64,000 nt of DNA. It comes from Undibacterium hunanense (GTDB lineage Bacteria; Pseudomonadota; Gammaproteobacteria; Burkholderiales; Burkholderiaceae_D). The position numbers and the translations under genes were made by a program. The stretch spans positions 496,001 to 560,000 of the forward strand of contig NZ_JACOGF010000001.1 in the NCBI RefSeq assembly GCF_014284335.1. Direction: 5' to 3'. This document shows, piece by piece, positions 1 to 64,000 of the stretch (the stretch's first letter is position 1; the number at the start of each line of letters is the position of its first letter). Under the pieces are notes generated by a model. The model was not told the DNA's origin and made no database searches. It was given only the letters and a program-made list of their open reading frames with translations.

Positions 1-84
1 GCCGTAGAGACAGGCGAAGCGAAGATGATGCAGGACGTACCAAATAAACCAGTTATCATTCAAGCCGCGACCTTGTTAAAATAA
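1..84 (+). CDS. Peptidyl-prolyl cis-trans isomerase, cyclophilin type (C-terminal fragment)
   Basis: Only the last 27 codons are in the window, ending in TAA at 82-84. The readable tail has the cyclophilin ending pattern TGEAKMMQDVP followed by PVIIQAA, closely parallel to the end of the complete cyclophilin 56 bp downstream (TGMFQDVP, then VIIEKAEIV). It is therefore very likely a second cyclophilin of the PpiA/PpiB family, which catalyses cis-trans isomerisation of prolyl peptide bonds. The signal peptide that would mark it as periplasmic lies outside the window, so its location is unknown. The pair looks like a tandem duplication. Family assignment from a tail this short is probable, not certain. 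Confidence 0.75.
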   Translation, partial: AVETGEAKMMQDVPNKPVIIQAATLLK

Positions 85-139
85 GCAAAACTTCAGGCTA
101 TTTACCTATATTTCCAACCTTTTGAAATGAAAGACTATC

Positions 140-628
140 ATGGCTGTTATTCTGACCACTAACTTCGGCGCTATCAAGATTGACCTGAACGAAGAAAAAG
201 CACCAAAAACCGTTGCCAACTTTCTGGCCTATGTGGAATCTGGTCACTATAGCGGCACCATTTTCCATCGCGTGATTGATGGCTTCATGATCCAGGGTGG
301 TGGTTTTGAGCCCGGCATGAATCAGAAATCCACCAATGCGCCTATCGAAAATGAAGCTAAAAACGGCTTGAAAAACGAGCGTTATACACTGGCCATGGCA
401 CGTACTGGCGACCCGCACTCTGCGTCCGCTCAATTCTTCATCAACACGGCAAACAACAGCTTCCTCGACTTTCCTGGTCAGGATGGCTGGGGCTACTGCG
501 TCTTTGGCAAAGTGGTTGAAGGCACTGACATCGTCGACAAAATCAAAGGCGTAAAAACGACACGTACAGGCATGTTCCAGGACGTACCGGTTGAAAATGT
601 CATCATCGAAAAAGCTGAAATCGTTTAA
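140..628 (+). CDS. ppiB: Peptidyl-prolyl cis-trans isomerase B (cytoplasmic cyclophilin)
   Basis: The 162-residue protein is one complete cyclophilin domain without a signal peptide, the usual size and architecture of cytoplasmic PpiB. Visible family signatures are [15 protein letters not shown] (catalytic Arg and Gln), [19 protein letters not shown], and the C-terminal [11 protein letters not shown]. It catalyses prolyl isomerisation during protein folding. The ATG at 140 starts directly with the conserved first strand ([16 protein letters not shown]). It follows the other cyclophilin and precedes lpxH, with only 27 bp between its stop and the lpxH ATG. Its likely terminator is not in that gap but inside the first codons of lpxH (681-718). 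Identification is secure. Confidence 0.96.
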
Positions 629-655
629 GACCAGCATTTTCCTGCATTTCTTCTC

Positions 656-1462
656 ATGATCGCTGACACCACCGCGCATCAGCAAAAAGCGCAACCAGAA
701 CTGGTTGCGCTTTTTGCTTCCGATACACATTTGAATCCGGCCTTACCCAAAACCACAGAAATTTTCCTGGATTTTCTACAGCAACACGCTCGTCACGCAC
801 CCGCCCTGTACCTGCTGGGAGATCTGTTTGAGTACTGGGTCGGTGACGACAATATTGCCGATTCCTATAACCAGATGATCGTACAGGCTCTGCACGCACT
901 GCAAGAGCATGGGGTAAAACTGTACTGGATAGGTGGAAACCGCGATTTCCTCATAGGCGAAGGTTTTGCCAGGGCTACCGGTGCAGTGTTGTTAGACGAT
1001 CCACATGTGATCGAGGTCGCAGGTCAGCGTATAGCCATTACCCATGGCGACGCGCAATGTACGGATGACCTTGGCTATATGGAGTTCCGGCAAAAAGTCA
1101 GGCAACCTGAATGGCAACAGGCTTTTCTTGCCATGCCGCTGGCACAGCGCAAAAGTATCATCGAAGGCTTTCGCACAGAAAGCAAGATGGAGCAGAAGCA
1201 AAAATCCGCAGAAATCATGGATGTCAATAACACGGCCATCACAGCCCTGTTTGCGCAAACCCGGGCCACGACCCTGATACATGGGCACACCCACAGACCC
1301 GCCATCCACATCCATGATGGCCATGCACGACATGTGCTGGCAGACTGGGACTGCGATACCACGCCCACCCGTGGTGGCTGGCTGGCACTATACAGCGACG
1401 CCAGCATCCAGGCTTACCACCATGATGGCAAACTCGTTACTGAAACCACCATCAGTGATTGA
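656..1462 (+). CDS. lpxH: UDP-2,3-diacylglucosamine diphosphatase LpxH
   Basis: This 268-residue calcineurin-like phosphoesterase hydrolyses UDP-2,3-diacylglucosamine to lipid X and UMP in lipid A synthesis, as a peripheral inner-membrane enzyme. The metal-binding motifs appear in order: SDTHL, GDLFEYWVGDD, GGNRDF, THGD and HGHTHRP. The family usually begins a few residues before the first motif; here ATG 656 adds about 15 residues, and those codons contain a perfect 18-bp-arm inverted repeat that resembles the ppiB terminator. No other ATG/GTG/TTG start is available in frame before the SDTHL motif, so 656 is the best start. The 3' end overlaps the convergent ABC ATPase gene by 11 bp. Confidence 0.94.
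   Translation: MIADTTAHQQKAQPELVALFASDTHLNPALPKTTEIFLDFLQQHARHAPALYLLGDLFEYWVGDDNIADSYNQMIVQALHALQEHGVKLYWIGGNRDFLIGEGFARATGAVLLDDPHVIEVAGQRIAITHGDAQCTDDLGYMEFRQKVRQPEWQQAFLAMPLAQRKSIIEGFRTESKMEQKQKSAEIMDVNNTAITALFAQTRATTLIHGHTHRPAIHIHDGHARHVLADWDCDTTPTRGGWLALYSDASIQAYHHDGKLVTETTISD
681..718. terminator. Perfect 18-bp-arm inverted repeat, terminator-like, inside the start of lpxH
   Basis: Arms 681-698 and 701-718 are exact reverse complements separated by only AA. The right arm ends in a run of five T and the left arm begins with a run of five A, so it can act as an intrinsic terminator on either strand. It lies 53 bp after the ppiB stop but within lpxH codons 9-21. It is probably the ppiB terminator, and translation of lpxH would be expected to affect its folding. 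Confidence 0.7.
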
Positions 1463-2144
1463 TTTCATCCCCGCGCAAATGACCGGCACTGATCGTCAGC
1501 ACCCGGCCACAACGCGCCGCAATCGACAAATCATGCGTCACCAGCACCAGGGTTGAGCCGCGTTCACGATTCAATTTGAACATCAGATTGATAATGGCAT
1601 CACCGGTGGCCGCATCCAGGCTGCCGGTTGGCTCATCTGCAAACAGCAGTGGCGGCTCAGTCACAAAAGCCCTGGCCAGCGCCACCCTCTGTTGCTCACC
1701 ACCGGACAAAAACTTGGGGTAATGCCGCAGGCGTGATGCCAATCCAACCTGTTCCAGCATTTCTTCCGCCTTGGCACGGGCCTGTTTTTCACCGCGCAAT
1801 TCCAGCGGCAGCATGACATTTTCCAGGGCGTTAAGATGCATCAGCAACTGAAATGATTGAAAAACAAAACCCAGTTTTTCTTTGCGAAACTGCGCCCTGC
1901 CGTCTTCATCCAAAGCAAAAATATCTACTCCATCAAGCACGACACGACCTTCTGTCGGCGTATCCAGGCCAGCCAGTATGCCCAGCAGCGTGGATTTACC
2001 GGAACCCGAAGCGCCAACAATTGCAAGCGTTTGTCCAGCTTGCGCGGTAAAATCAATACCATTGAGTATGCTTAGTTCGCCCGTTGCATCAGCTACGCGC
2101 TTGACTAAATGCTTCACTTCGATTGCCGCTTTATTTGATTCCAT
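1452..2144 (-). CDS. ybbA: YbbA/LolD-type ABC transporter ATP-binding protein
   Basis: This is a 230-residue ABC ATPase of the MacB/LolD/YbbA branch. It has Walker A GASGSGKST, Q-loop FVFQSFQLL, signature LSGGEQQRVALARAF and Walker B LLFADEPTGSLD. In E. coli, YbbA pairs with the FtsX-type permease YbbP and is divergent from tesA; the divergence from tesA is kept here, but the YbbP-like permease lies about 25 kb away (26827-29349). The start was set at 2144 (MESNKAAIEV) because a longer in-frame start at 2195 would run into the tesA coding region and adds residues not expected for the family. The role is probably export or extraction of a hydrophobic substrate from the inner membrane. The substrate cannot be read from sequence. 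Confidence 0.9.
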   Translation of the reverse strand: MESNKAAIEVKHLVKRVADATGELSILNGIDFTAQAGQTLAIVGASGSGKSTLLGILAGLDTPTEGRVVLDGVDIFALDEDGRAQFRKEKLGFVFQSFQLLMHLNALENVMLPLELRGEKQARAKAEEMLEQVGLASRLRHYPKFLSGGEQQRVALARAFVTEPPLLFADEPTGSLDAATGDAIINLMFKLNRERGSTLVLVTHDLSIAARCGRVLTISAGHLRGDEINH

Positions 2145-2158
2145 AAGGTTTTCTTTGT

Positions 2159-2812
2159 ATGCTACTTTTACGGTTCTTATTACGTCATGCGACAAGACAT
2201 GTACAACAAGTCATTGTGCTCCTGGCTTTTGCAGTTTCAGCCTTGCCTGCTTATTCTGCATCAAAAACAGTTGTTGTGCTCGGTGACAGCCTGTCCGCAG
2301 AGTATGGACTGACGCGCGGCAAGGGCTGGGTTGCCCTGCTGGAGCAAAGATTACAGCAAAAAAACATAGCGGCCACCGTCATCAATGCCAGCATCAGCGG
2401 TGACACCACCAGCGGTGGCAAGGCCAGGCTGGGGCAACTGCTGGACAAATACCATCCCGACATCGTCATCATAGAACTGGGTGGCAATGATGCCCTGCGT
2501 GGTCTATCACTTAATGCCTCTGAAGCGAATTTCAAGAGCATGATAGACATGGCCCAGGCCACCCGCGCCAAAGTCCTGCTGGTCGGTATGCGTATACCTC
2601 CCAATTATGGACCAGATTATTCCGAACGCTTCTTTTCACTGTATGCAAAACTGGCGAAAAGCATGAAGCTGGCCCTGGTTCCTTTTCTGCTCGAAGGCGT
2701 AGCCGAAAAAAATGAATTATTCCAGGCCGACAGAATCCATCCAGTGGCCGAAGCACACCCCCAGATATTGAACAATGTCTGGCCACATCTGCTGCCTTTA
2801 CTGGGCAAATGA
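2159..2812 (+). CDS. tesA: Arylesterase / acyl-CoA thioesterase I / lysophospholipase TesA (SGNH hydrolase)
   Basis: The 217-residue protein begins with a hydrophobic signal peptide (about residues 14-34, likely cleavage near AYSA-S) and so acts in the periplasm. The SGNH hydrolase blocks are present: GDSLSAEYG with nucleophile Ser44, a block I-III Gly/Asn pair (SGDTTSGG, GGNDALRG), and the C-terminal DRIHP holding the Asp-His of the triad. It hydrolyses acyl esters and thioesters. The start codon is 14 bp from the divergent YbbA-type gene, so each promoter must lie in the other gene. An AAGG sits about 10 nt before the ATG. mnmH follows after 3 bp, implying a shared transcript. Confidence 0.94.
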   Translation: MLLLRFLLRHATRHVQQVIVLLAFAVSALPAYSASKTVVVLGDSLSAEYGLTRGKGWVALLEQRLQQKNIAATVINASISGDTTSGGKARLGQLLDKYHPDIVIIELGGNDALRGLSLNASEANFKSMIDMAQATRAKVLLVGMRIPPNYGPDYSERFFSLYAKLAKSMKLALVPFLLEGVAEKNELFQADRIHPVAEAHPQILNNVWPHLLPLLGK

Positions 2813-2815
2813 CGC

Positions 2816-3880
2816 ATGAAATATCCTGAGATAGTCGAATTTGCCGATGTCTTGCAGCGTCGCAGCGAATTCGACACCATCATCGATGTGCGCAGCGAAG
2901 CAGAATTTGCAGAAGACCATATTGCAGGTGCCATCAACTGCCCGGTGCTGGACAACCAGCAACGCATCGTCGTTGGCACCATGTACAAGCAAACCGGCTC
3001 ATTTGAAGCCAAGCGCCTGGGGGCCGCTCTGGTGGCCAAAAATATTGCGCAGCACATAGAAACACACTTTCATGACAAGCCACGTGACTGGAAACCCCTG
3101 ATCTATTGTTGGCGTGGTGGCAATCGCAGTGGTGCCATGGCGCATATCTTTGCCAGGATAGGCTGGCCGGTAGCGCAGCTGAACGGCGGCTATAAAGCCT
3201 ACCGGCAGCACGTCAACCACAGTCTGATAAACGAGATTGCACATTTCCAGTGGCGCGTCTTGTGTGGCCCTACCGGCAGCGGCAAAAGCCATCTGTTACG
3301 CAGCCTGGCCGCAGCTGGTGCGCAAGTGCTGGACCTGGAAGACATGGCAGCCCATCGCGGCTCTGTGCTCGGTAGCATCCCGGATTGCCCACAACCTGCA
3401 CAAAAACAGTTTGAAAGCCGGATTTTCTGGCAACTACAAGGTTTCAATCACCAGCAAGTGATTTATGTGGAAGCAGAAAGCAAAAAAATCGGCAACATCA
3501 GAGTGCCCGAAGTATTGATGGATACCATACGCAAAGCACCATGCATCGCTGTGCAAATGACGATAGAAAAACGCGTGGATTTACTGATGCAGGAATACGC
3601 ACACTTCATCCTGTCGCCCACCAGCCTGAATAAGCAACTGGACTTTCTGGTTAGCCTGTATGGCAAAGAAAAAATCGCTGCCTGGCGTCAATTGGCCAAT
3701 AATGGTGAACTTGGCTTGCTGGTAAAAAACCTGCTGGAACAGCATTATGACCCGGCATATAAAAAATCAGTCGACCGTAATTTTGCCGGTGCTGCCACGG
3801 CAAAGGTGATACAGCAGGACAACATCGCAGAATCGGATTTCAGCCACTCAGCGCAACAGATACTGCATGGCATTGCATGA
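2816..3880 (+). CDS. mnmH: tRNA 2-selenouridine synthase MnmH (SelU, YbbB)
   Basis: The 354-residue protein replaces sulfur with selenium at the wobble 2-thiouridine of Lys, Glu and Gln tRNAs, using selenophosphate and a geranylated intermediate. An N-terminal rhodanese domain (about 1-130) carries the catalytic Cys98 in YCWRGGNRSG. It is followed by a P-loop domain with GPTGSGKS at 151-158. Length and domain order match the family. The ATG comes 3 bp after the tesA stop, indicating translational coupling. Its presence predicts a selenophosphate synthetase (SelD) elsewhere in the genome; none is in this window. Confidence 0.95.
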   Translation: MKYPEIVEFADVLQRRSEFDTIIDVRSEAEFAEDHIAGAINCPVLDNQQRIVVGTMYKQTGSFEAKRLGAALVAKNIAQHIETHFHDKPRDWKPLIYCWRGGNRSGAMAHIFARIGWPVAQLNGGYKAYRQHVNHSLINEIAHFQWRVLCGPTGSGKSHLLRSLAAAGAQVLDLEDMAAHRGSVLGSIPDCPQPAQKQFESRIFWQLQGFNHQQVIYVEAESKKIGNIRVPEVLMDTIRKAPCIAVQMTIEKRVDLLMQEYAHFILSPTSLNKQLDFLVSLYGKEKIAAWRQLANNGELGLLVKNLLEQHYDPAYKKSVDRNFAGAATAKVIQQDNIAESDFSHSAQQILHGIA

Positions 3881-3908
3881 ACATGCGCTGCAATATCAGC
3901 TATCCACA

Positions 3909-4052
3909 TCAGCCATCTACATCATCGACGATGCGCTGACCTTCCTGCTCAAGTTCATCAAACTGATTGTGACTGATTGCCCACCAGAACACGGCCCCTA
4001 TCGCAAAGACAAGCACCAGGCTAAGAGGAACCAGCAAATATAAAATATCCAT
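3909..4052 (-). CDS. ccoS: cbb3-type cytochrome oxidase assembly protein CcoS
   Basis: This is a short 47-residue gene read directly from the minus strand. It begins MDILYLLVPLSL, has one membrane helix (about residues 3-24) ending in the typical VFWWAI, and then an acidic tail (QFDELEQEGQRIVDD). The length, the MDIL-type start and the helix followed by a W-W pair fit CcoS, a single-span membrane protein required to insert cofactors into cbb3 oxidase. The start follows the ccoI stop by 3 bp, giving the standard ccoI-ccoS order and tight translational coupling. Confidence 0.92.
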   Translation of the reverse strand: MDILYLLVPLSLVLVFAIGAVFWWAISHNQFDELEQEGQRIVDDVDG

Positions 4053-4055
4053 ACA

Positions 4056-6350
4056 TCAAGCCTGTTCCTGCAATACATGCAGGGGTTGTGGCAAACGATA
4101 AAGCCGCAAAGCATTCAACACCACAATCAGGGAACTCAGGGACATGCCCAAAGCAGCATGCCAGGGCTCCAGCAAACCGCTGATTGCGGCGGGAATCGCA
4201 ATCAAATTATAAAACACTGCCCATGCCAGGTTTTCACGTATCAGCGCATACGCCTTGGCCGCCAGCGTCAAACCAAAATCCAGGTCCAGCAAACGATTCG
4301 ACATCAATAGCATGTCACTGCGCGATTGTGAAATGGCAGCGCCCTGCCCCATGGCAACCGAAACATCTGCCAACCCCAGTACCGGGCCATCATTCATGCC
4401 ATCCCCCACCATGACGACAACATGGCCTGCAGCCTGCAATTGCCGCACGGCTTCATATTTTCCAGCCGGACTCAGGCCAGCACGGGCATTCTGGATATCG
4501 CATTGGGCAGCGACCCGGGCCACGACTTCTGCCCGGTCACCCGACAGCAGCAATATTTTTTTACCCTTGCTTTTCAATTGGCGGATAGCTGCGACAGCAT
4601 CATCACGCAAGACATCGTCAAGGGCAAACAGGAATAGCGCCTCCTGTTCCGTCGCCAGCACTGCCAGTGTTTGCTGTTTCAATACATCAGGGATATCCAG
4701 GTGTATGCCAGCAAGTGCAAAACCGGGATTACCCAGACGGTATCGCACACCGCCTACGACAGCCTCCAGCCCGGCCCCTGGCACTTCATGCAGGCTGAGT
4801 AAATCGTCAGCTTGTACCGCAGATGTTTTGCCTGCCTTGTGTAAGGCTATATAAGGTGTCAAATAATCGGCTATAGCCCGGGATACCGGATGACTGGAAC
4901 GGGAGGCCAGTGCAAAGGCAATCTGTCTGGCACGCTCATATTCATGTTCGTTTCCATCCCGCTGTTGCAGTAGCAGCATCTGGTCAACCTGTAATTTACC
5001 CAAAGTCAGTGTGCCGGTTTTATCAAATACGATATGCGTGGCAGATGCCATTGCCTGTATCGCACGCGATTTGGTCAGCAGCACACCATTTTTTGCCAGT
5101 ATGCCGATAGCAGCGGACATGACGCCTGGCGTTGCCAGCGACAAGGCACAAGGACAGGTGACGACAACAATGCTGATGGCAATCCAGAACGCGCGCGCAC
5201 TGTCGATATGCCACCAGACTACTCCGCTGATAATTGACAGCAGCAAAATGATCAACAGGAAACGGCTGGCGTGTTTGTCTGCCAGTAAAACCAGCGGCGG
5301 CTTCTCTGATGCAGCCGCCTCCATCATCGCAATCAGTTGGGACAATTGTGTTGCGCCCCCCACTTCTTGCGTCTGCATGACCAGCGCACCACTGATATTG
5401 ATGGCGCCGGCAATCAGCTTGCTGCCTGCGGTTTTGGGCACAGGTAATGATTCGCCCGTCATCAAAGCTTCGTCACAGGCGCTGTCACCAGCAATCACGA
5501 TGCCGTCAGCAGGAATATGTTCGCCAGCAGCCACCAGTACCATATCACCAACACGCAAAGCACTGATATCGATCTGTTCTGTTTGTGCTTGTTGCGGATA
5601 ATCGACGAAACGCTGGGCCATACCAGGCGTCAATTGCGTCAGTATGCGCAGCGCCGCACTGGTTTTTTTCTGCACCCTGGATTCGATCAGACGCGCGCCC
5701 AGCAATAGAAACACAAACATGATGGCCGAATCAAAATACACCGCACCACCGGCAAATGTCGCCCACACGCTGGCCAGGAAAGTACACAAGATCCCCAGCG
5801 ACACTGGCACATCCATGCCTACATGCCGGTTTTTAAGGTCACGCCAGGCCGAACGGAAAAATGGCATTGCAGAAAAACCGATAACCGGTATGGTGATGAT
5901 CATGCTGGCGATTTTTAACAGACGATCCAGATCCGGCGTCAAATCACCATCGATCTGCGGCACCGGTACCAGGTAGGCAGGAAAGGCATACATCATCACT
6001 TGCATCATGGCGAAACCGGCAACAAACAGCCGCCACAATGCCAGCCTGCCTTCCTTTTTTTCCATCGCATCGGGCGACTGGCTCGCAGGCAAGGCCCCGT
6101 AACCCAGATCCATGATGGCTGACAAAATACGCTTCAGCGAAACCAGATCAGGATTCCAGACTACATCTGCCCGATGGCTGGCAGAATTGATTTTGAAGGA
6201 AGAAACGCCAGCCAGCTGACGCACGCGAAATTCGATCAGTTGCACGCAGGCGGCACAGCGCATACCAGACAAATTCAGCTTTTCATTCTCAAGTGCAAGT
6301 TTCACATCGCTGACACTTGCCGTGGTCATGGTATTTACCAAAGTGCTCAT
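4056..6350 (-). CDS. ccoI: Copper-translocating P-type ATPase CcoI/FixI for cbb3 oxidase maturation
   Basis: The 764-residue P1B-type ATPase moves copper across the inner membrane for the binuclear centre of cbb3 oxidase. Its N-terminal HMA domain has Cys32-x2-Cys35 (MRCAACVQL), the transmembrane copper motif CPC is at 399-401, phosphorylation motif DKTGT at 443-447, and the hinge GDGMNDGP is near the C terminus. Many CcoI/FixI proteins begin with an extra cysteine-rich metal-binding domain; here that domain is a separate 80-residue protein ending 5 bp before this ATG in another frame. The ATG is preceded only by that overlap-like junction, suggesting coupled translation. ccoS follows directly. 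A perfect FNR box lies upstream of the set. Confidence 0.95.
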   Translation of the reverse strand: MSTLVNTMTTASVSDVKLALENEKLNLSGMRCAACVQLIEFRVRQLAGVSSFKINSASHRADVVWNPDLVSLKRILSAIMDLGYGALPASQSPDAMEKKEGRLALWRLFVAGFAMMQVMMYAFPAYLVPVPQIDGDLTPDLDRLLKIASMIITIPVIGFSAMPFFRSAWRDLKNRHVGMDVPVSLGILCTFLASVWATFAGGAVYFDSAIMFVFLLLGARLIESRVQKKTSAALRILTQLTPGMAQRFVDYPQQAQTEQIDISALRVGDMVLVAAGEHIPADGIVIAGDSACDEALMTGESLPVPKTAGSKLIAGAINISGALVMQTQEVGGATQLSQLIAMMEAAASEKPPLVLLADKHASRFLLIILLLSIISGVVWWHIDSARAFWIAISIVVVTCPCALSLATPGVMSAAIGILAKNGVLLTKSRAIQAMASATHIVFDKTGTLTLGKLQVDQMLLLQQRDGNEHEYERARQIAFALASRSSHPVSRAIADYLTPYIALHKAGKTSAVQADDLLSLHEVPGAGLEAVVGGVRYRLGNPGFALAGIHLDIPDVLKQQTLAVLATEQEALFLFALDDVLRDDAVAAIRQLKSKGKKILLLSGDRAEVVARVAAQCDIQNARAGLSPAGKYEAVRQLQAAGHVVVMVGDGMNDGPVLGLADVSVAMGQGAAISQSRSDMLLMSNRLLDLDFGLTLAAKAYALIRENLAWAVFYNLIAIPAAISGLLEPWHAALGMSLSSLIVVLNALRLYRLPQPLHVLQEQA

Positions 6351-6355
6351 GTCGG

Positions 6356-6598
6356 TTAGCCGGCGCTGCTCAGGCGGGCCTTATTTTTCAGGTAGGCAGC
6401 GACCAGGTGATTTTGTTCTATGGTCCGTAGTATTGCCAGGCACCCGTGGCAACACACCTGTTGCGGGCTGCCATTGAAGGTGACCGTCAGGGCATTGCGC
6501 TCACGCATGGTTTCATCGCAATGAAAACAGTTCAGCCTGCCACCCGTCCGCAAGGACAAAAAGCCGGTCTCCAGTCGAGATAAAAAAGCAAATGCCAT
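6356..6598 (-). CDS. Stand-alone cation-ATPase metal-binding domain protein (detached CcoI N terminus)
   Basis: This 80-residue protein contains Cys-Phe-His-Cys (CFHCDE) and, about 25 residues later, CCHGC followed by an Ile/Leu-rich helix ending in AAYLKNK. This is the pattern of the domain that normally forms the N terminus of CcoI-type ATPases (Pfam ATPase-cat_bd family, by recollection of the C-x2-C...CC-x2-C layout). The start at 6598 has a good AGGGA ribosome site 6 nt upstream. The stop is 5 bp before the ccoI ATG and the two frames differ. Either the domain is genuinely encoded separately, or a small indel broke a once-fused gene. It probably binds copper for CcoI. Confidence 0.8.
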   Translation of the reverse strand: MAFAFLSRLETGFLSLRTGGRLNCFHCDETMRERNALTVTFNGSPQQVCCHGCLAILRTIEQNHLVAAYLKNKARLSSAG

Positions 6599-6641
6599 GA
6601 TTCCCTGAAAGGTGGGAGAGGTGGGACAGAATGAATGAAAT

Positions 6642-6680
6642 TCTATAAGGAAATAAAATCGGGAACTTGATCTGGATCAA
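6642..6680 (-). promoter_or_regulatory. FNR/ANR-type box and -10 for the ccoI operon
   Basis: Positions 6667-6680 read TTGATCTGGATCAA, an exact match to the FNR/ANR consensus TTGAT-N4-ATCAA. Reading leftwards, a TATAGA -10 element lies at 6647-6642. A transcript start near 6632 would put the box centre close to -41.5, the class II activator position. This predicts oxygen-limited activation of the small metal-binding gene, ccoI and ccoS, as known for cbb3 maturation genes. Confidence 0.85.
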
Positions 6681-6758
6681 GCAGGAGAACTGCTTAGTCA
6701 CAGATGCAGCATAGGTGCATCAGGTACAGATCAGATGCTGATCAAATAAAGCAGGCAT

Positions 6759-6792
6759 AAAAAAACGGCAGCGTTGCACTGCCGTCCTTTTT
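6759..6792. terminator. Bidirectional intrinsic terminator between the sppA side and the ccoI promoter
   Basis: Arms ACGGCAG (6765-6771) and CTGCCGT (6779-6785) flank a 7-base loop. A run of seven A on the left gives a strong T tract on the minus strand, and CCTTTTT on the right serves the plus strand. It insulates the ccoI promoter from minus-strand transcription arriving from sppA or from the 6793-7098 stretch. Confidence 0.85.
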
Positions 6793-7098
6793 ACATCATG
6801 GATGCTACATAGCGAGGAGTCCGAGAAACCTCTGGTCCGTCAACTACACGGATATGCGCTGCACAAATTGTATGTCATTCCACTTCATTAATAACCGGCA
6901 CACCAGACATTACCGGAGCTCAAATTTAATCCGCCCAGGATACAAAAAAGATTTTTGTATATCGACCTCCTTCTTTTGAACCAGTTACGCCCCTACTATA
7001 GGCCAAGCCAGAAACAAGAGAAAGAAAAAAATAACTATGCAAGCAGCGTCGGGGATTAAAGAAATCAACCAAACTAAATAGCTGATTTCATTATGCCA
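6793..7098 (-). other. Gene-free stretch with transcript-like features; possible small RNA or sppA 3' UTR
   Basis: No convincing protein gene is present. On the minus strand there is a perfect Shine-Dalgarno string AAGGAGGT at 6972-6965 followed closely by a hairpin with 9-bp arms (6952-6960 and 6940-6948, loop of 3), then an 11-codon ATG reading frame at 6910-6875 without a good ribosome site, and finally the terminator at 6785-6759. A TATAGT near 6998 could be a -10 element but lacks a good -35. The stretch could be the 3' UTR of sppA or an independent small RNA. Confidence 0.35.
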
Positions 7099-8082
7099 TT
7101 AGCGTATATTGGGAACATTTCCCTTCAGAATCGTGGTCGCAGCGCTGGAGCCTATCGAAGCGCCAAATTTTTTCAACACACGTTCAGGCAAGCCTTCTTT
7201 TTGCGTGTAGTCAACGATATTTTCGACCTTGATCACATCACGCGCAACGGAATCCACTGACCCAAAATCATCTGCCAGGCCCATTTGCACCGCCTTGGTA
7301 CCGATCCAGAACAAGCCAGAAAACATTTCTGGCGTTTCTTTCAAACGTTGACCACGACCAGTACGCACGGCATCAATAAACTGTTGATGGATTTCATTCA
7401 GCATCCCCTGGGAAAAGGCTTTCTGTTTTTCTGTCTGCGGTGAAAACGGATCCATGAAACCCTTGTTTTCACCGGCAGTCATCAGGCGACGTTCCACGCC
7501 CAGTTTATCCATGATGCCGGTAAAACCAAAACCATCCATCAACACACCGATAGAACCGACAATACTGGCTTTGTTCACGTAGATTTTATCTGCGGCCACA
7601 GCGATGTAATAACCACCAGACGCACAGATTTCATCGACCACGACATACAGCTTTTTCTCGGGATATTCTTTGCGCAAACGACCCATTTCATCATTGATCA
7701 TGCCAGCCTGCACCGGGCTGCCACCAGGGCTGTTGATACGCACCACCACCGCAACCGAACCAGGGTCAGCAAAGGCCCTATTCAATGCCGGAATGACGGT
7801 CTGGGCGCTGCCGCTGCCCTCTGACTCTATGCTGCCATCAATTTCTATCAGGGCAGTATGATGGCCGAGGTTTTCCATTTCCCCCGTCGCATAATCACTG
7901 AAATAATAAAAACCGAACATCACCACAAACAGCAGCACGAATTTGAAGAAAATGCCCCAGCGCCGGCGCAGTCTCTGTTCACGCAAGGCGTCTGTTGCCA
8001 GCTTTTCCAGCAATTCCCGTTCCCAGTTCGGGTTTTTCTTGTCAGCCTCGGCGCTGGATGGGTTCAATATTTGATCATTCAT
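7099..8082 (-). CDS. sppA: Signal peptide peptidase SppA, short form (S49 family)
   Basis: The 327-residue membrane-anchored serine protease cleaves leftover signal peptides. A cytoplasmic N terminus of about 40 residues precedes one transmembrane helix (about 44-60), and the S49 domain follows. The likely nucleophile is Ser155 in CASGGYYIA and the general base Lys207 in GENKGFMDPF; the spacing of 52 matches the Ser/Lys dyad of the short Bacillus-type enzyme. The oxyanion region NSPGGSP is at 117-123. It is the last gene of the minus-strand set rluC - HAD - Rieske - sppA, 14 bp after the Rieske gene. Confidence 0.94.
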   Translation of the reverse strand: MNDQILNPSSAEADKKNPNWERELLEKLATDALREQRLRRRWGIFFKFVLLFVVMFGFYYFSDYATGEMENLGHHTALIEIDGSIESEGSGSAQTVIPALNRAFADPGSVAVVVRINSPGGSPVQAGMINDEMGRLRKEYPEKKLYVVVDEICASGGYYIAVAADKIYVNKASIVGSIGVLMDGFGFTGIMDKLGVERRLMTAGENKGFMDPFSPQTEKQKAFSQGMLNEIHQQFIDAVRTGRGQRLKETPEMFSGLFWIGTKAVQMGLADDFGSVDSVARDVIKVENIVDYTQKEGLPERVLKKFGASIGSSAATTILKGNVPNIR

Positions 8083-8096
8083 ATGTATTTCCAGTT

Positions 8097-8462
8097 TCAG
8101 GCAATGACAGGCTGAATATAGTCATCCGGGTGCCAATAGATTTGCCCATCCACTTCAGTGACATGGATTTTTCGCAGACGTCCTCCGCGACAGGGGCCGC
8201 CGGTACAATAACCGGTATCCGGCTGATAAATTGCGCCGTGGGTGGCACACATGATGTAAAGGCCGCTCGACTCCAGGAATTCACCCGGATTCCAGTCCAG
8301 CTCTACCGGCACATGGGCGCAACGGTTCAGGTAAGCATGTACCGTACCGCCATAGCGAATGACAAAACCAACTGCATCATCACTACCCGCAGTCAGGGGA
8401 AAGCGCACGCCTTTGCCGCCTTCGATCAAATCACCAGATACACAAATAGATATCGCTGTCAT
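8097..8462 (-). CDS. Rieske [2Fe-2S] domain protein
   Basis: The 121-residue protein is essentially one Rieske domain: Cys48-x-His50 (NRCAHVPVEL) and Cys72-x2-His75 (MCATHGAIYQ) provide the two Cys and two His cluster ligands. No signal peptide or membrane anchor is visible, so it is a small soluble ferredoxin-like protein with an unknown electron partner. It sits between the HAD phosphatase and sppA, 16 bp and 14 bp from its neighbours. This order is, from memory, common in Burkholderiales and suggests one operon. The biological role in this setting is not known. Confidence 0.9.
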   Translation of the reverse strand: MTAISICVSGDLIEGGKGVRFPLTAGSDDAVGFVIRYGGTVHAYLNRCAHVPVELDWNPGEFLESSGLYIMCATHGAIYQPDTGYCTGGPCRGGRLRKIHVTEVDGQIYWHPDDYIQPVIA

Positions 8463-8478
8463 CTGACTTTTACCTCAC

Positions 8479-9138
8479 TCATGCATTGTCGCGTAACCAG
8501 TCACGCAATTGCGTCACGTTTTTCGCCGAGAACAGCGGATTCATGTCCAGCAAAGCGGCTGGATCATGGGCACCGTACTCCACGGCAATCGCTGCTGCGC
8601 CAGCATTGCTGGCCATCTGCAGATCATGCGTGGTATCACCTATCATGACAGTGCGGCGCATATCCTGCCCCAGTTCACGGGTCAATTCTTGCAACATGGC
8701 AGGATGGGGCTTGGAAAATGTCTCGTCAGAACAACGTGTGGCATCAAATACAGATGTCAACTTCGCCGTGTGCAGAGCGCGGCTCAAGCCGACCCGGCTG
8801 GCACCGGTAGCCACCGCCAGAAAATAGCCATCCTGCGAAAGTTCGGCCAACATTTCCCTGACGCCATCAAACAAGGGCAGTTCATGGTCTTTGGCCAGGA
8901 AATGGTAACGGAAACGTTCCACCGCCCGGGGATAGAATTTCGGATCAATATCCGGCATGGCAACCTGTATGGCCTGCGGCAAAGCAAGGCCAATCACAAA
9001 TGATGCGACATCTTCCTTGGGTATTGGCAATCCTAAATCACGTGCTGCTGCCTGTATGCATTTGACGATGACGGCAGTGCTGTCCATCAAGGTACCGTCC
9101 CAGTCAAATACAATTAAATCGAATTGCTTTTTTGCCAT
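8479..9138 (-). CDS. HAD-family hydrolase, phosphoglycolate-phosphatase-like
   Basis: The 219-residue HAD phosphatase has motif I DWDGTLMDS with the nucleophile Asp near residue 11, a helical cap, motif II with ATGASR, and motif III/IV ending in GDTTHDLQMA. It resembles Gph-type phosphatases, which dephosphorylate 2-phosphoglycolate or other small phosphorylated metabolites; substrate cannot be assigned from sequence. It is placed after rluC and before the Rieske gene, the usual arrangement in this order of bacteria. The ATG at 9138 begins close to motif I (MAKKQFDLIVFDWDGT), as expected. Confidence 0.88.
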   Translation of the reverse strand: MAKKQFDLIVFDWDGTLMDSTAVIVKCIQAAARDLGLPIPKEDVASFVIGLALPQAIQVAMPDIDPKFYPRAVERFRYHFLAKDHELPLFDGVREMLAELSQDGYFLAVATGASRVGLSRALHTAKLTSVFDATRCSDETFSKPHPAMLQELTRELGQDMRRTVMIGDTTHDLQMASNAGAAAIAVEYGAHDPAALLDMNPLFSAKNVTQLRDWLRDNA

Positions 9139-9226
9139 ATTTTCAATAAAACGAATTCATTGCTGAATCCGTAACATGTTTCTCATCAATAACGGCATAT
9201 TACCATTATTAAACCATTAATACTTT

Positions 9227-10240
9227 TCAAGCCAGGGCCAGCGTTTTCAGGAAATTAAGGCATTCAGGAGGCAAAGGCGCATTCACCGTCTGGGTCTTTC
9301 CCGATTCTGGATGGACAAAACTGATCTGATGCGCATGCAGGAACATCCTCTTCAAAGCACCTCGCCCTTCGCCAGCCTTGAGCAAGGCGCGGTTGAGGGC
9401 AAAATCCCCGTATTTATCATCCCCGGCAATGGCAAAGCCACTGGCAGACAGATGCACACGGATCTGATGGGTACGCCCGGTCTTCAATTCGGCTTCCAGC
9501 AACGCAAAATCGCGATATTTTTTCTGCAAGGAAAACACCGTGTGTGAAGGCATGCCATCGGCCTGCACCCGCACGCGGCGTTCACCATCGGCGGTCGTAT
9601 ACTTGTACAATGCCAGTTTGACATGCTGACGCGCATTCTTCCAGTCTCCACTGACCAGGGTCAGGTAACGCTTGTCGGTCACACCATCACGCATTTGTTC
9701 ATGCAAATTTGTCAATGCAGTGCGTTTTTTTGCCAGCAAGAGTATGCCCGAGGTTTCTCTGTCCAGCCTATGGACCAGTTCCAGAAACTTGGCATCTGGC
9801 CTGGAAGCACGCAATTGTTCAATCACGCCATAGCTGACGCCAGAGCCGCCATGTACGGCCACACCGGCCGGTTTGTCGATAATGAGCAAATAATTATCTT
9901 CAAACAGAATAGGAAATTCCTGTTTGGGCGCTGTCTGCTCGGTGGCTTCTGCCATACGTATAGGCGGAATACGGACAACATCCCCCTCTACCAGCCGGTA
10001 GAGCTGGTCGATACGCCCTTTGTTGACACGCACTTCACCTGATCGCAATACACGATAAACATGGCTTTTTGGCACGCCTTTGCAGATGCGCAATAAGAAA
10101 TTGTCTATACGCTGCCCCGCCTCTTCTTCAGAGATCGTGAGCAACTGTACTTTGGGTTGGGATACCGAAGGCTGCTGAGAGGAAGGCTTTTCCATCTGAA
10201 TTTGATGTGCTCCCCTATTAATTGTCGCTAAGTCCTTCAT
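9227..10240 (-). CDS. rluC: 23S rRNA pseudouridine synthase RluC (sites 955/2504/2580)
   Basis: The protein has an N-terminal S4 RNA-binding domain (about 44-100, GQRIDNFL) and a RluA-type catalytic domain with the Asp160 of HRLDRETSGILL; it converts uridines of 23S rRNA to pseudouridine. The 337-residue length includes a non-conserved leader of about 30 residues, so a later in-frame Met at 10195 is also possible as the start. It is divergent from rne, a very conserved neighbour pair in proteobacteria. It heads the minus-strand set that continues with the HAD phosphatase, Rieske protein and sppA. Confidence 0.93.
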   Translation of the reverse strand: MKDLATINRGAHQIQMEKPSSQQPSVSQPKVQLLTISEEEAGQRIDNFLLRICKGVPKSHVYRVLRSGEVRVNKGRIDQLYRLVEGDVVRIPPIRMAEATEQTAPKQEFPILFEDNYLLIIDKPAGVAVHGGSGVSYGVIEQLRASRPDAKFLELVHRLDRETSGILLLAKKRTALTNLHEQMRDGVTDKRYLTLVSGDWKNARQHVKLALYKYTTADGERRVRVQADGMPSHTVFSLQKKYRDFALLEAELKTGRTHQIRVHLSASGFAIAGDDKYGDFALNRALLKAGEGRGALKRMFLHAHQISFVHPESGKTQTVNAPLPPECLNFLKTLALA

Positions 10241-10868
10241 TTTGAATATATAATTGTTTTCGCTTCAGCATTTATGCTTTTAGCAGTGTAAGAGGAATAA
10301 ACGACTATTTTACACAGGGGCATGTCCTTCGGCCTCGCCTGTTTGCAAATTTGATGGAAAAGATGTGTATGCAGCGTCGTTTGCCTGTCAGGGTAACAGC
10401 CAATTGTTGTTATCGGGCATGGACCAACGAGGTTGGATCAGAGAGTTTGAATTGTAAGGATAAGTCTGGCAAGAGATGCTGGTTTAATTATGAAACAGCA
10501 TGCTTGCCAGTTGACAGTGATGGTAATCGGGGCGATTCCGTCAGACACAACAAAATAAGATGGTCTGACATCAAAGTTGCTCATCGCCTGGCGTTGTCAC
10601 TGGTTGCTGTACACAGCGACCAAGTCATACAACGCGGGGGACATGTGCACTCGTGCTTTTTTACCCTGACTGTCCGCGCCCAGCGCAAAACAGATGCCCG
10701 GTTTTATTCAGCATGGCAATAATCTTGCCGTAGCTGGTTCCGCCCTGCTTTGCCTCAGGCATTTCCCGCCCCCTCAAACACTCCGTTCCCGCGTACATCC
10801 CGTATCAGTACAGTTGTCATCTTTAAAAGATGGCAGCACAAGATGACCACCAGGTCACGGAGTAAAAC
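10241..10868 (+). promoter_or_regulatory. Long divergent region and probable 5' leader of rne
   Basis: There are 628 bp between rluC and rne with no convincing gene. A TATAAT at 10249-10254 (no good -35) could serve rne. Near the start codon are two small hairpins: CATCTTT/AAAGATG at 10818-10832 and TGACC/GGTCA at 10844-10857, with the GGAG ribosome site immediately after at 10859-10862. A long structured leader is known to mediate RNase E autoregulation in E. coli; the same use here is inference. Confidence 0.5.
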
Positions 10869-13800
10869 ATGAAACGTATGCTGTTCAATGCGACGCAGCA
10901 AGAAGAGTTGCGCGTTGCCATTGTCAATGGGCAAAAGCTCATCGACATTGATATCGAGACTGCCGGTCGCGAACTGCGCAAGTCCAATATCTACAAAGGC
11001 GTGATCACTCGTATCGAGCCTTCCCTTGAAGCCTGTTTCGTCAACTATGGCGAAGAACGTCACGGCTTCCTCCCTTTCAAAGAAGTTGCCCGCACCTATT
11101 TTAAAGAAGGCGTGGACGTACGCAATGCTTCCATTAAAGAAGCGCTGCGCGAAGGCCAGGAAATCATGGTCCAGGTCGAAAAAGAAGAACGTGGCAACAA
11201 GGGCGCAGCCCTGACCTCGTTCATCTCACTGGCTGGCCGTTATCTGGTTTTGATGCCGAACAATCCGCGTGGTGGTGGTGTTTCCCGTCGCGTCGAAGGT
11301 GAAGATCGCCAGGAATTGCGCGAAACCATGGACAAACTGGACTTGCCTGGCGGCATGTCTGTGATTGCCCGCACAGCCGGTATAGGCCGCAATGTTGACG
11401 AATTGCAATGGGATTTGAATTACCTGATGCAACTCTGGCGCGCGATTGAAGGCGCAGGCAAATCCTCTCCAGGCGCTTTCCTGATTTATCAGGAATCTTC
11501 ACTGGTGATCCGCGCTATCCGCGATTATTTCCAGCCAGACATCGGTGAAATCCTCATCGATACCGATGAAATTTACGAACAGGCTCAGCAGTTCATGAGC
11601 CATGTGATGCCCGACATGGTGCATCGCGTCAAACGCTATAGCGATGATGTACCGCTGTTCTCGCGTTTCCAGATCGAACACCAGATCGAAACTGCCTATT
11701 CCCGTACCGTACCATTGCCTTCCGGCGGCGCGATCGTTATTGATCATACTGAAGCTTTGGTGTCAGTTGACGTTAACTCGGCGCGCTCCACCCGTGGTGG
11801 TGATATCGAGACAACAGCGTTCAATACCAATCTGGAAGCCGCTGAAGAAGTAGCCCGTCAATTGCGTCTGCGTGATCTGGGTGGTTTGATCGTGATCGAT
11901 TTTATCGACATGGAAAACGCCAAAAACCAGCGCGAAGTTGAAACACGCCTGAAAGATGCCCTGCGCTATGACCGCGCACGTGTACAAATGGGCAAGATTT
12001 CCCGCTTTGGCCTGATGGAACTGTCACGCCAGCGTCTGCGCCCTTCCCTGTCCGAAGGCAGCCATGTGACTTGCCCGCGTTGTAACGGCACTGGCCACAT
12101 CCGTGATACTGAATCTTCTGCCCTGCAAGTCCTGCGCATCATCCAGGAAGAGGCCATGAAGGAAAACTCGGCAGCGATCCACGTCCAGGTACCTGTCGAC
12201 GTCGCTGCTTTCCTGCTGAATGAAAAGCGTGGTGAAATCCTGAAGATAGAAACGCGTCACCGCGTGACCGTCATCCTGATCCCGAACAAGCATCTGGAAA
12301 CCCCGCATTACAAGCTTGATCGCCTGAAAAATGACGATCCACGCCTTGAAGATCATCATGCCAGCTATGCCATGGCAGAGCAGGCTGATACCGATATCGG
12401 CTACAGCAAGCGTCAAAAAGAAGACGTGAAGCCACGCCAGGAAGCAATGGTCAAGAGCATCACTCCTGACACAGCGCCTATCGTCGAACGCAAGGAAGTA
12501 CCGGTCCCTGTACCTGCCGCACCGGTCAGCGCACCAGCTACGCCTGGTTTCTTCAGCAAGCTGTTTGGCTTCTTCTTTGGCAAATCCGAAGCACCTGCCG
12601 CAGTAGAAGCGCCAGAACAGGCTGAAGACAAAACCAATGGCCGCGACCGCAATGCCCGCAACCCGCGCAATAACCAGCGCAACCGCAATAGCCGTCGCAA
12701 CCGTGATCGTGAAGAACGCGAAGACCGTCCGGCACGCGCTGAAAAGCCTGAGCAAGAAGCAGCCAAACCGGCCGCAGTTGAAAATGCACGTCCACCTAAA
12801 GCCGCCAAGCCACCACGTGAAGAACGTGAACCGCAAGAAAGCCGCCGTGAACGTCAGCAACGTCAGCGCGACGAACGCAAGGAAAGCCAGCCACAGGAAG
12901 CCAAGGCCGAAGAAGCCATCCAGAAACATGCTGATCCGATTCCTGTCGACGTCATGCCTGCCAATGCGCAGCTGGAAGCTCTGGAATCAGGTGCTGAAAA
13001 TGAAACCAGCGAGCAAGGCGAAGAACGCCGTCGCCGTCGTCGTCGTGGTGGCCGCAACCGCAATCGCCGCGACCGTGATGGCAATGAGCAAGTCAATGAA
13101 CAAGGCGAATTGCTGATTGATGCAACAGGTGAAACAGCAGAAGCCAATATACAAGCAGCCAAAGCAATGGAAGCAGTGGAATCTACAGTGCCTGCCGAAC
13201 CAGTGGCAGCACCCGTTGCGACTCCTGTACACGCTGCGGCCCAAGCCCCGGTAGTTGCAGACATTGCACCAGTTGTTGCGCCAGCAGTTGTTGCTGACGT
13301 TGCTGACATTGCCACAGTTACTACTATTGACACACCTGCACCAGCCCAAGCAGTCGCCGCCCCTGCCCAGGTAGCAGATAACGCTGTTCCAACAGCCACT
13401 ATCAGCACGCCTGAACCTGTAGTCGCCGCCGATACAGTTACCTCTGGTGCAAGCGTAGTTAGCTCAGGCGTCAGCAATGACACTCTGGATGCAGCGCCAG
13501 TAGTGGTGGCCACAGCCGTTGTCGCTACAGAACCAGTACCGGCAGCACCTGTCGCCGCAGTGGAAGTTATCGAAGCAGCACCAGTTGCAGCTCCGGCACC
13601 GGTCGTCACAGTTGCACCGACTGCACCTGCCGCACCTGCTGCACCTACTACAACTGAGACACCTGCCACGCCTGCTATCGCTGTAGCAGCAACCGCGGTT
13701 GCACCAGTCGCTGCGACAGTAGTCGCCAGTGAAGCTCCAGTACCTGCCAGCTACGTCAGCAAGGCACCAGTTGCCGCAACCATGCCTTTGGAAAGCCTGC

Positions 13801-13973
13801 ATTCCATGCTGAAAGAGGCTGGCCTGGAACTGGCAAGTACTGACCCGGTCAAACTGCAGGCAGCGCAGGAAAGTGCACAGAATTTTGTGCCACCTGCACG
13901 CGTTCCACGCGAACGCAAGCCCCTGCCAGTCAGCAATGATGAGCCATTGGTCATGGTGGAAACACGTCACTAG
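10869..13973 (+). CDS. rne: Ribonuclease E
   Basis: The 1034-residue endoribonuclease initiates mRNA decay and processes rRNA and tRNA. It begins with the typical [19 protein letters not shown], has an S1 domain (about 35-120), the DNase I-like catalytic core with [13 protein letters not shown] and IVIDFIDM, and the zinc link CPRC at 402-405. The C-terminal half holds a hydrophobic amphipathic segment ([12 protein letters not shown], about 560) likely to touch the membrane, arginine-rich RNA-binding stretches (about 590-625 and 720-735), and a long Ala/Val/Pro low-complexity tail (about 760-970) before a conserved-looking end. The SD GGAG lies 6 nt before the ATG. It is followed by a strong terminator. 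Confidence 0.97.
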
Positions 13974-14001
13974 ACTTGAGCAATAGCGCTGGAAATAAAA
14001 A

Positions 14002-14031
14002 CCGGCAATGCCATGCATTGCCGGTTTTTTT
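14002..14031 (+). terminator. Intrinsic terminator of rne
   Basis: CCGGCAATG (14002-14010) pairs with CATTGCCGG (14016-14024) around a 5-base loop, followed by seven T. An A run upstream extends the stem and would also permit termination on the minus strand. Confidence 0.95.
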
Positions 14032-14179
14032 ATTAGCGCCCGGATCAAGACCCTACCCCAGCCATCCTCTCATCCATAGCAAAACGCAAGACTTAGCCAG
14101 TCGTGCTATTGTTAAGGGCTACGCTTGTTTATGTTAAGGCGTGTTGACTTGGCAATACTTCATACCAGATACCACCACC

Positions 14180-15328
14180 ATGACGGAAAAATTCATTCCG
14201 CTGACAGATTTCAGGCAATTTGCATCCAGTCTGGCGATACCCGATCAATTGCAGGCACCAGATGGCCAGTTGCAGGATACGCTTGCCCGGCCCCTGCATG
14301 ATTTACGTATTTCCGTAACAGACCGCTGCAATTTCCGTTGCGTGTATTGCATGCCCAAAGCGGTATTTGATAAAGATTACCAGTATCTGCCCCATCAGGA
14401 TTTATTGAGCTTTGAAGAAATTCATCGCCTCGCCAGCATTTTTGTCGCTCATGGTGTCAACAAAATCCGCCTGACAGGTGGTGAGCCGTTATTACGCAAA
14501 AATATAGAAAAACTGATTGCGCTGCTGGCCGGTTTGCGCACACCCGATGGCAAGCAGCTTGACCTGACCCTGACTACCAATGGTTCTTTACTTGCGCGCA
14601 AGGCTCAGAGCCTGAAAGATGCCGGCCTGACCAGAGTCAGCGTGTCACTGGATGCGCTGAATGACAATGTTTTCAGGCATATGAATGACGTCGATTTTTC
14701 TGTATCCGAAGTGCTGGAAGGCATCGCCGTTGCAGAAAAAGTGGGATTGGGTCCGGTCAAAGTCAATATGGTGGTCAAAGCCGGTGTCAATGATCAGGAA
14801 ATTGTACCCATGGCCCGCTATTTCCAGCGCAACGGGCAAATTTTACGCTTCATCGAATACATGGATGTGGGAGCATCGAATGGCTGGCAAATGGAGGAAG
14901 TCATTCCTTCCGCCGAAATCATCAGGCGCATCCAGGCTGCCGGCATGCCGCTCACGCCGATAGAGGCCAATTACAAAAGCGAAACCGCGAAGCGCTGGCG
15001 TCACACCGATGGCGGTGCTGAACTTGGCTTGATTTCCAGCGTTACCCAGGCATTTTGCAGCGATTGTACGCGCGCCCGGCTATCGACAGAGGGCAAGCTC
15101 TATACCTGCCTGTTTGCGACCCGGGGACATGATCTGCGGGCCTTGCTGCGCGCGTCTGATCAGCATTCCGACCTGGCAATTACGAATGTCATCGCCGGCA
15201 TCTGGCGCAAGCGCGACGACCGTTACTCGGAACTACGCAGCCAGCAAACCGGCGCTGATAGCGGGACTGGCAAAGAAACTGGTAGCACCACTCGCAAGAA
15301 GATCGAGATGTCTTATATTGGTGGCTGA
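14180..15328 (+). CDS. moaA: GTP 3',8-cyclase MoaA
   Basis: This radical SAM enzyme makes 3',8-cyclo-GTP, the first step of molybdenum cofactor synthesis. It has the N-terminal cluster motif Cys-x3-Cys-x2-Cys ([13 protein letters not shown]), the [11 protein letters not shown] motif, the second cluster region [18 protein letters not shown], and the essential C-terminal Gly-Gly of MSYIGG. ATG 14180 (MTEKFIPL) was chosen; a GTG at 14141 in frame is an alternative, and neither has a strong ribosome site. About 20 Ser/Thr/Gly/Lys-rich residues sit just before the C-terminal motif. It opens the group moaA - mobA - moeA. Confidence 0.95.
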
Positions 15329-15451
15329 AATACTGCATCGCTGAAATCATCCCTAGTCTTCAAAAATCGCAAGCAATTGAAATAGCTGGCTAAAAGCACC
15401 GGTTGATAGTGGATAATATCGGCAAGAAGACTTTGCCATACTCGTTCTGCC

Positions 15452-16072
15452 ATGCCCGAAATGACAACCATAGACAAAAACCTGATTACCGGACTGATAC
15501 TTGCCGGTGGTCGTGGTACGCGTATGGGTACGGTGGACAAAGGCTTGCAGGATTTTCGCGGACAACCACTGATACGGCATGTATTAAGCGCACTGTCAGC
15601 ACAGACCGGTACGGTCATCATCAACGCCAATCAGAATCTGGCTGTATATCAAAGCTTGGGCATGCCAGTGGTATCGGACTTGCTGGCAGGCTTTGCCGGG
15701 CCGCTGGCCGGTTTACAGGCAGGCTTGCTGGCATGTACCACCCCCTATCTCGTTTGCGCCCCCTGCGACTCTCCGTTATTGCCTGCTGACCTGGTCAAAC
15801 GTCTTGCCAGGGCATTACATAATGATGGCAGTGACGTCGCGGTAGCGTTCACCATGGAGAACCTGGACGGCGGCTCTGTCAAGCAGGTCCACCCTGTATT
15901 TGCCCTGATGAAAACCGGCGTATCAGCGCAATTGACTGCTTATCTGCAAGATGGTGGTCGTCGCGTCAATGACTGGCATGCCAGCCTGCTTGCGAGTGAG
16001 GTCTTGTTTGAAGACAGTGCAGCCTTCCGCAATATCAATACGCGCAAAGAATTACAGGAATTGGAACACTGA
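15452..16072 (+). CDS. mobA: Molybdenum cofactor guanylyltransferase MobA
   Basis: The 206-residue nucleotidyltransferase transfers GMP from GTP to molybdopterin to form the MGD cofactor used by DMSO-reductase-family enzymes. Its N-terminal signature is LAGGRGTRMGTVDKGL, which binds GTP, followed by the Asp of CAPCDSPLLP for the metal. Length matches the family. It lies between moaA and moeA; moeA starts 1 bp after the mobA stop, so the two are translationally coupled. The presence of mobA implies MGD-dependent oxidoreductases such as nitrate reductase or formate dehydrogenase elsewhere in the genome. Confidence 0.95.
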   Translation: MPEMTTIDKNLITGLILAGGRGTRMGTVDKGLQDFRGQPLIRHVLSALSAQTGTVIINANQNLAVYQSLGMPVVSDLLAGFAGPLAGLQAGLLACTTPYLVCAPCDSPLLPADLVKRLARALHNDGSDVAVAFTMENLDGGSVKQVHPVFALMKTGVSAQLTAYLQDGGRRVNDWHASLLASEVLFEDSAAFRNINTRKELQELEH

Positions 16073-16073
16073 C

Positions 16074-17375
16074 ATGTCTCCCGCCAACACCATACATTCC
16101 AGGCTGCAAGACATTTTTGCTGCCATGCCAGACTATGACCCGCATGCAGTCACCGTAGAACAGGCGCAAGAAATTATCGGCCAATTTATCCAGCCCCTGC
16201 ATATCACCGAGCAACTGCCCCTGCGCCAGGCCCTGGGGCGTGTACTGGCAGAAGATATCGTCTCTGCCATGAACGTACCGGCCCACGACAATTCTGCCAT
16301 GGATGGTTTTGCCTTTCGCGGCGACGATTTACCTGCCGGGCAAAACAAGCAGTTGCGTATCGTCGGTACCGCCCTGGCTGGCCGTGCCTATCCGGGTCAG
16401 ACCGCCAGGGATGAATGCATACGCATCACCACGGGCGCCGTCATGCCTGCCGGTTGTGATACGGTCATTCCGCAGGAGTTGATTATTGCCGGTAGCGATA
16501 CCCATATCACCATCCCGCATGGCAAACTGCGGGCCGGTGACAACCGTCGCCTGAAGGGAGAAGATCTGGCCATGGGCAAAACCGTGATCAGTAAAGGCCG
16601 GATACTGAAACCGGCTGATCTCGGTCTGCTGGCGTCACTGGCCATTGCCGAAGTAAGCGTTCAGAGACGCCTGCGGGTTGCATTTTTCTCCACTGGCGAT
16701 GAATTACGTTCGCTGGGCGAACCGCTGGATGAAGGCTGCGTCTACGACAGCAATCGCTATACCCTGTTTGGCATGCTGACCAGCCTTGGGTGCGAAGTAA
16801 TCGACATGGGTGTCGTCAAAGACCGTGCAGACGCACTAGAAACTGCCTTGTGCCAGGCTTGCGAAGTGGCAGATGCAATCATTACCTCTGGCGGTGTTTC
16901 GGTTGGTGCGGCTGACTACACCAGAGACATCATGGCCAAACTGGGCCAGATTGCCTTTTGGAGCGTCGCCATGCGACCTGGCCGCCCCCTGGCGTTCGGG
17001 CAAATAGCAGTCAATGGCAAAAGCGCCTACCTGTTTGGCCTACCGGGCAATCCAGTGGCTGTGATGGTGAGTTTTTATTTTTTTGCCCGCCAGGCCTTAT
17101 ATCGCCTGATGGGTGCAACAGCCCCCTCCCTGCCACTGATACCAGCCATTGCGACAGAAACAATACGCAAGCGCTCCGGTCGTACAGAATTTCAGCGCGG
17201 CATCCTGAGCAATTCAAAAAACGGCGACCTGCATGTCAGCGTGACTGGCTCGCAAGGTTCAGGTATATTGCGTTCGATGTCGGAAGCCAATTGCATAATT
17301 GTCTTGCAACACGACCAAGACACAGTTTTATCTGGTGAAAAAGTACATGTTCTATTGTTTGACGGATTACTTTAG
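16074..17375 (+). CDS. moeA: Molybdopterin molybdenumtransferase MoeA
   Basis: The 433-residue protein inserts molybdate into adenylylated molybdopterin. Visible landmarks are PAHDNSAMDGFAF near the N terminus, the MoCF-binding core with STGDELRS, TSGGVSVGAADYT and the loop LPGNPVAVMVSF. The frame is open upstream to 15951, but that part overlaps mobA; the ATG at 16074 (MSPANTIHSRL) just after the mobA stop gives normal family length. Downstream, a 7-bp hairpin (17473-17492) precedes the next gene's ribosome site; no clear intrinsic terminator was found after moeA. Confidence 0.95.
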   Translation: MSPANTIHSRLQDIFAAMPDYDPHAVTVEQAQEIIGQFIQPLHITEQLPLRQALGRVLAEDIVSAMNVPAHDNSAMDGFAFRGDDLPAGQNKQLRIVGTALAGRAYPGQTARDECIRITTGAVMPAGCDTVIPQELIIAGSDTHITIPHGKLRAGDNRRLKGEDLAMGKTVISKGRILKPADLGLLASLAIAEVSVQRRLRVAFFSTGDELRSLGEPLDEGCVYDSNRYTLFGMLTSLGCEVIDMGVVKDRADALETALCQACEVADAIITSGGVSVGAADYTRDIMAKLGQIAFWSVAMRPGRPLAFGQIAVNGKSAYLFGLPGNPVAVMVSFYFFARQALYRLMGATAPSLPLIPAIATETIRKRSGRTEFQRGILSNSKNGDLHVSVTGSQGSGILRSMSEANCIIVLQHDQDTVLSGEKVHVLLFDGLL

Positions 17376-17532
17376 CTAATTTGGGTTGTTTTAGTAGTTT
17401 GGCGTCCATAGCACCGCTTCAACACCGGAAGATGTAAATGGCAAGTATAAAAACGTAACAGACGCTTACATTCTGGCGACATTGCTCGCCAGCAAAGTAC
17501 AATTATTGGTTTAAACATTACTGGAGAACAGT

Positions 17533-18402
17533 TTGAAAGCTTTATCATGGATCATGGGTGCATGCGCATCCCTCGCATTGCTTGCGGGCTGTGGCGGTGG
17601 TGGCTCTTCCAGCCCAACAACGACTACCCCTACTACACCAACGTCAACTGCCGTCAGTGTCAGTAAAGTCAGTACAGACCAGTTGGTGTATCGCAAAATT
17701 ACCAATTTCACGATTACCGGACAAAATCTGGACAAGGGCATCAATGCAACCATCACTGGCTGCCTGAAGCCGACAGAACTGGCTGGCAGCAGCGCCACTC
17801 AAAAAGTCTTGTCATGCAAGATCATCGCGGCAGGTGCATTCAACATTACCATCACTGCAGCCGATGGTTCTTCCCTGTATACCGGCTCGGTCACAGTCCC
17901 ACTGGCGTTGCAACCACAAGTCACCATGGTAACCAACCTGGGTACGATGGTCATTGAACTGAATCCGGCCAAAGCCCCGATTACCGTGGACAACTTCCTC
18001 CAGTATGTGGAAAACGGTTTTTACGTGAACAAAATTTTCCACCGCGTCATCAGCAATTTCGTGATCCAGGGTGGTGGTTTTACAACTGATCTGCAACAGC
18101 CAACAACCCTGGCTGCGATCAAGCTGGAAACACCAAATGGCCTCAGCAATCTGCGCGGCACCATCGCCATGGCACGCACCAATGTGGCTGATTCTGCAAC
18201 CTCACAATTCTTTATCAACGTGGTGGACAACACCAGCCTTGACGGCCTGGTAGCTGGTAATGGATATGCCGTATTCGGCAAGGTTGTTACCGGTCTGGAT
18301 GTCATGGACAAAATCAAGGCAGTGGCAACTACCACAGTATCAGGCATGTCTGATGTACCGGTCACACCAGTGCTGATTAATTCAATGGTACAAACACAAT
18401 AA
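17533..18402 (+). CDS. Lipoprotein cyclophilin (peptidyl-prolyl isomerase with N-terminal IPT-like domain)
   Basis: The 289-residue protein starts at TTG 17533, supported by CTGGAGAA about 5 nt upstream. It has a lipoprotein signal with LLAGC, lipidated Cys20, then a Gly/Ser/Thr/Pro-rich tether (about 21-40), a beta-rich domain of roughly 80 residues resembling an Ig/IPT fold, and a complete cyclophilin domain (about 130-288) with FHRVISNFVIQGGGF and AMARTNVADSATSQFFIN. It is therefore a membrane-tethered periplasmic prolyl isomerase. It is the third cyclophilin of the window. A hairpin terminator follows. Confidence 0.9.
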   Translation: MKALSWIMGACASLALLAGCGGGGSSSPTTTTPTTPTSTAVSVSKVSTDQLVYRKITNFTITGQNLDKGINATITGCLKPTELAGSSATQKVLSCKIIAAGAFNITITAADGSSLYTGSVTVPLALQPQVTMVTNLGTMVIELNPAKAPITVDNFLQYVENGFYVNKIFHRVISNFVIQGGGFTTDLQQPTTLAAIKLETPNGLSNLRGTIAMARTNVADSATSQFFINVVDNTSLDGLVAGNGYAVFGKVVTGLDVMDKIKAVATTTVSGMSDVPVTPVLINSMVQTQ

Positions 18403-18442
18403 CATGCTATGCTGCATAGAGCAGCTCTCATGAATGTTGTAT

Positions 18443-18471
18443 AAAACAGGAGCCGTTTGTGCTCCTGTTTT
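18443..18471. terminator. Hairpin terminator after the lipoprotein cyclophilin gene
   Basis: AAAACAGGAGC (18443-18453) and GCTCCTGTTTT (18461-18471) are exact reverse complements with a 7-base loop. It ends 21 bp before the next ATG, so it can end the upstream transcript and would sit in the leader of any transcript reading into the next gene. Confidence 0.85.
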
Positions 18472-18492
18472 ACTTTTACAGACGGGGTAAAA

Positions 18493-18843
18493 ATGAAAAA
18501 ACAGTGGCAATCAATATTGCTGGCAACAGCACTGGTATTTTTGACACAGTCCGGGGCATATGCCAAGGACGATGCAAAAAAAGCATCCGCTTCTGCCTCA
18601 TCCAGCGCTTCAGCTTCGGCACCTGCCTCAGCAAAAGTAGAATTGCTGGATCTGAACAGCGCCAGCAAGAAAGAGCTGTCCAGTCTGCCCAAGATTGGCG
18701 ACGTGCGTTCTGACGCCATCATCAAGGGACGCCCCTACAAAGGCAAGGATGAACTGCTGTCGAAAAAAATCATTCCTGAAGACGTATATAACGGCATCAA
18801 GGATCTGGTCATCGCCAAACAAAAACCCGCGGCAAAGAAATAA
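18493..18843 (+). CDS. Secreted ComEA-like helix-hairpin-helix protein
   Basis: The 116-residue protein has a signal peptide (about 1-23), an Ala/Ser-rich low-complexity spacer (about 25-45), and a helix-hairpin-helix domain of the ComEA family starting LDLNSASKKELSSLPKIGDVRSDAII. ComEA-type proteins bind incoming DNA in the periplasm during natural transformation; many betaproteobacterial relatives of this short form have not been shown to do so. ATG 18493 with a GGGGTAAAA leader was chosen over an in-frame upstream start because it begins the signal peptide. No other competence gene is adjacent. Confidence 0.82.
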   Translation: MKKQWQSILLATALVFLTQSGAYAKDDAKKASASASSSASASAPASAKVELLDLNSASKKELSSLPKIGDVRSDAIIKGRPYKGKDELLSKKIIPEDVYNGIKDLVIAKQKPAAKK

Positions 18844-18965
18844 TCGCAATACCCACGCAATACCCGCCCGGCCCCGGTGGCCTACTGGTAAGCTTTTACC
18901 GATGCCGGGCAAATTAGTTTGGCTTGTTTTGATTGTGTAGTGCTTTGCAATGACAGTGAGGTTTT

Positions 18966-20213
18966 ATGTCAAGCAGGTTTTCACGCATCAGTCTGCTCGC
19001 CTGTTTTCTGGCACATGTGGCATTGGCACATGCAGCAGAAGAGGAAAAATCCTATTCCATCAGTGGCTTTGGCACTCTCGGTGTTGCGCACAGCAATACC
19101 AGAGATGTTGATATCGTCCGCGACCTGACCCAACCATACGGCGTCGGTTATACACGTCAGACAGACTTCGGCCTTGATTCCAATCTCGGCCTGCAAATCA
19201 ATTACCGCGCCAATGAAAATTTTGATACGGCCCTGCAATTTGTCAGCCACCGTTCTTCCGAAGGCTATCAGCCGCAATTGACCTGGGCATACGGACGTTA
19301 CCTGCCCAATGACACGGTCCAGCTACGCGCAGGACGCCTGGGTTTTGATGTCTACATGCTGGCCGATTCACGCAATGTCGCGTATTCCTACCAATGGGTG
19401 CGCCCACCCATCGATTTCTTTGGCGGCCTGATCATTTCGTATTTCGACGGTGCCGACCTGGTCATCTCAAAACCTGTGGGTGCAGGTATCGTCCGTGCCA
19501 AGTTTTTTACCGGTCTGGCAAGAGAAAAAACATCTACCGGCAATATGGATGATTACCTTTCCCTGAATGGCTCACGCCTGGCCGGTGGCTACATAGAATA
19601 CCAATCACAAAACTGGCTGTATCGCGCAGGTTATTCAGAATTAAAATTCAAAAATGAATTCCCGCCCTTGCAAGGCTTGCTGGACGGCTTTCGCTCACCG
19701 GCATTGAATGCCCTGTTTCCCTACGCTGCGGGCCTGGGCAATGCGCTGTCCATGGAAAATAAAAGATTCAAATACCTGTCAGCCGGCATTGCTTACGACG
19801 ACGGCCCACTACAGGCACAATTGATGGTGAATCGGCTGAGTTCAGAATCCTTATTGTTTCCGGCCAACCGCGCTGCCTACCTGACACTGGGTTATCGCAT
19901 CGACCACTGGACACCGTACATGACGGTGTCAGCTGCGAGGCCAGAAAATCGCAAAATACCAGCCAGCCTGCCGACCGGCGTCAGCCCCGGCATAGACATG
20001 CTGGTCGCGGGATTTAATCAGTCCATCAACAACCAGTTCAATCACCAGACGACCCTGTCCCTGGGTGTGCGGTATGACCTGACAGAAAAGTCCAACCTGA
20101 AACTGCAATTCGACCAGATACAGGCAGACGAGCTGTTTTTAGTGCGCAATAACCAGCCGGGATGGAATGGCAAAGCCAGACTGTTCAGCCTCGCCTTCAA
20201 TTTTATTTTTTAG
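18966..20213 (+). CDS. Outer-membrane porin-like beta-barrel protein
   Basis: The 415-residue protein has a signal peptide (cleavage after AHAA, about residue 24) and alternating beta-strand sequence throughout, ending in the terminal Phe motif NFIF typical of outer-membrane barrels. It begins with YSISGFGTLGVAHS, a pattern seen in porin-like proteins associated with signalling operons. It is not a classical trimeric Omp32-type porin by eye. It is followed 9 bp later by a small periplasmic binding-like protein and then a sensor diguanylate cyclase, so the three probably form one operon. Ligand unknown. Confidence 0.8.
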   Translation: MSSRFSRISLLACFLAHVALAHAAEEEKSYSISGFGTLGVAHSNTRDVDIVRDLTQPYGVGYTRQTDFGLDSNLGLQINYRANENFDTALQFVSHRSSEGYQPQLTWAYGRYLPNDTVQLRAGRLGFDVYMLADSRNVAYSYQWVRPPIDFFGGLIISYFDGADLVISKPVGAGIVRAKFFTGLAREKTSTGNMDDYLSLNGSRLAGGYIEYQSQNWLYRAGYSELKFKNEFPPLQGLLDGFRSPALNALFPYAAGLGNALSMENKRFKYLSAGIAYDDGPLQAQLMVNRLSSESLLFPANRAAYLTLGYRIDHWTPYMTVSAARPENRKIPASLPTGVSPGIDMLVAGFNQSINNQFNHQTTLSLGVRYDLTEKSNLKLQFDQIQADELFLVRNNQPGWNGKARLFSLAFNFIF

Positions 20214-20222
20214 AGACGAGTG

Positions 20223-20657
20223 ATGAAAATATTCCACTACCTGACTGTCTGCCTTGTGCTGGCGATCTGGCACGGGAATGCCATTGCCGATCTGGTCGTG
20301 ATTGCCAATCCACAAAGCGGAATAGAAAAACTGAGCAAAGATGAAGTCATCAATCTGTACATGGGCAGAAACCGCAAACTGGCATCCGGCATCAATGCCT
20401 TGCCAGTGGATTTGGCAACATCGAATGTAGAAAAAGCCAGGTTTTACTCCATGCTGGTCAACAAGAATTTACCTGAAATTAATTCCTATTGGGCCAGACT
20501 GATGTTTTCCGGACAGGGTACACCGCCACATCAGGCCGATACGTCAGATGAAGTCATGGATATAGTCAGCAGCAACAAGGGAGCCATAGGCTATATAGAA
20601 AGAAAAAAACTCGATAAACGGGTGAAGCTGATTTATGACCCCAACATAAATAATTGA
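20223..20657 (+). CDS. Small periplasmic PstS-like substrate-binding protein
   Basis: The 144-residue protein has a signal peptide (to about residue 23, NAIA-D) and the sequence VVIANPQSGIEKLSKDEVINLYMGRNRKL, the start of PBP-like (phosphate-binding-like) half domains. It later has GAIGYIE, also typical of that family. It is about half the length of a true PstS, so it may be a single-lobe ligand binder. No ABC permease or ATPase is linked; instead it lies between an outer-membrane barrel and a diguanylate cyclase, suggesting it reports a ligand to the cyclase. The ATG at 20223 is preceded by GAGACGAG. Confidence 0.8.
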   Translation: MKIFHYLTVCLVLAIWHGNAIADLVVIANPQSGIEKLSKDEVINLYMGRNRKLASGINALPVDLATSNVEKARFYSMLVNKNLPEINSYWARLMFSGQGTPPHQADTSDEVMDIVSSNKGAIGYIERKKLDKRVKLIYDPNINN

Positions 20658-20664
20658 CACAGGC

Positions 20665-22311
20665 ATGTTCAGATTGCTACGCACCAGTATCGTCTACCGC
20701 AGCGCCTTCATTGTGCTGGGTATAGCACTGCTCGTGGGTAGTTTCTTTGCCCTGTTCAGCTATCAGTTTTCAGCACAATCCGAACAGGAACAAGCCAATC
20801 AGCGCATGAAAGGATCGCTGAGCACAGTTGAAAGCACTGCCAGTATCGCCTGCTTTTTGCTGGACCAGAATCTGGCTTCAGAACTGGCGCGAGGCTTGCT
20901 GAAGAATGGTGACATCAGTCGCGTACTGATTTTTTCTGACGACAAGATCCTGGCCGAGGCATCCAGGCAGCCGGCACAAAATCAGGCCAATGCCTCACTC
21001 ACGATACTGCCCGACATCAAGACCCCCAATCAACTGGAGCAGGAAATATTCTCCCCCTTCAATGCCAAAGAAAAAGTCTGCAATATCAGGCTTGATCCAA
21101 ATATGGATTTCATTCGCGAACAAAGTTCGTCGAAGGCTCGTTTCATTGTTTATTTATTGCTGGTGCAAGCCCTGGTCATGGCATCTGCAGTTGTGTATGT
21201 CGTACTGACCATGATCACCCGCCCCATCAAAAACATCTCTGACAGACTGCATACCCTGTCGCCTGAATCCGGTGACAAACTGAGCCTGCCAGACGGCAAT
21301 GAAAAAGACGAAATCGGGCAACTGGTGCGTGATGTCAACATGCTCATCGCCAACCTGCTGAAAACACTGAATGAAGAGAGATCCCTGCGTATACGGCATT
21401 CCATAGGCGAAAAGAAATTCCAGACAATTTTTGAAAATGCAGAAACCGGCATTTTCCAACTGAATTTTTCTGCTGAATTATTATCTTACAACCCGGCCTT
21501 CCTGCGCATGTTCAACCTGACAGATGCACATCAGCGCGGCAATCTGTCCCATGTGCTAACCCTGATGCTGGAGGGCCAGGAACTACGCCTGCACCTGATG
21601 ATAGATGCTGCCATCAATGAGAGCAAAGTCATGTCTGATGATTTTTATATACAACTTGGCAGCAGCTCACAAAAGAAATGGATCAACCTGGTCATCAGCC
21701 CTGCCGAGGATGGCATATTGCAGGGTCTGGCGAATGATATTACTGAACGCAAGCTGAAAGAAGAAAACGCCAATCAGCTTGCCGTCACCGACCACCTGAC
21801 AGGGGTTAACAATCGACTAGGATTTGAAAAAGAAATCGCCCGCCTTTCCACGGAACATGCAAACGCTCATGCACAAGGTTTCTTCCTGCTCATGATCGAT
21901 CTGGATAAATTCAAGCAGGTGAATGATACCCACGGGCACACCATCGGTGATCAGGTGTTATGCCATTTCGCCCATATCGTCACCAGTACGGTCAGAAAAT
22001 CCGACTTTGTTGCCAGGCTGGGTGGCGACGAATTCATCATCCTGCTGCAAAACCTGACGCAACAGAGCAAGGCAGAAGAAATCGCGCAAAAAATCATTCA
22101 CCAGACCAGTCAGGACATCGTGATTACTGATGGTGTCTCGGTACAGATAGGTGCCAGCATAGGCATCAGCTATACCGGCCCGCATGCATTTGACCCAAAT
22201 GATTTATTGCGCCGTGCCGATACCGCCATGTATGACGTCAAACGCAGTGGCCGCAATGCCTATCGCGTAGTGAGCCTGGATGGAATTGATACCACCAGAC
22301 ATATTATTTAA
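20665..22311 (+). CDS. Membrane sensor diguanylate cyclase (periplasmic sensor, HAMP, PAS, GGDEF)
   Basis: The 548-residue protein has a transmembrane helix (about 11-33), a periplasmic sensor of about 130 residues, a second helix (about 165-188), a HAMP-like linker (about 190-240), a PAS domain (about 255-360) and a GGDEF domain (about 375-540). The active-site motif GGDEF is at 453-457 and the inhibitory I-site RKSD at 444-447, five residues upstream, so it should be an active, product-inhibited cyclic di-GMP synthase. It starts 7 bp after the binding-protein gene. Its last 8 bp overlap the convergent questin-oxidase-like gene. Confidence 0.93.
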   Translation: MFRLLRTSIVYRSAFIVLGIALLVGSFFALFSYQFSAQSEQEQANQRMKGSLSTVESTASIACFLLDQNLASELARGLLKNGDISRVLIFSDDKILAEASRQPAQNQANASLTILPDIKTPNQLEQEIFSPFNAKEKVCNIRLDPNMDFIREQSSSKARFIVYLLLVQALVMASAVVYVVLTMITRPIKNISDRLHTLSPESGDKLSLPDGNEKDEIGQLVRDVNMLIANLLKTLNEERSLRIRHSIGEKKFQTIFENAETGIFQLNFSAELLSYNPAFLRMFNLTDAHQRGNLSHVLTLMLEGQELRLHLMIDAAINESKVMSDDFYIQLGSSSQKKWINLVISPAEDGILQGLANDITERKLKEENANQLAVTDHLTGVNNRLGFEKEIARLSTEHANAHAQGFFLLMIDLDKFKQVNDTHGHTIGDQVLCHFAHIVTSTVRKSDFVARLGGDEFIILLQNLTQQSKAEEIAQKIIHQTSQDIVITDGVSVQIGASIGISYTGPHAFDPNDLLRRADTAMYDVKRSGRNAYRVVSLDGIDTTRHII

Positions 22312-23371
22312 TGTCCAGCATGCGCATGGCCGCAGCCTGATACAAAGAATGAAAAGGGTGAGCATGCAAACCATATTCACGGGAACAGGTATAGGTAAAT
22401 TTGATGGCATGATCATCATTGTTCAAAATCGCCTGATTGAACAAGTAGTCCCATGACTGCGCCCTGAAGTTGGCCTGTTTCAGATTATCCAGACATTCCT
22501 GTTCCGGGAGTAGTGCAGGTGCGCCGACTGAAGCATAAGCCACACACAGCGCCAGCCATGCATCGCTACATAAAGCCTGCCTGCGCAAAGGGTGCAGACA
22601 AGGAATCAACTGCCTGATCGCATGCACACCGGTCACCATATGCAAAATCGTAAAATCGCCGGTTTGCCAGTAGGCAGCGATTGCCCAGCGCGCCAGTTCA
22701 TCCAGCAGTTGCGAAGTAACAGGCATGGCAGGCAACACCTGTATAAACCGGCGATCCCTAATGACGGCTGCCATCTTTTCGGTAATCATGCGTCCTTCAA
22801 ATTTCTTGCCGCCCATGCCATCGGCAATCTGTCTGAAACCATCTGCAACGGAGCTTGCTGGCAAGCGATCAGATATTGCGGGCATTGCAGACGTTGCAAA
22901 CATTGGTATGTCAATGGCGAAATTAGCGACCACCAATGCCGCCAACCCGGCAGCAATTTCAGCATCATGCCCGGACTGCAGACCATATGACAGACGTATC
23001 AGCGCATGAAATGCCGAAGTCGCCGGCGCTACCGGGATAGTCGCAAGCACCTCCCGCACGACCTCGCTACTGCCACGCTGTGCAATTCTGTGCTGAAAAC
23101 AGTCTTGCAAAGCCGCAAACATGGGGCGTTTTCCCAGACAGGATGCGAAATCGGCATAGTCAACTTCATGCGGCGACACCTCCGCAGGCAGCGAATAATG
23201 CGTGTGCCAATGCTCAAAAAATTCCTCCAGCCGTTCCGCACTGGCACCCATGGCAGCCAATGCCGTCAGGGCCATAGGGCAATGATTGGTAGTTCCCCGC
23301 CCGCCCAGGGCAAATTGACGGTTTTCATCAAGAAGGTGGCGCAGTACAGGATAGGTCGCTAAAGTTTTCAT
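22304..23371 (-). CDS. Questin-oxidase-like protein
   Basis: The 355-residue protein resembles the questin oxidase-like family: an N-terminal GTTNHCPMALTALAAMGAS, then an alpha-helical body with scattered His residues (HWHTHYSLP). Fungal questin oxidase opens the anthraquinone ring of questin in a Baeyer-Villiger-like reaction; bacterial members are mostly uncharacterised. It has no signal peptide. It is divergent from soxR, and the intervening promoter with a 19-bp spacer and central dyad points toward this gene, so SoxR is its probable activator. The inference is a cytoplasmic oxygenase acting on redox-cycling quinones. Family assignment is from motif memory. Confidence 0.75.
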   Translation of the reverse strand: MKTLATYPVLRHLLDENRQFALGGRGTTNHCPMALTALAAMGASAERLEEFFEHWHTHYSLPAEVSPHEVDYADFASCLGKRPMFAALQDCFQHRIAQRGSSEVVREVLATIPVAPATSAFHALIRLSYGLQSGHDAEIAAGLAALVVANFAIDIPMFATSAMPAISDRLPASSVADGFRQIADGMGGKKFEGRMITEKMAAVIRDRRFIQVLPAMPVTSQLLDELARWAIAAYWQTGDFTILHMVTGVHAIRQLIPCLHPLRRQALCSDAWLALCVAYASVGAPALLPEQECLDNLKQANFRAQSWDYLFNQAILNNDDHAIKFTYTCSREYGLHAHPFHSLYQAAAMRMLDIK

Positions 23372-23403
23372 ACATAGTCACCATAAAATGATTGTGTGAA
23401 AAC

Positions 23404-23434
23404 AGTATGCAAGTTAAAGTAAACTTTAAGTCAA
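23404..23434 (-). promoter_or_regulatory. SoxR/MerR-type promoter driving the questin-oxidase-like gene
   Basis: On the minus strand, -35 TTGACT (23434-23429) and -10 CATACT (23409-23404) are separated by exactly 19 bp. In the spacer, TTAAAGT (23414-23420) and ACTTTAA (23423-23429) form a perfect 7-bp-arm dyad. The long 19-bp spacer with a central dyad is the hallmark of MerR-family activated promoters, and the adjacent regulator is SoxR. The promoter reads toward 23371; soxR itself may be autoregulated from the same site. Confidence 0.88.
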
Positions 23435-23454
23435 GGAATTTCTTCTAGAGAAAA

Positions 23455-23934
23455 ATGACTACCAAGGCAAATAACAATCTGATCAGCATAGGTGAGTTGG
23501 CGATACGCTCCGGCATGGCTGCCAGCGCCTTGCGCTTTTACGAATCGCGCGGCCTGATCAACAGCGTGCGCAGCGGCAGTCAGCGCCGTCACTTCGCCCG
23601 GGAAGTACTGCGTCGTGTCGCCTTTATCAAGGCAGCGCAAACAGCCGGTCTGACACTGGAGGAAATAGAAAGCACCCTCGCCAGCCTGCCGGATCAAAGA
23701 ACACCGACCAAACAGGATTGGGAAAAGCTCTCACGTTCATGGCAGGGCTTGATACAGAAGCGCATAGATGACCTGACCGCCTTGCGCGATCAGTTGACAT
23801 CCTGCATAGGCTGCGGCTGCCTGTCACTGAAATCCTGCGCGCTGTACAATCCTGAAGACATCGCAAAAACCAGAGGTAATGGCGCCCGGTATCTGCTGGG
23901 AGACAAACCGGGCAAGCAGCAAAATTCGAAATAA
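23455..23934 (+). CDS. soxR: Redox-sensitive transcriptional activator SoxR
   Basis: The 159-residue MerR-family activator has an N-terminal winged HTH (about 10-80, ISIGELAIRSG ... ALRFYESRGLI), a dimerisation helix, and the [2Fe-2S] cluster cysteines Cys117, Cys120, Cys122 and Cys128 in CIGCGCLSLKSC, the diagnostic SoxR spacing. Oxidation of the cluster by redox-cycling compounds activates target promoters. No soxS is present, as usual outside enterics. The gene is divergent from the questin-oxidase-like gene with an operator between them, and it ends 10 bp from the convergent rmuC. Confidence 0.96.
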   Translation: MTTKANNNLISIGELAIRSGMAASALRFYESRGLINSVRSGSQRRHFAREVLRRVAFIKAAQTAGLTLEEIESTLASLPDQRTPTKQDWEKLSRSWQGLIQKRIDDLTALRDQLTSCIGCGCLSLKSCALYNPEDIAKTRGNGARYLLGDKPGKQQNSK

Positions 23935-23944
23935 ATTCCGGCTT

Positions 23945-25633
23945 TTACTCCGTATCAGCGTCCGCCATATCCGTACTGGTACCCAGCAGGCTTTGCGCAG
24001 TATCGGACGGCAAGGCTTCCACACTTTTCAATTTACGTGTCATCTGGCGGGTTCTGACTTCTGCCTGATCGATGTTCCTGGCAGCTTTTTCCAATGCCAT
24101 CTTGGTCGCGGTCAATACATCTGCAAATTTGCCGAATTCTGTTTTGACTGCCCCCAGCACTTGCCAGACTTCAGATGAGCGTTGTTCCAGCACCAGACTG
24201 CGGAAGCCCATTTGCAGGCTGTTCAACAGGGCCGACAAGGTTGACGGTCCGGAAATCGATACGCGACAGGTACGCTGCAAATCATCTGCCAGCCCTGGCC
24301 GACGCATGACTTCGGCGTACAGGCCTTCGGTAGGCAAGAACAGGATGGCAAAATCTGTCGTCAACGGTGGTGACAGATATTTTTCAGCAATCGTTTTGGC
24401 TTCGCTGCGTATGGCACGTTCCAGTTCTTTGCCAAACTGGGCTACCCCTTCTGCATCTGCCCGTTCAGCAGCATCCAGCAGACGCTCATACTGTTCTTTG
24501 GGGAACTTGGCATCAATCGGTAACCATACCGGTGCCTTGTTATCTTCTTTGCCGGGCAGCTTGATGGCGAACTCCACCCTCTCCCCTGTGCCAGGCACGG
24601 TTTCCACATTTTTTGCATACTGGTCTGGCGTCAGCATCTGTTCCAGCACCATTTCAAGTTGCACTTCACCCCAGGTGCCGCGGGTTTTGACATTCGTCAG
24701 TACCCGCTTGAGGTCACCGACACCGATAGCCAGTTGCTGCATCTCACCTAGGCCCTGATGTACCTTGTCCAGGCGATCAGATACCAGTTTGAATGATTCG
24801 CCCAGACGTTGCTCCAGTGTTGCGTGCAATTTTTCATCCACAGTCTTGCGCATCTCTTCGAGCTTGCCTGCATTGTCTGCCTGCAGTTGCTGTATCTTTT
24901 GTTCCAGCGTGGTACGGATTTCGTTCAGGCGTTGCGCATTGGATTCCGTCAGGCTTAACAAAGCCTGATTCAGACTATCACCAAAGCGTTTCAGGCTTTG
25001 CGCCTGCTCTTCCCGTCCAGCCTGTCCCTGCAAGGTGAAAGCCTGACGTATCTGTTCCAACTGTAGTGCATTGGTCTCGTTAAGCTTTACCAATTGCTGA
25101 GAAAATGCATCGACCTGCGTCTGTAAAGTCGCCCGCACTTCATTCATGCGATTGGCGTTAGATTCTGTCAGACTAAGTAGAGACTGATTCAGGACGTCAC
25201 CAAAATGCTTCAGCCCTTTTGCCTGTTCTTCACGCGCCACCTGCCCCTGCAGGGTGAAGGTCTGGCGTATCTGTTCCAGTTGCTGGGCATTGGTGTCGTT
25301 AAGCTTGACCAGTTGCTGAGAAAACGCATCAATCTGGGCATTCTGAAAAGTCGCCACACTGGTCAACTGTGCAGCCAAAGCCTGCTGCAACTGAGTGAAG
25401 TTGCTACCCAGTTCCTGACGGCTGGTCTGTGCAGTCAGTTGCATCTGCTCACGCAGGGAACGCTCACTGCGCTCTTGCGTCAACTGTGCCTGCTGCTGCG
25501 TTTGCAGCAACTGGTCAAGGATGGTTTTCAGGTCAGCGGCATCACTGCCAGCTTTGCTGCGCATCAACACCAGGATAACCAGTACCATCAACACCAGCAG
25601 TGCGAGGAGAATAACGGTTTCAAACATGCTCAT
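23945..25633 (-). CDS. rmuC: DNA recombination protein RmuC
   Basis: The 562-residue protein has an N-terminal membrane helix (about 5-24), a long coiled coil (about 35-300) and the RmuC nuclease-like core (about 300-510) with GTWGEVQLE, PIDAKFP and FLPTEGLYAEV. RmuC limits inversion at short inverted repeats and has been linked to defence against mobile elements. Residues 101-173 and 174-246 are a tandem duplication within the coiled coil, making this protein longer in that region than the E. coli version. It is convergent with soxR and is upstream of a truncated hemoglobin gene on the same strand order. Confidence 0.94.
   Translation of the reverse strand: MSMFETVILLALLVLMVLVILVLMRSKAGSDAADLKTILDQLLQTQQQAQLTQERSERSLREQMQLTAQTSRQELGSNFTQLQQALAAQLTSVATFQNAQIDAFSQQLVKLNDTNAQQLEQIRQTFTLQGQVAREEQAKGLKHFGDVLNQSLLSLTESNANRMNEVRATLQTQVDAFSQQLVKLNETNALQLEQIRQAFTLQGQAGREEQAQSLKRFGDSLNQALLSLTESNAQRLNEIRTTLEQKIQQLQADNAGKLEEMRKTVDEKLHATLEQRLGESFKLVSDRLDKVHQGLGEMQQLAIGVGDLKRVLTNVKTRGTWGEVQLEMVLEQMLTPDQYAKNVETVPGTGERVEFAIKLPGKEDNKAPVWLPIDAKFPKEQYERLLDAAERADAEGVAQFGKELERAIRSEAKTIAEKYLSPPLTTDFAILFLPTEGLYAEVMRRPGLADDLQRTCRVSISGPSTLSALLNSLQMGFRSLVLEQRSSEVWQVLGAVKTEFGKFADVLTATKMALEKAARNIDQAEVRTRQMTRKLKSVEALPSDTAQSLLGTSTDMADADTE
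24896..25333 (-). repeat. 219-bp in-frame tandem duplication inside rmuC
   Basis: Two copies of a 73-codon unit occupy 25333-25115 and 25114-24896. The encoded units begin IDAFSQQLVKLN and VDAFSQQLVKLN and end SLTESNANRMNE and SLTESNAQRLNE; about three quarters of positions agree. The unit extends the coiled coil without a frame change. Confidence 0.9.
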
Positions 25634-25675
25634 AAAGATTTTCGCGCCAGGGAAAAGATAGTAAAGATGAAATGG

Positions 25676-26089
25676 CTAGCCTGGATGATTTCGCATCCAG
25701 TCTGCGGTCTGGTAAAACGACTGCATCAAATGCAGTTTCAAGTCTTCGGCCACACCCTGATCTTCCATGGCCCAGGCCATGCAACGCAACCACTGATCGC
25801 GTTCACTGCTGGCAATCGCATACGGTAAATGACGGGCACGCAGACGCGGATGACCAAACTGTTCAATATACAGATTGGGGCCACCCATCCATCCCGACAA
25901 AAACCAATACAGCTTATCGCGTGAACCATTCATCGGTGAAGGATGCAGAGCCCGTATGCCAGCAAATTCTGGCTCCAGTTCCATCAAGTCATAAAAACGG
26001 TCAACCAGTGCCCGCAGCTTATCGGCCCCGCCGATCAATTCATATAAATTGACCTGTGCTTCTTCATTATTTTCAGTATAAGTACTCAT
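25676..26089 (-). CDS. Group II truncated hemoglobin
   Basis: The 137-residue protein has the 2/2 globin pattern of group II (TrHbO) proteins: YELIGGADKLRALVDRFYDLM at the N terminus with the helix-B Phe-Tyr, LSGWMGGPNLY, then the proximal His region FGHPRLRARHLPYAI, and the Trp-rich C-terminal helix RDQWLRCMAWAM. Such globins bind O2 or NO and are tied to stress protection. ATG 26089 is preceded by AGGAAGTG and gives the normal length; a longer frame upstream runs into the GST gene and is rejected. It is probably co-transcribed with that GST gene, 34 bp upstream. Confidence 0.93.
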   Translation of the reverse strand: MSTYTENNEEAQVNLYELIGGADKLRALVDRFYDLMELEPEFAGIRALHPSPMNGSRDKLYWFLSGWMGGPNLYIEQFGHPRLRARHLPYAIASSERDQWLRCMAWAMEDQGVAEDLKLHLMQSFYQTADWMRNHPG

Positions 26090-26123
26090 TAACACTTCCT
26101 GCCATTCCTGCGATTCCTGCCAA

Positions 26124-26762
26124 TCATGCCTGCAAGGCGGGTCTTTGCTGCTGCATCCACAATTGTACGGTTGGCCTTTGCCATTGCTTATGCGCAAAAT
26201 TGGCCAGCTTTTCTGGTACATCGTCACCATGCATGACCAGTCTGTTGATCATCAATGCCAGGTCAAGATCGGCAATACACCATGTGCCGAACAGATTATC
26301 TGCTCCCTCTTTCAACAGCGATTCGCCAACCAAAAATAATTGTTGTGCCGCCTCTTTGGCAGCATCTGACAAGGGAGCCAGACGACTGCCATAAAAAATG
26401 ACCTGGGTATTGCGTTCAACCCGTATCGGCATCAGGGCGCTGCGTAACCAGGCCTGTATTTGTCTCGCTCTTGCCCTGTCCCTGACATCCTTGGGGTACA
26501 CCGTAATACCGGGAAAAACATCATCCAGATATTCGGTGATGGCGGATGACTCGGACAAGGCAAAGCCATTGTGCACCAGGGTGGGTACACGCTGCGTCAG
26601 GGATTTCGCGGCATACTCACCGGTATGCTGTGCGTTGGCATCCAGGTCTACGGTATGCACATCAAATTCGAGTCCTTTTTCATGCAGAGTCACAAAAACC
26701 GACATGGCATAAGGACTGGTAAATTGTGCATCCACGTACAGCTGCAAAGCTTGTTTTTCCAT
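26124..26762 (-). CDS. yfcF: Glutathione S-transferase, YfcF-like
   Basis: The 212-residue cytosolic GST has an N-terminal thioredoxin-fold domain (about 1-82) with SPYAMSVFVTLHEKGLEF, the cis-Pro segment QRVPTLVHNG and the glutathione-binding SESSAITEYL. It has an all-helical C-terminal domain with the N-cap Asp in CIADLDLALMINR. The SPYAMS start matches E. coli YfcF, which has GST and peroxidase activity and aids oxidative-stress tolerance. It precedes the truncated hemoglobin gene; the two may form a small detoxification operon. The symbol is by resemblance. Confidence 0.85.
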   Translation of the reverse strand: MEKQALQLYVDAQFTSPYAMSVFVTLHEKGLEFDVHTVDLDANAQHTGEYAAKSLTQRVPTLVHNGFALSESSAITEYLDDVFPGITVYPKDVRDRARARQIQAWLRSALMPIRVERNTQVIFYGSRLAPLSDAAKEAAQQLFLVGESLLKEGADNLFGTWCIADLDLALMINRLVMHGDDVPEKLANFAHKQWQRPTVQLWMQQQRPALQA

Positions 26763-26826
26763 TGCAAATCCTAAAATTTTATTTTAATTGCACCATTCAG
26801 TACCATCCAGCACCTTCCAACACCAA

Positions 26827-29349
26827 TCAGCTCTCACGCAAGCTAAGCAATGGTGGTTGATTCAGTACATTGCGCAAGCCCAGCCATCCGCCTATCGCTG
26901 CACAGGCTGCACCTATCAGCAGACCGGCCAGCCAGACGACGGGCGAGAAAGTCCATTCAAAATTGAAGCTGAAACGTGCCAGCGCCCACCCGATGGCAGA
27001 AGCGCCAGAAGCCGCCAGCGCACCGGACAAGCCACCTATCAGCAAGAATTCTATCCACTGCGCCTGTGACAATTGCTTGCGCGTTGCCCCCAGCGCACGC
27101 AGCAAAGCTGCCTCACGCATACGTACATCCTGCGAGCCGGCCAGGGCTGCGTACAAGACCAGCACGCCCGATGCCAGCGTGAACAGGAACAAAAATTCAA
27201 CCGCTGTAATCACCTGATCCAGTACATCCTGCAATTGCTTGATCATGCTCCCGACATCCACCACAGTCAGGTTGGGAAAATCCAGCATGAGGCGATTGAC
27301 AAAAGTCTTGTCGGATTCTGGCAGGCGGAAAGCCGTGATCCAGGTCTGCGGCGTATCCGCCATCGCCCTGGGGTTGATGATGACGAAGAAATTCACCCGC
27401 ATGGAACCCCAGTCCAGCTTGCGCAAACTGGTAACGGCGGCGCTTACTTTTTGTCCGGCAACGTCAAATACCAGCTTGTCACCCAATTTCAACTTCAGGG
27501 TTTTGGCTATGCCCTCCTCAACCGAGGCTTCGGCCTGGACGGCATTTGCATCCCCCTTGCCATCATTCTTGTTCTCATCAAACCAGGCACCGGCCGTGAT
27601 CTTGTTCAGGGCCGGCAATTCATTCATGGTAGACAGATTGAATTCACGTTCCACCATGCGTTTGGCCTGATCTTCGGCGTAGCTGTTACCGCCGATGGCG
27701 CGGTCGTTCACCTGTATCAGGCGACCACGTATCATAGGGTACATGAGTGGCTTGCCAAAGTTTTGCAGTCTCGCGTTGATCTCGTTTTTCTGATCAGGCT
27801 GGATATTGATGACGAACTGGTTGGGTGCATCCGCCGGTGTGGCTTTTTTCCATGCAGTGATCAGATCAGCCCGCACCACTGTGAGTAATAACAGGGCCAT
27901 CAGGCCCAGTGCCAGCGACACTACCTGTATGATGCTGGCGCCTGGCCGTCTTTGCAGGGCCGTAATGGCAAAACGCCAGGCAGAATGGTTGAACACGGGG
28001 CGCAGGCGCTTCAGCGAAGACATGCCCAGCCAGGCAACCAGGGCAAATACCAGCAGGCCTGTCAAGAACCCGGCGGCTGTCATCAAGCCCAGTTTGACAT
28101 CTGCAGTCTGCCACAGCAGCAAACCAATGAACATGCTTAAACCCAGCACGTAGCTGACCAGGGTCATGGCCTTGGGCGCGTCCTGCTCGCGCCGTATGAC
28201 GCGGTTATGCGGCACATTGCGCAATTGCAGTATAGGGGGCAAGGCAAAACCTACCAATAGCAGCAAGCCGGTGGCAATGCCCTGGAAAGCTGGCAAAAAG
28301 TTAGCCGGTGGCAAATCCTTGGTCACCAGTTTGCCCAGCCATTCAAGCAATACATAATGTCCGGCAAAGCCCAGCGCTACACCGGCGGCACTACCCAGCA
28401 GACCCAGCATGAAAAACTCTATCAGATACATGCTGGTGACCTGATTTTGCGTAAGCCCCAGGCAACGCAGCATGGCACAGGCATCCAGGTGCCGCAGCAT
28501 GAAACGCCTTGCCGCCATGGCAATGGCAACCGCCGCCAGCATGGCTGACAACAGGCTCACCAACGACAGGAACTGATCTGCCCTGTCCAGGGTGGCACGC
28601 ATTTCCGGCCGCCCTGATTCCAGCGACTCCAGGCGCACGCCTTTCAGTTTTTCGGTTTCTATGCGGCCTTGCAATTCTTTCTGGTAGCTGGCGATAGCTT
28701 TGGATTCACCCGCGATCAACAGGCGGTAAGTAACGCGCGAGCCATTCTGTATCAGGTTGCTGGCAGGGATATCTTTCAGCGATATCATGGCACGTGGTGC
28801 AAAATTCATGAAGCCGGCACCGCGATCGGGTTCCGACGCTATCGTCTGGGTAACCGTCAATTGCAACTCACCCAGCTTGATTTTGTCACCCAGCTTGAGA
28901 TTCAATGCCGACATCAAGGCGGGATCCACCCATGCCGTGCCGGATTGCGGCACCTCGCTGGTGGCAACTTCTGCCTCGCCCTTATTCAGTTTCAAATTGC
29001 CGCGCAAGGGGTAATCATTGCTGACCGCTTTCAGGGACACCAGCTTGGATATGGCATCGTCGCCTTTGCCTGCCAGCGCCATGCTGGGGAAAACCAGGGT
29101 TTCAGCAATCTTGAAACCGCGCTTTTCTGCCTCGACGCGCCATTCGGGATTGATGGGCTGATCTGCCCCCACCAGCAAATCCGCCCCCAGCAACTGATGC
29201 GCATCACGGTTCAGTCCGCTGCGCATGCGATCGGTAAAAAACCCGACCGAAGCCAGAGAACCAACGGCAACCATCAGCGCTATCAGCAAAAAGCGCAATT
29301 CACCGGCACGCCAGTCGCGCATCGTCATACTGAAAGAAAGTCGGAACAT
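26827..29349 (-). CDS. ybbP: YbbP-type ABC transporter permease (FtsX family)
   Basis: The 840-residue permease begins MFRLSFSMTMRDWRAGELRFLLIAL and has two FtsX/MacB-type units: a first helix near 15-40, a periplasmic region (about 45-255), three helices (about 265-400), further helices around 430-510, a second periplasmic region, and three C-terminal helices (about 720-830). This is the YbbP layout. Its ATPase partner in E. coli is YbbA; the only fitting ATPase here is at 1452-2144, about 25 kb away, so the usual ybbAP operon is split in this genome. Substrate unknown, suggested lipid or hydrophobic compounds. Confidence 0.88.
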   Translation of the reverse strand: MFRLSFSMTMRDWRAGELRFLLIALMVAVGSLASVGFFTDRMRSGLNRDAHQLLGADLLVGADQPINPEWRVEAEKRGFKIAETLVFPSMALAGKGDDAISKLVSLKAVSNDYPLRGNLKLNKGEAEVATSEVPQSGTAWVDPALMSALNLKLGDKIKLGELQLTVTQTIASEPDRGAGFMNFAPRAMISLKDIPASNLIQNGSRVTYRLLIAGESKAIASYQKELQGRIETEKLKGVRLESLESGRPEMRATLDRADQFLSLVSLLSAMLAAVAIAMAARRFMLRHLDACAMLRCLGLTQNQVTSMYLIEFFMLGLLGSAAGVALGFAGHYVLLEWLGKLVTKDLPPANFLPAFQGIATGLLLLVGFALPPILQLRNVPHNRVIRREQDAPKAMTLVSYVLGLSMFIGLLLWQTADVKLGLMTAAGFLTGLLVFALVAWLGMSSLKRLRPVFNHSAWRFAITALQRRPGASIIQVVSLALGLMALLLLTVVRADLITAWKKATPADAPNQFVINIQPDQKNEINARLQNFGKPLMYPMIRGRLIQVNDRAIGGNSYAEDQAKRMVEREFNLSTMNELPALNKITAGAWFDENKNDGKGDANAVQAEASVEEGIAKTLKLKLGDKLVFDVAGQKVSAAVTSLRKLDWGSMRVNFFVIINPRAMADTPQTWITAFRLPESDKTFVNRLMLDFPNLTVVDVGSMIKQLQDVLDQVITAVEFLFLFTLASGVLVLYAALAGSQDVRMREAALLRALGATRKQLSQAQWIEFLLIGGLSGALAASGASAIGWALARFSFNFEWTFSPVVWLAGLLIGAACAAIGGWLGLRNVLNQPPLLSLRES

Positions 29350-29578
29350 ATTTACCTTGTAGTATTACCCTGCATCACAACCAGAACCCAGGCCACCAAG
29401 ACAACAGGGCGAGTTCCGACCATCCTTTTACACTGTTAGTTCACTGTCTTTTGTACAAGACGCAGACTGTCCAGATTGCCTGATCAGCAGGCTGCGAACA
29501 GCGCTGTAAGTTCAGAAGTGGTGATCCGGATAGAAAAACTAAAGCCTTTGCTGCCAACTCTGTCGATGACATTGACAG

Positions 29579-30820
29579 TCATGCAGTCAGCGCCTGTGCA
29601 AAATCAGTCAGCAAGTCCTGGGTATCTTCGATACCAACAGAAACCCGGATCAGCGAATCAGCGATACCCATGCCGGCACGACGTTCCGCACCCATTTCAA
29701 AGAAAATGGTATGCGCAACCGGAATCACCAAAGTACGTGTATCACCCAGGTGCGTGGCATTGATGGCCAGCTTCAGGCGATTCAGGTAATCGAAACAGTC
29801 AATCTCGGGCTTCAGTTCAAAACTGAACAAGGCACCATAGGCACGAAACAAATCCGTCGCCAATTGATGCTGGGGATGAGAAGGCAAGCCAGGGTAATGT
29901 ACCGCAGCCACCCGGGGATCCGCTTCCAACATGCTGGCCAGCGCCATGGCATTCGCGCATTCTCTGTCCATGCGCAAAGCAATCGTTTCTGCGCCCACGG
30001 CAATCTGATGTGCCGCATCTGGTGACAGTGAAGCACCAAAATCACGCAAAGCCTTGGCCCTGACCTGTGACATGCCCTGCATCTGAGCAGGCTGCTTGCG
30101 GAAATTAAGCGCAATATTCGGATAAGCAGCCCAGTCAAACAGACCTGTATCCGTCAGAGCGCCCCCTAGTACATTCCCATGGCCAGCAATGGATTTTGTC
30201 AGGGAATTGATGACCAGGCCAGCACCGACAGTTTTAGGCTGGAACAGGTAAGGCGACGTCATGGTGTTATCGACCACAAACAAAATACCCTTTTCACGAC
30301 ACAGATCACCGATACGCTTCAGATCGGCAATCTGGGTACGCGGATTGGCAATGGTTTCAACAAACACCATGCGGGTTGCCGGCGTCAGTGCGGCTGCGAT
30401 ATGTTCAACACTGGTAGCATCCACCATGGCGACGTCAACGCCTTGAGCATCAATGGTTTGCCACAGGCTATTGGTATTGCCAAATAAAAAAGAAGAAGAA
30501 ACCAGGTGATCGCCCTGGCGCAACAATGCCTGAAACACTGCGCCAATAGCCGCCATGCCGGTGGCAAATGCGATACTGGCGTAACCGCCTTCCATGCCCG
30601 TGATTTTTTCTTCCAGTGCAGACACCGTAGGGTTGCCCTGGCGGCCATAACGATAGCCGGATTGCTTGTTCTGGAATACGGCTGCAAGATCACGCGCATC
30701 CTTGTAACCGTACATGACGGAACTATGGATGGGCTTATGGACAGAGCCATGCTCTATTTCTTTTTGACGATCACTGTGCAGGATGGTGGTGGTAAAGCCG
30801 TAGGTCGGTAATTCGCTCAT
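29579..30820 (-). CDS. Cys/Met-metabolism PLP-dependent enzyme (cystathionine gamma-synthase family)
   Basis: The 413-residue enzyme belongs to the fold-type I trans-sulfuration group. It has the substrate-phosphate region YRYGRQGNPTVSALE, FATGMAAI, the PLP-ring Asp184 (VVDNTMTSPYLF) and the Schiff-base Lys209 in INSLTKSIAGHG. The lysine context (SLTK rather than the usual SATK) is a mild departure. It could be O-succinylhomoserine sulfhydrylase, O-acetylhomoserine sulfhydrylase, cystathionine gamma-synthase or a lyase; sequence alone does not separate these. The start at 30820 gives the normal family length. No riboswitch was recognised upstream, and the neighbours give no pathway clue. Confidence 0.85.
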   Translation of the reverse strand: MSELPTYGFTTTILHSDRQKEIEHGSVHKPIHSSVMYGYKDARDLAAVFQNKQSGYRYGRQGNPTVSALEEKITGMEGGYASIAFATGMAAIGAVFQALLRQGDHLVSSSFLFGNTNSLWQTIDAQGVDVAMVDATSVEHIAAALTPATRMVFVETIANPRTQIADLKRIGDLCREKGILFVVDNTMTSPYLFQPKTVGAGLVINSLTKSIAGHGNVLGGALTDTGLFDWAAYPNIALNFRKQPAQMQGMSQVRAKALRDFGASLSPDAAHQIAVGAETIALRMDRECANAMALASMLEADPRVAAVHYPGLPSHPQHQLATDLFRAYGALFSFELKPEIDCFDYLNRLKLAINATHLGDTRTLVIPVAHTIFFEMGAERRAGMGIADSLIRVSVGIEDTQDLLTDFAQALTA

Positions 30821-30920
30821 GATGCTGGACTGAAAGTAGGAAAGTAAATCGGGTTCCCAGAGTGTAACCCATAAGCCCGCTTTTCACTCTCCAGCCCTGC
30901 AATCCGTCAAAAAATGGTGG

Positions 30921-31817
30921 CTATCCGGCCAAAAATGTCTCTATCAGTTCTGCCAGTTTTTCCGGCTGATCATGATGCAACATATGTCCTGCATCGAAGA
31001 TCATTTCTTTTTGTAAATGTGGAATGTGTGCGAGGCGACGGTCGATTTCTATGCGCGCCTCTTCTTTCGGCCCCATCCAATGCCAGACATTGGTGTCATC
31101 CGCCTCCATCCACAATACCGGCGCAGTTATCTTTTGCCAGCATGCCATCACTTCCTCTACCCGATACAACAGCGGGCTGGTTTGTTTATGCGCCGGGTCA
31201 CCCAGTATTTCCCAGCAACCGGCACTGGTTTCCTTTGCCCAGTGACCGGACAGGAAGGCGGCCCGCTCATCCGACAACCGGGGGTTGGTTTTCTGCAAGC
31301 GGGCAGCCACCTCCGCCGGGGATGCATAGGTGCGTAATTGTGGTTGATCCTGCAACTCATCCAGCCATTTCCTGTAACGGCCAGGCGCCTGTTTGGGGTG
31401 CGTGACCGGCATGCCAAAGCCTTCCAGGTTAATCAGCTTGCTGACTCTTTCCGGTCTGACGCCTGCGTACAGGCCCGCTACATTGCCCCCCATGCTATGC
31501 CCCAGCAAATTGACAGGTTCATCCTGTGAAAAATGCCGCAACAAGGCATCCAGATCACCCATGTAGTCAGGAAACCAGTAAGTATCGGCCTTCGGCGATT
31601 CGGTCAGACCAAAACCACGCCAGTCAGGGGCAATCACATGCCACTCCTGCTTCAGACACTCGACCACAAACTGGAAGGATGCCGATACATCCATCCAGCC
31701 ATGCAGCATCACGATTTTGGGTGCGGCTTCCGGCCCCCAATGGCGCACATGGTATTGCAAACCACGGATATCGAGATAGGAAGAGCGTGATGGAGGAATG
31801 GAAGTGGAAGGCTTCAT
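30921..31817 (-). CDS. Alpha/beta hydrolase
   Basis: The 298-residue protein has the alpha/beta hydrolase plan: oxyanion motif LHGWMDVSASF, the region APDWRGFGLTE, nucleophile elbow GHSMGG with Ser108, and the C-terminal His in DAGHMLHHDQPE. No signal peptide is visible, so it is cytoplasmic. Substrate is unknown. It is divergent from an acyl-CoA synthetase, with an inverted repeat in between, which could mean a link to fatty- or aromatic-acid ester metabolism; that link is only suggested by position. Confidence 0.88.
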   Translation of the reverse strand: MKPSTSIPPSRSSYLDIRGLQYHVRHWGPEAAPKIVMLHGWMDVSASFQFVVECLKQEWHVIAPDWRGFGLTESPKADTYWFPDYMGDLDALLRHFSQDEPVNLLGHSMGGNVAGLYAGVRPERVSKLINLEGFGMPVTHPKQAPGRYRKWLDELQDQPQLRTYASPAEVAARLQKTNPRLSDERAAFLSGHWAKETSAGCWEILGDPAHKQTSPLLYRVEEVMACWQKITAPVLWMEADDTNVWHWMGPKEEARIEIDRRLAHIPHLQKEMIFDAGHMLHHDQPEKLAELIETFLAG

Positions 31818-31940
31818 GGCAATTTAAATTTTTTCATCAAGAAAGACAGACAAAGGACCGCCGGGCTGTCGCAATATCAAGTAGCATGGCATGCATGTCA
31901 TACAGGTATGATGCAGGATGCTACGAAGACAGCAACAATA

Positions 31941-31952
31941 GAACGACCGTTC
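31941..31952. promoter_or_regulatory. Palindromic operator candidate upstream of the acyl-CoA synthetase gene
   Basis: GAACGACCGTTC is a perfect 5-bp-arm inverted repeat 21 bp before the ATG at 31974. Short GAACG-N2-CGTTC palindromes are a common form for TetR-family operators controlling fatty-acid or acyl-CoA genes. No TetR gene is close, and no good -35/-10 pair could be placed around it. Confidence 0.45.
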
Positions 31953-31973
31953 GATTATTATAACGGAGACAGG

Positions 31974-33665
31974 ATGAAGCAGTTGGACAAACGTAAAAAT
32001 AGCAATGAAATTGATCACTATGCAAAGCTGTACCATGATTTCAGGTGGCAAGTTCCAGACCATTTCAATATCGCCGAAGCCTGCTGCCATCGCTGGGCCG
32101 GGCAGCAAGGGCTGATCGCCATCCTGTCAGAAGACAGCGAAGGAAATCAGCGCAGCCTCAGCTATACAGAACTGTATCAACAGGCTAGCCAGCTTTCCAA
32201 TCTGCTACGTCAGGAAGGTGTACAGCGTGGCGATGTCGTCGCCTGCATCTTGCCGCAAAGACCAGAAACCGCGATCACCATCATGGCCTGTCTGCAGATT
32301 GGGGCCATCGTCATGCCGTTGTCCTTCCTGTTTGGCCCTGATGCGCTGGAATTTCGCCTTAAGCACAGCCAGGCCATAGGCATAGTCCTGGATAGCAGCG
32401 GCATCAAGGCTTTTGAAGAAATTCGCATGCAGTGCCCAGACCTGAAAACTGTCATCAGCATCGATTGCCCCGGCAACCAGGATTTACCTCCCAATATAGA
32501 CTGGCACACTCACTTGCCAGCCATGCCTAAACGATGCGACATCGTGCGCACCCGCGCCAGTGATCCCGCCATTCTGATCTACACCAGTGGCACGACTGGT
32601 GCGCCCAAAGGTGCACTGATTCCTCATTCCGCCATCATCGGCAACCTGACCGGCTTTGTCGCTTCGCAAAACTGGTTTCCGCAAGAAAATGATGTGTTCT
32701 GGTCGCCAGCAGACTGGGCCTGGACAGGCGGGCTGATGGATGCCCTGCTGCCCACCCTGTACTTCGGCAAACCCATCGTTGGTTATCAGGGGCGTTTTTC
32801 TGCCGACACCGCCTACTATTTGCTGGAAAAATACCAGGTCACGAATACCTTCCTGTTTCCCACTGCCCTGAAAATGATGATGAAGGCAGATGCTGCACCA
32901 AGGGAGAAATACAAGCTGGCACTGCGCGCCATCATGAGCGCCGGTGAGGCCGTCGGCGATGCCGTATTCAACTGGTGTGAGCAGGCACTGGAAGTGACGC
33001 CTAACGAAATGTTTGGCCAGACCGAGATGAATTACATCGTCGGCAATAGCCATCAATTATGGCCGGCACGCCCCGGCAGCATGGGACGTCCCTACCCCGG
33101 CCACCGGGTCGCGGTGATTGACGATGAAGGCAAGGAAACCGCTACCGGCGTAACAGGTGAAGTAGCCATGCATCGCTACGACTTGTACGGCCATCCTGAT
33201 CCGGTATTCTTTCTGGGTTACTGGAAAAATGATGAGGCCACGCGGAATAAATTTACTGGCGACTGGTGTCGCACCGGTGATCTTGCCCTGCGTGATGCCG
33301 ATGGTTACCTGTGGTATCAGGGGCGAGCCGATGACATGTTCAAGGCTGCCGGTTACCGTATAGGCCCGTCCGAAATAGAAAACTGCCTGGTCAAACATGC
33401 TGCCGTTGCCAATGTTGCAGTCGTCCCCAAACCGGACAAGGAAAGAGGCAATATCGTCAAGGCATACGTAGTCTTAAGTAAGGGCTACGATGCTAGCGAC
33501 GCATTGATTTCAGAATTGCAAAACCACGTGCGTGGCAAACTGGCACCGTATGAATATCCGAAAGAAATCGAATTCATTGATGCCCTGCCCATGACCACTA
33601 CAGGTAAAATCCAGCGCCGCATACTGCGCTTGCGTGAAGAAGAAAGAGCCAGGCAAACAAATTAA
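31974..33665 (+). CDS. AMP-dependent acyl-CoA synthetase
   Basis: The 563-residue adenylate-forming enzyme activates a carboxylic acid to its CoA thioester. It has the P-loop YTSGTTGAPKGALI, FGQTEMNYIVGN, GDWCRTGDLA with the ribose-binding Asp, the hinge and GRADDMFKAAGYRIGPSEIE, and the catalytic Lys in TTTGKIQRR. The sequence looks closest to medium-chain/aryl (ACSM-like) synthetases rather than acetyl-CoA synthetase. ATG 31974 was chosen over an in-frame ATG at 31908 because GGAG lies 6 nt before it and the extra residues look unrelated to the family. It is convergent with the FlgT-like gene. Confidence 0.9.
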   Translation: MKQLDKRKNSNEIDHYAKLYHDFRWQVPDHFNIAEACCHRWAGQQGLIAILSEDSEGNQRSLSYTELYQQASQLSNLLRQEGVQRGDVVACILPQRPETAITIMACLQIGAIVMPLSFLFGPDALEFRLKHSQAIGIVLDSSGIKAFEEIRMQCPDLKTVISIDCPGNQDLPPNIDWHTHLPAMPKRCDIVRTRASDPAILIYTSGTTGAPKGALIPHSAIIGNLTGFVASQNWFPQENDVFWSPADWAWTGGLMDALLPTLYFGKPIVGYQGRFSADTAYYLLEKYQVTNTFLFPTALKMMMKADAAPREKYKLALRAIMSAGEAVGDAVFNWCEQALEVTPNEMFGQTEMNYIVGNSHQLWPARPGSMGRPYPGHRVAVIDDEGKETATGVTGEVAMHRYDLYGHPDPVFFLGYWKNDEATRNKFTGDWCRTGDLALRDADGYLWYQGRADDMFKAAGYRIGPSEIENCLVKHAAVANVAVVPKPDKERGNIVKAYVVLSKGYDASDALISELQNHVRGKLAPYEYPKEIEFIDALPMTTTGKIQRRILRLREEERARQTN

Positions 33666-33683
33666 ACGCCAAATCGAAACGGG

Positions 33684-34307
33684 TCAGTGCTGCGCTGCAA
33701 TCGTGGTACTGACCAGGCTGGCGACCTGATCTGCCACTTCGCCTATCAGTTTGCCGTACTGCGTTGAATTAAACGCAGCTCCGCCAAACACATGCTCGCG
33801 ACCTATCGCCACATCACCGGCTACAGTCCTGGAAAAATCCTGCCGCGCCAGCAATATGCCCGACTGCGTATCATAAATACGGAGTTCAATTTCAATCGCC
33901 CGCGTCTTTTTTTGCGTCAATCCAAACAGATTGGTATCGATCTTTGTACCCGCATTGCGGATTTCACCCGCCACCACATACCGGCTGGCATAGGTAGCGC
34001 CCATTTGATTCAGCAGCTTGTTAGCCGGTACATCCTGTTGCCAGTCAAAAGATAAAAGATGCGGAGCTGTACGTATTTGCCATGATGTATTCTGCGCCAG
34101 CCGACGCGCCACCTCTCTGGGGAAGCCCTGCGCAATATCATCCACGTCCTGTAACTGTATCGGTTTGTTGACAGCAAAACCTGTCAGCACCACAGCGGTA
34201 GAGGGTGGCAAACCGGGACCGGCCATTTGTGCATGGGAGTGCGCAGTAAAGAATACGCCGCTTAAAGCAAGCACGATACGGTTTGCCATTGAGAGTGAGA
34301 GTGCCAT
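33684..34307 (-). CDS. Secreted FlgT-like (CsgG-fold-like) protein
   Basis: The 207-residue protein has a signal peptide (about 1-26, ending HSHA-Q) and a mature part with VVLTGFAVNKPIQLQDVDDI and a long alternating segment, including RYVVAGEIRN and a final GREHVFGGAAFNSTQYGKLIGEVADQ. This pattern recalls the middle domain of flagellar assembly protein FlgT, related to CsgG-like folds. Unlike true FlgT, it has no flagellar genes nearby and appears to be a single domain. The GGGAAAAAA before ATG 34307 supports that start. Assignment is from memory of the family and moderately sure. Confidence 0.6.
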   Translation of the reverse strand: MALSLSMANRIVLALSGVFFTAHSHAQMAGPGLPPSTAVVLTGFAVNKPIQLQDVDDIAQGFPREVARRLAQNTSWQIRTAPHLLSFDWQQDVPANKLLNQMGATYASRYVVAGEIRNAGTKIDTNLFGLTQKKTRAIEIELRIYDTQSGILLARQDFSRTVAGDVAIGREHVFGGAAFNSTQYGKLIGEVADQVASLVSTTIAAQH

Positions 34308-34404
34308 TTTTTTCCCGGTCTGGAGTATTGCTACTGATTACGACAGTATTAGCAACAACTTTAAGCATCCATTACAATCAGCATTTATCAACCACGAATG
34401 ACAA

Positions 34405-34938
34405 ATGACGTCTATGAGTTCAGCCTTGAGAATCAGTTTGGTCAAATCCGGTGATGCTGAAGCGGTATTGGCCTTTGAACAGGAAAATCGCGCGCATTTT
34501 GAACAATGGATAGCCAGTCGTGGCGACGCCTTCTATCATCTGGATGAAGTACGCTCCAGCCTGCAACAGGCTCTGTACGCAGCCAGTATCAAACGGGAAT
34601 TTCATTTCCTGGCCTGGCTGGATAATGAAATCGTGGGCCGCATCACCTTGCGCGGCATAGAAACCGAGCACTATCACAAAGCCATACTGGGCTATCGCTT
34701 CAGCCAGCGCCATGGCGGTAAAGGTTTTGCCACCGAAGCCGTAGTGGCCGTCGTCAGCACGGCCTTCAGCGATTTAAAGCTCAAGCGTATCGAAGCGGTC
34801 GTCATAGAAGACAATCTGCCGTCACAGGCCATCATGCGCAAATCCGGCTTTCGGGAATATGGTCATTCACATTCATCGGTGTTCCGCAATGGCGTATGGA
34901 TGGATATGCTGCACTATGAATGCCTGAATCCTGCATAA
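34405..34938 (+). CDS. GNAT-family N-acetyltransferase, RimJ/RimL-like
   Basis: The 177-residue protein has the GNAT fold: an N-terminal strand (LRISLVKSGDAEAVLAFE), the acetyl-CoA loop region ILGYRFSQRHGGKGFATEAV with the characteristic Q/R-x-x-G-x-G/A form, and the late VIEDNLPSQAIMRKSGFREYG that marks RimJ/RimL-type ribosomal-protein or amino-group acetyltransferases. The acceptor cannot be told. It is transcribed away from the FlgT-like gene. No operon partner is obvious. Confidence 0.87.
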   Translation: MTSMSSALRISLVKSGDAEAVLAFEQENRAHFEQWIASRGDAFYHLDEVRSSLQQALYAASIKREFHFLAWLDNEIVGRITLRGIETEHYHKAILGYRFSQRHGGKGFATEAVVAVVSTAFSDLKLKRIEAVVIEDNLPSQAIMRKSGFREYGHSHSSVFRNGVWMDMLHYECLNPA

Positions 34939-35092
34939 GCGCTATTTTTGCGGCTCAGGACCCTGTTTTTGCAATTCATCGCAAAACGGCTGCCAGCCAG
35001 GATGAATCGGGTAATACTTCATCATCAACTGCTGCAACACATCATGTTGACGGCAACCATTTACCCGATTACCCCTGTTCTGGAGAGCAACC

Positions 35093-35725
35093 ATGCGCCG
35101 CATTTTCCTGCAATCACTGTTACTGCCCGTCTTCTTATTCAGTGTGTCCGCTTTTGCGGATGAACAAAACCGCACGCTTCCTGCCTTTAAATCCATCAAG
35201 AGCCGCAGTGCTTTCAACCTGCAGGTAGAAGTCGGCAAGACACAATCCATACAGATCAGGGGCAATGAGAAATTTCTTGCCAGCGTGGTCACCGAAGTCT
35301 ATGGCGATGAACTGGTGATTTCGTACAAGGAAAAAAATTCCATCAAGGTGTCAGACAATGCTCAGGTCATCATTACCGTACCCGAGCTGGTCCGCTTCAA
35401 AATGGAAGGTGCGGGTAAAACCACACTGAACAATATTTCCGGCTCCCACTTCACTCTGCTGTATGAAGGCGCCGGCATGCTGACCGCCAGTGGCAAAGTA
35501 AAATCTTTTACCCTGAAAGCCCAGGGTGTGGGTCTGGTAGAAGCCAAAGACCTGATCGCCGAGCAGGTTGATGCCAGCGTGGAAGGTGTGGGCGCCGTAT
35601 CCGTCAACGCACGTGACAACCTGAACGCATCGGTACAGGGCATAGGCACGCTGACTTATTATGGCCGTCCGCGCAATGTCAGCAAATCGGTCGAAGGCAT
35701 AGGCAGCGTGCGCGCTGCAGACTGA
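35093..35725 (+). CDS. Secreted GIN-domain (DUF2807) adhesin-like protein
   Basis: The 210-residue protein has a signal peptide (about 1-22, SAFA-D) and one putative auto-transporter adhesin head GIN domain: FKSIKSRSAFNLQVEVGKTQSIQIRGNE followed by repeated short strands with GAG, GVG and GIG turns (MEGAGKT, YEGAGML, VEGVGAV, VEGIGSV). Such domains form a right-handed beta-solenoid. It is probably periplasmic or surface-associated; function unknown. It is convergent with the DUF455 gene, 8 bp apart. Confidence 0.87.
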   Translation: MRRIFLQSLLLPVFLFSVSAFADEQNRTLPAFKSIKSRSAFNLQVEVGKTQSIQIRGNEKFLASVVTEVYGDELVISYKEKNSIKVSDNAQVIITVPELVRFKMEGAGKTTLNNISGSHFTLLYEGAGMLTASGKVKSFTLKAQGVGLVEAKDLIAEQVDASVEGVGAVSVNARDNLNASVQGIGTLTYYGRPRNVSKSVEGIGSVRAAD

Positions 35726-35733
35726 AGCCAAAA

Positions 35734-36585
35734 TTATCGCGACGCCATATCCTTCAGGGCCTGCAATTCGTCATCATCAAAACCAGCCGCTTTTCTGGCT
35801 TTCAGGTTGAACGGGCCGCGCAGGGTTGGTGCCTTGTAGCGCAATGCCATTTCGGCATAGGTGTTGATGGTATCCAGCCCCTGCTGTCTGCACAGCGTCT
35901 TGTACCAGTAATTGCCTATGGCGACATGGCCGATTTCATCATGCAGGATAATGGCCAGAATATCTGCCGCTGCCTGATCACCCGCCTGAGCCAGCTTAGC
36001 CATGACGGCGGGGGTCGCATCAAGGCCACGCGCTTCCAGCGTACGTGGCACCAGTGCCAGACGCGCCAGTAAATCAGCGCTGGTTTTCTTCGCCATTTCC
36101 CACATGCTGTTATGTGCAGGAAAATCGCCATAGCAAAAACCCTGTACGCGCAAATGCGCTTCCAGCAACTGGAAATGATAAGCTTCTTCTTTGGCGACTT
36201 TCAGCCAGTCGAGATAGAACTGCCTTGGCATGGATGGAAAACGCCAGATAATATCGGCCGCCAGATTGACCGCATTCAATTCTATATGCGCCAAGGCATG
36301 AATCAGAACCGCCCGCCCCTCTACCGTAGTCATTGCCCTGCGCCCTACTTTACCGGGCGGCACCAGTTCCGGCCTGTCCATGCGGCCAGGTATACCCATT
36401 GGTTCTGCCAGCACGGCATCAAAAGCAATCACAGGTTCGGCCGGTATGGCATGAATGGCGTCACATTTACGCATGGGGTGCGGTTCAAGCAATGCGGCAA
36501 GCGCAGCCGCTCTCAATTCAGAACTCGACTCCATGCCCAGGGCGTTCAAGTCACTACTTATTTCATTGGCAAGTTTATAGGTCAT
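35734..36585 (-). CDS. DUF455 family ferritin-like protein
   Basis: The 283-residue protein matches the DUF455 family, all-helical and probably a diiron or ferritin-like protein: LIHALAHIELNAVNLAADI, WLKVAKEEAYHFQLLEAHL and ILHDEIGHVAIGNYWY carry the Glu and His residues expected to bind two metals. No reaction has been established for most members; a MiaE-like hydroxylase role has been suggested for relatives. It is divergent from the gamma carbonic anhydrase gene, 79 bp apart. Confidence 0.87.
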   Translation of the reverse strand: MTYKLANEISSDLNALGMESSSELRAAALAALLEPHPMRKCDAIHAIPAEPVIAFDAVLAEPMGIPGRMDRPELVPPGKVGRRAMTTVEGRAVLIHALAHIELNAVNLAADIIWRFPSMPRQFYLDWLKVAKEEAYHFQLLEAHLRVQGFCYGDFPAHNSMWEMAKKTSADLLARLALVPRTLEARGLDATPAVMAKLAQAGDQAAADILAIILHDEIGHVAIGNYWYKTLCRQQGLDTINTYAEMALRYKAPTLRGPFNLKARKAAGFDDDELQALKDMASR

Positions 36586-36664
36586 ATATAGCTGAAGTCA
36601 GGCAGGCGGGTGCCGGGCAGTTTACAATACGGGATTCATCAATGCGCTATTTTACGGAATAACC

Positions 36665-37189
36665 ATGCCCATTTACCAACTTGGCGAAATTGCGCCTGAT
36701 ATCGATGCCTCTGCCTATATTGCCGACAGCGCCAATATCATAGGCAAAGTAAAGATCGAAACCAATGCCAGTGTCTGGTTTGATGTCACCATACGCGGCG
36801 ATAATGAATTGATTACCGTGGGTGAAAACAGCAACATACAGGAAGGCTGCATTTTGCATACCGACCCTGGTTATCCTATGACCATAGGCAATTACGTCAC
36901 CGTCGGCCACCAGGCCATGTTGCATGGCTGCACCATCGGTGAGGGTTCACTGGTAGGCATACAGGCCGTTATCCTGAATGGTGCAAAAATCGGCAAAAAC
37001 AGCCTGGTGGGTGCAGGCGCACTCGTCACTGAAGGCAAGGAATTCCCGGACAATTCACTGATCATAGGATCACCCGCCAAAGCCGTCAGAACCCTGACGG
37101 AAGCAGATATTGCCGGTCTGCGCCGCAATGCAGACACTTATGTCCAGCGTGGACAAGCATTTAAAACACAACTGAAACGCATCGCCTGA
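36665..37189 (+). CDS. Gamma-class carbonic anhydrase-like protein (YrdA/PaaY type)
   Basis: The 174-residue left-handed beta-helix protein has hexapeptide repeats from about residue 10 to 130. The three histidines that bind metal in gamma carbonic anhydrases are likely those of CILHTD, TVGHQAMLHGCTIG. Members are called YrdA or PaaY; some have carbonic anhydrase or thioesterase activity. The start follows CGGAATAACC. hslO follows after 29 bp and may be co-transcribed. Confidence 0.88.
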   Translation: MPIYQLGEIAPDIDASAYIADSANIIGKVKIETNASVWFDVTIRGDNELITVGENSNIQEGCILHTDPGYPMTIGNYVTVGHQAMLHGCTIGEGSLVGIQAVILNGAKIGKNSLVGAGALVTEGKEFPDNSLIIGSPAKAVRTLTEADIAGLRRNADTYVQRGQAFKTQLKRIA

Positions 37190-37218
37190 CCCGGCCACAA
37201 CCATAAAGCAATGAAGCA

Positions 37219-38145
37219 ATGACTGATACCTTACAAAAATTCATGTTCGAACACGCCGGCGTACGTGGCGAAATGGTAGAACTGAACGACACCTGGCAAC
37301 AAACACTGGCACGCCACACCTACCCGCGCGCGGTACAAACCATACTGGGTGAGTTGATGGCAGCATCGGCGCTGCTGACAGCCAATCTGAAATTCAACGG
37401 CACCATGATCATGCAGATTCATGGTGATGGTCCGGTCAAATTGCTGGTGGTTGAGTGTGATGCAGAGTTGAAGATGCGCGCCACTGCCAAGCTCAGCGAG
37501 CATGCCGACATCGCCGAAGATGCCACACTGAGTGACCTGATCCATGCACATGGCCAGGGCCGCTTTGTCATCACCCTGGATCCAAATGACAAAATGCCTG
37601 GTCAACAGGCATACCAGGGCATCGTACCGCTGGATGGCGACAGCATTGCCACCGTTATCGAAAACTATATGCAGCGTTCAGAGCAACTTGACACCAAATT
37701 GTGGCTGGCAGCCGATGCGCAGGTATCGCGTGGCATGTTGTTGCAAAAGCTCCCCAAAACGGGCGGTGCCGAAGCGCAGGTTGAAGATGAAACCGAAGCA
37801 TGGAACCATGCCGTCATGCTGGGCGACACCCTGAAACAGGAAGAATTGCTGAGCACCGATATCGCGACGCTCATGCACCGCCTGTTCTGGGAAGAAACCC
37901 TGCGTGTTTTCGACCCACTGCACCCACAATTTCAGTGCAACTGCACCCGCGAAAAAGTCGGCAATATGCTGAAAATGCTGGGCGAAGAAGAAGTGCGCAC
38001 CGCCATCACGGAACTGGGCAAACTGGACATCAATTGTGATTTCTGCGGCAAACACTATGGCTTTGACCCCGTCGATTGCGCCCAGCTGTTTGTCGCCCCC
38101 ACGGTCGCCGAAGGTACGCAAGCACCTGCCGAAATCAAACACTGA
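37219..38145 (+). CDS. hslO: 33 kDa redox-regulated chaperone Hsp33
   Basis: The 308-residue cytosolic holdase is activated by oxidation and unfolding of its zinc-binding C terminus. The N-terminal core begins DTLQKFMFEHAGVRGEMVEL, and the redox switch cysteines are in FQCNCTREKV and INCDFCGKHYGFD, the usual C-x-C ... C-x2-C zinc ligands. It protects proteins during combined heat and oxidative stress. It follows the gamma carbonic anhydrase gene and ends before a strong terminator. Confidence 0.96.
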   Translation: MTDTLQKFMFEHAGVRGEMVELNDTWQQTLARHTYPRAVQTILGELMAASALLTANLKFNGTMIMQIHGDGPVKLLVVECDAELKMRATAKLSEHADIAEDATLSDLIHAHGQGRFVITLDPNDKMPGQQAYQGIVPLDGDSIATVIENYMQRSEQLDTKLWLAADAQVSRGMLLQKLPKTGGAEAQVEDETEAWNHAVMLGDTLKQEELLSTDIATLMHRLFWEETLRVFDPLHPQFQCNCTREKVGNMLKMLGEEEVRTAITELGKLDINCDFCGKHYGFDPVDCAQLFVAPTVAEGTQAPAEIKH

Positions 38146-38201
38146 TAGCACTGAAGGGCTGAAATCCAGCGCCTGATATAGACTCACATTAGCTTCACAC
38201 T

Positions 38202-38235
38202 AGCCTGACGCCAGCCTTTGTCGTCAGGCTTTTTT
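38202..38235 (+). terminator. Intrinsic terminator of hslO
   Basis: AGCCTGACG (38202-38210) pairs with CGTCAGGCT (38222-38230), with an 11-base loop, followed by a T run to 38235. Confidence 0.92.
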
Positions 38236-38274
38236 GTCCGTTTTTTTGTTCGTTTTTTGTCCGTTTTTTTGTCA
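38230..38274 (+). repeat. Four tandem T-tract units after the hslO terminator
   Basis: Four near-identical 11-12-bp units of the form T6-7 followed by GTCCG, GTTCG, GTCCG and GTCAC run directly on from the terminator T tract. Copy number may vary by slippage. Confidence 0.8.
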
Positions 38275-38344
38275 CCAAGCAGCCTTTCTACCTGGCAAAA
38301 ATCTCATCAACATCAACTATTAAACAAGTACATAAAAATAAATC

Positions 38345-38375
38345 TTGACCCTGACGTTATGTAAGGCTTTATAGT
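38345..38375 (+). promoter_or_regulatory. MerR-type promoter of the MerR-MFS operon
   Basis: TTGACC (38345-38350) and TATAGT (38370-38375) are separated by 19 bp, and the spacer contains the imperfect dyad CCTgACGTtatGTaAGG. The long spacer is typical of promoters untwisted by MerR-family activators, here the gene starting 24 bp downstream. An AAGGAG ribosome site is at 38386-38391. Confidence 0.85.
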
Positions 38376-38398
38376 TTTCATCAGAAAGGAGATCAAGC

Positions 38399-39463
38399 AT
38401 GTTACTGAAAATTGGCGAACTGGCCAGCCGCACTGGTCTGACCATACGCACACTGCATCATTACGACAAGATAGGCTTGCTGACGCCTTCGGCACGGTCC
38501 GAAGCTGGATATCGTCTATATGACCGTGCCGACATCAAAAGACTGCACCGTATTCAAGCCCTGCGTCGCCTGGACTTGTCGCTGGCGGAAGTTGCTGACG
38601 TCATCAACGGAGAAAATGCTGACCTGCAAAGTGTGATTGAACAGCAGATCACCAGCCTGCAGCAGCAAATCGCCCAAAGCATGGGATTGCACGACCGCCT
38701 GCAAGAACTGTCCACACTGTTGAAAGCCAATCAGGAACCCAATCTCGAGTACTGGCTGTCCACGCTGGAAATGATGAGCGTGATAGGCAAATATTTCAGC
38801 CGTGACGAAATCACCCACATGCGTGCGCAGGAGCAAGATCATCAGGGCATACTGGATGGTGCCATGCGCCCCCTGATTGAAACCGCCCGCGCCTTAATCG
38901 ATCAACAAGTTCCACCATCCGATGCACGGGCCATGGCCATGTCCAGGGAATGGATAGCGACCATGGGCAGACTCATGCCGGATGCACATCTGCTCAACAA
39001 ATTTTCCCAGATGCACAGGAATGAACCTTCGCTGCAATCATTAAGTGGCGTGGATGACGAGATGTTGGACTACATCACTTTATCGTCAATCGAAGTCCGG
39101 TATGCCATTTATCGCAAACACCTGAGTGAAGAAGAGTTGCAATATTTCCGTGCATCCTTCTTCAGGAATGCCAATGCCTGGACTCAGGTGTTTTCCGACT
39201 TGCGGCAAAAAATGGCGCAGGGGCTACCGCCAGAACATCCGGACAGCCAGGCCATCCTGGTCCGATGGCGCGTGCTGTTCATGGAAGCCTGGGGTCAGCA
39301 TTTGCCGACCGTCATCAAAGTCAGGGCCATCCATGAAAAAGAACCGGAACTGGGCATGGGGGGCGGCTTGACCCCAGCCTTGCTGCGCTATGCACGCGAA
39401 GGCATGGTGATCCTGGACGCCAACAATACACAATCAAAAAATAAAAACACACGAAAAAAATAA
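38399..39463 (+). CDS. MerR-family regulator with a large TipAS-like effector region
   Basis: The 354-residue protein has an N-terminal MerR winged HTH (about 3-72, LKIGELASRTGLTIRTLHHYDKIGLL), a coiled-coil linker (about 78-115), and a C-terminal region of about 240 helical residues. That region holds two related segments, MHRNEPSLQSLSGVDDEMLDYI (near 205) and IHEKEPELGMGGGLTPALLRYA (near 315), so it looks like two tandem TipAS-type ligand-binding bundles. It should activate the adjoining MFS gene, 2 bp downstream, on binding a drug-like ligand, through its own 19-bp-spacer promoter. Confidence 0.9.
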   Translation: MLLKIGELASRTGLTIRTLHHYDKIGLLTPSARSEAGYRLYDRADIKRLHRIQALRRLDLSLAEVADVINGENADLQSVIEQQITSLQQQIAQSMGLHDRLQELSTLLKANQEPNLEYWLSTLEMMSVIGKYFSRDEITHMRAQEQDHQGILDGAMRPLIETARALIDQQVPPSDARAMAMSREWIATMGRLMPDAHLLNKFSQMHRNEPSLQSLSGVDDEMLDYITLSSIEVRYAIYRKHLSEEELQYFRASFFRNANAWTQVFSDLRQKMAQGLPPEHPDSQAILVRWRVLFMEAWGQHLPTVIKVRAIHEKEPELGMGGGLTPALLRYAREGMVILDANNTQSKNKNTRKK

Positions 39464-39465
39464 TC

Positions 39466-40827
39466 ATGGAAACCACGCAAACAACGTCACAGACAACATC
39501 ACAATCAACATCCCAGCCAGCATCCCAACCAGACGCACGCAAAGCCATTTTCAAGGATGCCAATTTTCGCTGGCTGATCGGTGGTGGCATGCTATCCATG
39601 CTGGGTGACCAGTTCACCCTCATTGCCCTGCCCTGGCTGGTACTGAAGATGAGCAATGACACGCTGATACTCGGCATCGTACTGGCCCTGATCAGCGTTC
39701 CACGTGCGCTCTTCATCCTGATCGGTGGTGCCGTGGTAGACCGTTATTCACCCAAAACCGTCATGATGCTGACCAAATACATCAACACCGCGCTACTGGG
39801 CATACTGAGCCTGCTGCTGTTTATCGGACACCTGGAATTATGGATGGTGTATGTGCTGGCGCTGGGGCTGGGCATTTCCACCGCCTTCAGCATCCCATCC
39901 GGTACATCCATGTTGCCCCGCGTAGTGCCAGGCGCGCAACTGCAATCCGCGAATGGCATCATGCTGGGCTTGCGTCAGTTCACCATGTTTATCGGCCCGG
40001 TACTGGCAGGCTTGCTGATTGCCCTGTTTGGCACACAGAATGCCGCCAGCCCGGATACGGTTAGCGATGCCCATGGTCTGGCTGCAGCTTTCCTGTTTGA
40101 CTGTTTCAGTTATGCATTTTCTGCCTGGACACTGAGTAAGGTCACGATGAACACATCAGTGCCCACCAATCAGCCTGGTCAGCAGGCAGGTGGCGGAACC
40201 CTGGAGTTATTGCAATCCGTCCTGGCAGGCTTGCGCTACTGCTGGAATGAAAAGCAGTTGCGCAGTTGCTTCATTTACTGGGCGGCGATTGCTTTCTTTA
40301 TCATGGGGCCAATACAGATCGCCTTGCCCGTCATGGCCAATCAGCTCAGCAATAGCGCAAGCGCGCTTGGTCTGCTGGCCGGTGCGCACGGTGCCGGTAC
40401 ACTGCTGGGCATGGCATTGTCAGGCATCAGACCGGGACTGCGTTTTGGCAATCTGGGTCGTACCATCCTGTTGATAGACTTCATCGTCGGCCTGCTGTTC
40501 ATTCCCATGGGGCTGATCAATGCCAGCTGGCAGGGTGCCGGCATCTTGCTGGCCGTGGGCACCCTCGGTGGCTTCCTGCATGTGGCGGTATTTACCTGGA
40601 TGCAAAGGCAGGTGCCGCCACAGATGATAGGCCGCGCCATGAGCATGTTCATGTTTATCTTCATGGGCATAGGCCCGGTATCCGCCGCCTTCACCGGCTG
40701 GCTGATGCGCAGCGTCACCATTCCTCAATTATTCATGAGCAGCGGTATCCTGCTGGTAGCGATAGTCTTGCTGGCGTTGCTACTCAGCCCCATGGCTGAA
40801 GTCAGTGACCGCCCCACATCGGTCTGA
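39466..40827 (+). CDS. MFS transporter, EntS/MFS_3-like exporter
   Basis: The 453-residue protein has a Thr/Ser/Gln-rich cytoplasmic start (about 1-28) and about twelve membrane helices, with the MFS loop 2-3 motif VVDRYSPKTVM and repeated Gly-rich helices. It resembles the EntS/MFS_3 group of multidrug or siderophore exporters. It starts 2 bp after the MerR regulator gene, so the two form a classic drug-inducible efflux operon. Substrate unknown. A bidirectional terminator follows at 40904. Confidence 0.9.
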   Translation: METTQTTSQTTSQSTSQPASQPDARKAIFKDANFRWLIGGGMLSMLGDQFTLIALPWLVLKMSNDTLILGIVLALISVPRALFILIGGAVVDRYSPKTVMMLTKYINTALLGILSLLLFIGHLELWMVYVLALGLGISTAFSIPSGTSMLPRVVPGAQLQSANGIMLGLRQFTMFIGPVLAGLLIALFGTQNAASPDTVSDAHGLAAAFLFDCFSYAFSAWTLSKVTMNTSVPTNQPGQQAGGGTLELLQSVLAGLRYCWNEKQLRSCFIYWAAIAFFIMGPIQIALPVMANQLSNSASALGLLAGAHGAGTLLGMALSGIRPGLRFGNLGRTILLIDFIVGLLFIPMGLINASWQGAGILLAVGTLGGFLHVAVFTWMQRQVPPQMIGRAMSMFMFIFMGIGPVSAAFTGWLMRSVTIPQLFMSSGILLVAIVLLALLLSPMAEVSDRPTSV

Positions 40828-40903
40828 ACACGAAACTGTCTGCCAGGGAATTACAGCCTGGTCCACATCCTTCACATCCGCCAGCGCTGACTACGGCAAA
40901 GAA

Positions 40904-40936
40904 AAAAGCCATCTTGCTCAAAGCAAAATGGCTTTT
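40904..40936. terminator. Bidirectional terminator between the MFS gene and the Cache-protein gene
   Basis: AAAAGCCAT (40904-40912) pairs with ATGGCTTTT (40928-40936); within it TTGCT pairs with AGCAA around CAA. A and T runs at the two edges allow use by both convergent genes. Confidence 0.9.
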
Positions 40937-40972
40937 CATGATGCTACAAGACTGATTCAGCGCTAGTCTTGC

Positions 40973-41434
40973 TTATTTGTAGGCACCGCTGCCTACAAAA
41001 TAATTGTCCACTTTTTCCACATAAGTCGATTTCATTTCCAGTACCTTGGTCACCGGATTTGGCCACTGATAGTCAACCCAGCCCTTGCCTTTGCTGTTGA
41101 TGACAGCAATCATGTCCTTCACTACAAAACGATCGCCCACTTTCAGGTCGATGAGGTTTTTACCATTCATTTTCGGGTTATTGCCATGGCTGAGATTCAC
41201 GCCATTCAAATCATATGCAAAGAGGTACAAATCACGGTCGTGGAAATCTTTGTTAGCCGTGTTGGCAAACTCAGCAAACGCTTTTTCCTTGCCGTGTTCC
41301 TTGATATAGCTGATGCCTTTTTTGACCATGGCCATCGCCTGCTCCGTGGTACCGCGCTCTTCTGCAGCCATGCCAGGAGACATGAAGCCGGTGACCAACA
41401 AACCCAACAGCAAAAATTTACTCAGGAATTTCAT
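40973..41434 (-). CDS. Secreted single Cache-domain protein
   Basis: The protein has 153 residues from ATG 41434, which is preceded by GGAGAAGC. It has a signal peptide (about 1-24, PGMAA-E) and then one Cache domain (about 30-150) with FHDRDLYLFAYDLNGVNLSHGNNP and KGWVDYQWPNPVT, the form seen in methyl-accepting chemotaxis receptors. Without membrane anchor or output domain, it is a free periplasmic Cache protein, probably binding a small ligand. The frame is open to 41611 upstream, but those residues look like noncoding. It is divergent from the AraC regulator gene. Confidence 0.87.
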   Translation of the reverse strand: MKFLSKFLLLGLLVTGFMSPGMAAEERGTTEQAMAMVKKGISYIKEHGKEKAFAEFANTANKDFHDRDLYLFAYDLNGVNLSHGNNPKMNGKNLIDLKVGDRFVVKDMIAVINSKGKGWVDYQWPNPVTKVLEMKSTYVEKVDNYFVGSGAYK

Positions 41435-41480
41435 TTGCTTCTCCATAAAGTGGCCCGTCAAATTTGACGACCAAGCCAGA

Positions 41481-41598
41481 TTAAGTTTGAAATTGCCTGA
41501 ATGCAAGAAAGATAGATACCAAGACACAATTTGTATCAGTCCATGTAGCAATTGCGGGAAGAAGTGTGAAACTGCTTTGGCAGCAAAAGAGAACAAAG
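41481..41598. repeat. Dispersed repeat copy A (related to 45237-45355)
   Basis: About 115 bp in the gap between the Cache gene and the AraC gene resembles 45237-45355. The best-kept blocks are AAATTGCCTGAATGCAAGAAA at the left, with a centre GACACAA, and AACTGCTTTGGCAGCA at the right. The overall spacing differs by about 4 bp. Confidence 0.6.
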
Positions 41599-41702
41599 AA
41601 CAATATTGCAAAAATTTAAATAATGATGCATTATTGACAATAACAATGAAATGAATAACCCCATGTAAGAGATCATCAAATTGACAGTCGCAGGGAGCAT
41701 CG

Positions 41703-42806
41703 TTGCAAACCTATTCTGACCACCAAGCTGTTTCCCAGGAAGCTGATGTCATGAGCGGTTTCCTGCCCTGCGGTATTTTCGACACTGAAATGGCCAGCCC
41801 TGCTGACCGCTGGACAGCCTGGCGCGACAGCATTGCGGTGATGTTTGATGTCGGCTCTCCTCCCTGTGCTGAATCGCATCCCCTTTTTGCTTCAGTCAAT
41901 GCCTACCATCTGGGCGCCATGGTATTTGGTGACGCCCGTTATTCACCACAAGCCTTCCAGCGTTCGCGCAAAAAAATCGCTGGAGATGGACTCGATCATT
42001 TTCTGGTTCAGTTATATCTGGAAGGTGGCTATACAGGTGAAATCAATGGCAACCACGAGATCGTCATGCGGCCTGGAGATATCTGCATTCTTGATCTGGG
42101 CCAGTCGCTGAGTACCCGCACGACCAGTTCACGCACACATACACTGGTGGTGCCGCGCAGCGCCATGGAGGCAGTGTTACCTGATGCCAGTGTATTACAC
42201 GGTGCAGTGTTAAAGCGTGAAAAAATCCTGGGCAAACTGCTGGCGAATCATTTCACCTCGCTCTATCAACATTTGCCTGAAGCCAGGCAATCACAGGCAA
42301 TCTCTATTGCCGATGCCGTGACCGGCATGATCGCTGCATGTTTCCGGCCCACCGCTAACGCACTCAATGTTGCGCATGGACAGATCGACATCAGCATACT
42401 AAACCTGATCAAACATCATATCGAAAAACATCTGAACGAACCATCACTCAGTCCGGACACCCTGGCACTTGCCTTTCACGTTTCACGAACGACACTGTAT
42501 CGCTTGTTTGAGCCCTTCGGCGGTATTTGCACCTATATCCAGAATCGACGTCTGCAGCGAGCTTATACGGCGCTGAAGCAGGCACCAGACAAACCGCGCT
42601 GGATTTACGAAATTGCTTTTGCCTGTGGCTTCAGGGATGAAGCGCATTTCAGCCGCAGCTTTCGCCGTGCTTTCGGTATTTCGCCGCGCGATGTACGTGC
42701 GCAACAAAGCTACTGTTACTCGAATCAGACAGTTGCCCCCTGGAGTGCACACAAGAAAGAAGGTGACTATGCAGACTGGATTACCCGCCTGGTTACCCGC
42801 AACTGA
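41703..42806 (+). CDS. AraC-family transcriptional regulator
   Basis: The 367-residue protein has an N-terminal cupin-like ligand region of the AraC-binding-like type (about 20-210) and a C-terminal double HTH (about 255-355) with LALAFHVSRTTLYRLFEPFGG and IAFACGFRDEAHFSRSFRRAFGISPRDVR. The start used is TTG 41703 (GGGAG about 8 nt upstream); ATG 41751 is also possible. It is divergent from the Cache gene and convergent with the lectin gene, so either could be its target. Ligand unknown. Confidence 0.9.
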   Translation: MQTYSDHQAVSQEADVMSGFLPCGIFDTEMASPADRWTAWRDSIAVMFDVGSPPCAESHPLFASVNAYHLGAMVFGDARYSPQAFQRSRKKIAGDGLDHFLVQLYLEGGYTGEINGNHEIVMRPGDICILDLGQSLSTRTTSSRTHTLVVPRSAMEAVLPDASVLHGAVLKREKILGKLLANHFTSLYQHLPEARQSQAISIADAVTGMIAACFRPTANALNVAHGQIDISILNLIKHHIEKHLNEPSLSPDTLALAFHVSRTTLYRLFEPFGGICTYIQNRRLQRAYTALKQAPDKPRWIYEIAFACGFRDEAHFSRSFRRAFGISPRDVRAQQSYCYSNQTVAPWSAHKKEGDYADWITRLVTRN

Positions 42807-42832
42807 ACGGGGCAAGGCATAAACATGAGCGA

Positions 42833-43708
42833 TCACTCTTCCACATGCTGCCCAATCTCGATAACCCATTTCTGATGACGGGGATCCACTCTCCCCCCCC
42901 TTGGTTCAAGAGTCAGGTTTTTGACTCTTTCATGGCCCGTACATACAAGTGCGTTGCGAACTTGCACCAGGAAAGTACCCTGAAATAGCCAGCGCTGGGT
43001 ATCACTATTGCGATTTGGCGTGTTGATGCAAAGTCTCTGGTGCAATCCCTGCGCAACGTCCAGTGCGAGCCCTGTTGCGTTGTGTAACAGCATCCCTCTT
43101 TCAAAATCAGCCGTCCAGCGCTGTTTTTTGCTACCCACGTCGGGAATTGCTGTCACCAGTGATCCCGGAGCGGCACCCATGCAGGTAAATACATGATCAG
43201 TGTCAGGATTCTTGATGGCAAATACTTCACGGGTCAGCTTACAAGAAAAATTCTGATGAATTGGCGGTTTGTTTTGCCCTTGAAACGCCTGAAAAGACTG
43301 GCCACTTCCACGCGTATCCAGAGTAAAGGCTTCGCCGCTTGCCTTCTTCATGGCCAGGATGTTTTCTTCAGGATTGAAATGCAGATAGAGACGTACGGCC
43401 TGCCCCCTGTCTTGAGACATTTTAAATACAGGGCCAGATCCAGAGCCTCGTGCATAAGGGCTCTCGGTCAGATACCAGGTATGTCCTTGAATCTGAGCCG
43501 CAAGACAAACACCGAGACGAGGATTGTGACTATCGACAGCAACAATTTCCAAAGGAATTTGGTGGGGCGCAGGAACATTAAAAAAAGCAACGCCCTCGCG
43601 AACCGACCTGCCCGACAAGCGATATGCCCGCGCTGAAAAAATCGTTGAAAACATACGGATTTCGACATAGATACGTGGCCCTGCTTCCAATACGCTTACC
43701 TTGTCCAT
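42833..43708 (-). CDS. Ricin-type beta-trefoil lectin domain protein
   Basis: The 291-residue protein ends in a ricin-type beta-trefoil: three QxW-type repeats are visible, KKQRWTADFERG, DTQRWLFQGTF and RHQKWVIEIGQ, with a GLALDVA repeat typical of carbohydrate-binding trefoils. The N-terminal half (about 1-150) is beta-rich and could be a second, weaker trefoil. No signal peptide was found. ATG 43708 was chosen since GGAGGT sits 8 nt upstream; two upstream in-frame ATGs overlap the preceding gene. It directly follows the Cys-His-Gln protein gene (16-bp gap) and should be co-expressed. Carbohydrate binding is inferred. Confidence 0.75.
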   Translation of the reverse strand: MDKVSVLEAGPRIYVEIRMFSTIFSARAYRLSGRSVREGVAFFNVPAPHQIPLEIVAVDSHNPRLGVCLAAQIQGHTWYLTESPYARGSGSGPVFKMSQDRGQAVRLYLHFNPEENILAMKKASGEAFTLDTRGSGQSFQAFQGQNKPPIHQNFSCKLTREVFAIKNPDTDHVFTCMGAAPGSLVTAIPDVGSKKQRWTADFERGMLLHNATGLALDVAQGLHQRLCINTPNRNSDTQRWLFQGTFLVQVRNALVCTGHERVKNLTLEPRGGRVDPRHQKWVIEIGQHVEE

Positions 43709-43724
43709 CTCCACTACCTCCATT

Positions 43725-44771
43725 TCAATCAACTAACTGACGGTAGTTGTTATGCATCAGCTTACGTTCAACCAGTGTGAAGGTGCTTCCTTCAGGCACA
43801 TCGGGGAACAGGGTATTGAAGGTTTCGGCGGGCATGATGCCTCTGAATTCCAGAAGTAAGTTGGCGAAGTCACGGTTTAGATTTGCCGCATAATCATCGT
43901 GGTGTCGTGTATCTTCTGTCAGGATAATCTCGTTATCCAGCTTCAGCTTTGCTTTGCTGAACTCCCTGTCGAGCCTGATTATCTCGGTAACCGCTGCCGG
44001 AGATGCTATTTGCAAGTCTTGCGGTAATCTATCGAGGATGGCCTGCACCTGATGCTGACGTATCGCTCCGTCCGAATGGTCTTCCAGATGGATGCGCGTC
44101 TGATGATTCATGATATCGCGTGTCAGTTGCTCTGAGCGCTTCAGGCGATCCATCGCTTCATTCGTATCACCCGCCAATGCATTGATCACCAGTGCAGTTG
44201 CCAGAATGGCGGCAGCGGACTCTGTCACACTGCCATAAAATCCGTAAGCCCAGTAGCTGGCCGAGAAGCTCGGCGGCCAATTAACAGGGGTGTAATTGAA
44301 TGCCCCTTTTCGGGAAGCCCATAAAATCCGGTTGCAGGCTTGATGACAGACACCATGTACGCCGTAGATAATACCAGCCCAGGATTGCGGACTATAGCCG
44401 CGAAATGGTTCGTCAAGACTTGCCCAGTAAGCATCCCAATCCGCTACCTTCCAGTCATCCCCTGGAAAAAGTTTAAACTGCGCCATCCCCAATGCTACCG
44501 ACAAGTTGGCAGGAAGCTCCTGCCCCTGAGGTTGTGATCCTATGATCCAGGGCGACCATAATTCTGCAGGGTATACAACGCCCCTGTGGCCGCGCTCTTC
44601 TTCCCTGAGCGCAAATGAACCAAAGCAAGGCATCGCGTATGTGCTATCATTTTTTTTGGCAATGGCAAACGTATGTTGCGCAATGCCAGGGCCAATAAAA
44701 TTGTAGTAACCTGCTCTAATGGTACAGTCAAAGAAATTCCCCTGGACAGTACTTTCTGGTTTATTCGACAT
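43725..44771 (-). CDS. Unrecognised protein with a GVHGVCHQACNRIL motif
   Basis: The 348-residue protein starts at ATG 44771 behind AGGGGG. It has no signal peptide. Features are GIAQHTFAIA with His33, WSPWIIGSQPQG, a striking motif at about 137-150 with Cys142-His143-Gln144 and Asn147, a hydrophobic stretch near 175-205, and a helical charged C-terminal third. The order His first and Cys later on a helix resembles permuted papain-like folds (LRAT, YiiX, PPPDE), so a thiol hydrolase is one hypothesis; no family could be named. It lies in the same operon as the lectin protein and is followed by nothing else. Confidence 0.7.
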   Translation of the reverse strand: MSNKPESTVQGNFFDCTIRAGYYNFIGPGIAQHTFAIAKKNDSTYAMPCFGSFALREEERGHRGVVYPAELWSPWIIGSQPQGQELPANLSVALGMAQFKLFPGDDWKVADWDAYWASLDEPFRGYSPQSWAGIIYGVHGVCHQACNRILWASRKGAFNYTPVNWPPSFSASYWAYGFYGSVTESAAAILATALVINALAGDTNEAMDRLKRSEQLTRDIMNHQTRIHLEDHSDGAIRQHQVQAILDRLPQDLQIASPAAVTEIIRLDREFSKAKLKLDNEIILTEDTRHHDDYAANLNRDFANLLLEFRGIMPAETFNTLFPDVPEGSTFTLVERKLMHNNYRQLVD

Positions 44772-45720
44772 GGTAAAACCCCCTCTGATTGAGTTAAATG
44801 CCACTCTGGTTTCGTACTTGCAATCCCGCGCTCCAAAACACCTCCAGACCTTTGTGCAGTCGTCCTGTTTATGTGTCGCCGGAACGACCTCGCACCATCC
44901 TTGATGGTTTGCCTGCTATTCCTGGCATCCTTGCCAGCGTGATGGGCAAATAGAATACAAACGCGCCGATTTGAGGATATATCAGGAATACCCCGGCCGA
45001 TTTGACCCCGCGTCCCAATTTCCTGGACGTGCGTTCCATTATGCTTTGCTTGTTTTTGCACAGACATCGCAAGTCGGTTTCAAGCATTTTCCGGACTTAC
45101 TTCATCAATAGAGATGTGGCAGCAAATGACCAGGTCCAAGACAGACAATCCGGAATTATCCTGGGCCCCCAAGACATGAGTGACAGGCGTGGCAAAAACA
45201 GCAAAAAACCAGAAATCAGGTACTTGCTCAGCCGCCTTACGTTTCAAATTACCAGGATGCAAGAAAAAGTACGCGTCAGGACACAAGCTGCATAGCGCTG
45301 ATGTTTAACGATGGGGGGGAGATATACAGAACTGCTTTGACAGCAGGAGAAATAAATCAGAGTTGGCGAGCCTGGTCTGCGGCACTTGCGGGAAATGACT
45401 GTGGCTGCTTCGTTCCCGACCTGACCAGATTGGCCATGCCGCAATGCGCAGGGGCCCGCCAAAACGCATTATAACTGAACACCAGCAAACTTGCAGCAAT
45501 TCAGTACAGGCGGACAGCGGACGGGCAAGCGGTTCTTGCTTCAAACTGCTTTTCCCCCATTTCATTCCTGCCACGCGGCATTTCGTCACATAGCTGCACA
45601 AGCCTGTTTATACTTAATAACATGATATCTACCCTGCATGTCGATCAGGGGCCTGGCACTTAACAAAAGCCCGCTTAACAAAAACCTCATTAACAAGAAC
45701 CTTGGAAGAAGGATAAGTCG
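44772..45720. other. Gene-poor stretch of about 950 bp
   Basis: No gene here is well supported. On the minus strand a frame at 45087-44869, or from ATG 45039, would encode 56-72 residues with one possible membrane helix (SAGVFLIYPQIGAFVFYLP) and a basic tail, 98 bp upstream of the Cys-His-Gln gene's ATG, but it lacks a good ribosome site. The repeat copy B lies at 45237-45355. Promoters for both flanking operons must be here. Confidence 0.5.
45237..45355. repeat. Dispersed repeat copy B (related to 41481-41598)
   Basis: Sequence related to copy A: AAATTACCAGGATGCAAGAAA at the left, GACACAA at the centre and AACTGCTTTGACAGCA at the right, about 4 bp longer overall. Both copies lie in intergenic DNA on either side of the AraC/lectin segment. 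Confidence 0.6.
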
Positions 45721-46650
45721 ATGGAACTCCGTATACAGCACCTGTCAAAAAAATATGCCAATGGCGTACAAGCCCTGAACGATATCAACCTCACCATACC
45801 AGCAGGCATGTTTGGGCTGCTGGGGCCAAATGGTGCTGGCAAATCCACGTTGATGCGTACCCTGGCGACCTTGCAGGATGCCAATTCCGGCACCGCCACG
45901 CTGGACAAGATTGATATTCGTGAAAACAAAGACCAGATCAGACGGGTGCTGGGTTATTTGCCGCAGGATTTTGGCCTTTACCCCAAGGTCAGCGCCTATG
46001 ATCTGCTGGATCATTTTGCCCTGCTCAAGGGCCTGGACAACCGCAAGCAGCGCAAGGAAGTGGTGGAAGCCTTGCTGCATCAGACCAATCTGTACAAGGA
46101 CAGGAACAAGCATCTGGGTGGTTATTCGGGTGGTATGCGCCAGCGCTTTGGTATCGCGCAGGCATTGCTGGGCGACCCCAGGCTGATCATCGTTGACGAA
46201 CCCACAGCCGGGCTGGACCCGGAAGAGCGCGTGCGCTTTCACAATCTGTTATCCGATATCGGCAGCGAAAAAATCGTCATCCTGTCTACCCATATCGTTG
46301 AAGACGTATCCGATTTATGCAATCACATGGCCGTCATCAATCAGGGCAGCGTCGTCCTGACCGGGCAACCATTGCCATTGATAGAACAGATACAGGGAAA
46401 AATCTGGAAACGGTTTATAGAAAAACCGGAACTGGCCAACTACAGACAGCAACATCAGGTCATTTCCAGCCGCCTGACTTCAGGCCGCACGCTCATTCAT
46501 GTGTATGCCGACTCACAACCAGACTCTGGCTATGCACCGGTATCTGCCAATCTGGAAGATGTCTATTTTGCGGCGATGGCGGGCTTATTCTCCGCCCAGT
46601 CGACAGCAAAGACACCATCAGCAGACCTGACAGCTGTGCCGGCAGCCTGA
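45721..46650 (+). CDS. ABC-2-type transporter ATP-binding protein
   Basis: The 309-residue ATPase has Walker A GPNGAGKST, Q-loop YLPQDFGLYP, signature GGYSGGMRQRFGIAQ, Walker B LIIVDEPTAGLDP and the H-loop STHIVEDV. The final 90 residues form an accessory domain as in CcmA/NatA-type ATPases. It starts behind GGAAGAAGGATAAGTC and is followed 9 bp later by a permease fused to an M1 peptidase, with which it forms one transporter. The substrate is unknown; peptides are suggested by the linked peptidases. Confidence 0.94.
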   Translation: MELRIQHLSKKYANGVQALNDINLTIPAGMFGLLGPNGAGKSTLMRTLATLQDANSGTATLDKIDIRENKDQIRRVLGYLPQDFGLYPKVSAYDLLDHFALLKGLDNRKQRKEVVEALLHQTNLYKDRNKHLGGYSGGMRQRFGIAQALLGDPRLIIVDEPTAGLDPEERVRFHNLLSDIGSEKIVILSTHIVEDVSDLCNHMAVINQGSVVLTGQPLPLIEQIQGKIWKRFIEKPELANYRQQHQVISSRLTSGRTLIHVYADSQPDSGYAPVSANLEDVYFAAMAGLFSAQSTAKTPSADLTAVPAA

Positions 46651-46659
46651 GGAGCATCC

Positions 46660-49600
46660 ATGTTAACGATACTTTTATTTGAACTGCGTCAAAAATGTCG
46701 CAGTCTGTCCAGCTACGTATATTTCCTGATCTTCTTCAGCCTGGCAATGTTGTGGATGGCAGCCGCTGGCGGTACCTTTGCGTCCGCCTCCATCGATTTT
46801 GGCGGCAAAGTGTTTATCAATTCACCAGTCGCTGTTTTCCAGAGCATTACCTTTCTTGCCTATCTTGGCACGAGTACAGTAGCCGCCATCATGGGCCAGG
46901 CAACACACCAGGATGTGGAACACCATACCTGGCATTTCTTTTACAGTGCACCGATTTCCAAATTTCAGTACCTGGCCGGGCGTTTTCTGGGTTCGTTGCT
47001 AAGCTTGCTGATCATCTTTTCCGGCCTGGGTCTGGGTGCCTGGCTGGGATGTTATTTGCCGGGCATAGAAGCGGTGCGACTGGGGGCCATACATCCGGCT
47101 GCTTATTTCCTGCCGTATGTGTATTCGGTCTTGCCCAACTTCATGATCTTTGGGGCGATTTTCTTTACCCTGGCCACTCTCGGCAAACGCATGATGCCGG
47201 TATATGTATCCAGCGTGGTACTGATCATAGGCTATATGATTGCGCGGTCCCTCATGCGCGATATCGACAACAAGACCCTGGCTGCCCTGCTTGATCCTTT
47301 CGGTTCCGCCGCTGTCAGCAACCTGACGGAATACTGGAGTATTGCCGACAAAAATAGCCGCCAGCTCAGTCTTGAAGGTATGTTCCTCATCAATCGCCTT
47401 CTATGGGGAGGCGCAGGTTTGATCAGTCTGGCTTTCTGCTACTGGCGCTTTGATTTCAAGGCTATTTCTACCGCAGAAAAACAAAAGAAAAAGAAAGAGA
47501 AAGAGAAAGTAAGCACACATACAGCCCCGACAAACCAGGCAATGCTGGTCAATCTGCCTAAAGTCATCCCGGTATTTTCATCTTCCAGAAACTGGAAGCT
47601 GCTACTGGCAGAAAGCTGGCTGAATTTACGCGAGTCGGTCAAGAACGTGTATTTCATCGTCGTGCTGCTGTCTGGCGTTTTATTCATGTTTGCGGTGTCC
47701 AGTTCGGTGACCAAGATGTTTGGTACATCGACCTATCCGGTAACGTATGCAGTGCTGGAATTTCTGGGCGGTACATTCAGTTTATTCATGCTCATCATCA
47801 CCACTTTTTATGCGGGCGAACTGGTCTGGCGCGAGAGAGATGCGCGCATCGCCCAGTTACTGGATGCATTGCCGGTGCCGGGATGGTTGCCATTCACTGC
47901 CAAACTGTCGGCGCTCATCCTCATGCAGGGCATCATGCTGCTTGTGCTGATGGTGTGCGGCATGCTGATCCAAACCCTCAAGGGCTACACCAACTATGAA
48001 ATTGGCCTGTATGTGCACCAACTGTTTCTGGTGCAATGGCCTGAATATGCGCTGATCGCGGTGCTGGCGATGTCGCTGCAAGCCATTGTCAATCACAAGT
48101 ATCTGGCTTACTTTTTGATGATCGTGTATTACATTGCCTTGATCGCCCTGCCTGCACTGGGTATAGAACACCCCATGTTGCGCTATGCGACGGTGCCGTC
48201 CACCGTGTATTCCGACATGAACGGTTATGGCCATTCATTAGCGCTGTCACGCTGGTACCTGCTGTACTGGAGCGGCGCCGGCCTGATCCTGATCGCCTGT
48301 TCCTTACTGATGTGGGTACGTGGTACCACCACCGCATTCAGCCATCGTCTGCGCATGGCCAGCTTATCCATCAATGTCGGCAATAGCGGCCTGATGCTGG
48401 GTGGCACTGCACTGTTCCTGTTTGCCGGCACAGCCATTTTTTACTTTAGCAACATACTCACGCCCTACAAAAGCCAGTATGAAAAACAGGCTGAAAATGC
48501 GACATTTGAAAAGAACTATAAACAATATGCCACACAGCCACAGCCACGCATCACCGATGTCAAACTGAACGTTGATATCTATCCAGAAACCCGCACGGCG
48601 CAGATCAAAGGCGACTACCAGTTGATCAATCGCAGCAACACTGCCATCCAGGAAATTTTCATCATGGAATCGGATGATGCACGCATCATACAGATGAAGC
48701 TGGATGCCCCACATGAACCACGCATACAAGATAAAAAAGTGGGCTTTTACAGCTATCAGTTGCGCCAGGCCTTGCAACCTGGAGAAAAGCTGAAACTGCA
48801 TTTTGAAATTGAATTCGCTCCAAAGAATTTCCTGGGCATGAGTTCGGGCGATACCGTCATGTACAACGGCAGTTTTTTCAACAGCACACTGACGCCGCAT
48901 ATAGGTTACCAACCAGCTCTGGAGCTCAGTGATGACAAGGCCAGGCGCAAACATGGGCTGCCAGAAAAAGAAAGGATGGCAGAAAGGGATGACCCGAAGG
49001 CATTAAGCAATAGCTACATCGCCAATGATGCAGACTGGATCAATTTTGATGCCGTGGTATCCACCAGCGCAGACCAGATGGCGATCGCACCAGGCAGTCT
49101 GAAGCGTGAATGGCAAGAAAATGGACGGCGCTATTATCACTACGCGCCAGAGCAGGCCATACTGAACTTCTATGCCTTTCTGTCTGGCCGCTATGAAGTC
49201 AAACGGGCACAATGGAAAGATATCGCCATTGAAATCGATTATCACAAGGGACATGCCTACAATCTTGATCGCATGATAAAGAGCGTGCAGAATTCGCTCG
49301 ATTACTATACGACCAATTTTGGTCCTTATCAGCACAAGCTGGTCAGGATAGTCGAATTCCCGCGCTATGCCACGTTTGCACAGGCATTTCCGAACACCAT
49401 TCCGTATTCAGAAAGCATAGGTTTCATCGCCCATGTGGATGACAAAGATCCGCTTGAAGTGGACTACCCTTTCTACGTCACTGCCCACGAAGTGGCCCAT
49501 CAATGGTGGGCGCACCAGGTAATTTCCGGCAATAGCAAAGGTAGTACCGTGCTGGTTGAAACCCTGGCGCAATACTCCGCGCTGATGGTGATGAAACATA

Positions 49601-50259
49601 CCTATGGCGAGGCCGCCATGCGCCGCTTCCTGAAATTTGAACTGGATCGCTATCTGAAAGGACGCAGCCAGGAAAGGAAGAAAGAACTGCCACTGGCATT
49701 CAATGAAAGTCAGAATTACATCCACTATGCAAAAGGCAGTCTGGCCATGTATCTGTTGCAAGACCAGATAGGTGAGGACAAGGTCAATCAGGCATTGCGT
49801 ACTGTCATTGCCCAGTATGCCAACCAGGGCGCACCTTATCCCAGCAGTGCGGCACTGGTGGATGCATTGCGCAAGACTGCCCCGGCTGACAAACAGGGTC
49901 TGATTACCGATTTGTTTGAATCCATCATCCTGTTTGAAAACCGTGCCATGACAGCCACTGCCAAACCGCTGCCAGACGGACAATATGAAGTTGCTTTGCA
50001 CGTCACCAGCAATAAACTGAAAGCCGACGAACTGGGTGTGGAAAAAGAAGTCCCGCTGCAAGACTGGATGGACATAGGTGTAGACGACAAGGACGGTAAA
50101 CCCTTGCTGCGTGAACGCAAACTGATCAATCAAAAAGCCATGGATTTCAAAATGATCGTCAAAGGCGTACCGGCCAAGGCAGGTATAGATCCTGACAATA
50201 AATACATAGACAGAAAGCCCAGTGACAATATGATCAAGCTTGACATGTTACCGAAGTAA
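46660..50259 (+). CDS. ABC transporter permease fused to an M1-family aminopeptidase
   Basis: The 1199-residue protein combines an N-terminal ABC-2 permease with a C-terminal peptidase. Residues about 1-270 and 320-590 hold two blocks of membrane helices separated by a Lys/Glu-rich linker (near 275-285), then the soluble part. The M1 signature is HEVAHQWWAHQV at 943-954 with a downstream Glu in VETLAQYS (Glu967); the zinc ligands are His943, His947 and Glu967. Fusions of this type are known in databases but poorly studied. The peptidase domain, after the last helix, is probably periplasmic. It is the permease partner of the preceding ATPase. Confidence 0.93.
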   Translation: MLTILLFELRQKCRSLSSYVYFLIFFSLAMLWMAAAGGTFASASIDFGGKVFINSPVAVFQSITFLAYLGTSTVAAIMGQATHQDVEHHTWHFFYSAPISKFQYLAGRFLGSLLSLLIIFSGLGLGAWLGCYLPGIEAVRLGAIHPAAYFLPYVYSVLPNFMIFGAIFFTLATLGKRMMPVYVSSVVLIIGYMIARSLMRDIDNKTLAALLDPFGSAAVSNLTEYWSIADKNSRQLSLEGMFLINRLLWGGAGLISLAFCYWRFDFKAISTAEKQKKKKEKEKVSTHTAPTNQAMLVNLPKVIPVFSSSRNWKLLLAESWLNLRESVKNVYFIVVLLSGVLFMFAVSSSVTKMFGTSTYPVTYAVLEFLGGTFSLFMLIITTFYAGELVWRERDARIAQLLDALPVPGWLPFTAKLSALILMQGIMLLVLMVCGMLIQTLKGYTNYEIGLYVHQLFLVQWPEYALIAVLAMSLQAIVNHKYLAYFLMIVYYIALIALPALGIEHPMLRYATVPSTVYSDMNGYGHSLALSRWYLLYWSGAGLILIACSLLMWVRGTTTAFSHRLRMASLSINVGNSGLMLGGTALFLFAGTAIFYFSNILTPYKSQYEKQAENATFEKNYKQYATQPQPRITDVKLNVDIYPETRTAQIKGDYQLINRSNTAIQEIFIMESDDARIIQMKLDAPHEPRIQDKKVGFYSYQLRQALQPGEKLKLHFEIEFAPKNFLGMSSGDTVMYNGSFFNSTLTPHIGYQPALELSDDKARRKHGLPEKERMAERDDPKALSNSYIANDADWINFDAVVSTSADQMAIAPGSLKREWQENGRRYYHYAPEQAILNFYAFLSGRYEVKRAQWKDIAIEIDYHKGHAYNLDRMIKSVQNSLDYYTTNFGPYQHKLVRIVEFPRYATFAQAFPNTIPYSESIGFIAHVDDKDPLEVDYPFYVTAHEVAHQWWAHQVISGNSKGSTVLVETLAQYSALMVMKHTYGEAAMRRFLKFELDRYLKGRSQERKKELPLAFNESQNYIHYAKGSLAMYLLQDQIGEDKVNQALRTVIAQYANQGAPYPSSAALVDALRKTAPADKQGLITDLFESIILFENRAMTATAKPLPDGQYEVALHVTSNKLKADELGVEKEVPLQDWMDIGVDDKDGKPLLRERKLINQKAMDFKMIVKGVPAKAGIDPDNKYIDRKPSDNMIKLDMLPK

Positions 50260-50274
50260 GTCCACTGACAGTAG

Positions 50275-50311
50275 CAAGTAAAGAGCTGGACATCAGTCAG
50301 CTCTTTACTTG
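50275..50311 (+). terminator. Hairpin after the ABC/M1 gene
   Basis: CAAGTAAAGAGCTG (50275-50288) and CAGCTCTTTACTTG (50298-50311) are exact reverse complements with a 9-base loop. It lies 15 bp after the stop codon. The T run is interrupted, so it could be a terminator or a 3'-end stabiliser. The AT-rich DNA from 50312 to 50551 probably holds the promoter of the next gene. Confidence 0.75.
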
Positions 50312-50551
50312 TGCAGTACCATTCAGGCAGGCAAATACAAATAATATTATTTAATTAACAAACGAAAGTATTACGGCAAATCTACTCCAGCCCACCAGGA
50401 AAAATATTTTCAAATTGTCTTCTCATTTGAGAACTTTCAGACCAAAATACTGCCCAAGCCTGGGGTGCAATTTAAACAGCCATCAAAACAATTCCCCAGA
50501 CTCCCACAGCATTTTGTCATCTATCCATCAAATAGAACTGGACGTTACGCC

Positions 50552-52414
50552 ATGCATAAACATCTTGTCCGCAACCTGTTCGCTGTTGCACTGACCCTGC
50601 CCACCTTTGCCTTTGCCGCTCACCCAAGTGAAACCGAAGCCGATCGTTGGAATTTGAATGACATGTACCAGACCAAGGCTGACTGGGACAAGGATGCCAT
50701 GACCCTGGAAGTGCAGTTAAAACAATTGCAGACTTGCAGCGGACATCTGGGCGACAGCGTGGCACGTTTCAAGACTTGCCTGGATTTGAATTCGGATATG
50801 CTGAAACGCTTTGCCCGTCTGTCCAGTTATGCATTTCAATACCGTGACCAGGATACTGGCAACAATGCCGGCATGGATCTGGGCCAGCGCTCCGATATTT
50901 TGGGCAGCAAGGTAGATGAAGCCAGTTCATTCATCCGGCCAGAAATTCTGGCCCTGGGGGATAAAAAAATCCAGGCTTTCCAGGCCAAGGAAAAGGGCTT
51001 GCGTATCTACGCCCATCAACTGGACGATATCTTGCGTTCAGGTAAGCATACCCTGGATAAAAAAGGCGAAGAAATTATCGCCACCTTTGGCATGGCAACC
51101 AATACTGCCAGCGCTGTTTACACCACCTTGTCCAATGCAGAAATGCCCTGGCCCAAGGTCAAACTGTCCACCGGCGAAGAAGTACGCATAGACCAGTCTG
51201 CCTACACCAAATACCGCGCCGCCCCGAACAGGGCTGACCGCCAGCTGGTATTCGATGCGTTCTGGGGGAAATGGAAAGAATTTGAACGCAGCTACGGCGT
51301 CACTTTTTATGAGCAATTAAAACGCGATTCTGCCTATGCCAAGATCCGCAATTATCCAGATTCGCTGACGCAGGCGCTGGACAACAATAAACTGCCAAGG
51401 GAAGTCTATGACACTCTGGTAGAGCAAACCCGTGCCAACCTGCCTACCCTGCACCGCTATTTCAAACTCCGTGCAAAACTGCTGGGCGTGCAGGATCTGC
51501 GTTATTTCGACATTTATCCACCGCTGGTATCCGGCGATTTCAAATACCCGATTGCCGAAGGCGTCAAGCTGATGCTGGAATCCGTCAAACCTTTGGGTGA
51601 TGACTATACCAAAGCCATGGCAAAGGCCACCACAGAACGCTGGATGGATGTCTATTCACGTCCACGCAAGCGCTCTGGTGCCTACATGAATGGTGCAGCC
51701 TATGATGTTCATCCTTACCTGCTGCTCAATTACAATGATGATTATGAGTCAGTATCAACACTGGGCCATGAATGGGGACATGCCATGCATTCCTACCTGG
51801 CCAACAAACACCAGCCCTTCATCAGCGCAGACTACCCTACCTTCACGGCAGAAATCGCATCCACCACGAATGAAGTCTTTTTGCTTGATCACATGCTGAA
51901 AATCGCCAAGAGCGATGACGAACGTTTGCTGTATCTGGGATCAGCACTGGAAAACCTGCGCGGCACCTTCTTCCGTCAAGCCATGTTTGCCGACTTTGAA
52001 CGTGAAGTGCATGCCAAGGTCGACAAAGGTGAATCACTGACTGGCGAAGCACTGAGCAAAATCTATGGTGATATCCTGAAAAACTATCACGGCGACAAAG
52101 AAGGCGTGATGAAGATAGACGATACCTATGCCATTGAATGGGCATATATTCCGCATTTTTATAACCGCTTCTATGTGTTCCAGTATGCAACATCGATTGC
52201 TGCCGGTTCCATGTTTGCAGATGAGATATTGAAAGGTCGTGCAGGTGCCCGTGACAACTATCTCAACATCCTGAAAGCAGGCGGTTCTGCCTATCCGTAT
52301 GAACTGGTGAAAAAGGCTGGTGTTGATCTGGCTTCCCCCGCCCCTTACCAGGCAGTGTTTGCGCGCATGAATAAAATCATGGATCAAATCGAGGCTATCA
52401 AAGCCAAACATTAA
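50552..52414 (+). CDS. pepF: Secreted M3-family oligoendopeptidase F-like metallopeptidase
   Basis: The protein has 620 residues from ATG 50552. It has a signal peptide (about 1-23, FAFAA-H), unlike the cytoplasmic Lactococcus PepF, then the all-helical M3 fold with zinc motif HEWGHAMHSY at 406-415 and the third-ligand Glu in FTAEIASTTNEV. It cleaves oligopeptides, here most likely in the periplasm. An in-frame ATG at 50465 would precede the signal peptide with unrelated residues and is rejected. It sits between the ABC/M1 fusion gene and the S46 peptidase gene, all on the same strand, suggesting a peptide-use block. Confidence 0.92.
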   Translation: MHKHLVRNLFAVALTLPTFAFAAHPSETEADRWNLNDMYQTKADWDKDAMTLEVQLKQLQTCSGHLGDSVARFKTCLDLNSDMLKRFARLSSYAFQYRDQDTGNNAGMDLGQRSDILGSKVDEASSFIRPEILALGDKKIQAFQAKEKGLRIYAHQLDDILRSGKHTLDKKGEEIIATFGMATNTASAVYTTLSNAEMPWPKVKLSTGEEVRIDQSAYTKYRAAPNRADRQLVFDAFWGKWKEFERSYGVTFYEQLKRDSAYAKIRNYPDSLTQALDNNKLPREVYDTLVEQTRANLPTLHRYFKLRAKLLGVQDLRYFDIYPPLVSGDFKYPIAEGVKLMLESVKPLGDDYTKAMAKATTERWMDVYSRPRKRSGAYMNGAAYDVHPYLLLNYNDDYESVSTLGHEWGHAMHSYLANKHQPFISADYPTFTAEIASTTNEVFLLDHMLKIAKSDDERLLYLGSALENLRGTFFRQAMFADFEREVHAKVDKGESLTGEALSKIYGDILKNYHGDKEGVMKIDDTYAIEWAYIPHFYNRFYVFQYATSIAAGSMFADEILKGRAGARDNYLNILKAGGSAYPYELVKKAGVDLASPAPYQAVFARMNKIMDQIEAIKAKH

Positions 52415-52539
52415 ATTCCTTTTTAGCCGAGTCATCTCACATCCCCCATTTCCATGGGGGATGCTGCCGCAATCATGACTAATCATGACTTCTTCCTGGC
52501 CTGGAGAAGCATGATGCCCAAGTACAAATGGAATACATC

Positions 52540-54594
52540 ATGCAAAAGAAACTCCTGTTGATTGCCTTGTCCCTGCCCGGTCTGGCTTTGGCAGCGGAAG
52601 GAATGTGGACACTGGACAATCTGCCCATGAACAGACTACAGGCTGAATATGGTTTCAAACCTGGTCCGGAGTGGATAAAGAACACCATGCTGAGTTCGGT
52701 CAAACTGCCTGGCTGCTCTGGTTCTTTTGTCTCCAAAGATGGCCTGGTAATGACCAATCACCACTGTGCATCCGGCTGCATAGAGCAGTTATCGACTGCC
52801 AAACAAAACTATGTCAGCAATGGTTTCCTGGCAAGAAAACACAGTGAAGAACAGGTTTGCCCAGCCATGGAATTAAACCGGCTGGAAGACATCACCGATG
52901 TGACCGAAGATGTCCGGAAAGCGACTGCCGGCCTGGAAGGCACATCCTTCAAACAGGCACAGAACGCGATCGAAGCCACGCTGACTGCCGCCTGCGTAGG
53001 TGACGACAAGGAAAAAACCCGTTGCGACGTCGTTGACCTTTACCATGGTGGCCGTTACCACCTGTACAAATATCATCGCTATGCCGATACCCGCCTGGTA
53101 TGGGCACCTGAAAAAGCCATTGCCTTCTTTGGTGGTGACCCGGACAATTTCAACTTCCCGCGCTATGACCTGGATATCGCCATGCTGCGCGTCTATGAAA
53201 ACGGCAAACCGGCAGATATCAAACATTATTTCCCATTCAGCAAAAATGGTCCGCAAGAAGGTGAAATGAGTTTTGTCACAGGTCACCCTGGCTCTACCCA
53301 GCGTCAACTGACCATGGCGCAACTGATCAGCCTGCGTGATATTGGTCTGGTCGACAGCTTGCAGCATACGGCAGAATTGCGCGGTGTCGTCACCCAATAC
53401 CGCAAAACCAGTCCGGAAGCGGCGCGTACTGCCGACCAGGCACTGTTTGGCATAGAAAACCGCTACAAGGCTGGCACAGGCAGGTTACAAACCCTGCTTG
53501 ATCCTGAATTCATGGCGCGCCAACAGGCAGAAGAAACTGCGCTGCGTCAGTTCGTCAATTCCCGGCCAGAACTAAAAGAAAAAATCGGTGGAGCATGGGA
53601 TGCGATTGCCAGGGCACAGGACAGCTATCGCCAACTGTTCAGAGTCACCAACATGACTGAAGGTGCAGAAGCCTTCAACAGCAATTATTTCCGTCTGGCG
53701 CGCATGCTGGTGCGCGCTGCCGAAGAAAAAGCCAAGGCGAATGCCGAACGCTTGCCAGAATTTATCGACACGCGCCTGCCCGCCGTACAGCAAAACCTGT
53801 TTTCCAAAGCCCCCATCTACCCTGAATTTGAAAAACTCAAACTCACACACTCTTTGACCAAAATGCGCGAAGACCTTGGTGTGGACCATGCCTTCGTCAA
53901 ACAGGTGCTAGGTAAATTATCGCCAGAGCAACTGACTGATAAATTGATCGATCGCACACGACTGGCCGACGTTGAATACCGCAAAACTCTGTGGAATGGC
54001 GGCAAGGAAGCCATTGCCCTGTCGGATGATCCCTTCATCAAACTTGCATTGGCTGTCGAGGCAGAATCACGTACGTATCGCAAACGCATGGAACAGGAAG
54101 TACAGGCAATCGTGCAGAAAAATTCCGAGTTGATTGCACAGGCACGTTTTGCACAATCGGGTACCAGTGTTTATCCAGATGCCACGGCCACCTTGCGCCT
54201 GTCGTATGGAGAGGTCAAAGGCTGGGATCAGGGTGAACACAAAATCCGTCCCTTCACCAATTTTGCAGGTGCCTTTGAACGCGATACGGGTGCCTATCCA
54301 TTTGCCTTGCCTGCGTCCTGGCAAGCAGCAAAGGGCAAGCTGAACTTGCAGCAGCCCTACAATTTTGTGACCACCAATGACATCATCGGCGGCAATTCCG
54401 GCAGCCCTCTGATCAATCGCAATGGCGAAATCATTGGCCTGGCTTTTGACGGCAACATCCATTCCCTGGGCGGTGCTTTCTGGTATGACGGCCGCAGCAA
54501 CCGTACCGTTGCCGTGCACAGCGGTGGCATACTGGAAGCCATGGACAAAATCTACAATGCCAGGGAATTACTGAAAGAACTGACGGGCAAATAA
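52540..54594 (+). CDS. S46-family dipeptidyl peptidase (DPP7-like)
   Basis: The 684-residue secreted serine peptidase has a signal peptide (about 1-19, ALAAE), N-terminal EGMWTLDNLP typical of S46, the catalytic His in MTNHHC (His74/75), and the nucleophile Ser620 in GGNSGSP. In S46 enzymes the residue 18 positions after the Ser sets P1 preference; here it is Gly (FDGN), as in DPP7 (hydrophobic P1), not Arg as in the acid-specific DPP11. It removes dipeptides from peptide N termini. ATG 52540 starts the signal peptide. It follows the M3 peptidase gene by 125 bp. Confidence 0.94.
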   Translation: MQKKLLLIALSLPGLALAAEGMWTLDNLPMNRLQAEYGFKPGPEWIKNTMLSSVKLPGCSGSFVSKDGLVMTNHHCASGCIEQLSTAKQNYVSNGFLARKHSEEQVCPAMELNRLEDITDVTEDVRKATAGLEGTSFKQAQNAIEATLTAACVGDDKEKTRCDVVDLYHGGRYHLYKYHRYADTRLVWAPEKAIAFFGGDPDNFNFPRYDLDIAMLRVYENGKPADIKHYFPFSKNGPQEGEMSFVTGHPGSTQRQLTMAQLISLRDIGLVDSLQHTAELRGVVTQYRKTSPEAARTADQALFGIENRYKAGTGRLQTLLDPEFMARQQAEETALRQFVNSRPELKEKIGGAWDAIARAQDSYRQLFRVTNMTEGAEAFNSNYFRLARMLVRAAEEKAKANAERLPEFIDTRLPAVQQNLFSKAPIYPEFEKLKLTHSLTKMREDLGVDHAFVKQVLGKLSPEQLTDKLIDRTRLADVEYRKTLWNGGKEAIALSDDPFIKLALAVEAESRTYRKRMEQEVQAIVQKNSELIAQARFAQSGTSVYPDATATLRLSYGEVKGWDQGEHKIRPFTNFAGAFERDTGAYPFALPASWQAAKGKLNLQQPYNFVTTNDIIGGNSGSPLINRNGEIIGLAFDGNIHSLGGAFWYDGRSNRTVAVHSGGILEAMDKIYNARELLKELTGK

Positions 54595-54656
54595 GCCAGT
54601 ATAGACAAACATATACAAACATCGGCTGGCATAAGAAAAACCCGCCGCATCAAGTT

Positions 54657-54691
54657 AAAACCTCGTTGTCCTCAACGGCAACGAGGTTTTT
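54657..54691 (+). terminator. Intrinsic terminator of the S46 peptidase gene
   Basis: AAAACCTCGTTG (54657-54668) pairs with CAACGAGGTTTT (54679-54690), loop of 10, T run ending at 54691. Confidence 0.92.
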
Positions 54692-54725
54692 CATCTGTGC
54701 ACTTCGCCACAACTTATCGTCTGTT

Positions 54726-54789
54726 TTGATCCTGATCAACAGCGTGCGGCCTCCTTGCTAGTAAAGTAACAAGCAAAATAGCAAGGAGG
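54726..54789 (+). promoter_or_regulatory. FNR box, -10 element and SD-covering inverted repeat of the hemerythrin gene
   Basis: TTGATCCTGATCAA at 54726-54739 is a perfect FNR/ANR site. A TAAAGT at 54762-54767 could be the -10, putting the start near 54774 and the box near -41.5. CCTCCTTGCTA (54750-54760) and TAGCAAGGAGG (54779-54789) are exact reverse complements, and the right arm contains the AAGGAGG ribosome site 7 bp before the ATG. Confidence 0.85.
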
Positions 54790-54795
54790 CTCGCC

Positions 54796-55395
54796 ATGTC
54801 TGTCAGGATGATTTACCCCGCTTCACTCAGCATCATACAAGACGAGCACGAACACCTGTCGTCCGTGATACAGGGCATGCGTTACTTTGTAAGAAAAATC
54901 GAGGGTGGCGCCAATGCGCCTGATCTGAAGGTCTTCCGTGCCATGCTGTACTACATCATGGAATACCCAGAAAAGGTCCATCATCCCAAGGAAGAGCAGT
55001 ATTTGTTTGCCAAAATCAAGGAAAGAACCCATCAACTGGACAATGAGCTGGATGCGCTCACTGAGCAGCATGAAAAGGGAGAATTACTGGTACACCGGCT
55101 ATTCCACGCTCTGCTTGACTATGAATTTGGCGGCATGCCAGCCTTTGCCCATTTCCGTGATCTGGTCGAGCAATATGCGCAGTTTTATTTCGCCCATATG
55201 CGGGCCGAAGAAGAAAAAATCATACCTATCGCCAGACAGGTGCTGAATGATTACGACTGGAAGGAAATCGATGTAGCCTTTCTGCAAAACCGTGTACATC
55301 CAGGGGATGCCAGTGCACGCTATAAATATGAGGAATTATTTTCACTGATTGTCAATATCACACCCGCCCCTATCGGCGTGGCAGATCCACTCTGA
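54796..55395 (+). CDS. Hemerythrin-domain protein
   Basis: The 199-residue protein has a four-helix hemerythrin-like domain with the expected metal residues: IIQDEHEHLSSVI, YPEKVHHPKEEQYLF, TEQHEKGELL and FYFAHMRAEEEKIIPIA. No membrane segment or signal peptide is present. It probably binds a diiron centre and handles O2 or NO, or helps Fe-S repair; relatives include bacteriohemerythrin-like and YtfE-like proteins, but the N-terminal ScdA domain of YtfE is missing. A perfect FNR box and a strong ribosome site lie upstream, so anaerobic induction is expected. Confidence 0.9.
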   Translation: MSVRMIYPASLSIIQDEHEHLSSVIQGMRYFVRKIEGGANAPDLKVFRAMLYYIMEYPEKVHHPKEEQYLFAKIKERTHQLDNELDALTEQHEKGELLVHRLFHALLDYEFGGMPAFAHFRDLVEQYAQFYFAHMRAEEEKIIPIARQVLNDYDWKEIDVAFLQNRVHPGDASARYKYEELFSLIVNITPAPIGVADPL

Positions 55396-55406
55396 CATCA
55401 CGGCAT

Positions 55407-56306
55407 TCAGTTCCGGCGCGAAGACAAGACAATGCCACCGACAATACACGCAAAAGCCACGACATGAAACAGATGTGGTGATTCACCCAGAAAAGCAGCC
55501 GACATCAGGGCAGCGAACAAGGGTGTCAGATTATTGAAAAAGGCGGCCACATTCGGCCCTACCCGCTGCACACCCAGACCCCAGCAGCGAAAAGCAATCA
55601 CCGCCGGACCAATCGCCACAAAAGCCAGTGCAGCAAACAACATGGGGTTCCAGTGTATGGTGGGCTTCATCAGCGTCCATTCTGCAGCAGAAAAAGCCGC
55701 CGACCACAGTACGCCAAAACTGACCTGCGCCAACAAAAAATCGGCCCAGTGATTGCGTAATTCACCATCGTCGCCACGCGTCAGCAACCAGCTATATAGC
55801 GACCAGGCAATGGTGGCAATGATCATGAACAGGTCGCCAGGCACCAGCCGCAAGGCCAGTAACTGCGCCAGTTCACCCCGGCTTAATACCAGCAAGACAC
55901 CAGCGATGGAGATGGCCGCACCCGCCAGTTGCCAGCGCGTGACTTTGGCCTGAAAAAACAGGCTGCCGACGATCAGCATCCATACCGGCATGCTGGCCGC
56001 AACCAGTGTCACATTGATGGGAGATGAACTCTGCAAGGCCAGGTATTGCAAGGCATTGTACAAACCAACACCCAGCAAACCCAATACTGCATAGCGCTGC
56101 CAGTTGCGCCACAAAGTGCTGTCGCGCCGATAGATGCGGAAGGCCATCGGCAACAAGATTAAAAAAGCCAGCACCCAGCGTATGAAGTTGAGAGTAATTG
56201 GTGGCAGCATCTCATGAATCATGCGCCCGACGATGGCATTGCCGGACCATAGTAAGGGCGGCGTGACCAGCAGGAGTATGGTAGAAGGCGTCAGTTTATG
56301 ATTCAT
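55407..56306 (-). CDS. EamA-family (DMT superfamily) transporter
   Basis: The 299-residue membrane protein has ten predicted helices in two EamA repeats, with the typical WSGNAIVGRMIHEMLPPITLNFIRW at the start of the first and a GPAVIAFRCWGLGVQRVGPNVAAFFNNLTPLF in the second. Members export amino acids, nucleosides or other metabolites; no substrate can be assigned. It is convergent with the hemerythrin gene, 11 bp apart. Its ATG at 56306 gives the normal family length. Confidence 0.92.
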   Translation of the reverse strand: MNHKLTPSTILLLVTPPLLWSGNAIVGRMIHEMLPPITLNFIRWVLAFLILLPMAFRIYRRDSTLWRNWQRYAVLGLLGVGLYNALQYLALQSSSPINVTLVAASMPVWMLIVGSLFFQAKVTRWQLAGAAISIAGVLLVLSRGELAQLLALRLVPGDLFMIIATIAWSLYSWLLTRGDDGELRNHWADFLLAQVSFGVLWSAAFSAAEWTLMKPTIHWNPMLFAALAFVAIGPAVIAFRCWGLGVQRVGPNVAAFFNNLTPLFAALMSAAFLGESPHLFHVVAFACIVGGIVLSSRRN

Positions 56307-56442
56307 GAATACGCAGTAAATCCAGCAATTTGACAGGCAATCAAAAACCGCCTGTAGTCGGTGATCAGTGATCTATATTCAGCAATCAACCCTCAGCATA
56401 CCGCAAGCAAACAAGCTTTGCCTGCGGTCATGGCAGCGTGGA

Positions 56443-59400
56443 CTATCGTTGCAGGCTTTCCCACACTTTTTGCAGCCGCTTGACAGACACCGGCATGGGT
56501 GTACGCAGTTCCTGAGCAAACAGCGATACCCTCAGTTCTTCCAGCAACCAGCGGAATTCCAGCAGTTTTGGGTCAGCATCCACACCAGTCTTGCGTGGAT
56601 GACGCTGCCATGCCTGGGCCACACTATTCCATTCTGCCAGCAATTTCTGGTCACGCGCAGGATCGGCGCGCAGCTTGTCCATGCGTACCGTGATGGCTTT
56701 CAGATAGCGGGGAAAATGCGATAACTGAGTGAAATCATTGTCCGCAATAAAATGCTTGGTCACCAGCATTTGCAACTGTGTCTGCATATCGGCAGCCGCC
56801 TGTGCATGGGCCTTGATGCCTTGCAGCTTCTTGGGCAAGCCATGGTATTCAGCCAGTATCTGCGCAGCCGTGCGGGCAATTTCATTGGCCAGCAAATTCA
56901 ACCTTGCCTTGCCTTCATCACGGCGTTTATTGAATTCACCAGAATTGGCAGGCAAAGGGCTTTGCAGGAAAGCGCTTTCTATCGCGACCTGGATAATCTG
57001 GTCACGTAATTCTTCCTGCGAACCCAGGGCCATGAATTGCATGCCCATCTGCTGCAAGCCAGGGATATTTTTTTCCAGAAACTTGATCTGCTCTTTCAAT
57101 TGCAAGGCAAACAGGCGTCGCAAACCTATGCGATGTACACGAGTCGCCTCATCCGGATCATCAAACACTTCAATATGGCAATGCGTAACTTTATCCACCA
57201 GTGCCGGATAACCGATAAGTGTTTGCTTGCCCTGCTGAACTTCCAGCAATTCGGGCAGGCTGTCAAAGGTCCAGGCTGTAAGATTTTCCTGTTTTAATGC
57301 AGGTACTGCGGCGCTCGTCTGAATGCTCGCAGTCGCAGGTTTGCCAGCATTGCGGACTGACTGGTCTTCTGCGACAGCAATCTGTTTGGTCACAACTGGA
57401 TTTGTATCCAACAAGGCCAGTTTCTCGGCGCTGGCAATGCGCTGAAAACTCTCGCGTGCCTGGCCACCAAATTCTGCCCGCAGACTGGCCAGGTTACGGC
57501 CCATTTCCAGTTGGCGACCATGCTCATCGACGACTTTGAAATTCATCGTCAGATGCACGGGTACAGTCTCGAATTTGAAATCCGTGGTCTTGCACAACAA
57601 GCCTTTTTGCTCGCGTATGTCGGCAATCACGGCATCAAGGAAATTGCCTTTACCAAAATCATTGCGCTCACAAAAACCACCCGCATACTCAGGAATGGGG
57701 ACGCAATGACGACGTATCTTTTGCGGCAAGGATTTGATCAGCAAATGCACTTTTTCTTTGAGCATGCCAGGCACCAGCCATTCGCAGCGGTCTGCCGATA
57801 CCTGATTCAAAGAAAATAAAGGCACAGTCAGGGTCACGCCATCGCGTGGACTGCCCGGCTCAAAGTGATAACTCAGTTGCAATGCCACACCCGACACCTG
57901 CATGGTCTTGGGAAACAAATCCGTTGTCACGCCTGCTGCTTCATGGCGCATCAACTCGTCCTTGTTCAGGTACAGGAGCTTGGGATTGGCCCTGGTCGCT
58001 TCTTTATGCCATTGTTCAAACAGGACTGCGTTCCAGACATCGGCTGGCAAGTGCTGATCATAAAAAGCCACGATCAGTTCTTCATCCACCAGCACATCCA
58101 GGCGACGCGATTTGTGTTCGAGGTTTTCTATCTCGCGTACCAGTTTCTGGTTATATGCGAAGAAAGGAGCGCGGGTATCAAACTCGCCTTCGACCAGGGC
58201 GTCGCGGATGAACATCTCCCGTGCTTCTGCCGGATGGGTCAAGCCATATTGCGTGCGGCGCTGACTGTATACAACCAATCCATACAGGGTGGCACGTTCA
58301 AAGGCAGATACCTGGCCGGCGCGTTTTTCCCAACGCGGTTCACCATAGGATTTTTTCAGCAGATGTTCACCGATTTTTTCCAGCCATTCTGGATTGATCT
58401 GGGCAATACAGCGTCCATACAGGCGTGTGGTATCCACCAGTTCAGCCGCCATGATCCAGCGTCCGGCTTTTTTGGCCAGAGTAGAACCGGGCCAGATATA
58501 AAACTTGATACTACGGGCACCCAGATAATGCGCTTCTTCATCCGACTTGTAGCCGATATTGCCCAGCAAACCCGTCAATAATGAAAGATGCAATTGCTCA
58601 TACGTAGCTGGTGCCTCATTCAAACGCCAGCCCTGTTCCTTGACGATGGTCAGCAACTGGGAATGCACTTCACGCCATTCACGCAAGCGCATCTGGCTCA
58701 GAAAATTGGCGCGGCAATTATCTTGTAGCTGACGATTGGTTTTCTTGTGCTCGATGGCATCTTCAAACCATTTCCAGATTTTCAGGTAAGACTGGAATTC
58801 AGATTTTTCATCGGCAAATTTCTTGTGCGCCATGTCTGCCGCAGCCTGCGCTTCCATGGGGCGGTCGCGCGGGTCTTGCACCGACAAGGCAGCAGCGATG
58901 ATCAGCACTTCCTGCAAGGCCTGGTTGTCACGGGCAGCCAGAATCATGCGCCCCACACGCGGGTCCAGCGGCAGTTTGGCGAGTTGCCTGCCAACCGGTG
59001 TCAACTGGTTGACTTCATCCATCGCCCCCAGTTCTTGCAAAAGCTGATAACCGTCAGCAATCGCCCGGCCTGGTGGCGGCTCGATGAAAGGAAAAGTTTC
59101 AACATCAGTCAGACGCAGCGATTTCATGCGCAAGATGACGGCAGCCAGCGATGAGCGCAAAATCTCGGGTTCGGTAAATTTTGGCCTTTGCAGGTAATCC
59201 TGTTCATCAAACAGGCGTATGCACACACCAGCCGCCACACGGCCGCAACGGCCAGCACGCTGATTGGCTGCCGACTGGGCCACCGCCTCTATCTGCAATT
59301 GTTCGACTTTATTCCTGTAACTATAGCGTTTGACACGTGCTAGGCCAGCATCAACGACATAGCGTATGCCAGGCACGGTCAGCGAGGTTTCTGCCACATT

Positions 59401-60642
59401 CGTGGCCAGCACGATGCGACGTGCATTCGAAGTCTTGAATACCCTCTCCTGCTCCTGCGCCGACAGGCGGGCGAACAGCGGTAAAATCTCTACATGCGGT
59501 GGATGGTGTTTGCGCAAGGCTTCGGCAGCGTCACGAATTTCACGCTCCCCCGGCAAAAACACCAGCACGTCGCCAGAACCGACACGGCACAATTCATCGA
59601 CGGCATCGGTAATCGCCGTCATCAGATCGCGCTCTTTATCTTTTTCGGTATCCTGTATGGGGCGATATCGCACTTCTACCGGGTACAAACGACCTGACAC
59701 TTCGATCACGGGAGCGGGTTTGGGCTCCGTCCCTCTGGTATCGGCAAAATGATTGGCAAAGCGCTGCGCATCTATCGTCGCAGAAGTGATGATGATCTTC
59801 AGGTCACGGCGCCTGGGTAATAATTGCTTCAGATAACCAAGCAGAAAATCAATATTCAGGCTGCGTTCATGCGCCTCATCGATGATGATGGTGTCATATT
59901 GCTTTAACAGCGGGTCGGTCTGCGTTTCTGCCAGCAAGATACCGTCAGTCATCAGCTTGACCGATGCGCCCTTGCTCAGGGTATCGGTAAAACGGACTTT
60001 AAAGCCTACATGCTCACCCAGCGGTGAATTCAATTCTTGCGCAATACGCTTGGCGGTAGACGACGCAGCAATCCGGCGTGGCTGGGTATGACCGATCAGG
60101 CCTTTTTGACCACGTCCCAGTTCCAGACAGATTTTGGGTAATTGTGTGGTCTTGCCTGAGCCTGTTTCACCACAGACGATAATGACCTGATGCTTTTGCA
60201 AAGCCTCGGCAATTTCTGCCCGCTTGCCGGATACCGGCAACTCTTCTGGGAAGGTGATGGGTGGCAAGACATTGCGAAAAGGTAAAACCGGCTCTTCTTT
60301 GGCTGGCGCAGCTGGTCTTTGTCGATTATTGTCCCTGCGGCTTTCTATGCCACCATTGGCACCATCGGTACGATCAGTACCACTGGCACGTTCAGGCCGC
60401 GGCCTGGCTGATTGCGGGCGCGCCCCTTGCTGTCGCCCCTGTTGCACTTTGGGAGGACGATCTTGTCCAGCGCCGCCAACATTGAGATTGAGCGGCTTGT
60501 TTTCCGGTACTTCAGACTTCGCGGTGGTCTCACGCAATTGTTGTCGAAGCTCTCGCAATCCCGATAAACCATCTATCGCACCGGGCATTGCTTTTTTGGG
60601 GGAGTTTTTAGGTGTTTGATTTGAAGACATAGCGCTGCGCAT
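56443..60642 (-). CDS. hrpA: ATP-dependent RNA helicase HrpA
   Basis: The 1399-residue DEAH-box helicase is of the HrpA type. A disordered basic N terminus (about 1-130) is followed by the helicase core with Walker A GETGSGKT (158-165), DEAH in IIDEAHERSLN, and motifs SATI and QRAGRCGR. Then come HA2/OB-fold regions and the long C-terminal DUF3418 part (about 700-1395) that separates HrpA from HrpB. It unwinds RNA and resolves stalled ribosomes. Met at 60642 or at 60630 (MSSNQTPK) may be the start. It is divergent from the TPR lipoprotein gene. Confidence 0.95.
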   Translation of the reverse strand: MRSAMSSNQTPKNSPKKAMPGAIDGLSGLRELRQQLRETTAKSEVPENKPLNLNVGGAGQDRPPKVQQGRQQGARPQSARPRPERASGTDRTDGANGGIESRRDNNRQRPAAPAKEEPVLPFRNVLPPITFPEELPVSGKRAEIAEALQKHQVIIVCGETGSGKTTQLPKICLELGRGQKGLIGHTQPRRIAASSTAKRIAQELNSPLGEHVGFKVRFTDTLSKGASVKLMTDGILLAETQTDPLLKQYDTIIIDEAHERSLNIDFLLGYLKQLLPRRRDLKIIITSATIDAQRFANHFADTRGTEPKPAPVIEVSGRLYPVEVRYRPIQDTEKDKERDLMTAITDAVDELCRVGSGDVLVFLPGEREIRDAAEALRKHHPPHVEILPLFARLSAQEQERVFKTSNARRIVLATNVAETSLTVPGIRYVVDAGLARVKRYSYRNKVEQLQIEAVAQSAANQRAGRCGRVAAGVCIRLFDEQDYLQRPKFTEPEILRSSLAAVILRMKSLRLTDVETFPFIEPPPGRAIADGYQLLQELGAMDEVNQLTPVGRQLAKLPLDPRVGRMILAARDNQALQEVLIIAAALSVQDPRDRPMEAQAAADMAHKKFADEKSEFQSYLKIWKWFEDAIEHKKTNRQLQDNCRANFLSQMRLREWREVHSQLLTIVKEQGWRLNEAPATYEQLHLSLLTGLLGNIGYKSDEEAHYLGARSIKFYIWPGSTLAKKAGRWIMAAELVDTTRLYGRCIAQINPEWLEKIGEHLLKKSYGEPRWEKRAGQVSAFERATLYGLVVYSQRRTQYGLTHPAEAREMFIRDALVEGEFDTRAPFFAYNQKLVREIENLEHKSRRLDVLVDEELIVAFYDQHLPADVWNAVLFEQWHKEATRANPKLLYLNKDELMRHEAAGVTTDLFPKTMQVSGVALQLSYHFEPGSPRDGVTLTVPLFSLNQVSADRCEWLVPGMLKEKVHLLIKSLPQKIRRHCVPIPEYAGGFCERNDFGKGNFLDAVIADIREQKGLLCKTTDFKFETVPVHLTMNFKVVDEHGRQLEMGRNLASLRAEFGGQARESFQRIASAEKLALLDTNPVVTKQIAVAEDQSVRNAGKPATASIQTSAAVPALKQENLTAWTFDSLPELLEVQQGKQTLIGYPALVDKVTHCHIEVFDDPDEATRVHRIGLRRLFALQLKEQIKFLEKNIPGLQQMGMQFMALGSQEELRDQIIQVAIESAFLQSPLPANSGEFNKRRDEGKARLNLLANEIARTAAQILAEYHGLPKKLQGIKAHAQAAADMQTQLQMLVTKHFIADNDFTQLSHFPRYLKAITVRMDKLRADPARDQKLLAEWNSVAQAWQRHPRKTGVDADPKLLEFRWLLEELRVSLFAQELRTPMPVSVKRLQKVWESLQR

Positions 60643-60985
60643 TATCCCAGATTTTTACGCTGCACAGGAAATGTTGCACTGTTTGCCATAACACTGCCAC
60701 AACACTGCGATATCACTGCCGCCTCACTCCTGTCAAAACAATAATGCGAATCAGTGCGTATCGGCCTTGCAACAAGCATCAAATCATATAAATAAATCCC
60801 CTCTTTATTTATCCTATAATGAATCAAACTAGAATTTGAGACGGCGACCACCTTGAGTCTATGCAGCAGTTTGTATAGCTATCTAGTAGTCTGAAGTAGC
60901 CCGGATTCCTGTCTAAATAAAGAACCTGTTTCATCAACAAAAATGAAATACGTTTCAGTCAAAATCCAGCCGCGTGAGGATTAAA
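60643..60985. other. Divergent intergenic region between hrpA and the TPR lipoprotein gene
   Basis: No gene is visible in these 343 bp. A TATAAT at 60815-60820 in AT-rich DNA is a -10 candidate for the rightward gene but lacks a convincing -35. TTTCAT and ATGAAA form a short inverted repeat near 60931-60950. The GAGGA ribosome site of the next gene is at 60976-60980. Confidence 0.5.
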
Positions 60986-62134
60986 ATGAAAACCTGGATT
61001 ATCCTGCTCTTTGCCAGTTTGCTGACCGCCTGTGCCAGCCAGCCCAGCCAAAAATTAAGCGGTCTGCAACTAAATGATCAGGGCTTTGGCCCGGCATCGA
61101 CATCCATCAATGCCGAAGATGTCATGGCGCTCAGCAAGGAAATGCATGCTTACCTGAAAAATGATATTGCTACCCAGCTACGTGGCAAATCCCCGCAAAA
61201 AGCCCTGTTTGACGCACTTTCGACCAAAGGTCAGATCAAGCTTGAATACGATGCGGAAATGACCCGCAATGCGGCACAGGCCTTCAGCGCCCGTTCCGGC
61301 AATTGCCTGTCACTGGTTCTGATGACGGCAGCACTGGCAAAAGAACTGGGTATGGATGTGCAATTTCAAAATGTACTGATGGATGAATCCTGGAGCCGTA
61401 ACAACGATATTTACTTTGCGGCAGGACATGTAAATATCGTACTGGGAAACAAATCGGGATTCCGGCACTCAACCCAGGAATACAGCCAGTCCATGGTGAT
61501 CGATTTCCTCCCGCCCAGGGATCTGCGTGGTCAACGTGCAGAACTGATACGTGAAGCCACCGTCATTGCCATGTACTTCAACAATCGTGCCGCCGAATCC
61601 CTGGCACAACACCAGGTCAACGATGCTTACTGGTTTGCCCGCGCCGCCCTGATGAGCGACCCTGACTTCATTGCTGCCTACAATACCCTGGGCGTGGTGT
61701 ACCGCCAGCATGGCGATCTGGCTTTATCTGAAGTTGTATTCAAGCAGATTCTGAGCAAGGAAAGAGAGAACACCATGGCGCTCAGCAACCTGATCGAAGT
61801 ATTGCGCAAGGCTGACCGTCTGCCTGAAGCACAACTATATGCCGACAGACTGGCAAACTTGCAACCGAATGCCCCCTTCCATTACTTTAACCGAGGCCTG
61901 GCAGCCATGGATCGCGGTGAATATGCCGAAGCCAAGGCTCTGTTCAAACGGGAAATCAAACGTGACCCGAATTATGACGAATTCCATTTATGGCTGGCAC
62001 TGGCGCATTTAAAACTGGGAGAAACCCCGGATGCAATAGCAGAACTGACACTGGCGCAGGCCAACAGCACCACCCGCAAGGCCCAGAATTTATATGCCGG
62101 CAAACTGGAAAGGATCAAGGCTGCTTACCATTGA
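60986..62134 (+). CDS. Lipoprotein with transglutaminase-like and TPR domains
   Basis: The protein has 382 residues from ATG 60986, behind GAGGA. It has a lipoprotein signal LLTAC with lipidated Cys16. A transglutaminase-like fold follows (about 60-180) with the likely triad Cys107 (SGNCLSLVL), His148 (AGHVNIVLG) and Asp173 (VIDFLP). The C-terminal part (about 200-380) is TPR repeats, including PDFIAAYNTLGVVYRQHGDL and PNAPFHYFNRGLAAMDRGEY. It is probably a periplasmic, membrane-tethered peptidase or scaffold; the reaction is unknown. It precedes argA but with a 146-bp gap. Confidence 0.85.
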   Translation: MKTWIILLFASLLTACASQPSQKLSGLQLNDQGFGPASTSINAEDVMALSKEMHAYLKNDIATQLRGKSPQKALFDALSTKGQIKLEYDAEMTRNAAQAFSARSGNCLSLVLMTAALAKELGMDVQFQNVLMDESWSRNNDIYFAAGHVNIVLGNKSGFRHSTQEYSQSMVIDFLPPRDLRGQRAELIREATVIAMYFNNRAAESLAQHQVNDAYWFARAALMSDPDFIAAYNTLGVVYRQHGDLALSEVVFKQILSKERENTMALSNLIEVLRKADRLPEAQLYADRLANLQPNAPFHYFNRGLAAMDRGEYAEAKALFKREIKRDPNYDEFHLWLALAHLKLGETPDAIAELTLAQANSTTRKAQNLYAGKLERIKAAYH

Positions 62135-62280
62135 TTCACTCATTAAGCACACACCAAGCCATTCAGAGCTACCCTATCAGGCACATCCTGACACCAGCTC
62201 AGGAGCCTGATTGACAACAATGTTGAATTCGACCACGTTGGATGGTCATCTGTTTTCTCGTCTCAGATTATAATTGGCGG

Positions 62281-63591
62281 ATGGAAAATCCCGTTCAATT
62301 CGTTCAATGGCTGCGCTCGGTCGCGCCGTATATTCATGCCTTCCGTGGGAAGACCTTTGTGGTCGCCTTTCCCGGTGAGCTGGTCATGGCAGGTGCACTG
62401 CCGGTTCTGGCCCAGGATTTATCACTTTTACATGCACTTGGCATTAAAGTTGTCATAGTCCATGGCTCGCGACCCCAGGTTGCCGAGCAACTGGCCCTGC
62501 GTAATGTCGAAGGCAGCTTTCATAATGGCATACGCATTACCGATACCGCAGCGCTGGAGTGTTCGAAAGAGGCCGCCGGTGAATTGCGCCTGGATATTGA
62601 AGCCGCATTCAGTCAGGGCTTGCCGAATACGCCCATGGCACATTCTGCCATCCGCATTATTTCAGGCAACTTTGTCACGGCCAAACCGATAGGCATCGTG
62701 GGCGGGGTTGATTTCCAGTTAACGGGTATCGCCCGCAAAGTGGCGTACGACACCATCCATCGCATTCTGGATGCCGGCAATCTGGTACTGCTTGGCCCGC
62801 TGGGTTTCTCGCCCACCGGCGAAGCCTTCAATCTGACCATGGAAGACGTAGCCGTATCAACCGCCACAGCCTTACGTGCCGACAAACTGATTTTTATCAC
62901 CGAAACACCAATGATGGTGGATCAGGACAATGATGAAATCCGCGAATTGTCATTCATGCAGGCCGAGCAAGAGTTAAAAGCCAACTATTTGCCGCCAGAC
63001 TCTGCTTTTTATCTGGAACACGCCGTCAAGGCTTCACGTGGCGGTGTCCCACGGATACATATTGTGCCCTACAAGATGGACGGCTCGGCCCTGCTGGAAT
63101 TGTTTACTCATGATGGCGTAGGCACCATGGTGTCATCAGAAAACCTGGAAAGCCTGCGCGAAGCCACGATTGAAGACGTAGGCGGCATCATCAAGCTGAT
63201 CGAACCGCTGGAAGCCGATGGCACCCTGGTGAAACGTGGACGCGAGCTGATAGAGCGCGAAATCAATTATTTCTCAGTGATAGAGCATGACGGCGTGATC
63301 TTTGGCTGCGCCGCCCTGTACCCTTTCCCGTTCGAAAAAATGGCAGAAATGGCTTGCCTGACCGTCAACCCCGATGTACAAAGCCAGGGCGATGGTGAAC
63401 GCATCCTCAAGCACATGGAAAAACGCGCACGCCGCGCTGGCTTCCACAGCCTGTTTGTGCTGACTACACGCACTGCACACTGGTTCCTGAAACGTGGTTT
63501 CGTCAATGCCTCATTCGATGATTTGCCCAAAGACAGGCAAAAAATGTATAACTGGCAACGCAAATCACTGGTTCTGATCAAGCAACTCTAA
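62281..63591 (+). CDS. argA: Amino-acid N-acetyltransferase (N-acetylglutamate synthase) ArgA
   Basis: The 436-residue protein catalyses the first step of arginine synthesis. An N-terminal amino-acid-kinase domain (about 1-280) begins [27 protein letters not shown], and a GNAT domain (about 295-436) has [25 protein letters not shown] with the acetyl-CoA loop, the standard ArgA architecture. The start was set at 62281 (MENPVQF) because the 13 codons from the upstream ATG at 62242 are not family-like. Control by arginine through the kinase-like domain is expected. yggX follows after 74 bp. Confidence 0.94.
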
Positions 63592-63665
63592 GACACCCTA
63601 AGCAACCACAGGTCACAGGCCGTATAATCACGCTGTTTTCGAGATTTAGCAAAAGGAGTAACACC

Positions 63666-63938
63666 ATGGCCCGTACGGTCCACTGCATCAAATTAGACAA
63701 AGAAGCCGAAGGTCTGGATTTTCCACCGTATCCAGGTGAACTGGGCAAACGGATTTATGAAAGCGTGTCCAAAGAAGCCTGGGCTGCCTGGCTCAAGCAT
63801 CAGACCATGCTGGTGAATGAAAACCGCCTGAACCTGGCCGACACCCGTGCCCGCAAATATCTGGCAACCCAGATGGAAAAGCATTTCTTTGGTGATGGTG
63901 CCGATGCTGCTTCTGGTTATGTACCGCCAACTGACTAA
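63666..63938 (+). CDS. yggX: Probable Fe(2+)-trafficking protein YggX (oxidative damage protection)
   Basis: The 90-residue protein matches YggX over its whole length: [30 protein letters not shown] at the start with the conserved Cys7, [19 protein letters not shown], and [15 protein letters not shown]. YggX proteins protect Fe-S clusters from oxidation and may carry labile iron. AAAGGAG lies about 8 nt before the ATG. A terminator ends the window after it. Confidence 0.96.
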
Positions 63939-63968
63939 ATGCCTGACTGACATTCATCAGCACCCAGC

Positions 63969-63998
63969 AAAAAGCCCGCCATAGTAAGCGGGCTTTTT
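63969..63998. terminator. Intrinsic terminator after yggX
   Basis: AAAAAGCCCGC (63969-63979) pairs with GCGGGCTTTTT (63988-63998), loop of 8, and is symmetrical enough to work in both directions. Confidence 0.92.
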
Positions 63999-64000
63999 GC

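Follow-up and report, generated by a model that had tools for sequence, protein, structure and literature searches.

We analyzed a 64-kb stretch of the Undibacterium hunanense genome (here called the window), in which soxR and a questin-oxidase-like gene (QOL) are divergent and separated by a gap of 83 bp. The features of the locus are the following:

22304..23371, minus strand: QOL, 355 amino acids (aa), PF14027
23404..23434, minus strand: putative SoxR-type promoter of QOL, with its -35 element, an operator dyad in the 19-bp spacer, and its -10 element
23455..23934, plus strand: soxR, 159 aa, with a MerR-type helix-turn-helix, CX2CXCX5C cysteines and the LYN/RYLLGD C-terminal subtype

The 3' end of QOL overlaps the end of a convergent GGDEF gene by 8 nt, and because of this overlap QOL looks like a single-gene unit. 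Within the 6.28-Mb genome, soxR was the only gene above the TIGR01950 cut-off, and QOL was the only PF14027 gene. The SoxR protein scored 200.4 bits with the TIGR01950 equivalog model (cut-off, 116.9) and matched the SoxR structure 2zhg over residues 9 to 148 (E value of 1.1e-37). Its cysteine segment, CIGCGCLSLKSC, fits CX2CXCX5C, confirming the sequence-only reading, which had described a soxR gene with intact Fe-S cysteines divergent from QOL.

The same reading had placed a promoter directed at QOL in the gap, and we recovered it on the minus strand (23434 to 23404) as TTGACT (-35, 23434 to 23429), 19 bp, and CATACT (-10, 23409 to 23404), the latter ending 32 nt 5' of the QOL ATG. The dyad in the spacer, TTAAAGT-TT-ACTTTAA, had been called perfect, which holds for its 7-bp arms but not for the TT center, which is mispaired (7/9 half-site positions). 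Promoters controlled by SoxR have spacers of 19 to 20 bp, and here the operator likewise lies between the -35 and -10 elements of the target in an over-long spacer. A sigma-70 scan with spacers of 16 to 18 bp did not list this promoter, as expected for a 19-bp spacer. The operator core is comparable with the E. coli SoxR consensus as quoted in an excerpt of PMC4411124.

Using two search patterns, both composed after seeing the window site and its relatives, we obtained one match in the window with up to 3 mismatches and none in 100 dinucleotide shuffles. The whole genome held a single exact match, nothing at 1 or 2 mismatches, and 16 sites at 3, where the reversed-pattern control gave more (37). 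With a matrix built from 28 sites outside Undibacterium, the window site reached 44.6 bits versus at most 7.4 bits in three shuffled windows. A paired change (TTCAAGT/ACTTGAA to TTAAAGT/ACTTTAA) seen in the window, in L032, and in other sites preserved the dyad. The idea that the operator core is private to SoxR by sequence alone was rejected: among 30 scanned genomes of the genus, 19 had neither SoxR nor QOL, and 7 of these 19 carried a site with 0 or 1 mismatch, in all seven cases adjoining a short MerR-type gene whose product has no Fe-S motif and in five facing an apparent methyltransferase gene (both by eye).

Within the genus, 11 of the 36 genomes (own genome included) carried both SoxR and QOL, and the other 25 carried neither. 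All 11 QOL loci had a divergent soxR and a zero-mismatch operator in between. At up to 1 mismatch, these 11 genomes held 16 operator sites, 11 of them at QOL and 5 at second soxR genes; another 9 sites appeared at 2 mismatches, where the reversed-pattern control was larger (47 versus 25 real sites at up to 2 mismatches). Of 60 relatives, 12 had SoxR, 12 had QOL, and 11 had both (SoxR alone in G057, QOL alone in G055). Across 300 genomes of the order, SoxR was found in 22, QOL in 11, both in 6, and the two adjacent in 4, with SoxR lacking any PF14027 companion in 16; the genomes counted in these comparisons are not phylogenetically independent. The search for divergent pairs with the dyad, proposed along with the original reading, returned them from several bacterial families. 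In a scan of species genomes that yielded 80 QOL loci, an operator was present within 450 bp in 51. A script-called soxR adjoined QOL at 46 of the 80 loci, always with an operator (46/46), and 29 loci had neither soxR nor box and were placed elsewhere, for example in gshB operons.

Since 20 bp separate the operator from the soxR start codon, it could serve only the autoregulation of soxR, with QOL as a chance divergent neighbor, and an excerpt of PMC4411124 describes a single SoxR box in Stenotrophomonas maltophilia that serves both the target and soxR. However, the box was directed at QOL in 51/51 loci and lay 31 to 65 nt 5' of the called QOL start in 48/51. Moreover, it was retained at QOL with no adjoining soxR in four cases, L034, L051, L074, and G060 (L034 and G060, which are possibly closely related, have identical sites); in G060, soxR is ca. 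1.47 Mb from QOL. In Aeromonas rivuli (L067), the soxR start is 295 bp off and the operator has stayed by QOL. This fixed orientation and this persistence led us to reject autoregulation as the sole role of the box, an explanation that we regard as very improbable. One genome (G330) had an LRN-type SoxR and, away from it, a QOL gene that lacks the box. Together, the co-occurrence, the conserved divergence and operator, and the operators that remain at QOL when soxR is elsewhere strongly support the predicted control of QOL transcription by SoxR, as the sequence-only reading had proposed.

The SoxR proteins linked to QOL formed one group in the SoxR tree, in which LYN replaces LRN after the last cluster cysteine; the support of this group (94/89) is just below the star of the tree tool, and long branches were flagged in the tree. 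The QOL label required 5 changes on it. Among the 24 SoxR genes of the 300 genomes of the order, 4 of the 8 LYN-type genes and 0 of the 16 others were adjacent to QOL (Fisher P = 0.0066, over genomes that are phylogenetically non-independent). These data suggest that separate SoxR lineages have arisen, each linked to its own target. Of the 11 genomes in the genus that encode SoxR, 5 have both types, so that the inducers of LYN and LRN SoxRs are directly comparable. An excerpt of PMC8859910 describes complementation of a P. aeruginosa soxR mutant by soxR from Paraburkholderia.

QOL matched PF14027 over nearly the whole profile (positions 3 to 339 of 340; E value of 1.2e-30; 107.7 bits versus a cut-off of 27). 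Profile matches also linked it to three enzymes with solved structures, BTG13 (7y3w, 7y3x, and 7y3y), PaD (8z4q), and AflY (8yxs), which we take to be fungal, so the assignment to the questin-oxidase family stood. QOL residues H30, H122, H244, H321, and K324 align with H55, H158, H296, H374, and K377 of BTG13, and the four His and the Lys also align with PaD and AflY, where they are presumably the iron ligands; in addition, T247 aligns with BTG13 T299. In the bacterial alignment, H30, H122, and H244 were kept in 81/81 sequences and H321 and K324 in 80/80 with letters at these positions. One Rhizobium homologue has Ser at the Lys position. On the other hand, QOL is shorter (355 aa versus chains of 444 to 473 aa), bacterial, and SoxR linked, and the position of BTG13 H58, which belongs to an NHxxH motif in all three fungal enzymes (and is F in 7y3x), is occupied by Met33 in QOL (NHxxM) and by Met in 81/81 and 8/8 bacterial homologues. 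Because of this His-to-Met difference, the chemistry of the bacterial proteins may differ from that of the fungal ones, and questin itself is not supported as the substrate. The proposed enzyme, for which an assay with NADPH had been suggested, can be refined: its conserved residues correspond to those of a metal-dependent oxygenase that cleaves rings, and a Pfam search of QOL detected neither a flavin nor an NAD(P)H domain, so that NADPH would be needed only to reduce the substrate.

From its family and its regulator, we infer that QOL degrades quinones. SoxR might instead induce QOL as part of a general stress metabolism, with another aromatic or oxidized metabolite as the substrate. The H58-to-Met difference is in line with this option, and so are the other contexts of PF14027 genes, which lie behind or overlap gshB in the Rubrivivax/Aquabacterium group, adjoin amidohydrolases and an 8-oxoguanine deaminase in Rhizobium, and follow PrpF (L037) or an AMP-ligase frame (L075). 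In the QOL tree, the box and gshB labels separated cleanly, with 39 box rows on one side of the midpoint root and 13 on the other, in a count that omitted 17 unlabeled rows lying inside and with the gshB label given by eye (11 loci). Against a nonquinone substrate, SoxR inducers are redox cyclers, the non-enteric targets named in an excerpt of PMC4146615 are small-molecule-modifying enzymes and transporters, and the relatives with solved structures carry the names questin oxidase, hydroquinone dioxygenase PaD, and AflY; we consider it unlikely. Even less credible is the idea that the pair helps to make or process a redox-active metabolite of the cell's own, for which Streptomyces and Pseudomonas offer a precedent (same excerpt), given that the neighbors checked by Pfam (the GGDEF gene, a truncated globin, and a GST) are nonbiosynthetic and that the SoxR-QOL linkage extends over unrelated genera. 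No QOL relative was found in the viral contigs searched, while those on plasmids (78 of 72,556 records) were all from Rhizobium and all below 60% identity; in the one Rhizobium plasmid record inspected, none of the 6 listed features was soxR.

At two loci where QOL is missing (L163 and L164), a LYN-type SoxR and its operator face a protein of 425 to 431 aa that gave no Pfam or NCBIfam match and no useful PDB match. These proteins carry H...H...H...HxxK motifs with spacing similar to that of QOL. Comparison with QOL by hhalign gave a probability of 3.6% over 40 columns, and HMM scores were 6.3 and 7.1 bits, equaled by 1 and 2 of 1,000 shuffles; since an apparently unrelated 96-aa frame in L152 reached 8.4 bits with the same HMM, such scores are no evidence of homology. 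Relatives were found in 2/399 genomes of the order and 2/64 of the family (the same two proteins), and none in the plasmid search. Motif order and genomic place suggest that they possibly share the fold of the QOL enzyme, a kinship that is statistically unproven.

We favor, with a probability of roughly 0.73, a SoxR regulon of a single gene, the encoded enzyme of which would cleave quinones, probably in the hydroquinone form, both metal and substrate being presumed. Redox-cycling compounds (quinones and phenazines) would oxidize the [2Fe-2S] cluster of SoxR, which, by analogy with studied SoxRs, would sit on the dyad and distort the QOL promoter, whose 19-bp spacer is over-long, so that RNA polymerase can start. 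QOL, as a putative iron dioxygenase with a site of four His and one Lys, would then cleave the inducing quinone at its ring, most likely as the hydroquinone delivered by cellular reductases, and this would end its redox cycling. The pair looks like a small dedicated quinone-defense switch. The broader proposal, that the LYN-type SoxR lineage has become dedicated to switching on an iron dioxygenase that cleaves hydroquinones, providing a one-gene response to redox cyclers in Beta- and Gammaproteobacteria with the L163 and L164 proteins possibly as remote members of the same fold, is tentative, and we rate it at somewhat below even odds. Bacterial PF14027 proteins would in this way gain a testable role, the destruction of redox-cycling quinones under direct SoxR control.

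Our literature search found nothing published on a SoxR-questin-oxidase-like pairing, although the Dietrich 2008 survey may list the gene, and no papers on BTG13, AflY, or PaD were found among the matches listed. The control of small-molecule-modifying enzymes by SoxR is already known. According to an excerpt of PMC4146615, non-enteric SoxRs directly control few genes, encoding such enzymes and transporters, as in P. aeruginosa (the PA2274 monooxygenase and transporters) and S. coelicolor (six genes). If our reading is true, ring cleavage would join the transporters and small-molecule-modifying redox enzymes that this excerpt gives as SoxR targets. The U. hunanense system shares with these regulons the CX2CXCX5C SoxR and the predicted direct control of few genes, and differs in its PF14027 target, in having a single predicted target, and in its distinct LYN-type SoxR group. 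The closest layout is that of soxR-mfsA in S. maltophilia, where the genes are head to head, the box lies between the -35 and -10 elements of the target, and mfsA is induced by menadione, plumbagin, and paraquat (PMC4411124, excerpt); there the target is an MFS efflux pump, whereas here it is an enzyme.

The sequence-only reading had described a soxR gene divergent from a questin-oxidase-like gene (QOL), with TTGACT-19 bp-CATACT in the gap oriented toward the latter, and this arrangement was borne out by profile matches and by the sequence:

22304-23371, minus strand: QOL, 355 aa, PF14027 (E 1.2e-30, nearly the whole model covered)
23404-23434, minus strand: predicted QOL promoter TTGACT-19 bp-CATACT, in the 83-bp soxR-QOL gap and directed at QOL; its spacer holds a SoxR-type dyad (the operator), a TT centre flanked by 7-bp arms
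23455-23934, plus strand: soxR, 159 aa, TIGR01950 (200.4 bits, cut-off 116.9)

SoxR structure 2zhg aligned to residues 9-148 of the protein, and both TIGR01950 and PF14027 had a single gene above cut-off in the whole 6.28-Mb genome. A convergent GGDEF gene overlaps QOL at its 3' end, and soxR is directed toward another convergent gene (23945-25633); judged from this layout, QOL looks like a single-gene unit. Near the pair, at 25676-26762, lie a truncated bacterial globin and a glutathione S-transferase on the same strand, their reading frames overlapping as listed.

The operator pattern occurred once in the window and in none of 100 shuffles, and genome-wide it had this one site, with none further at 1 or 2 mismatches. 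QOL was present in 11 of 36 genus genomes (this one included) and SoxR in the identical 11; in all of them soxR was divergent at QOL, with a zero-mismatch operator. Since the genomes are related, this 11-for-11 match does not amount to 11 independent events. Five of the 11 also carry a second SoxR with its own box, which is of the LRN type, while the window SoxR is LYN (subtypes named for the three residues after the last cluster cysteine). Of these five, L110 and L112 have an FMN reductase as neighbour, and L137 and L138 a SnoaL-like protein. Across the 11 genomes there were 16 sites at ≤1 mismatch, 11 at QOL and 5 at the second soxR genes, so the predicted regulon of this QOL-linked SoxR is one gene; 9 additional sites appeared at 2 mismatches. 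At L017 1501-2535 (genome G014), QOL is interrupted by one internal TAG, and the operator and soxR frame look intact.

The earlier reading had suggested a genome search for the divergent pair and its dyad. To look beyond the genus, two short peptide patterns were run against genome_contigs (84,980 species). From the 113 relatives found, the best 80 went into the analysis, 9 of these loci being judged repeats of genomes in the genus/relatives sample. Operators were called at ≥30 bits within 450 bp upstream of QOL, using a matrix from 28 non-Undibacterium sites, which are therefore in-sample, Undibacterium sites being out-of-sample. Among the best 80 loci, 51 had the operator, always directed at QOL and in 48 cases 31-65 nt ahead of the called QOL start. 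A divergent Fe-S soxR was called by script in 46, each with a box; at L057 soxR was found by tblastn though mis-called by the script, and at L063 only as two pieces. The remaining 29 loci had neither box nor soxR by matrix and script call. Box-bearing genera include Undibacterium, Collimonas, Glaciimonas, Paraburkholderia, Burkholderia, Roseateles/Pelomonas, Ideonella, Rhizobacter, Amantichitinum and Aeromonas. What is shown for the pair is its anatomy and conservation.

Which gene the operator serves can be read from loci where the pair is broken. At 3 of the 80 (L034, L051, L074) it stands at QOL with no soxR within the locus, in genome G060 QOL and operator are separated from soxR by about 1.47 Mb, and at L067 the soxR start is 295 bp off with the operator still beside QOL; L034 and G060 share an identical site and may be close kin. 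The operator's persistence beside QOL where soxR is missing from the locus or distant speaks for its being an element of the QOL promoter. In G330, with QOL and an LRN-type soxR unlinked, no box was found in the 3-kb stretch around QOL. Near-identical sites also occur at other MerR-type genes in seven soxR-less congeners, and the operator core is by itself insufficient to name SoxR. These genes (L174, L177, L179, L180, L182, L185, L190) are short, have no Fe-S motif and end in an AVC...C tail; in five (L174, L177, L179, L185, L190) the gene opposite the site looks by eye like a thiopurine-type methyltransferase.

Eleven of the best 80 loci, in the Rubrivivax/Aquabacterium group, had QOL directly behind an apparent glutathione synthetase gene, gshB (L078, L090, L094, L095, L099, L102, L103, L106, L107 and the short contigs L076 and L077), with a 4-nt overlap in six and no soxR or box. 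All 5 synthetases put to Pfam were confirmed, the other calls being by eye. This neighbourhood is a second tie of the QOL family to thiol/electrophile defence.

Among 76 SoxR sequences placed in a midpoint-rooted tree, those linked to QOL fell inside a group of 55 (support 94/89), all with LYN and 45 with an RYL-type end; 18 LRN sequences formed a separate group (100/98), and three others lay between. Five of the 55 lacked the QOL-adjacent label, one of which (L097) is truly adjacent, below the label threshold. Because most rows entered the tree through QOL, the order sample gives the fairer count: of its 24 SoxR genes, 8 were LYN, 4 of them QOL-adjacent, 1 with QOL and box elsewhere, 2 beside another protein and 1 with neither found, and none of the 16 non-LYN genes was QOL-adjacent. 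That other protein (G160 and G262; L163:2019-3311, L164:2011-3285), of 425-431 aa, takes QOL's place, facing a QOL-type operator and a SoxR of the LYN type. It had no Pfam or NCBIfam match; the spacing of its motifs HAP, HAPIL, THCLT and HLAK resembles that of the histidines and lysine in QOL, with profile scores not above chance.

To characterise the enzyme, 42 bacterial QOL sequences (that of the window, that of L010 and 40 from the 80 loci) were made into a profile, which matched in the PDB the fungal enzymes BTG13 (E 3.7e-13), hydroquinone dioxygenase PaD (1.1e-12) and AflY (1.1e-8). Counted on alignments, QOL H30, H122, H244, H321 and K324 correspond to BTG13 H55, H158, H296, H374 and K377, which we take to hold the BTG13 iron as four histidines and a carboxylated lysine; T247 corresponds to T299. 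H30, H122 and H244 were invariant in 81/81 sequences, and H321 and K324 in the 80/80 with letters there. H30, M33 and H244 fall within the scan patterns, and selection by the scan accounts for part of their invariance; H122, R126, T247, H321 and K324 lie outside. Eight homologues from other searches match at these positions, except for one Rhizobium with Ser at the Lys position. This plasmid-borne QOL (L171, NZ_CP104141.1 87129-94064) stands in a row with an NAD(P)/FAD oxidoreductase, amidohydrolases and an 8-oxoguanine deaminase. Pfam found neither a flavin nor an NAD(P)H domain in QOL. Unlike in the three solved enzymes, which share the NHxxH histidine (BTG13 H58), this position is Met in bacterial QOL. 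Our reading from these alignments is a metal oxygenase on the same framework with an altered second sphere, a change that makes a different quinone or hydroquinone from that of the solved enzymes the probable substrate.

We infer activation, metal, substrate and benefit as follows: redox cyclers would oxidise SoxR, oxidised SoxR would activate the 19-bp-spacer QOL promoter, and QOL would cleave open the ring of the reduced quinone, ending the redox cycle. Non-enteric SoxR control of small-molecule-modifying enzymes is established (PMC4146615), as is, in S. maltophilia, a head-to-head soxR-target pair sharing one box (PMC4411124).
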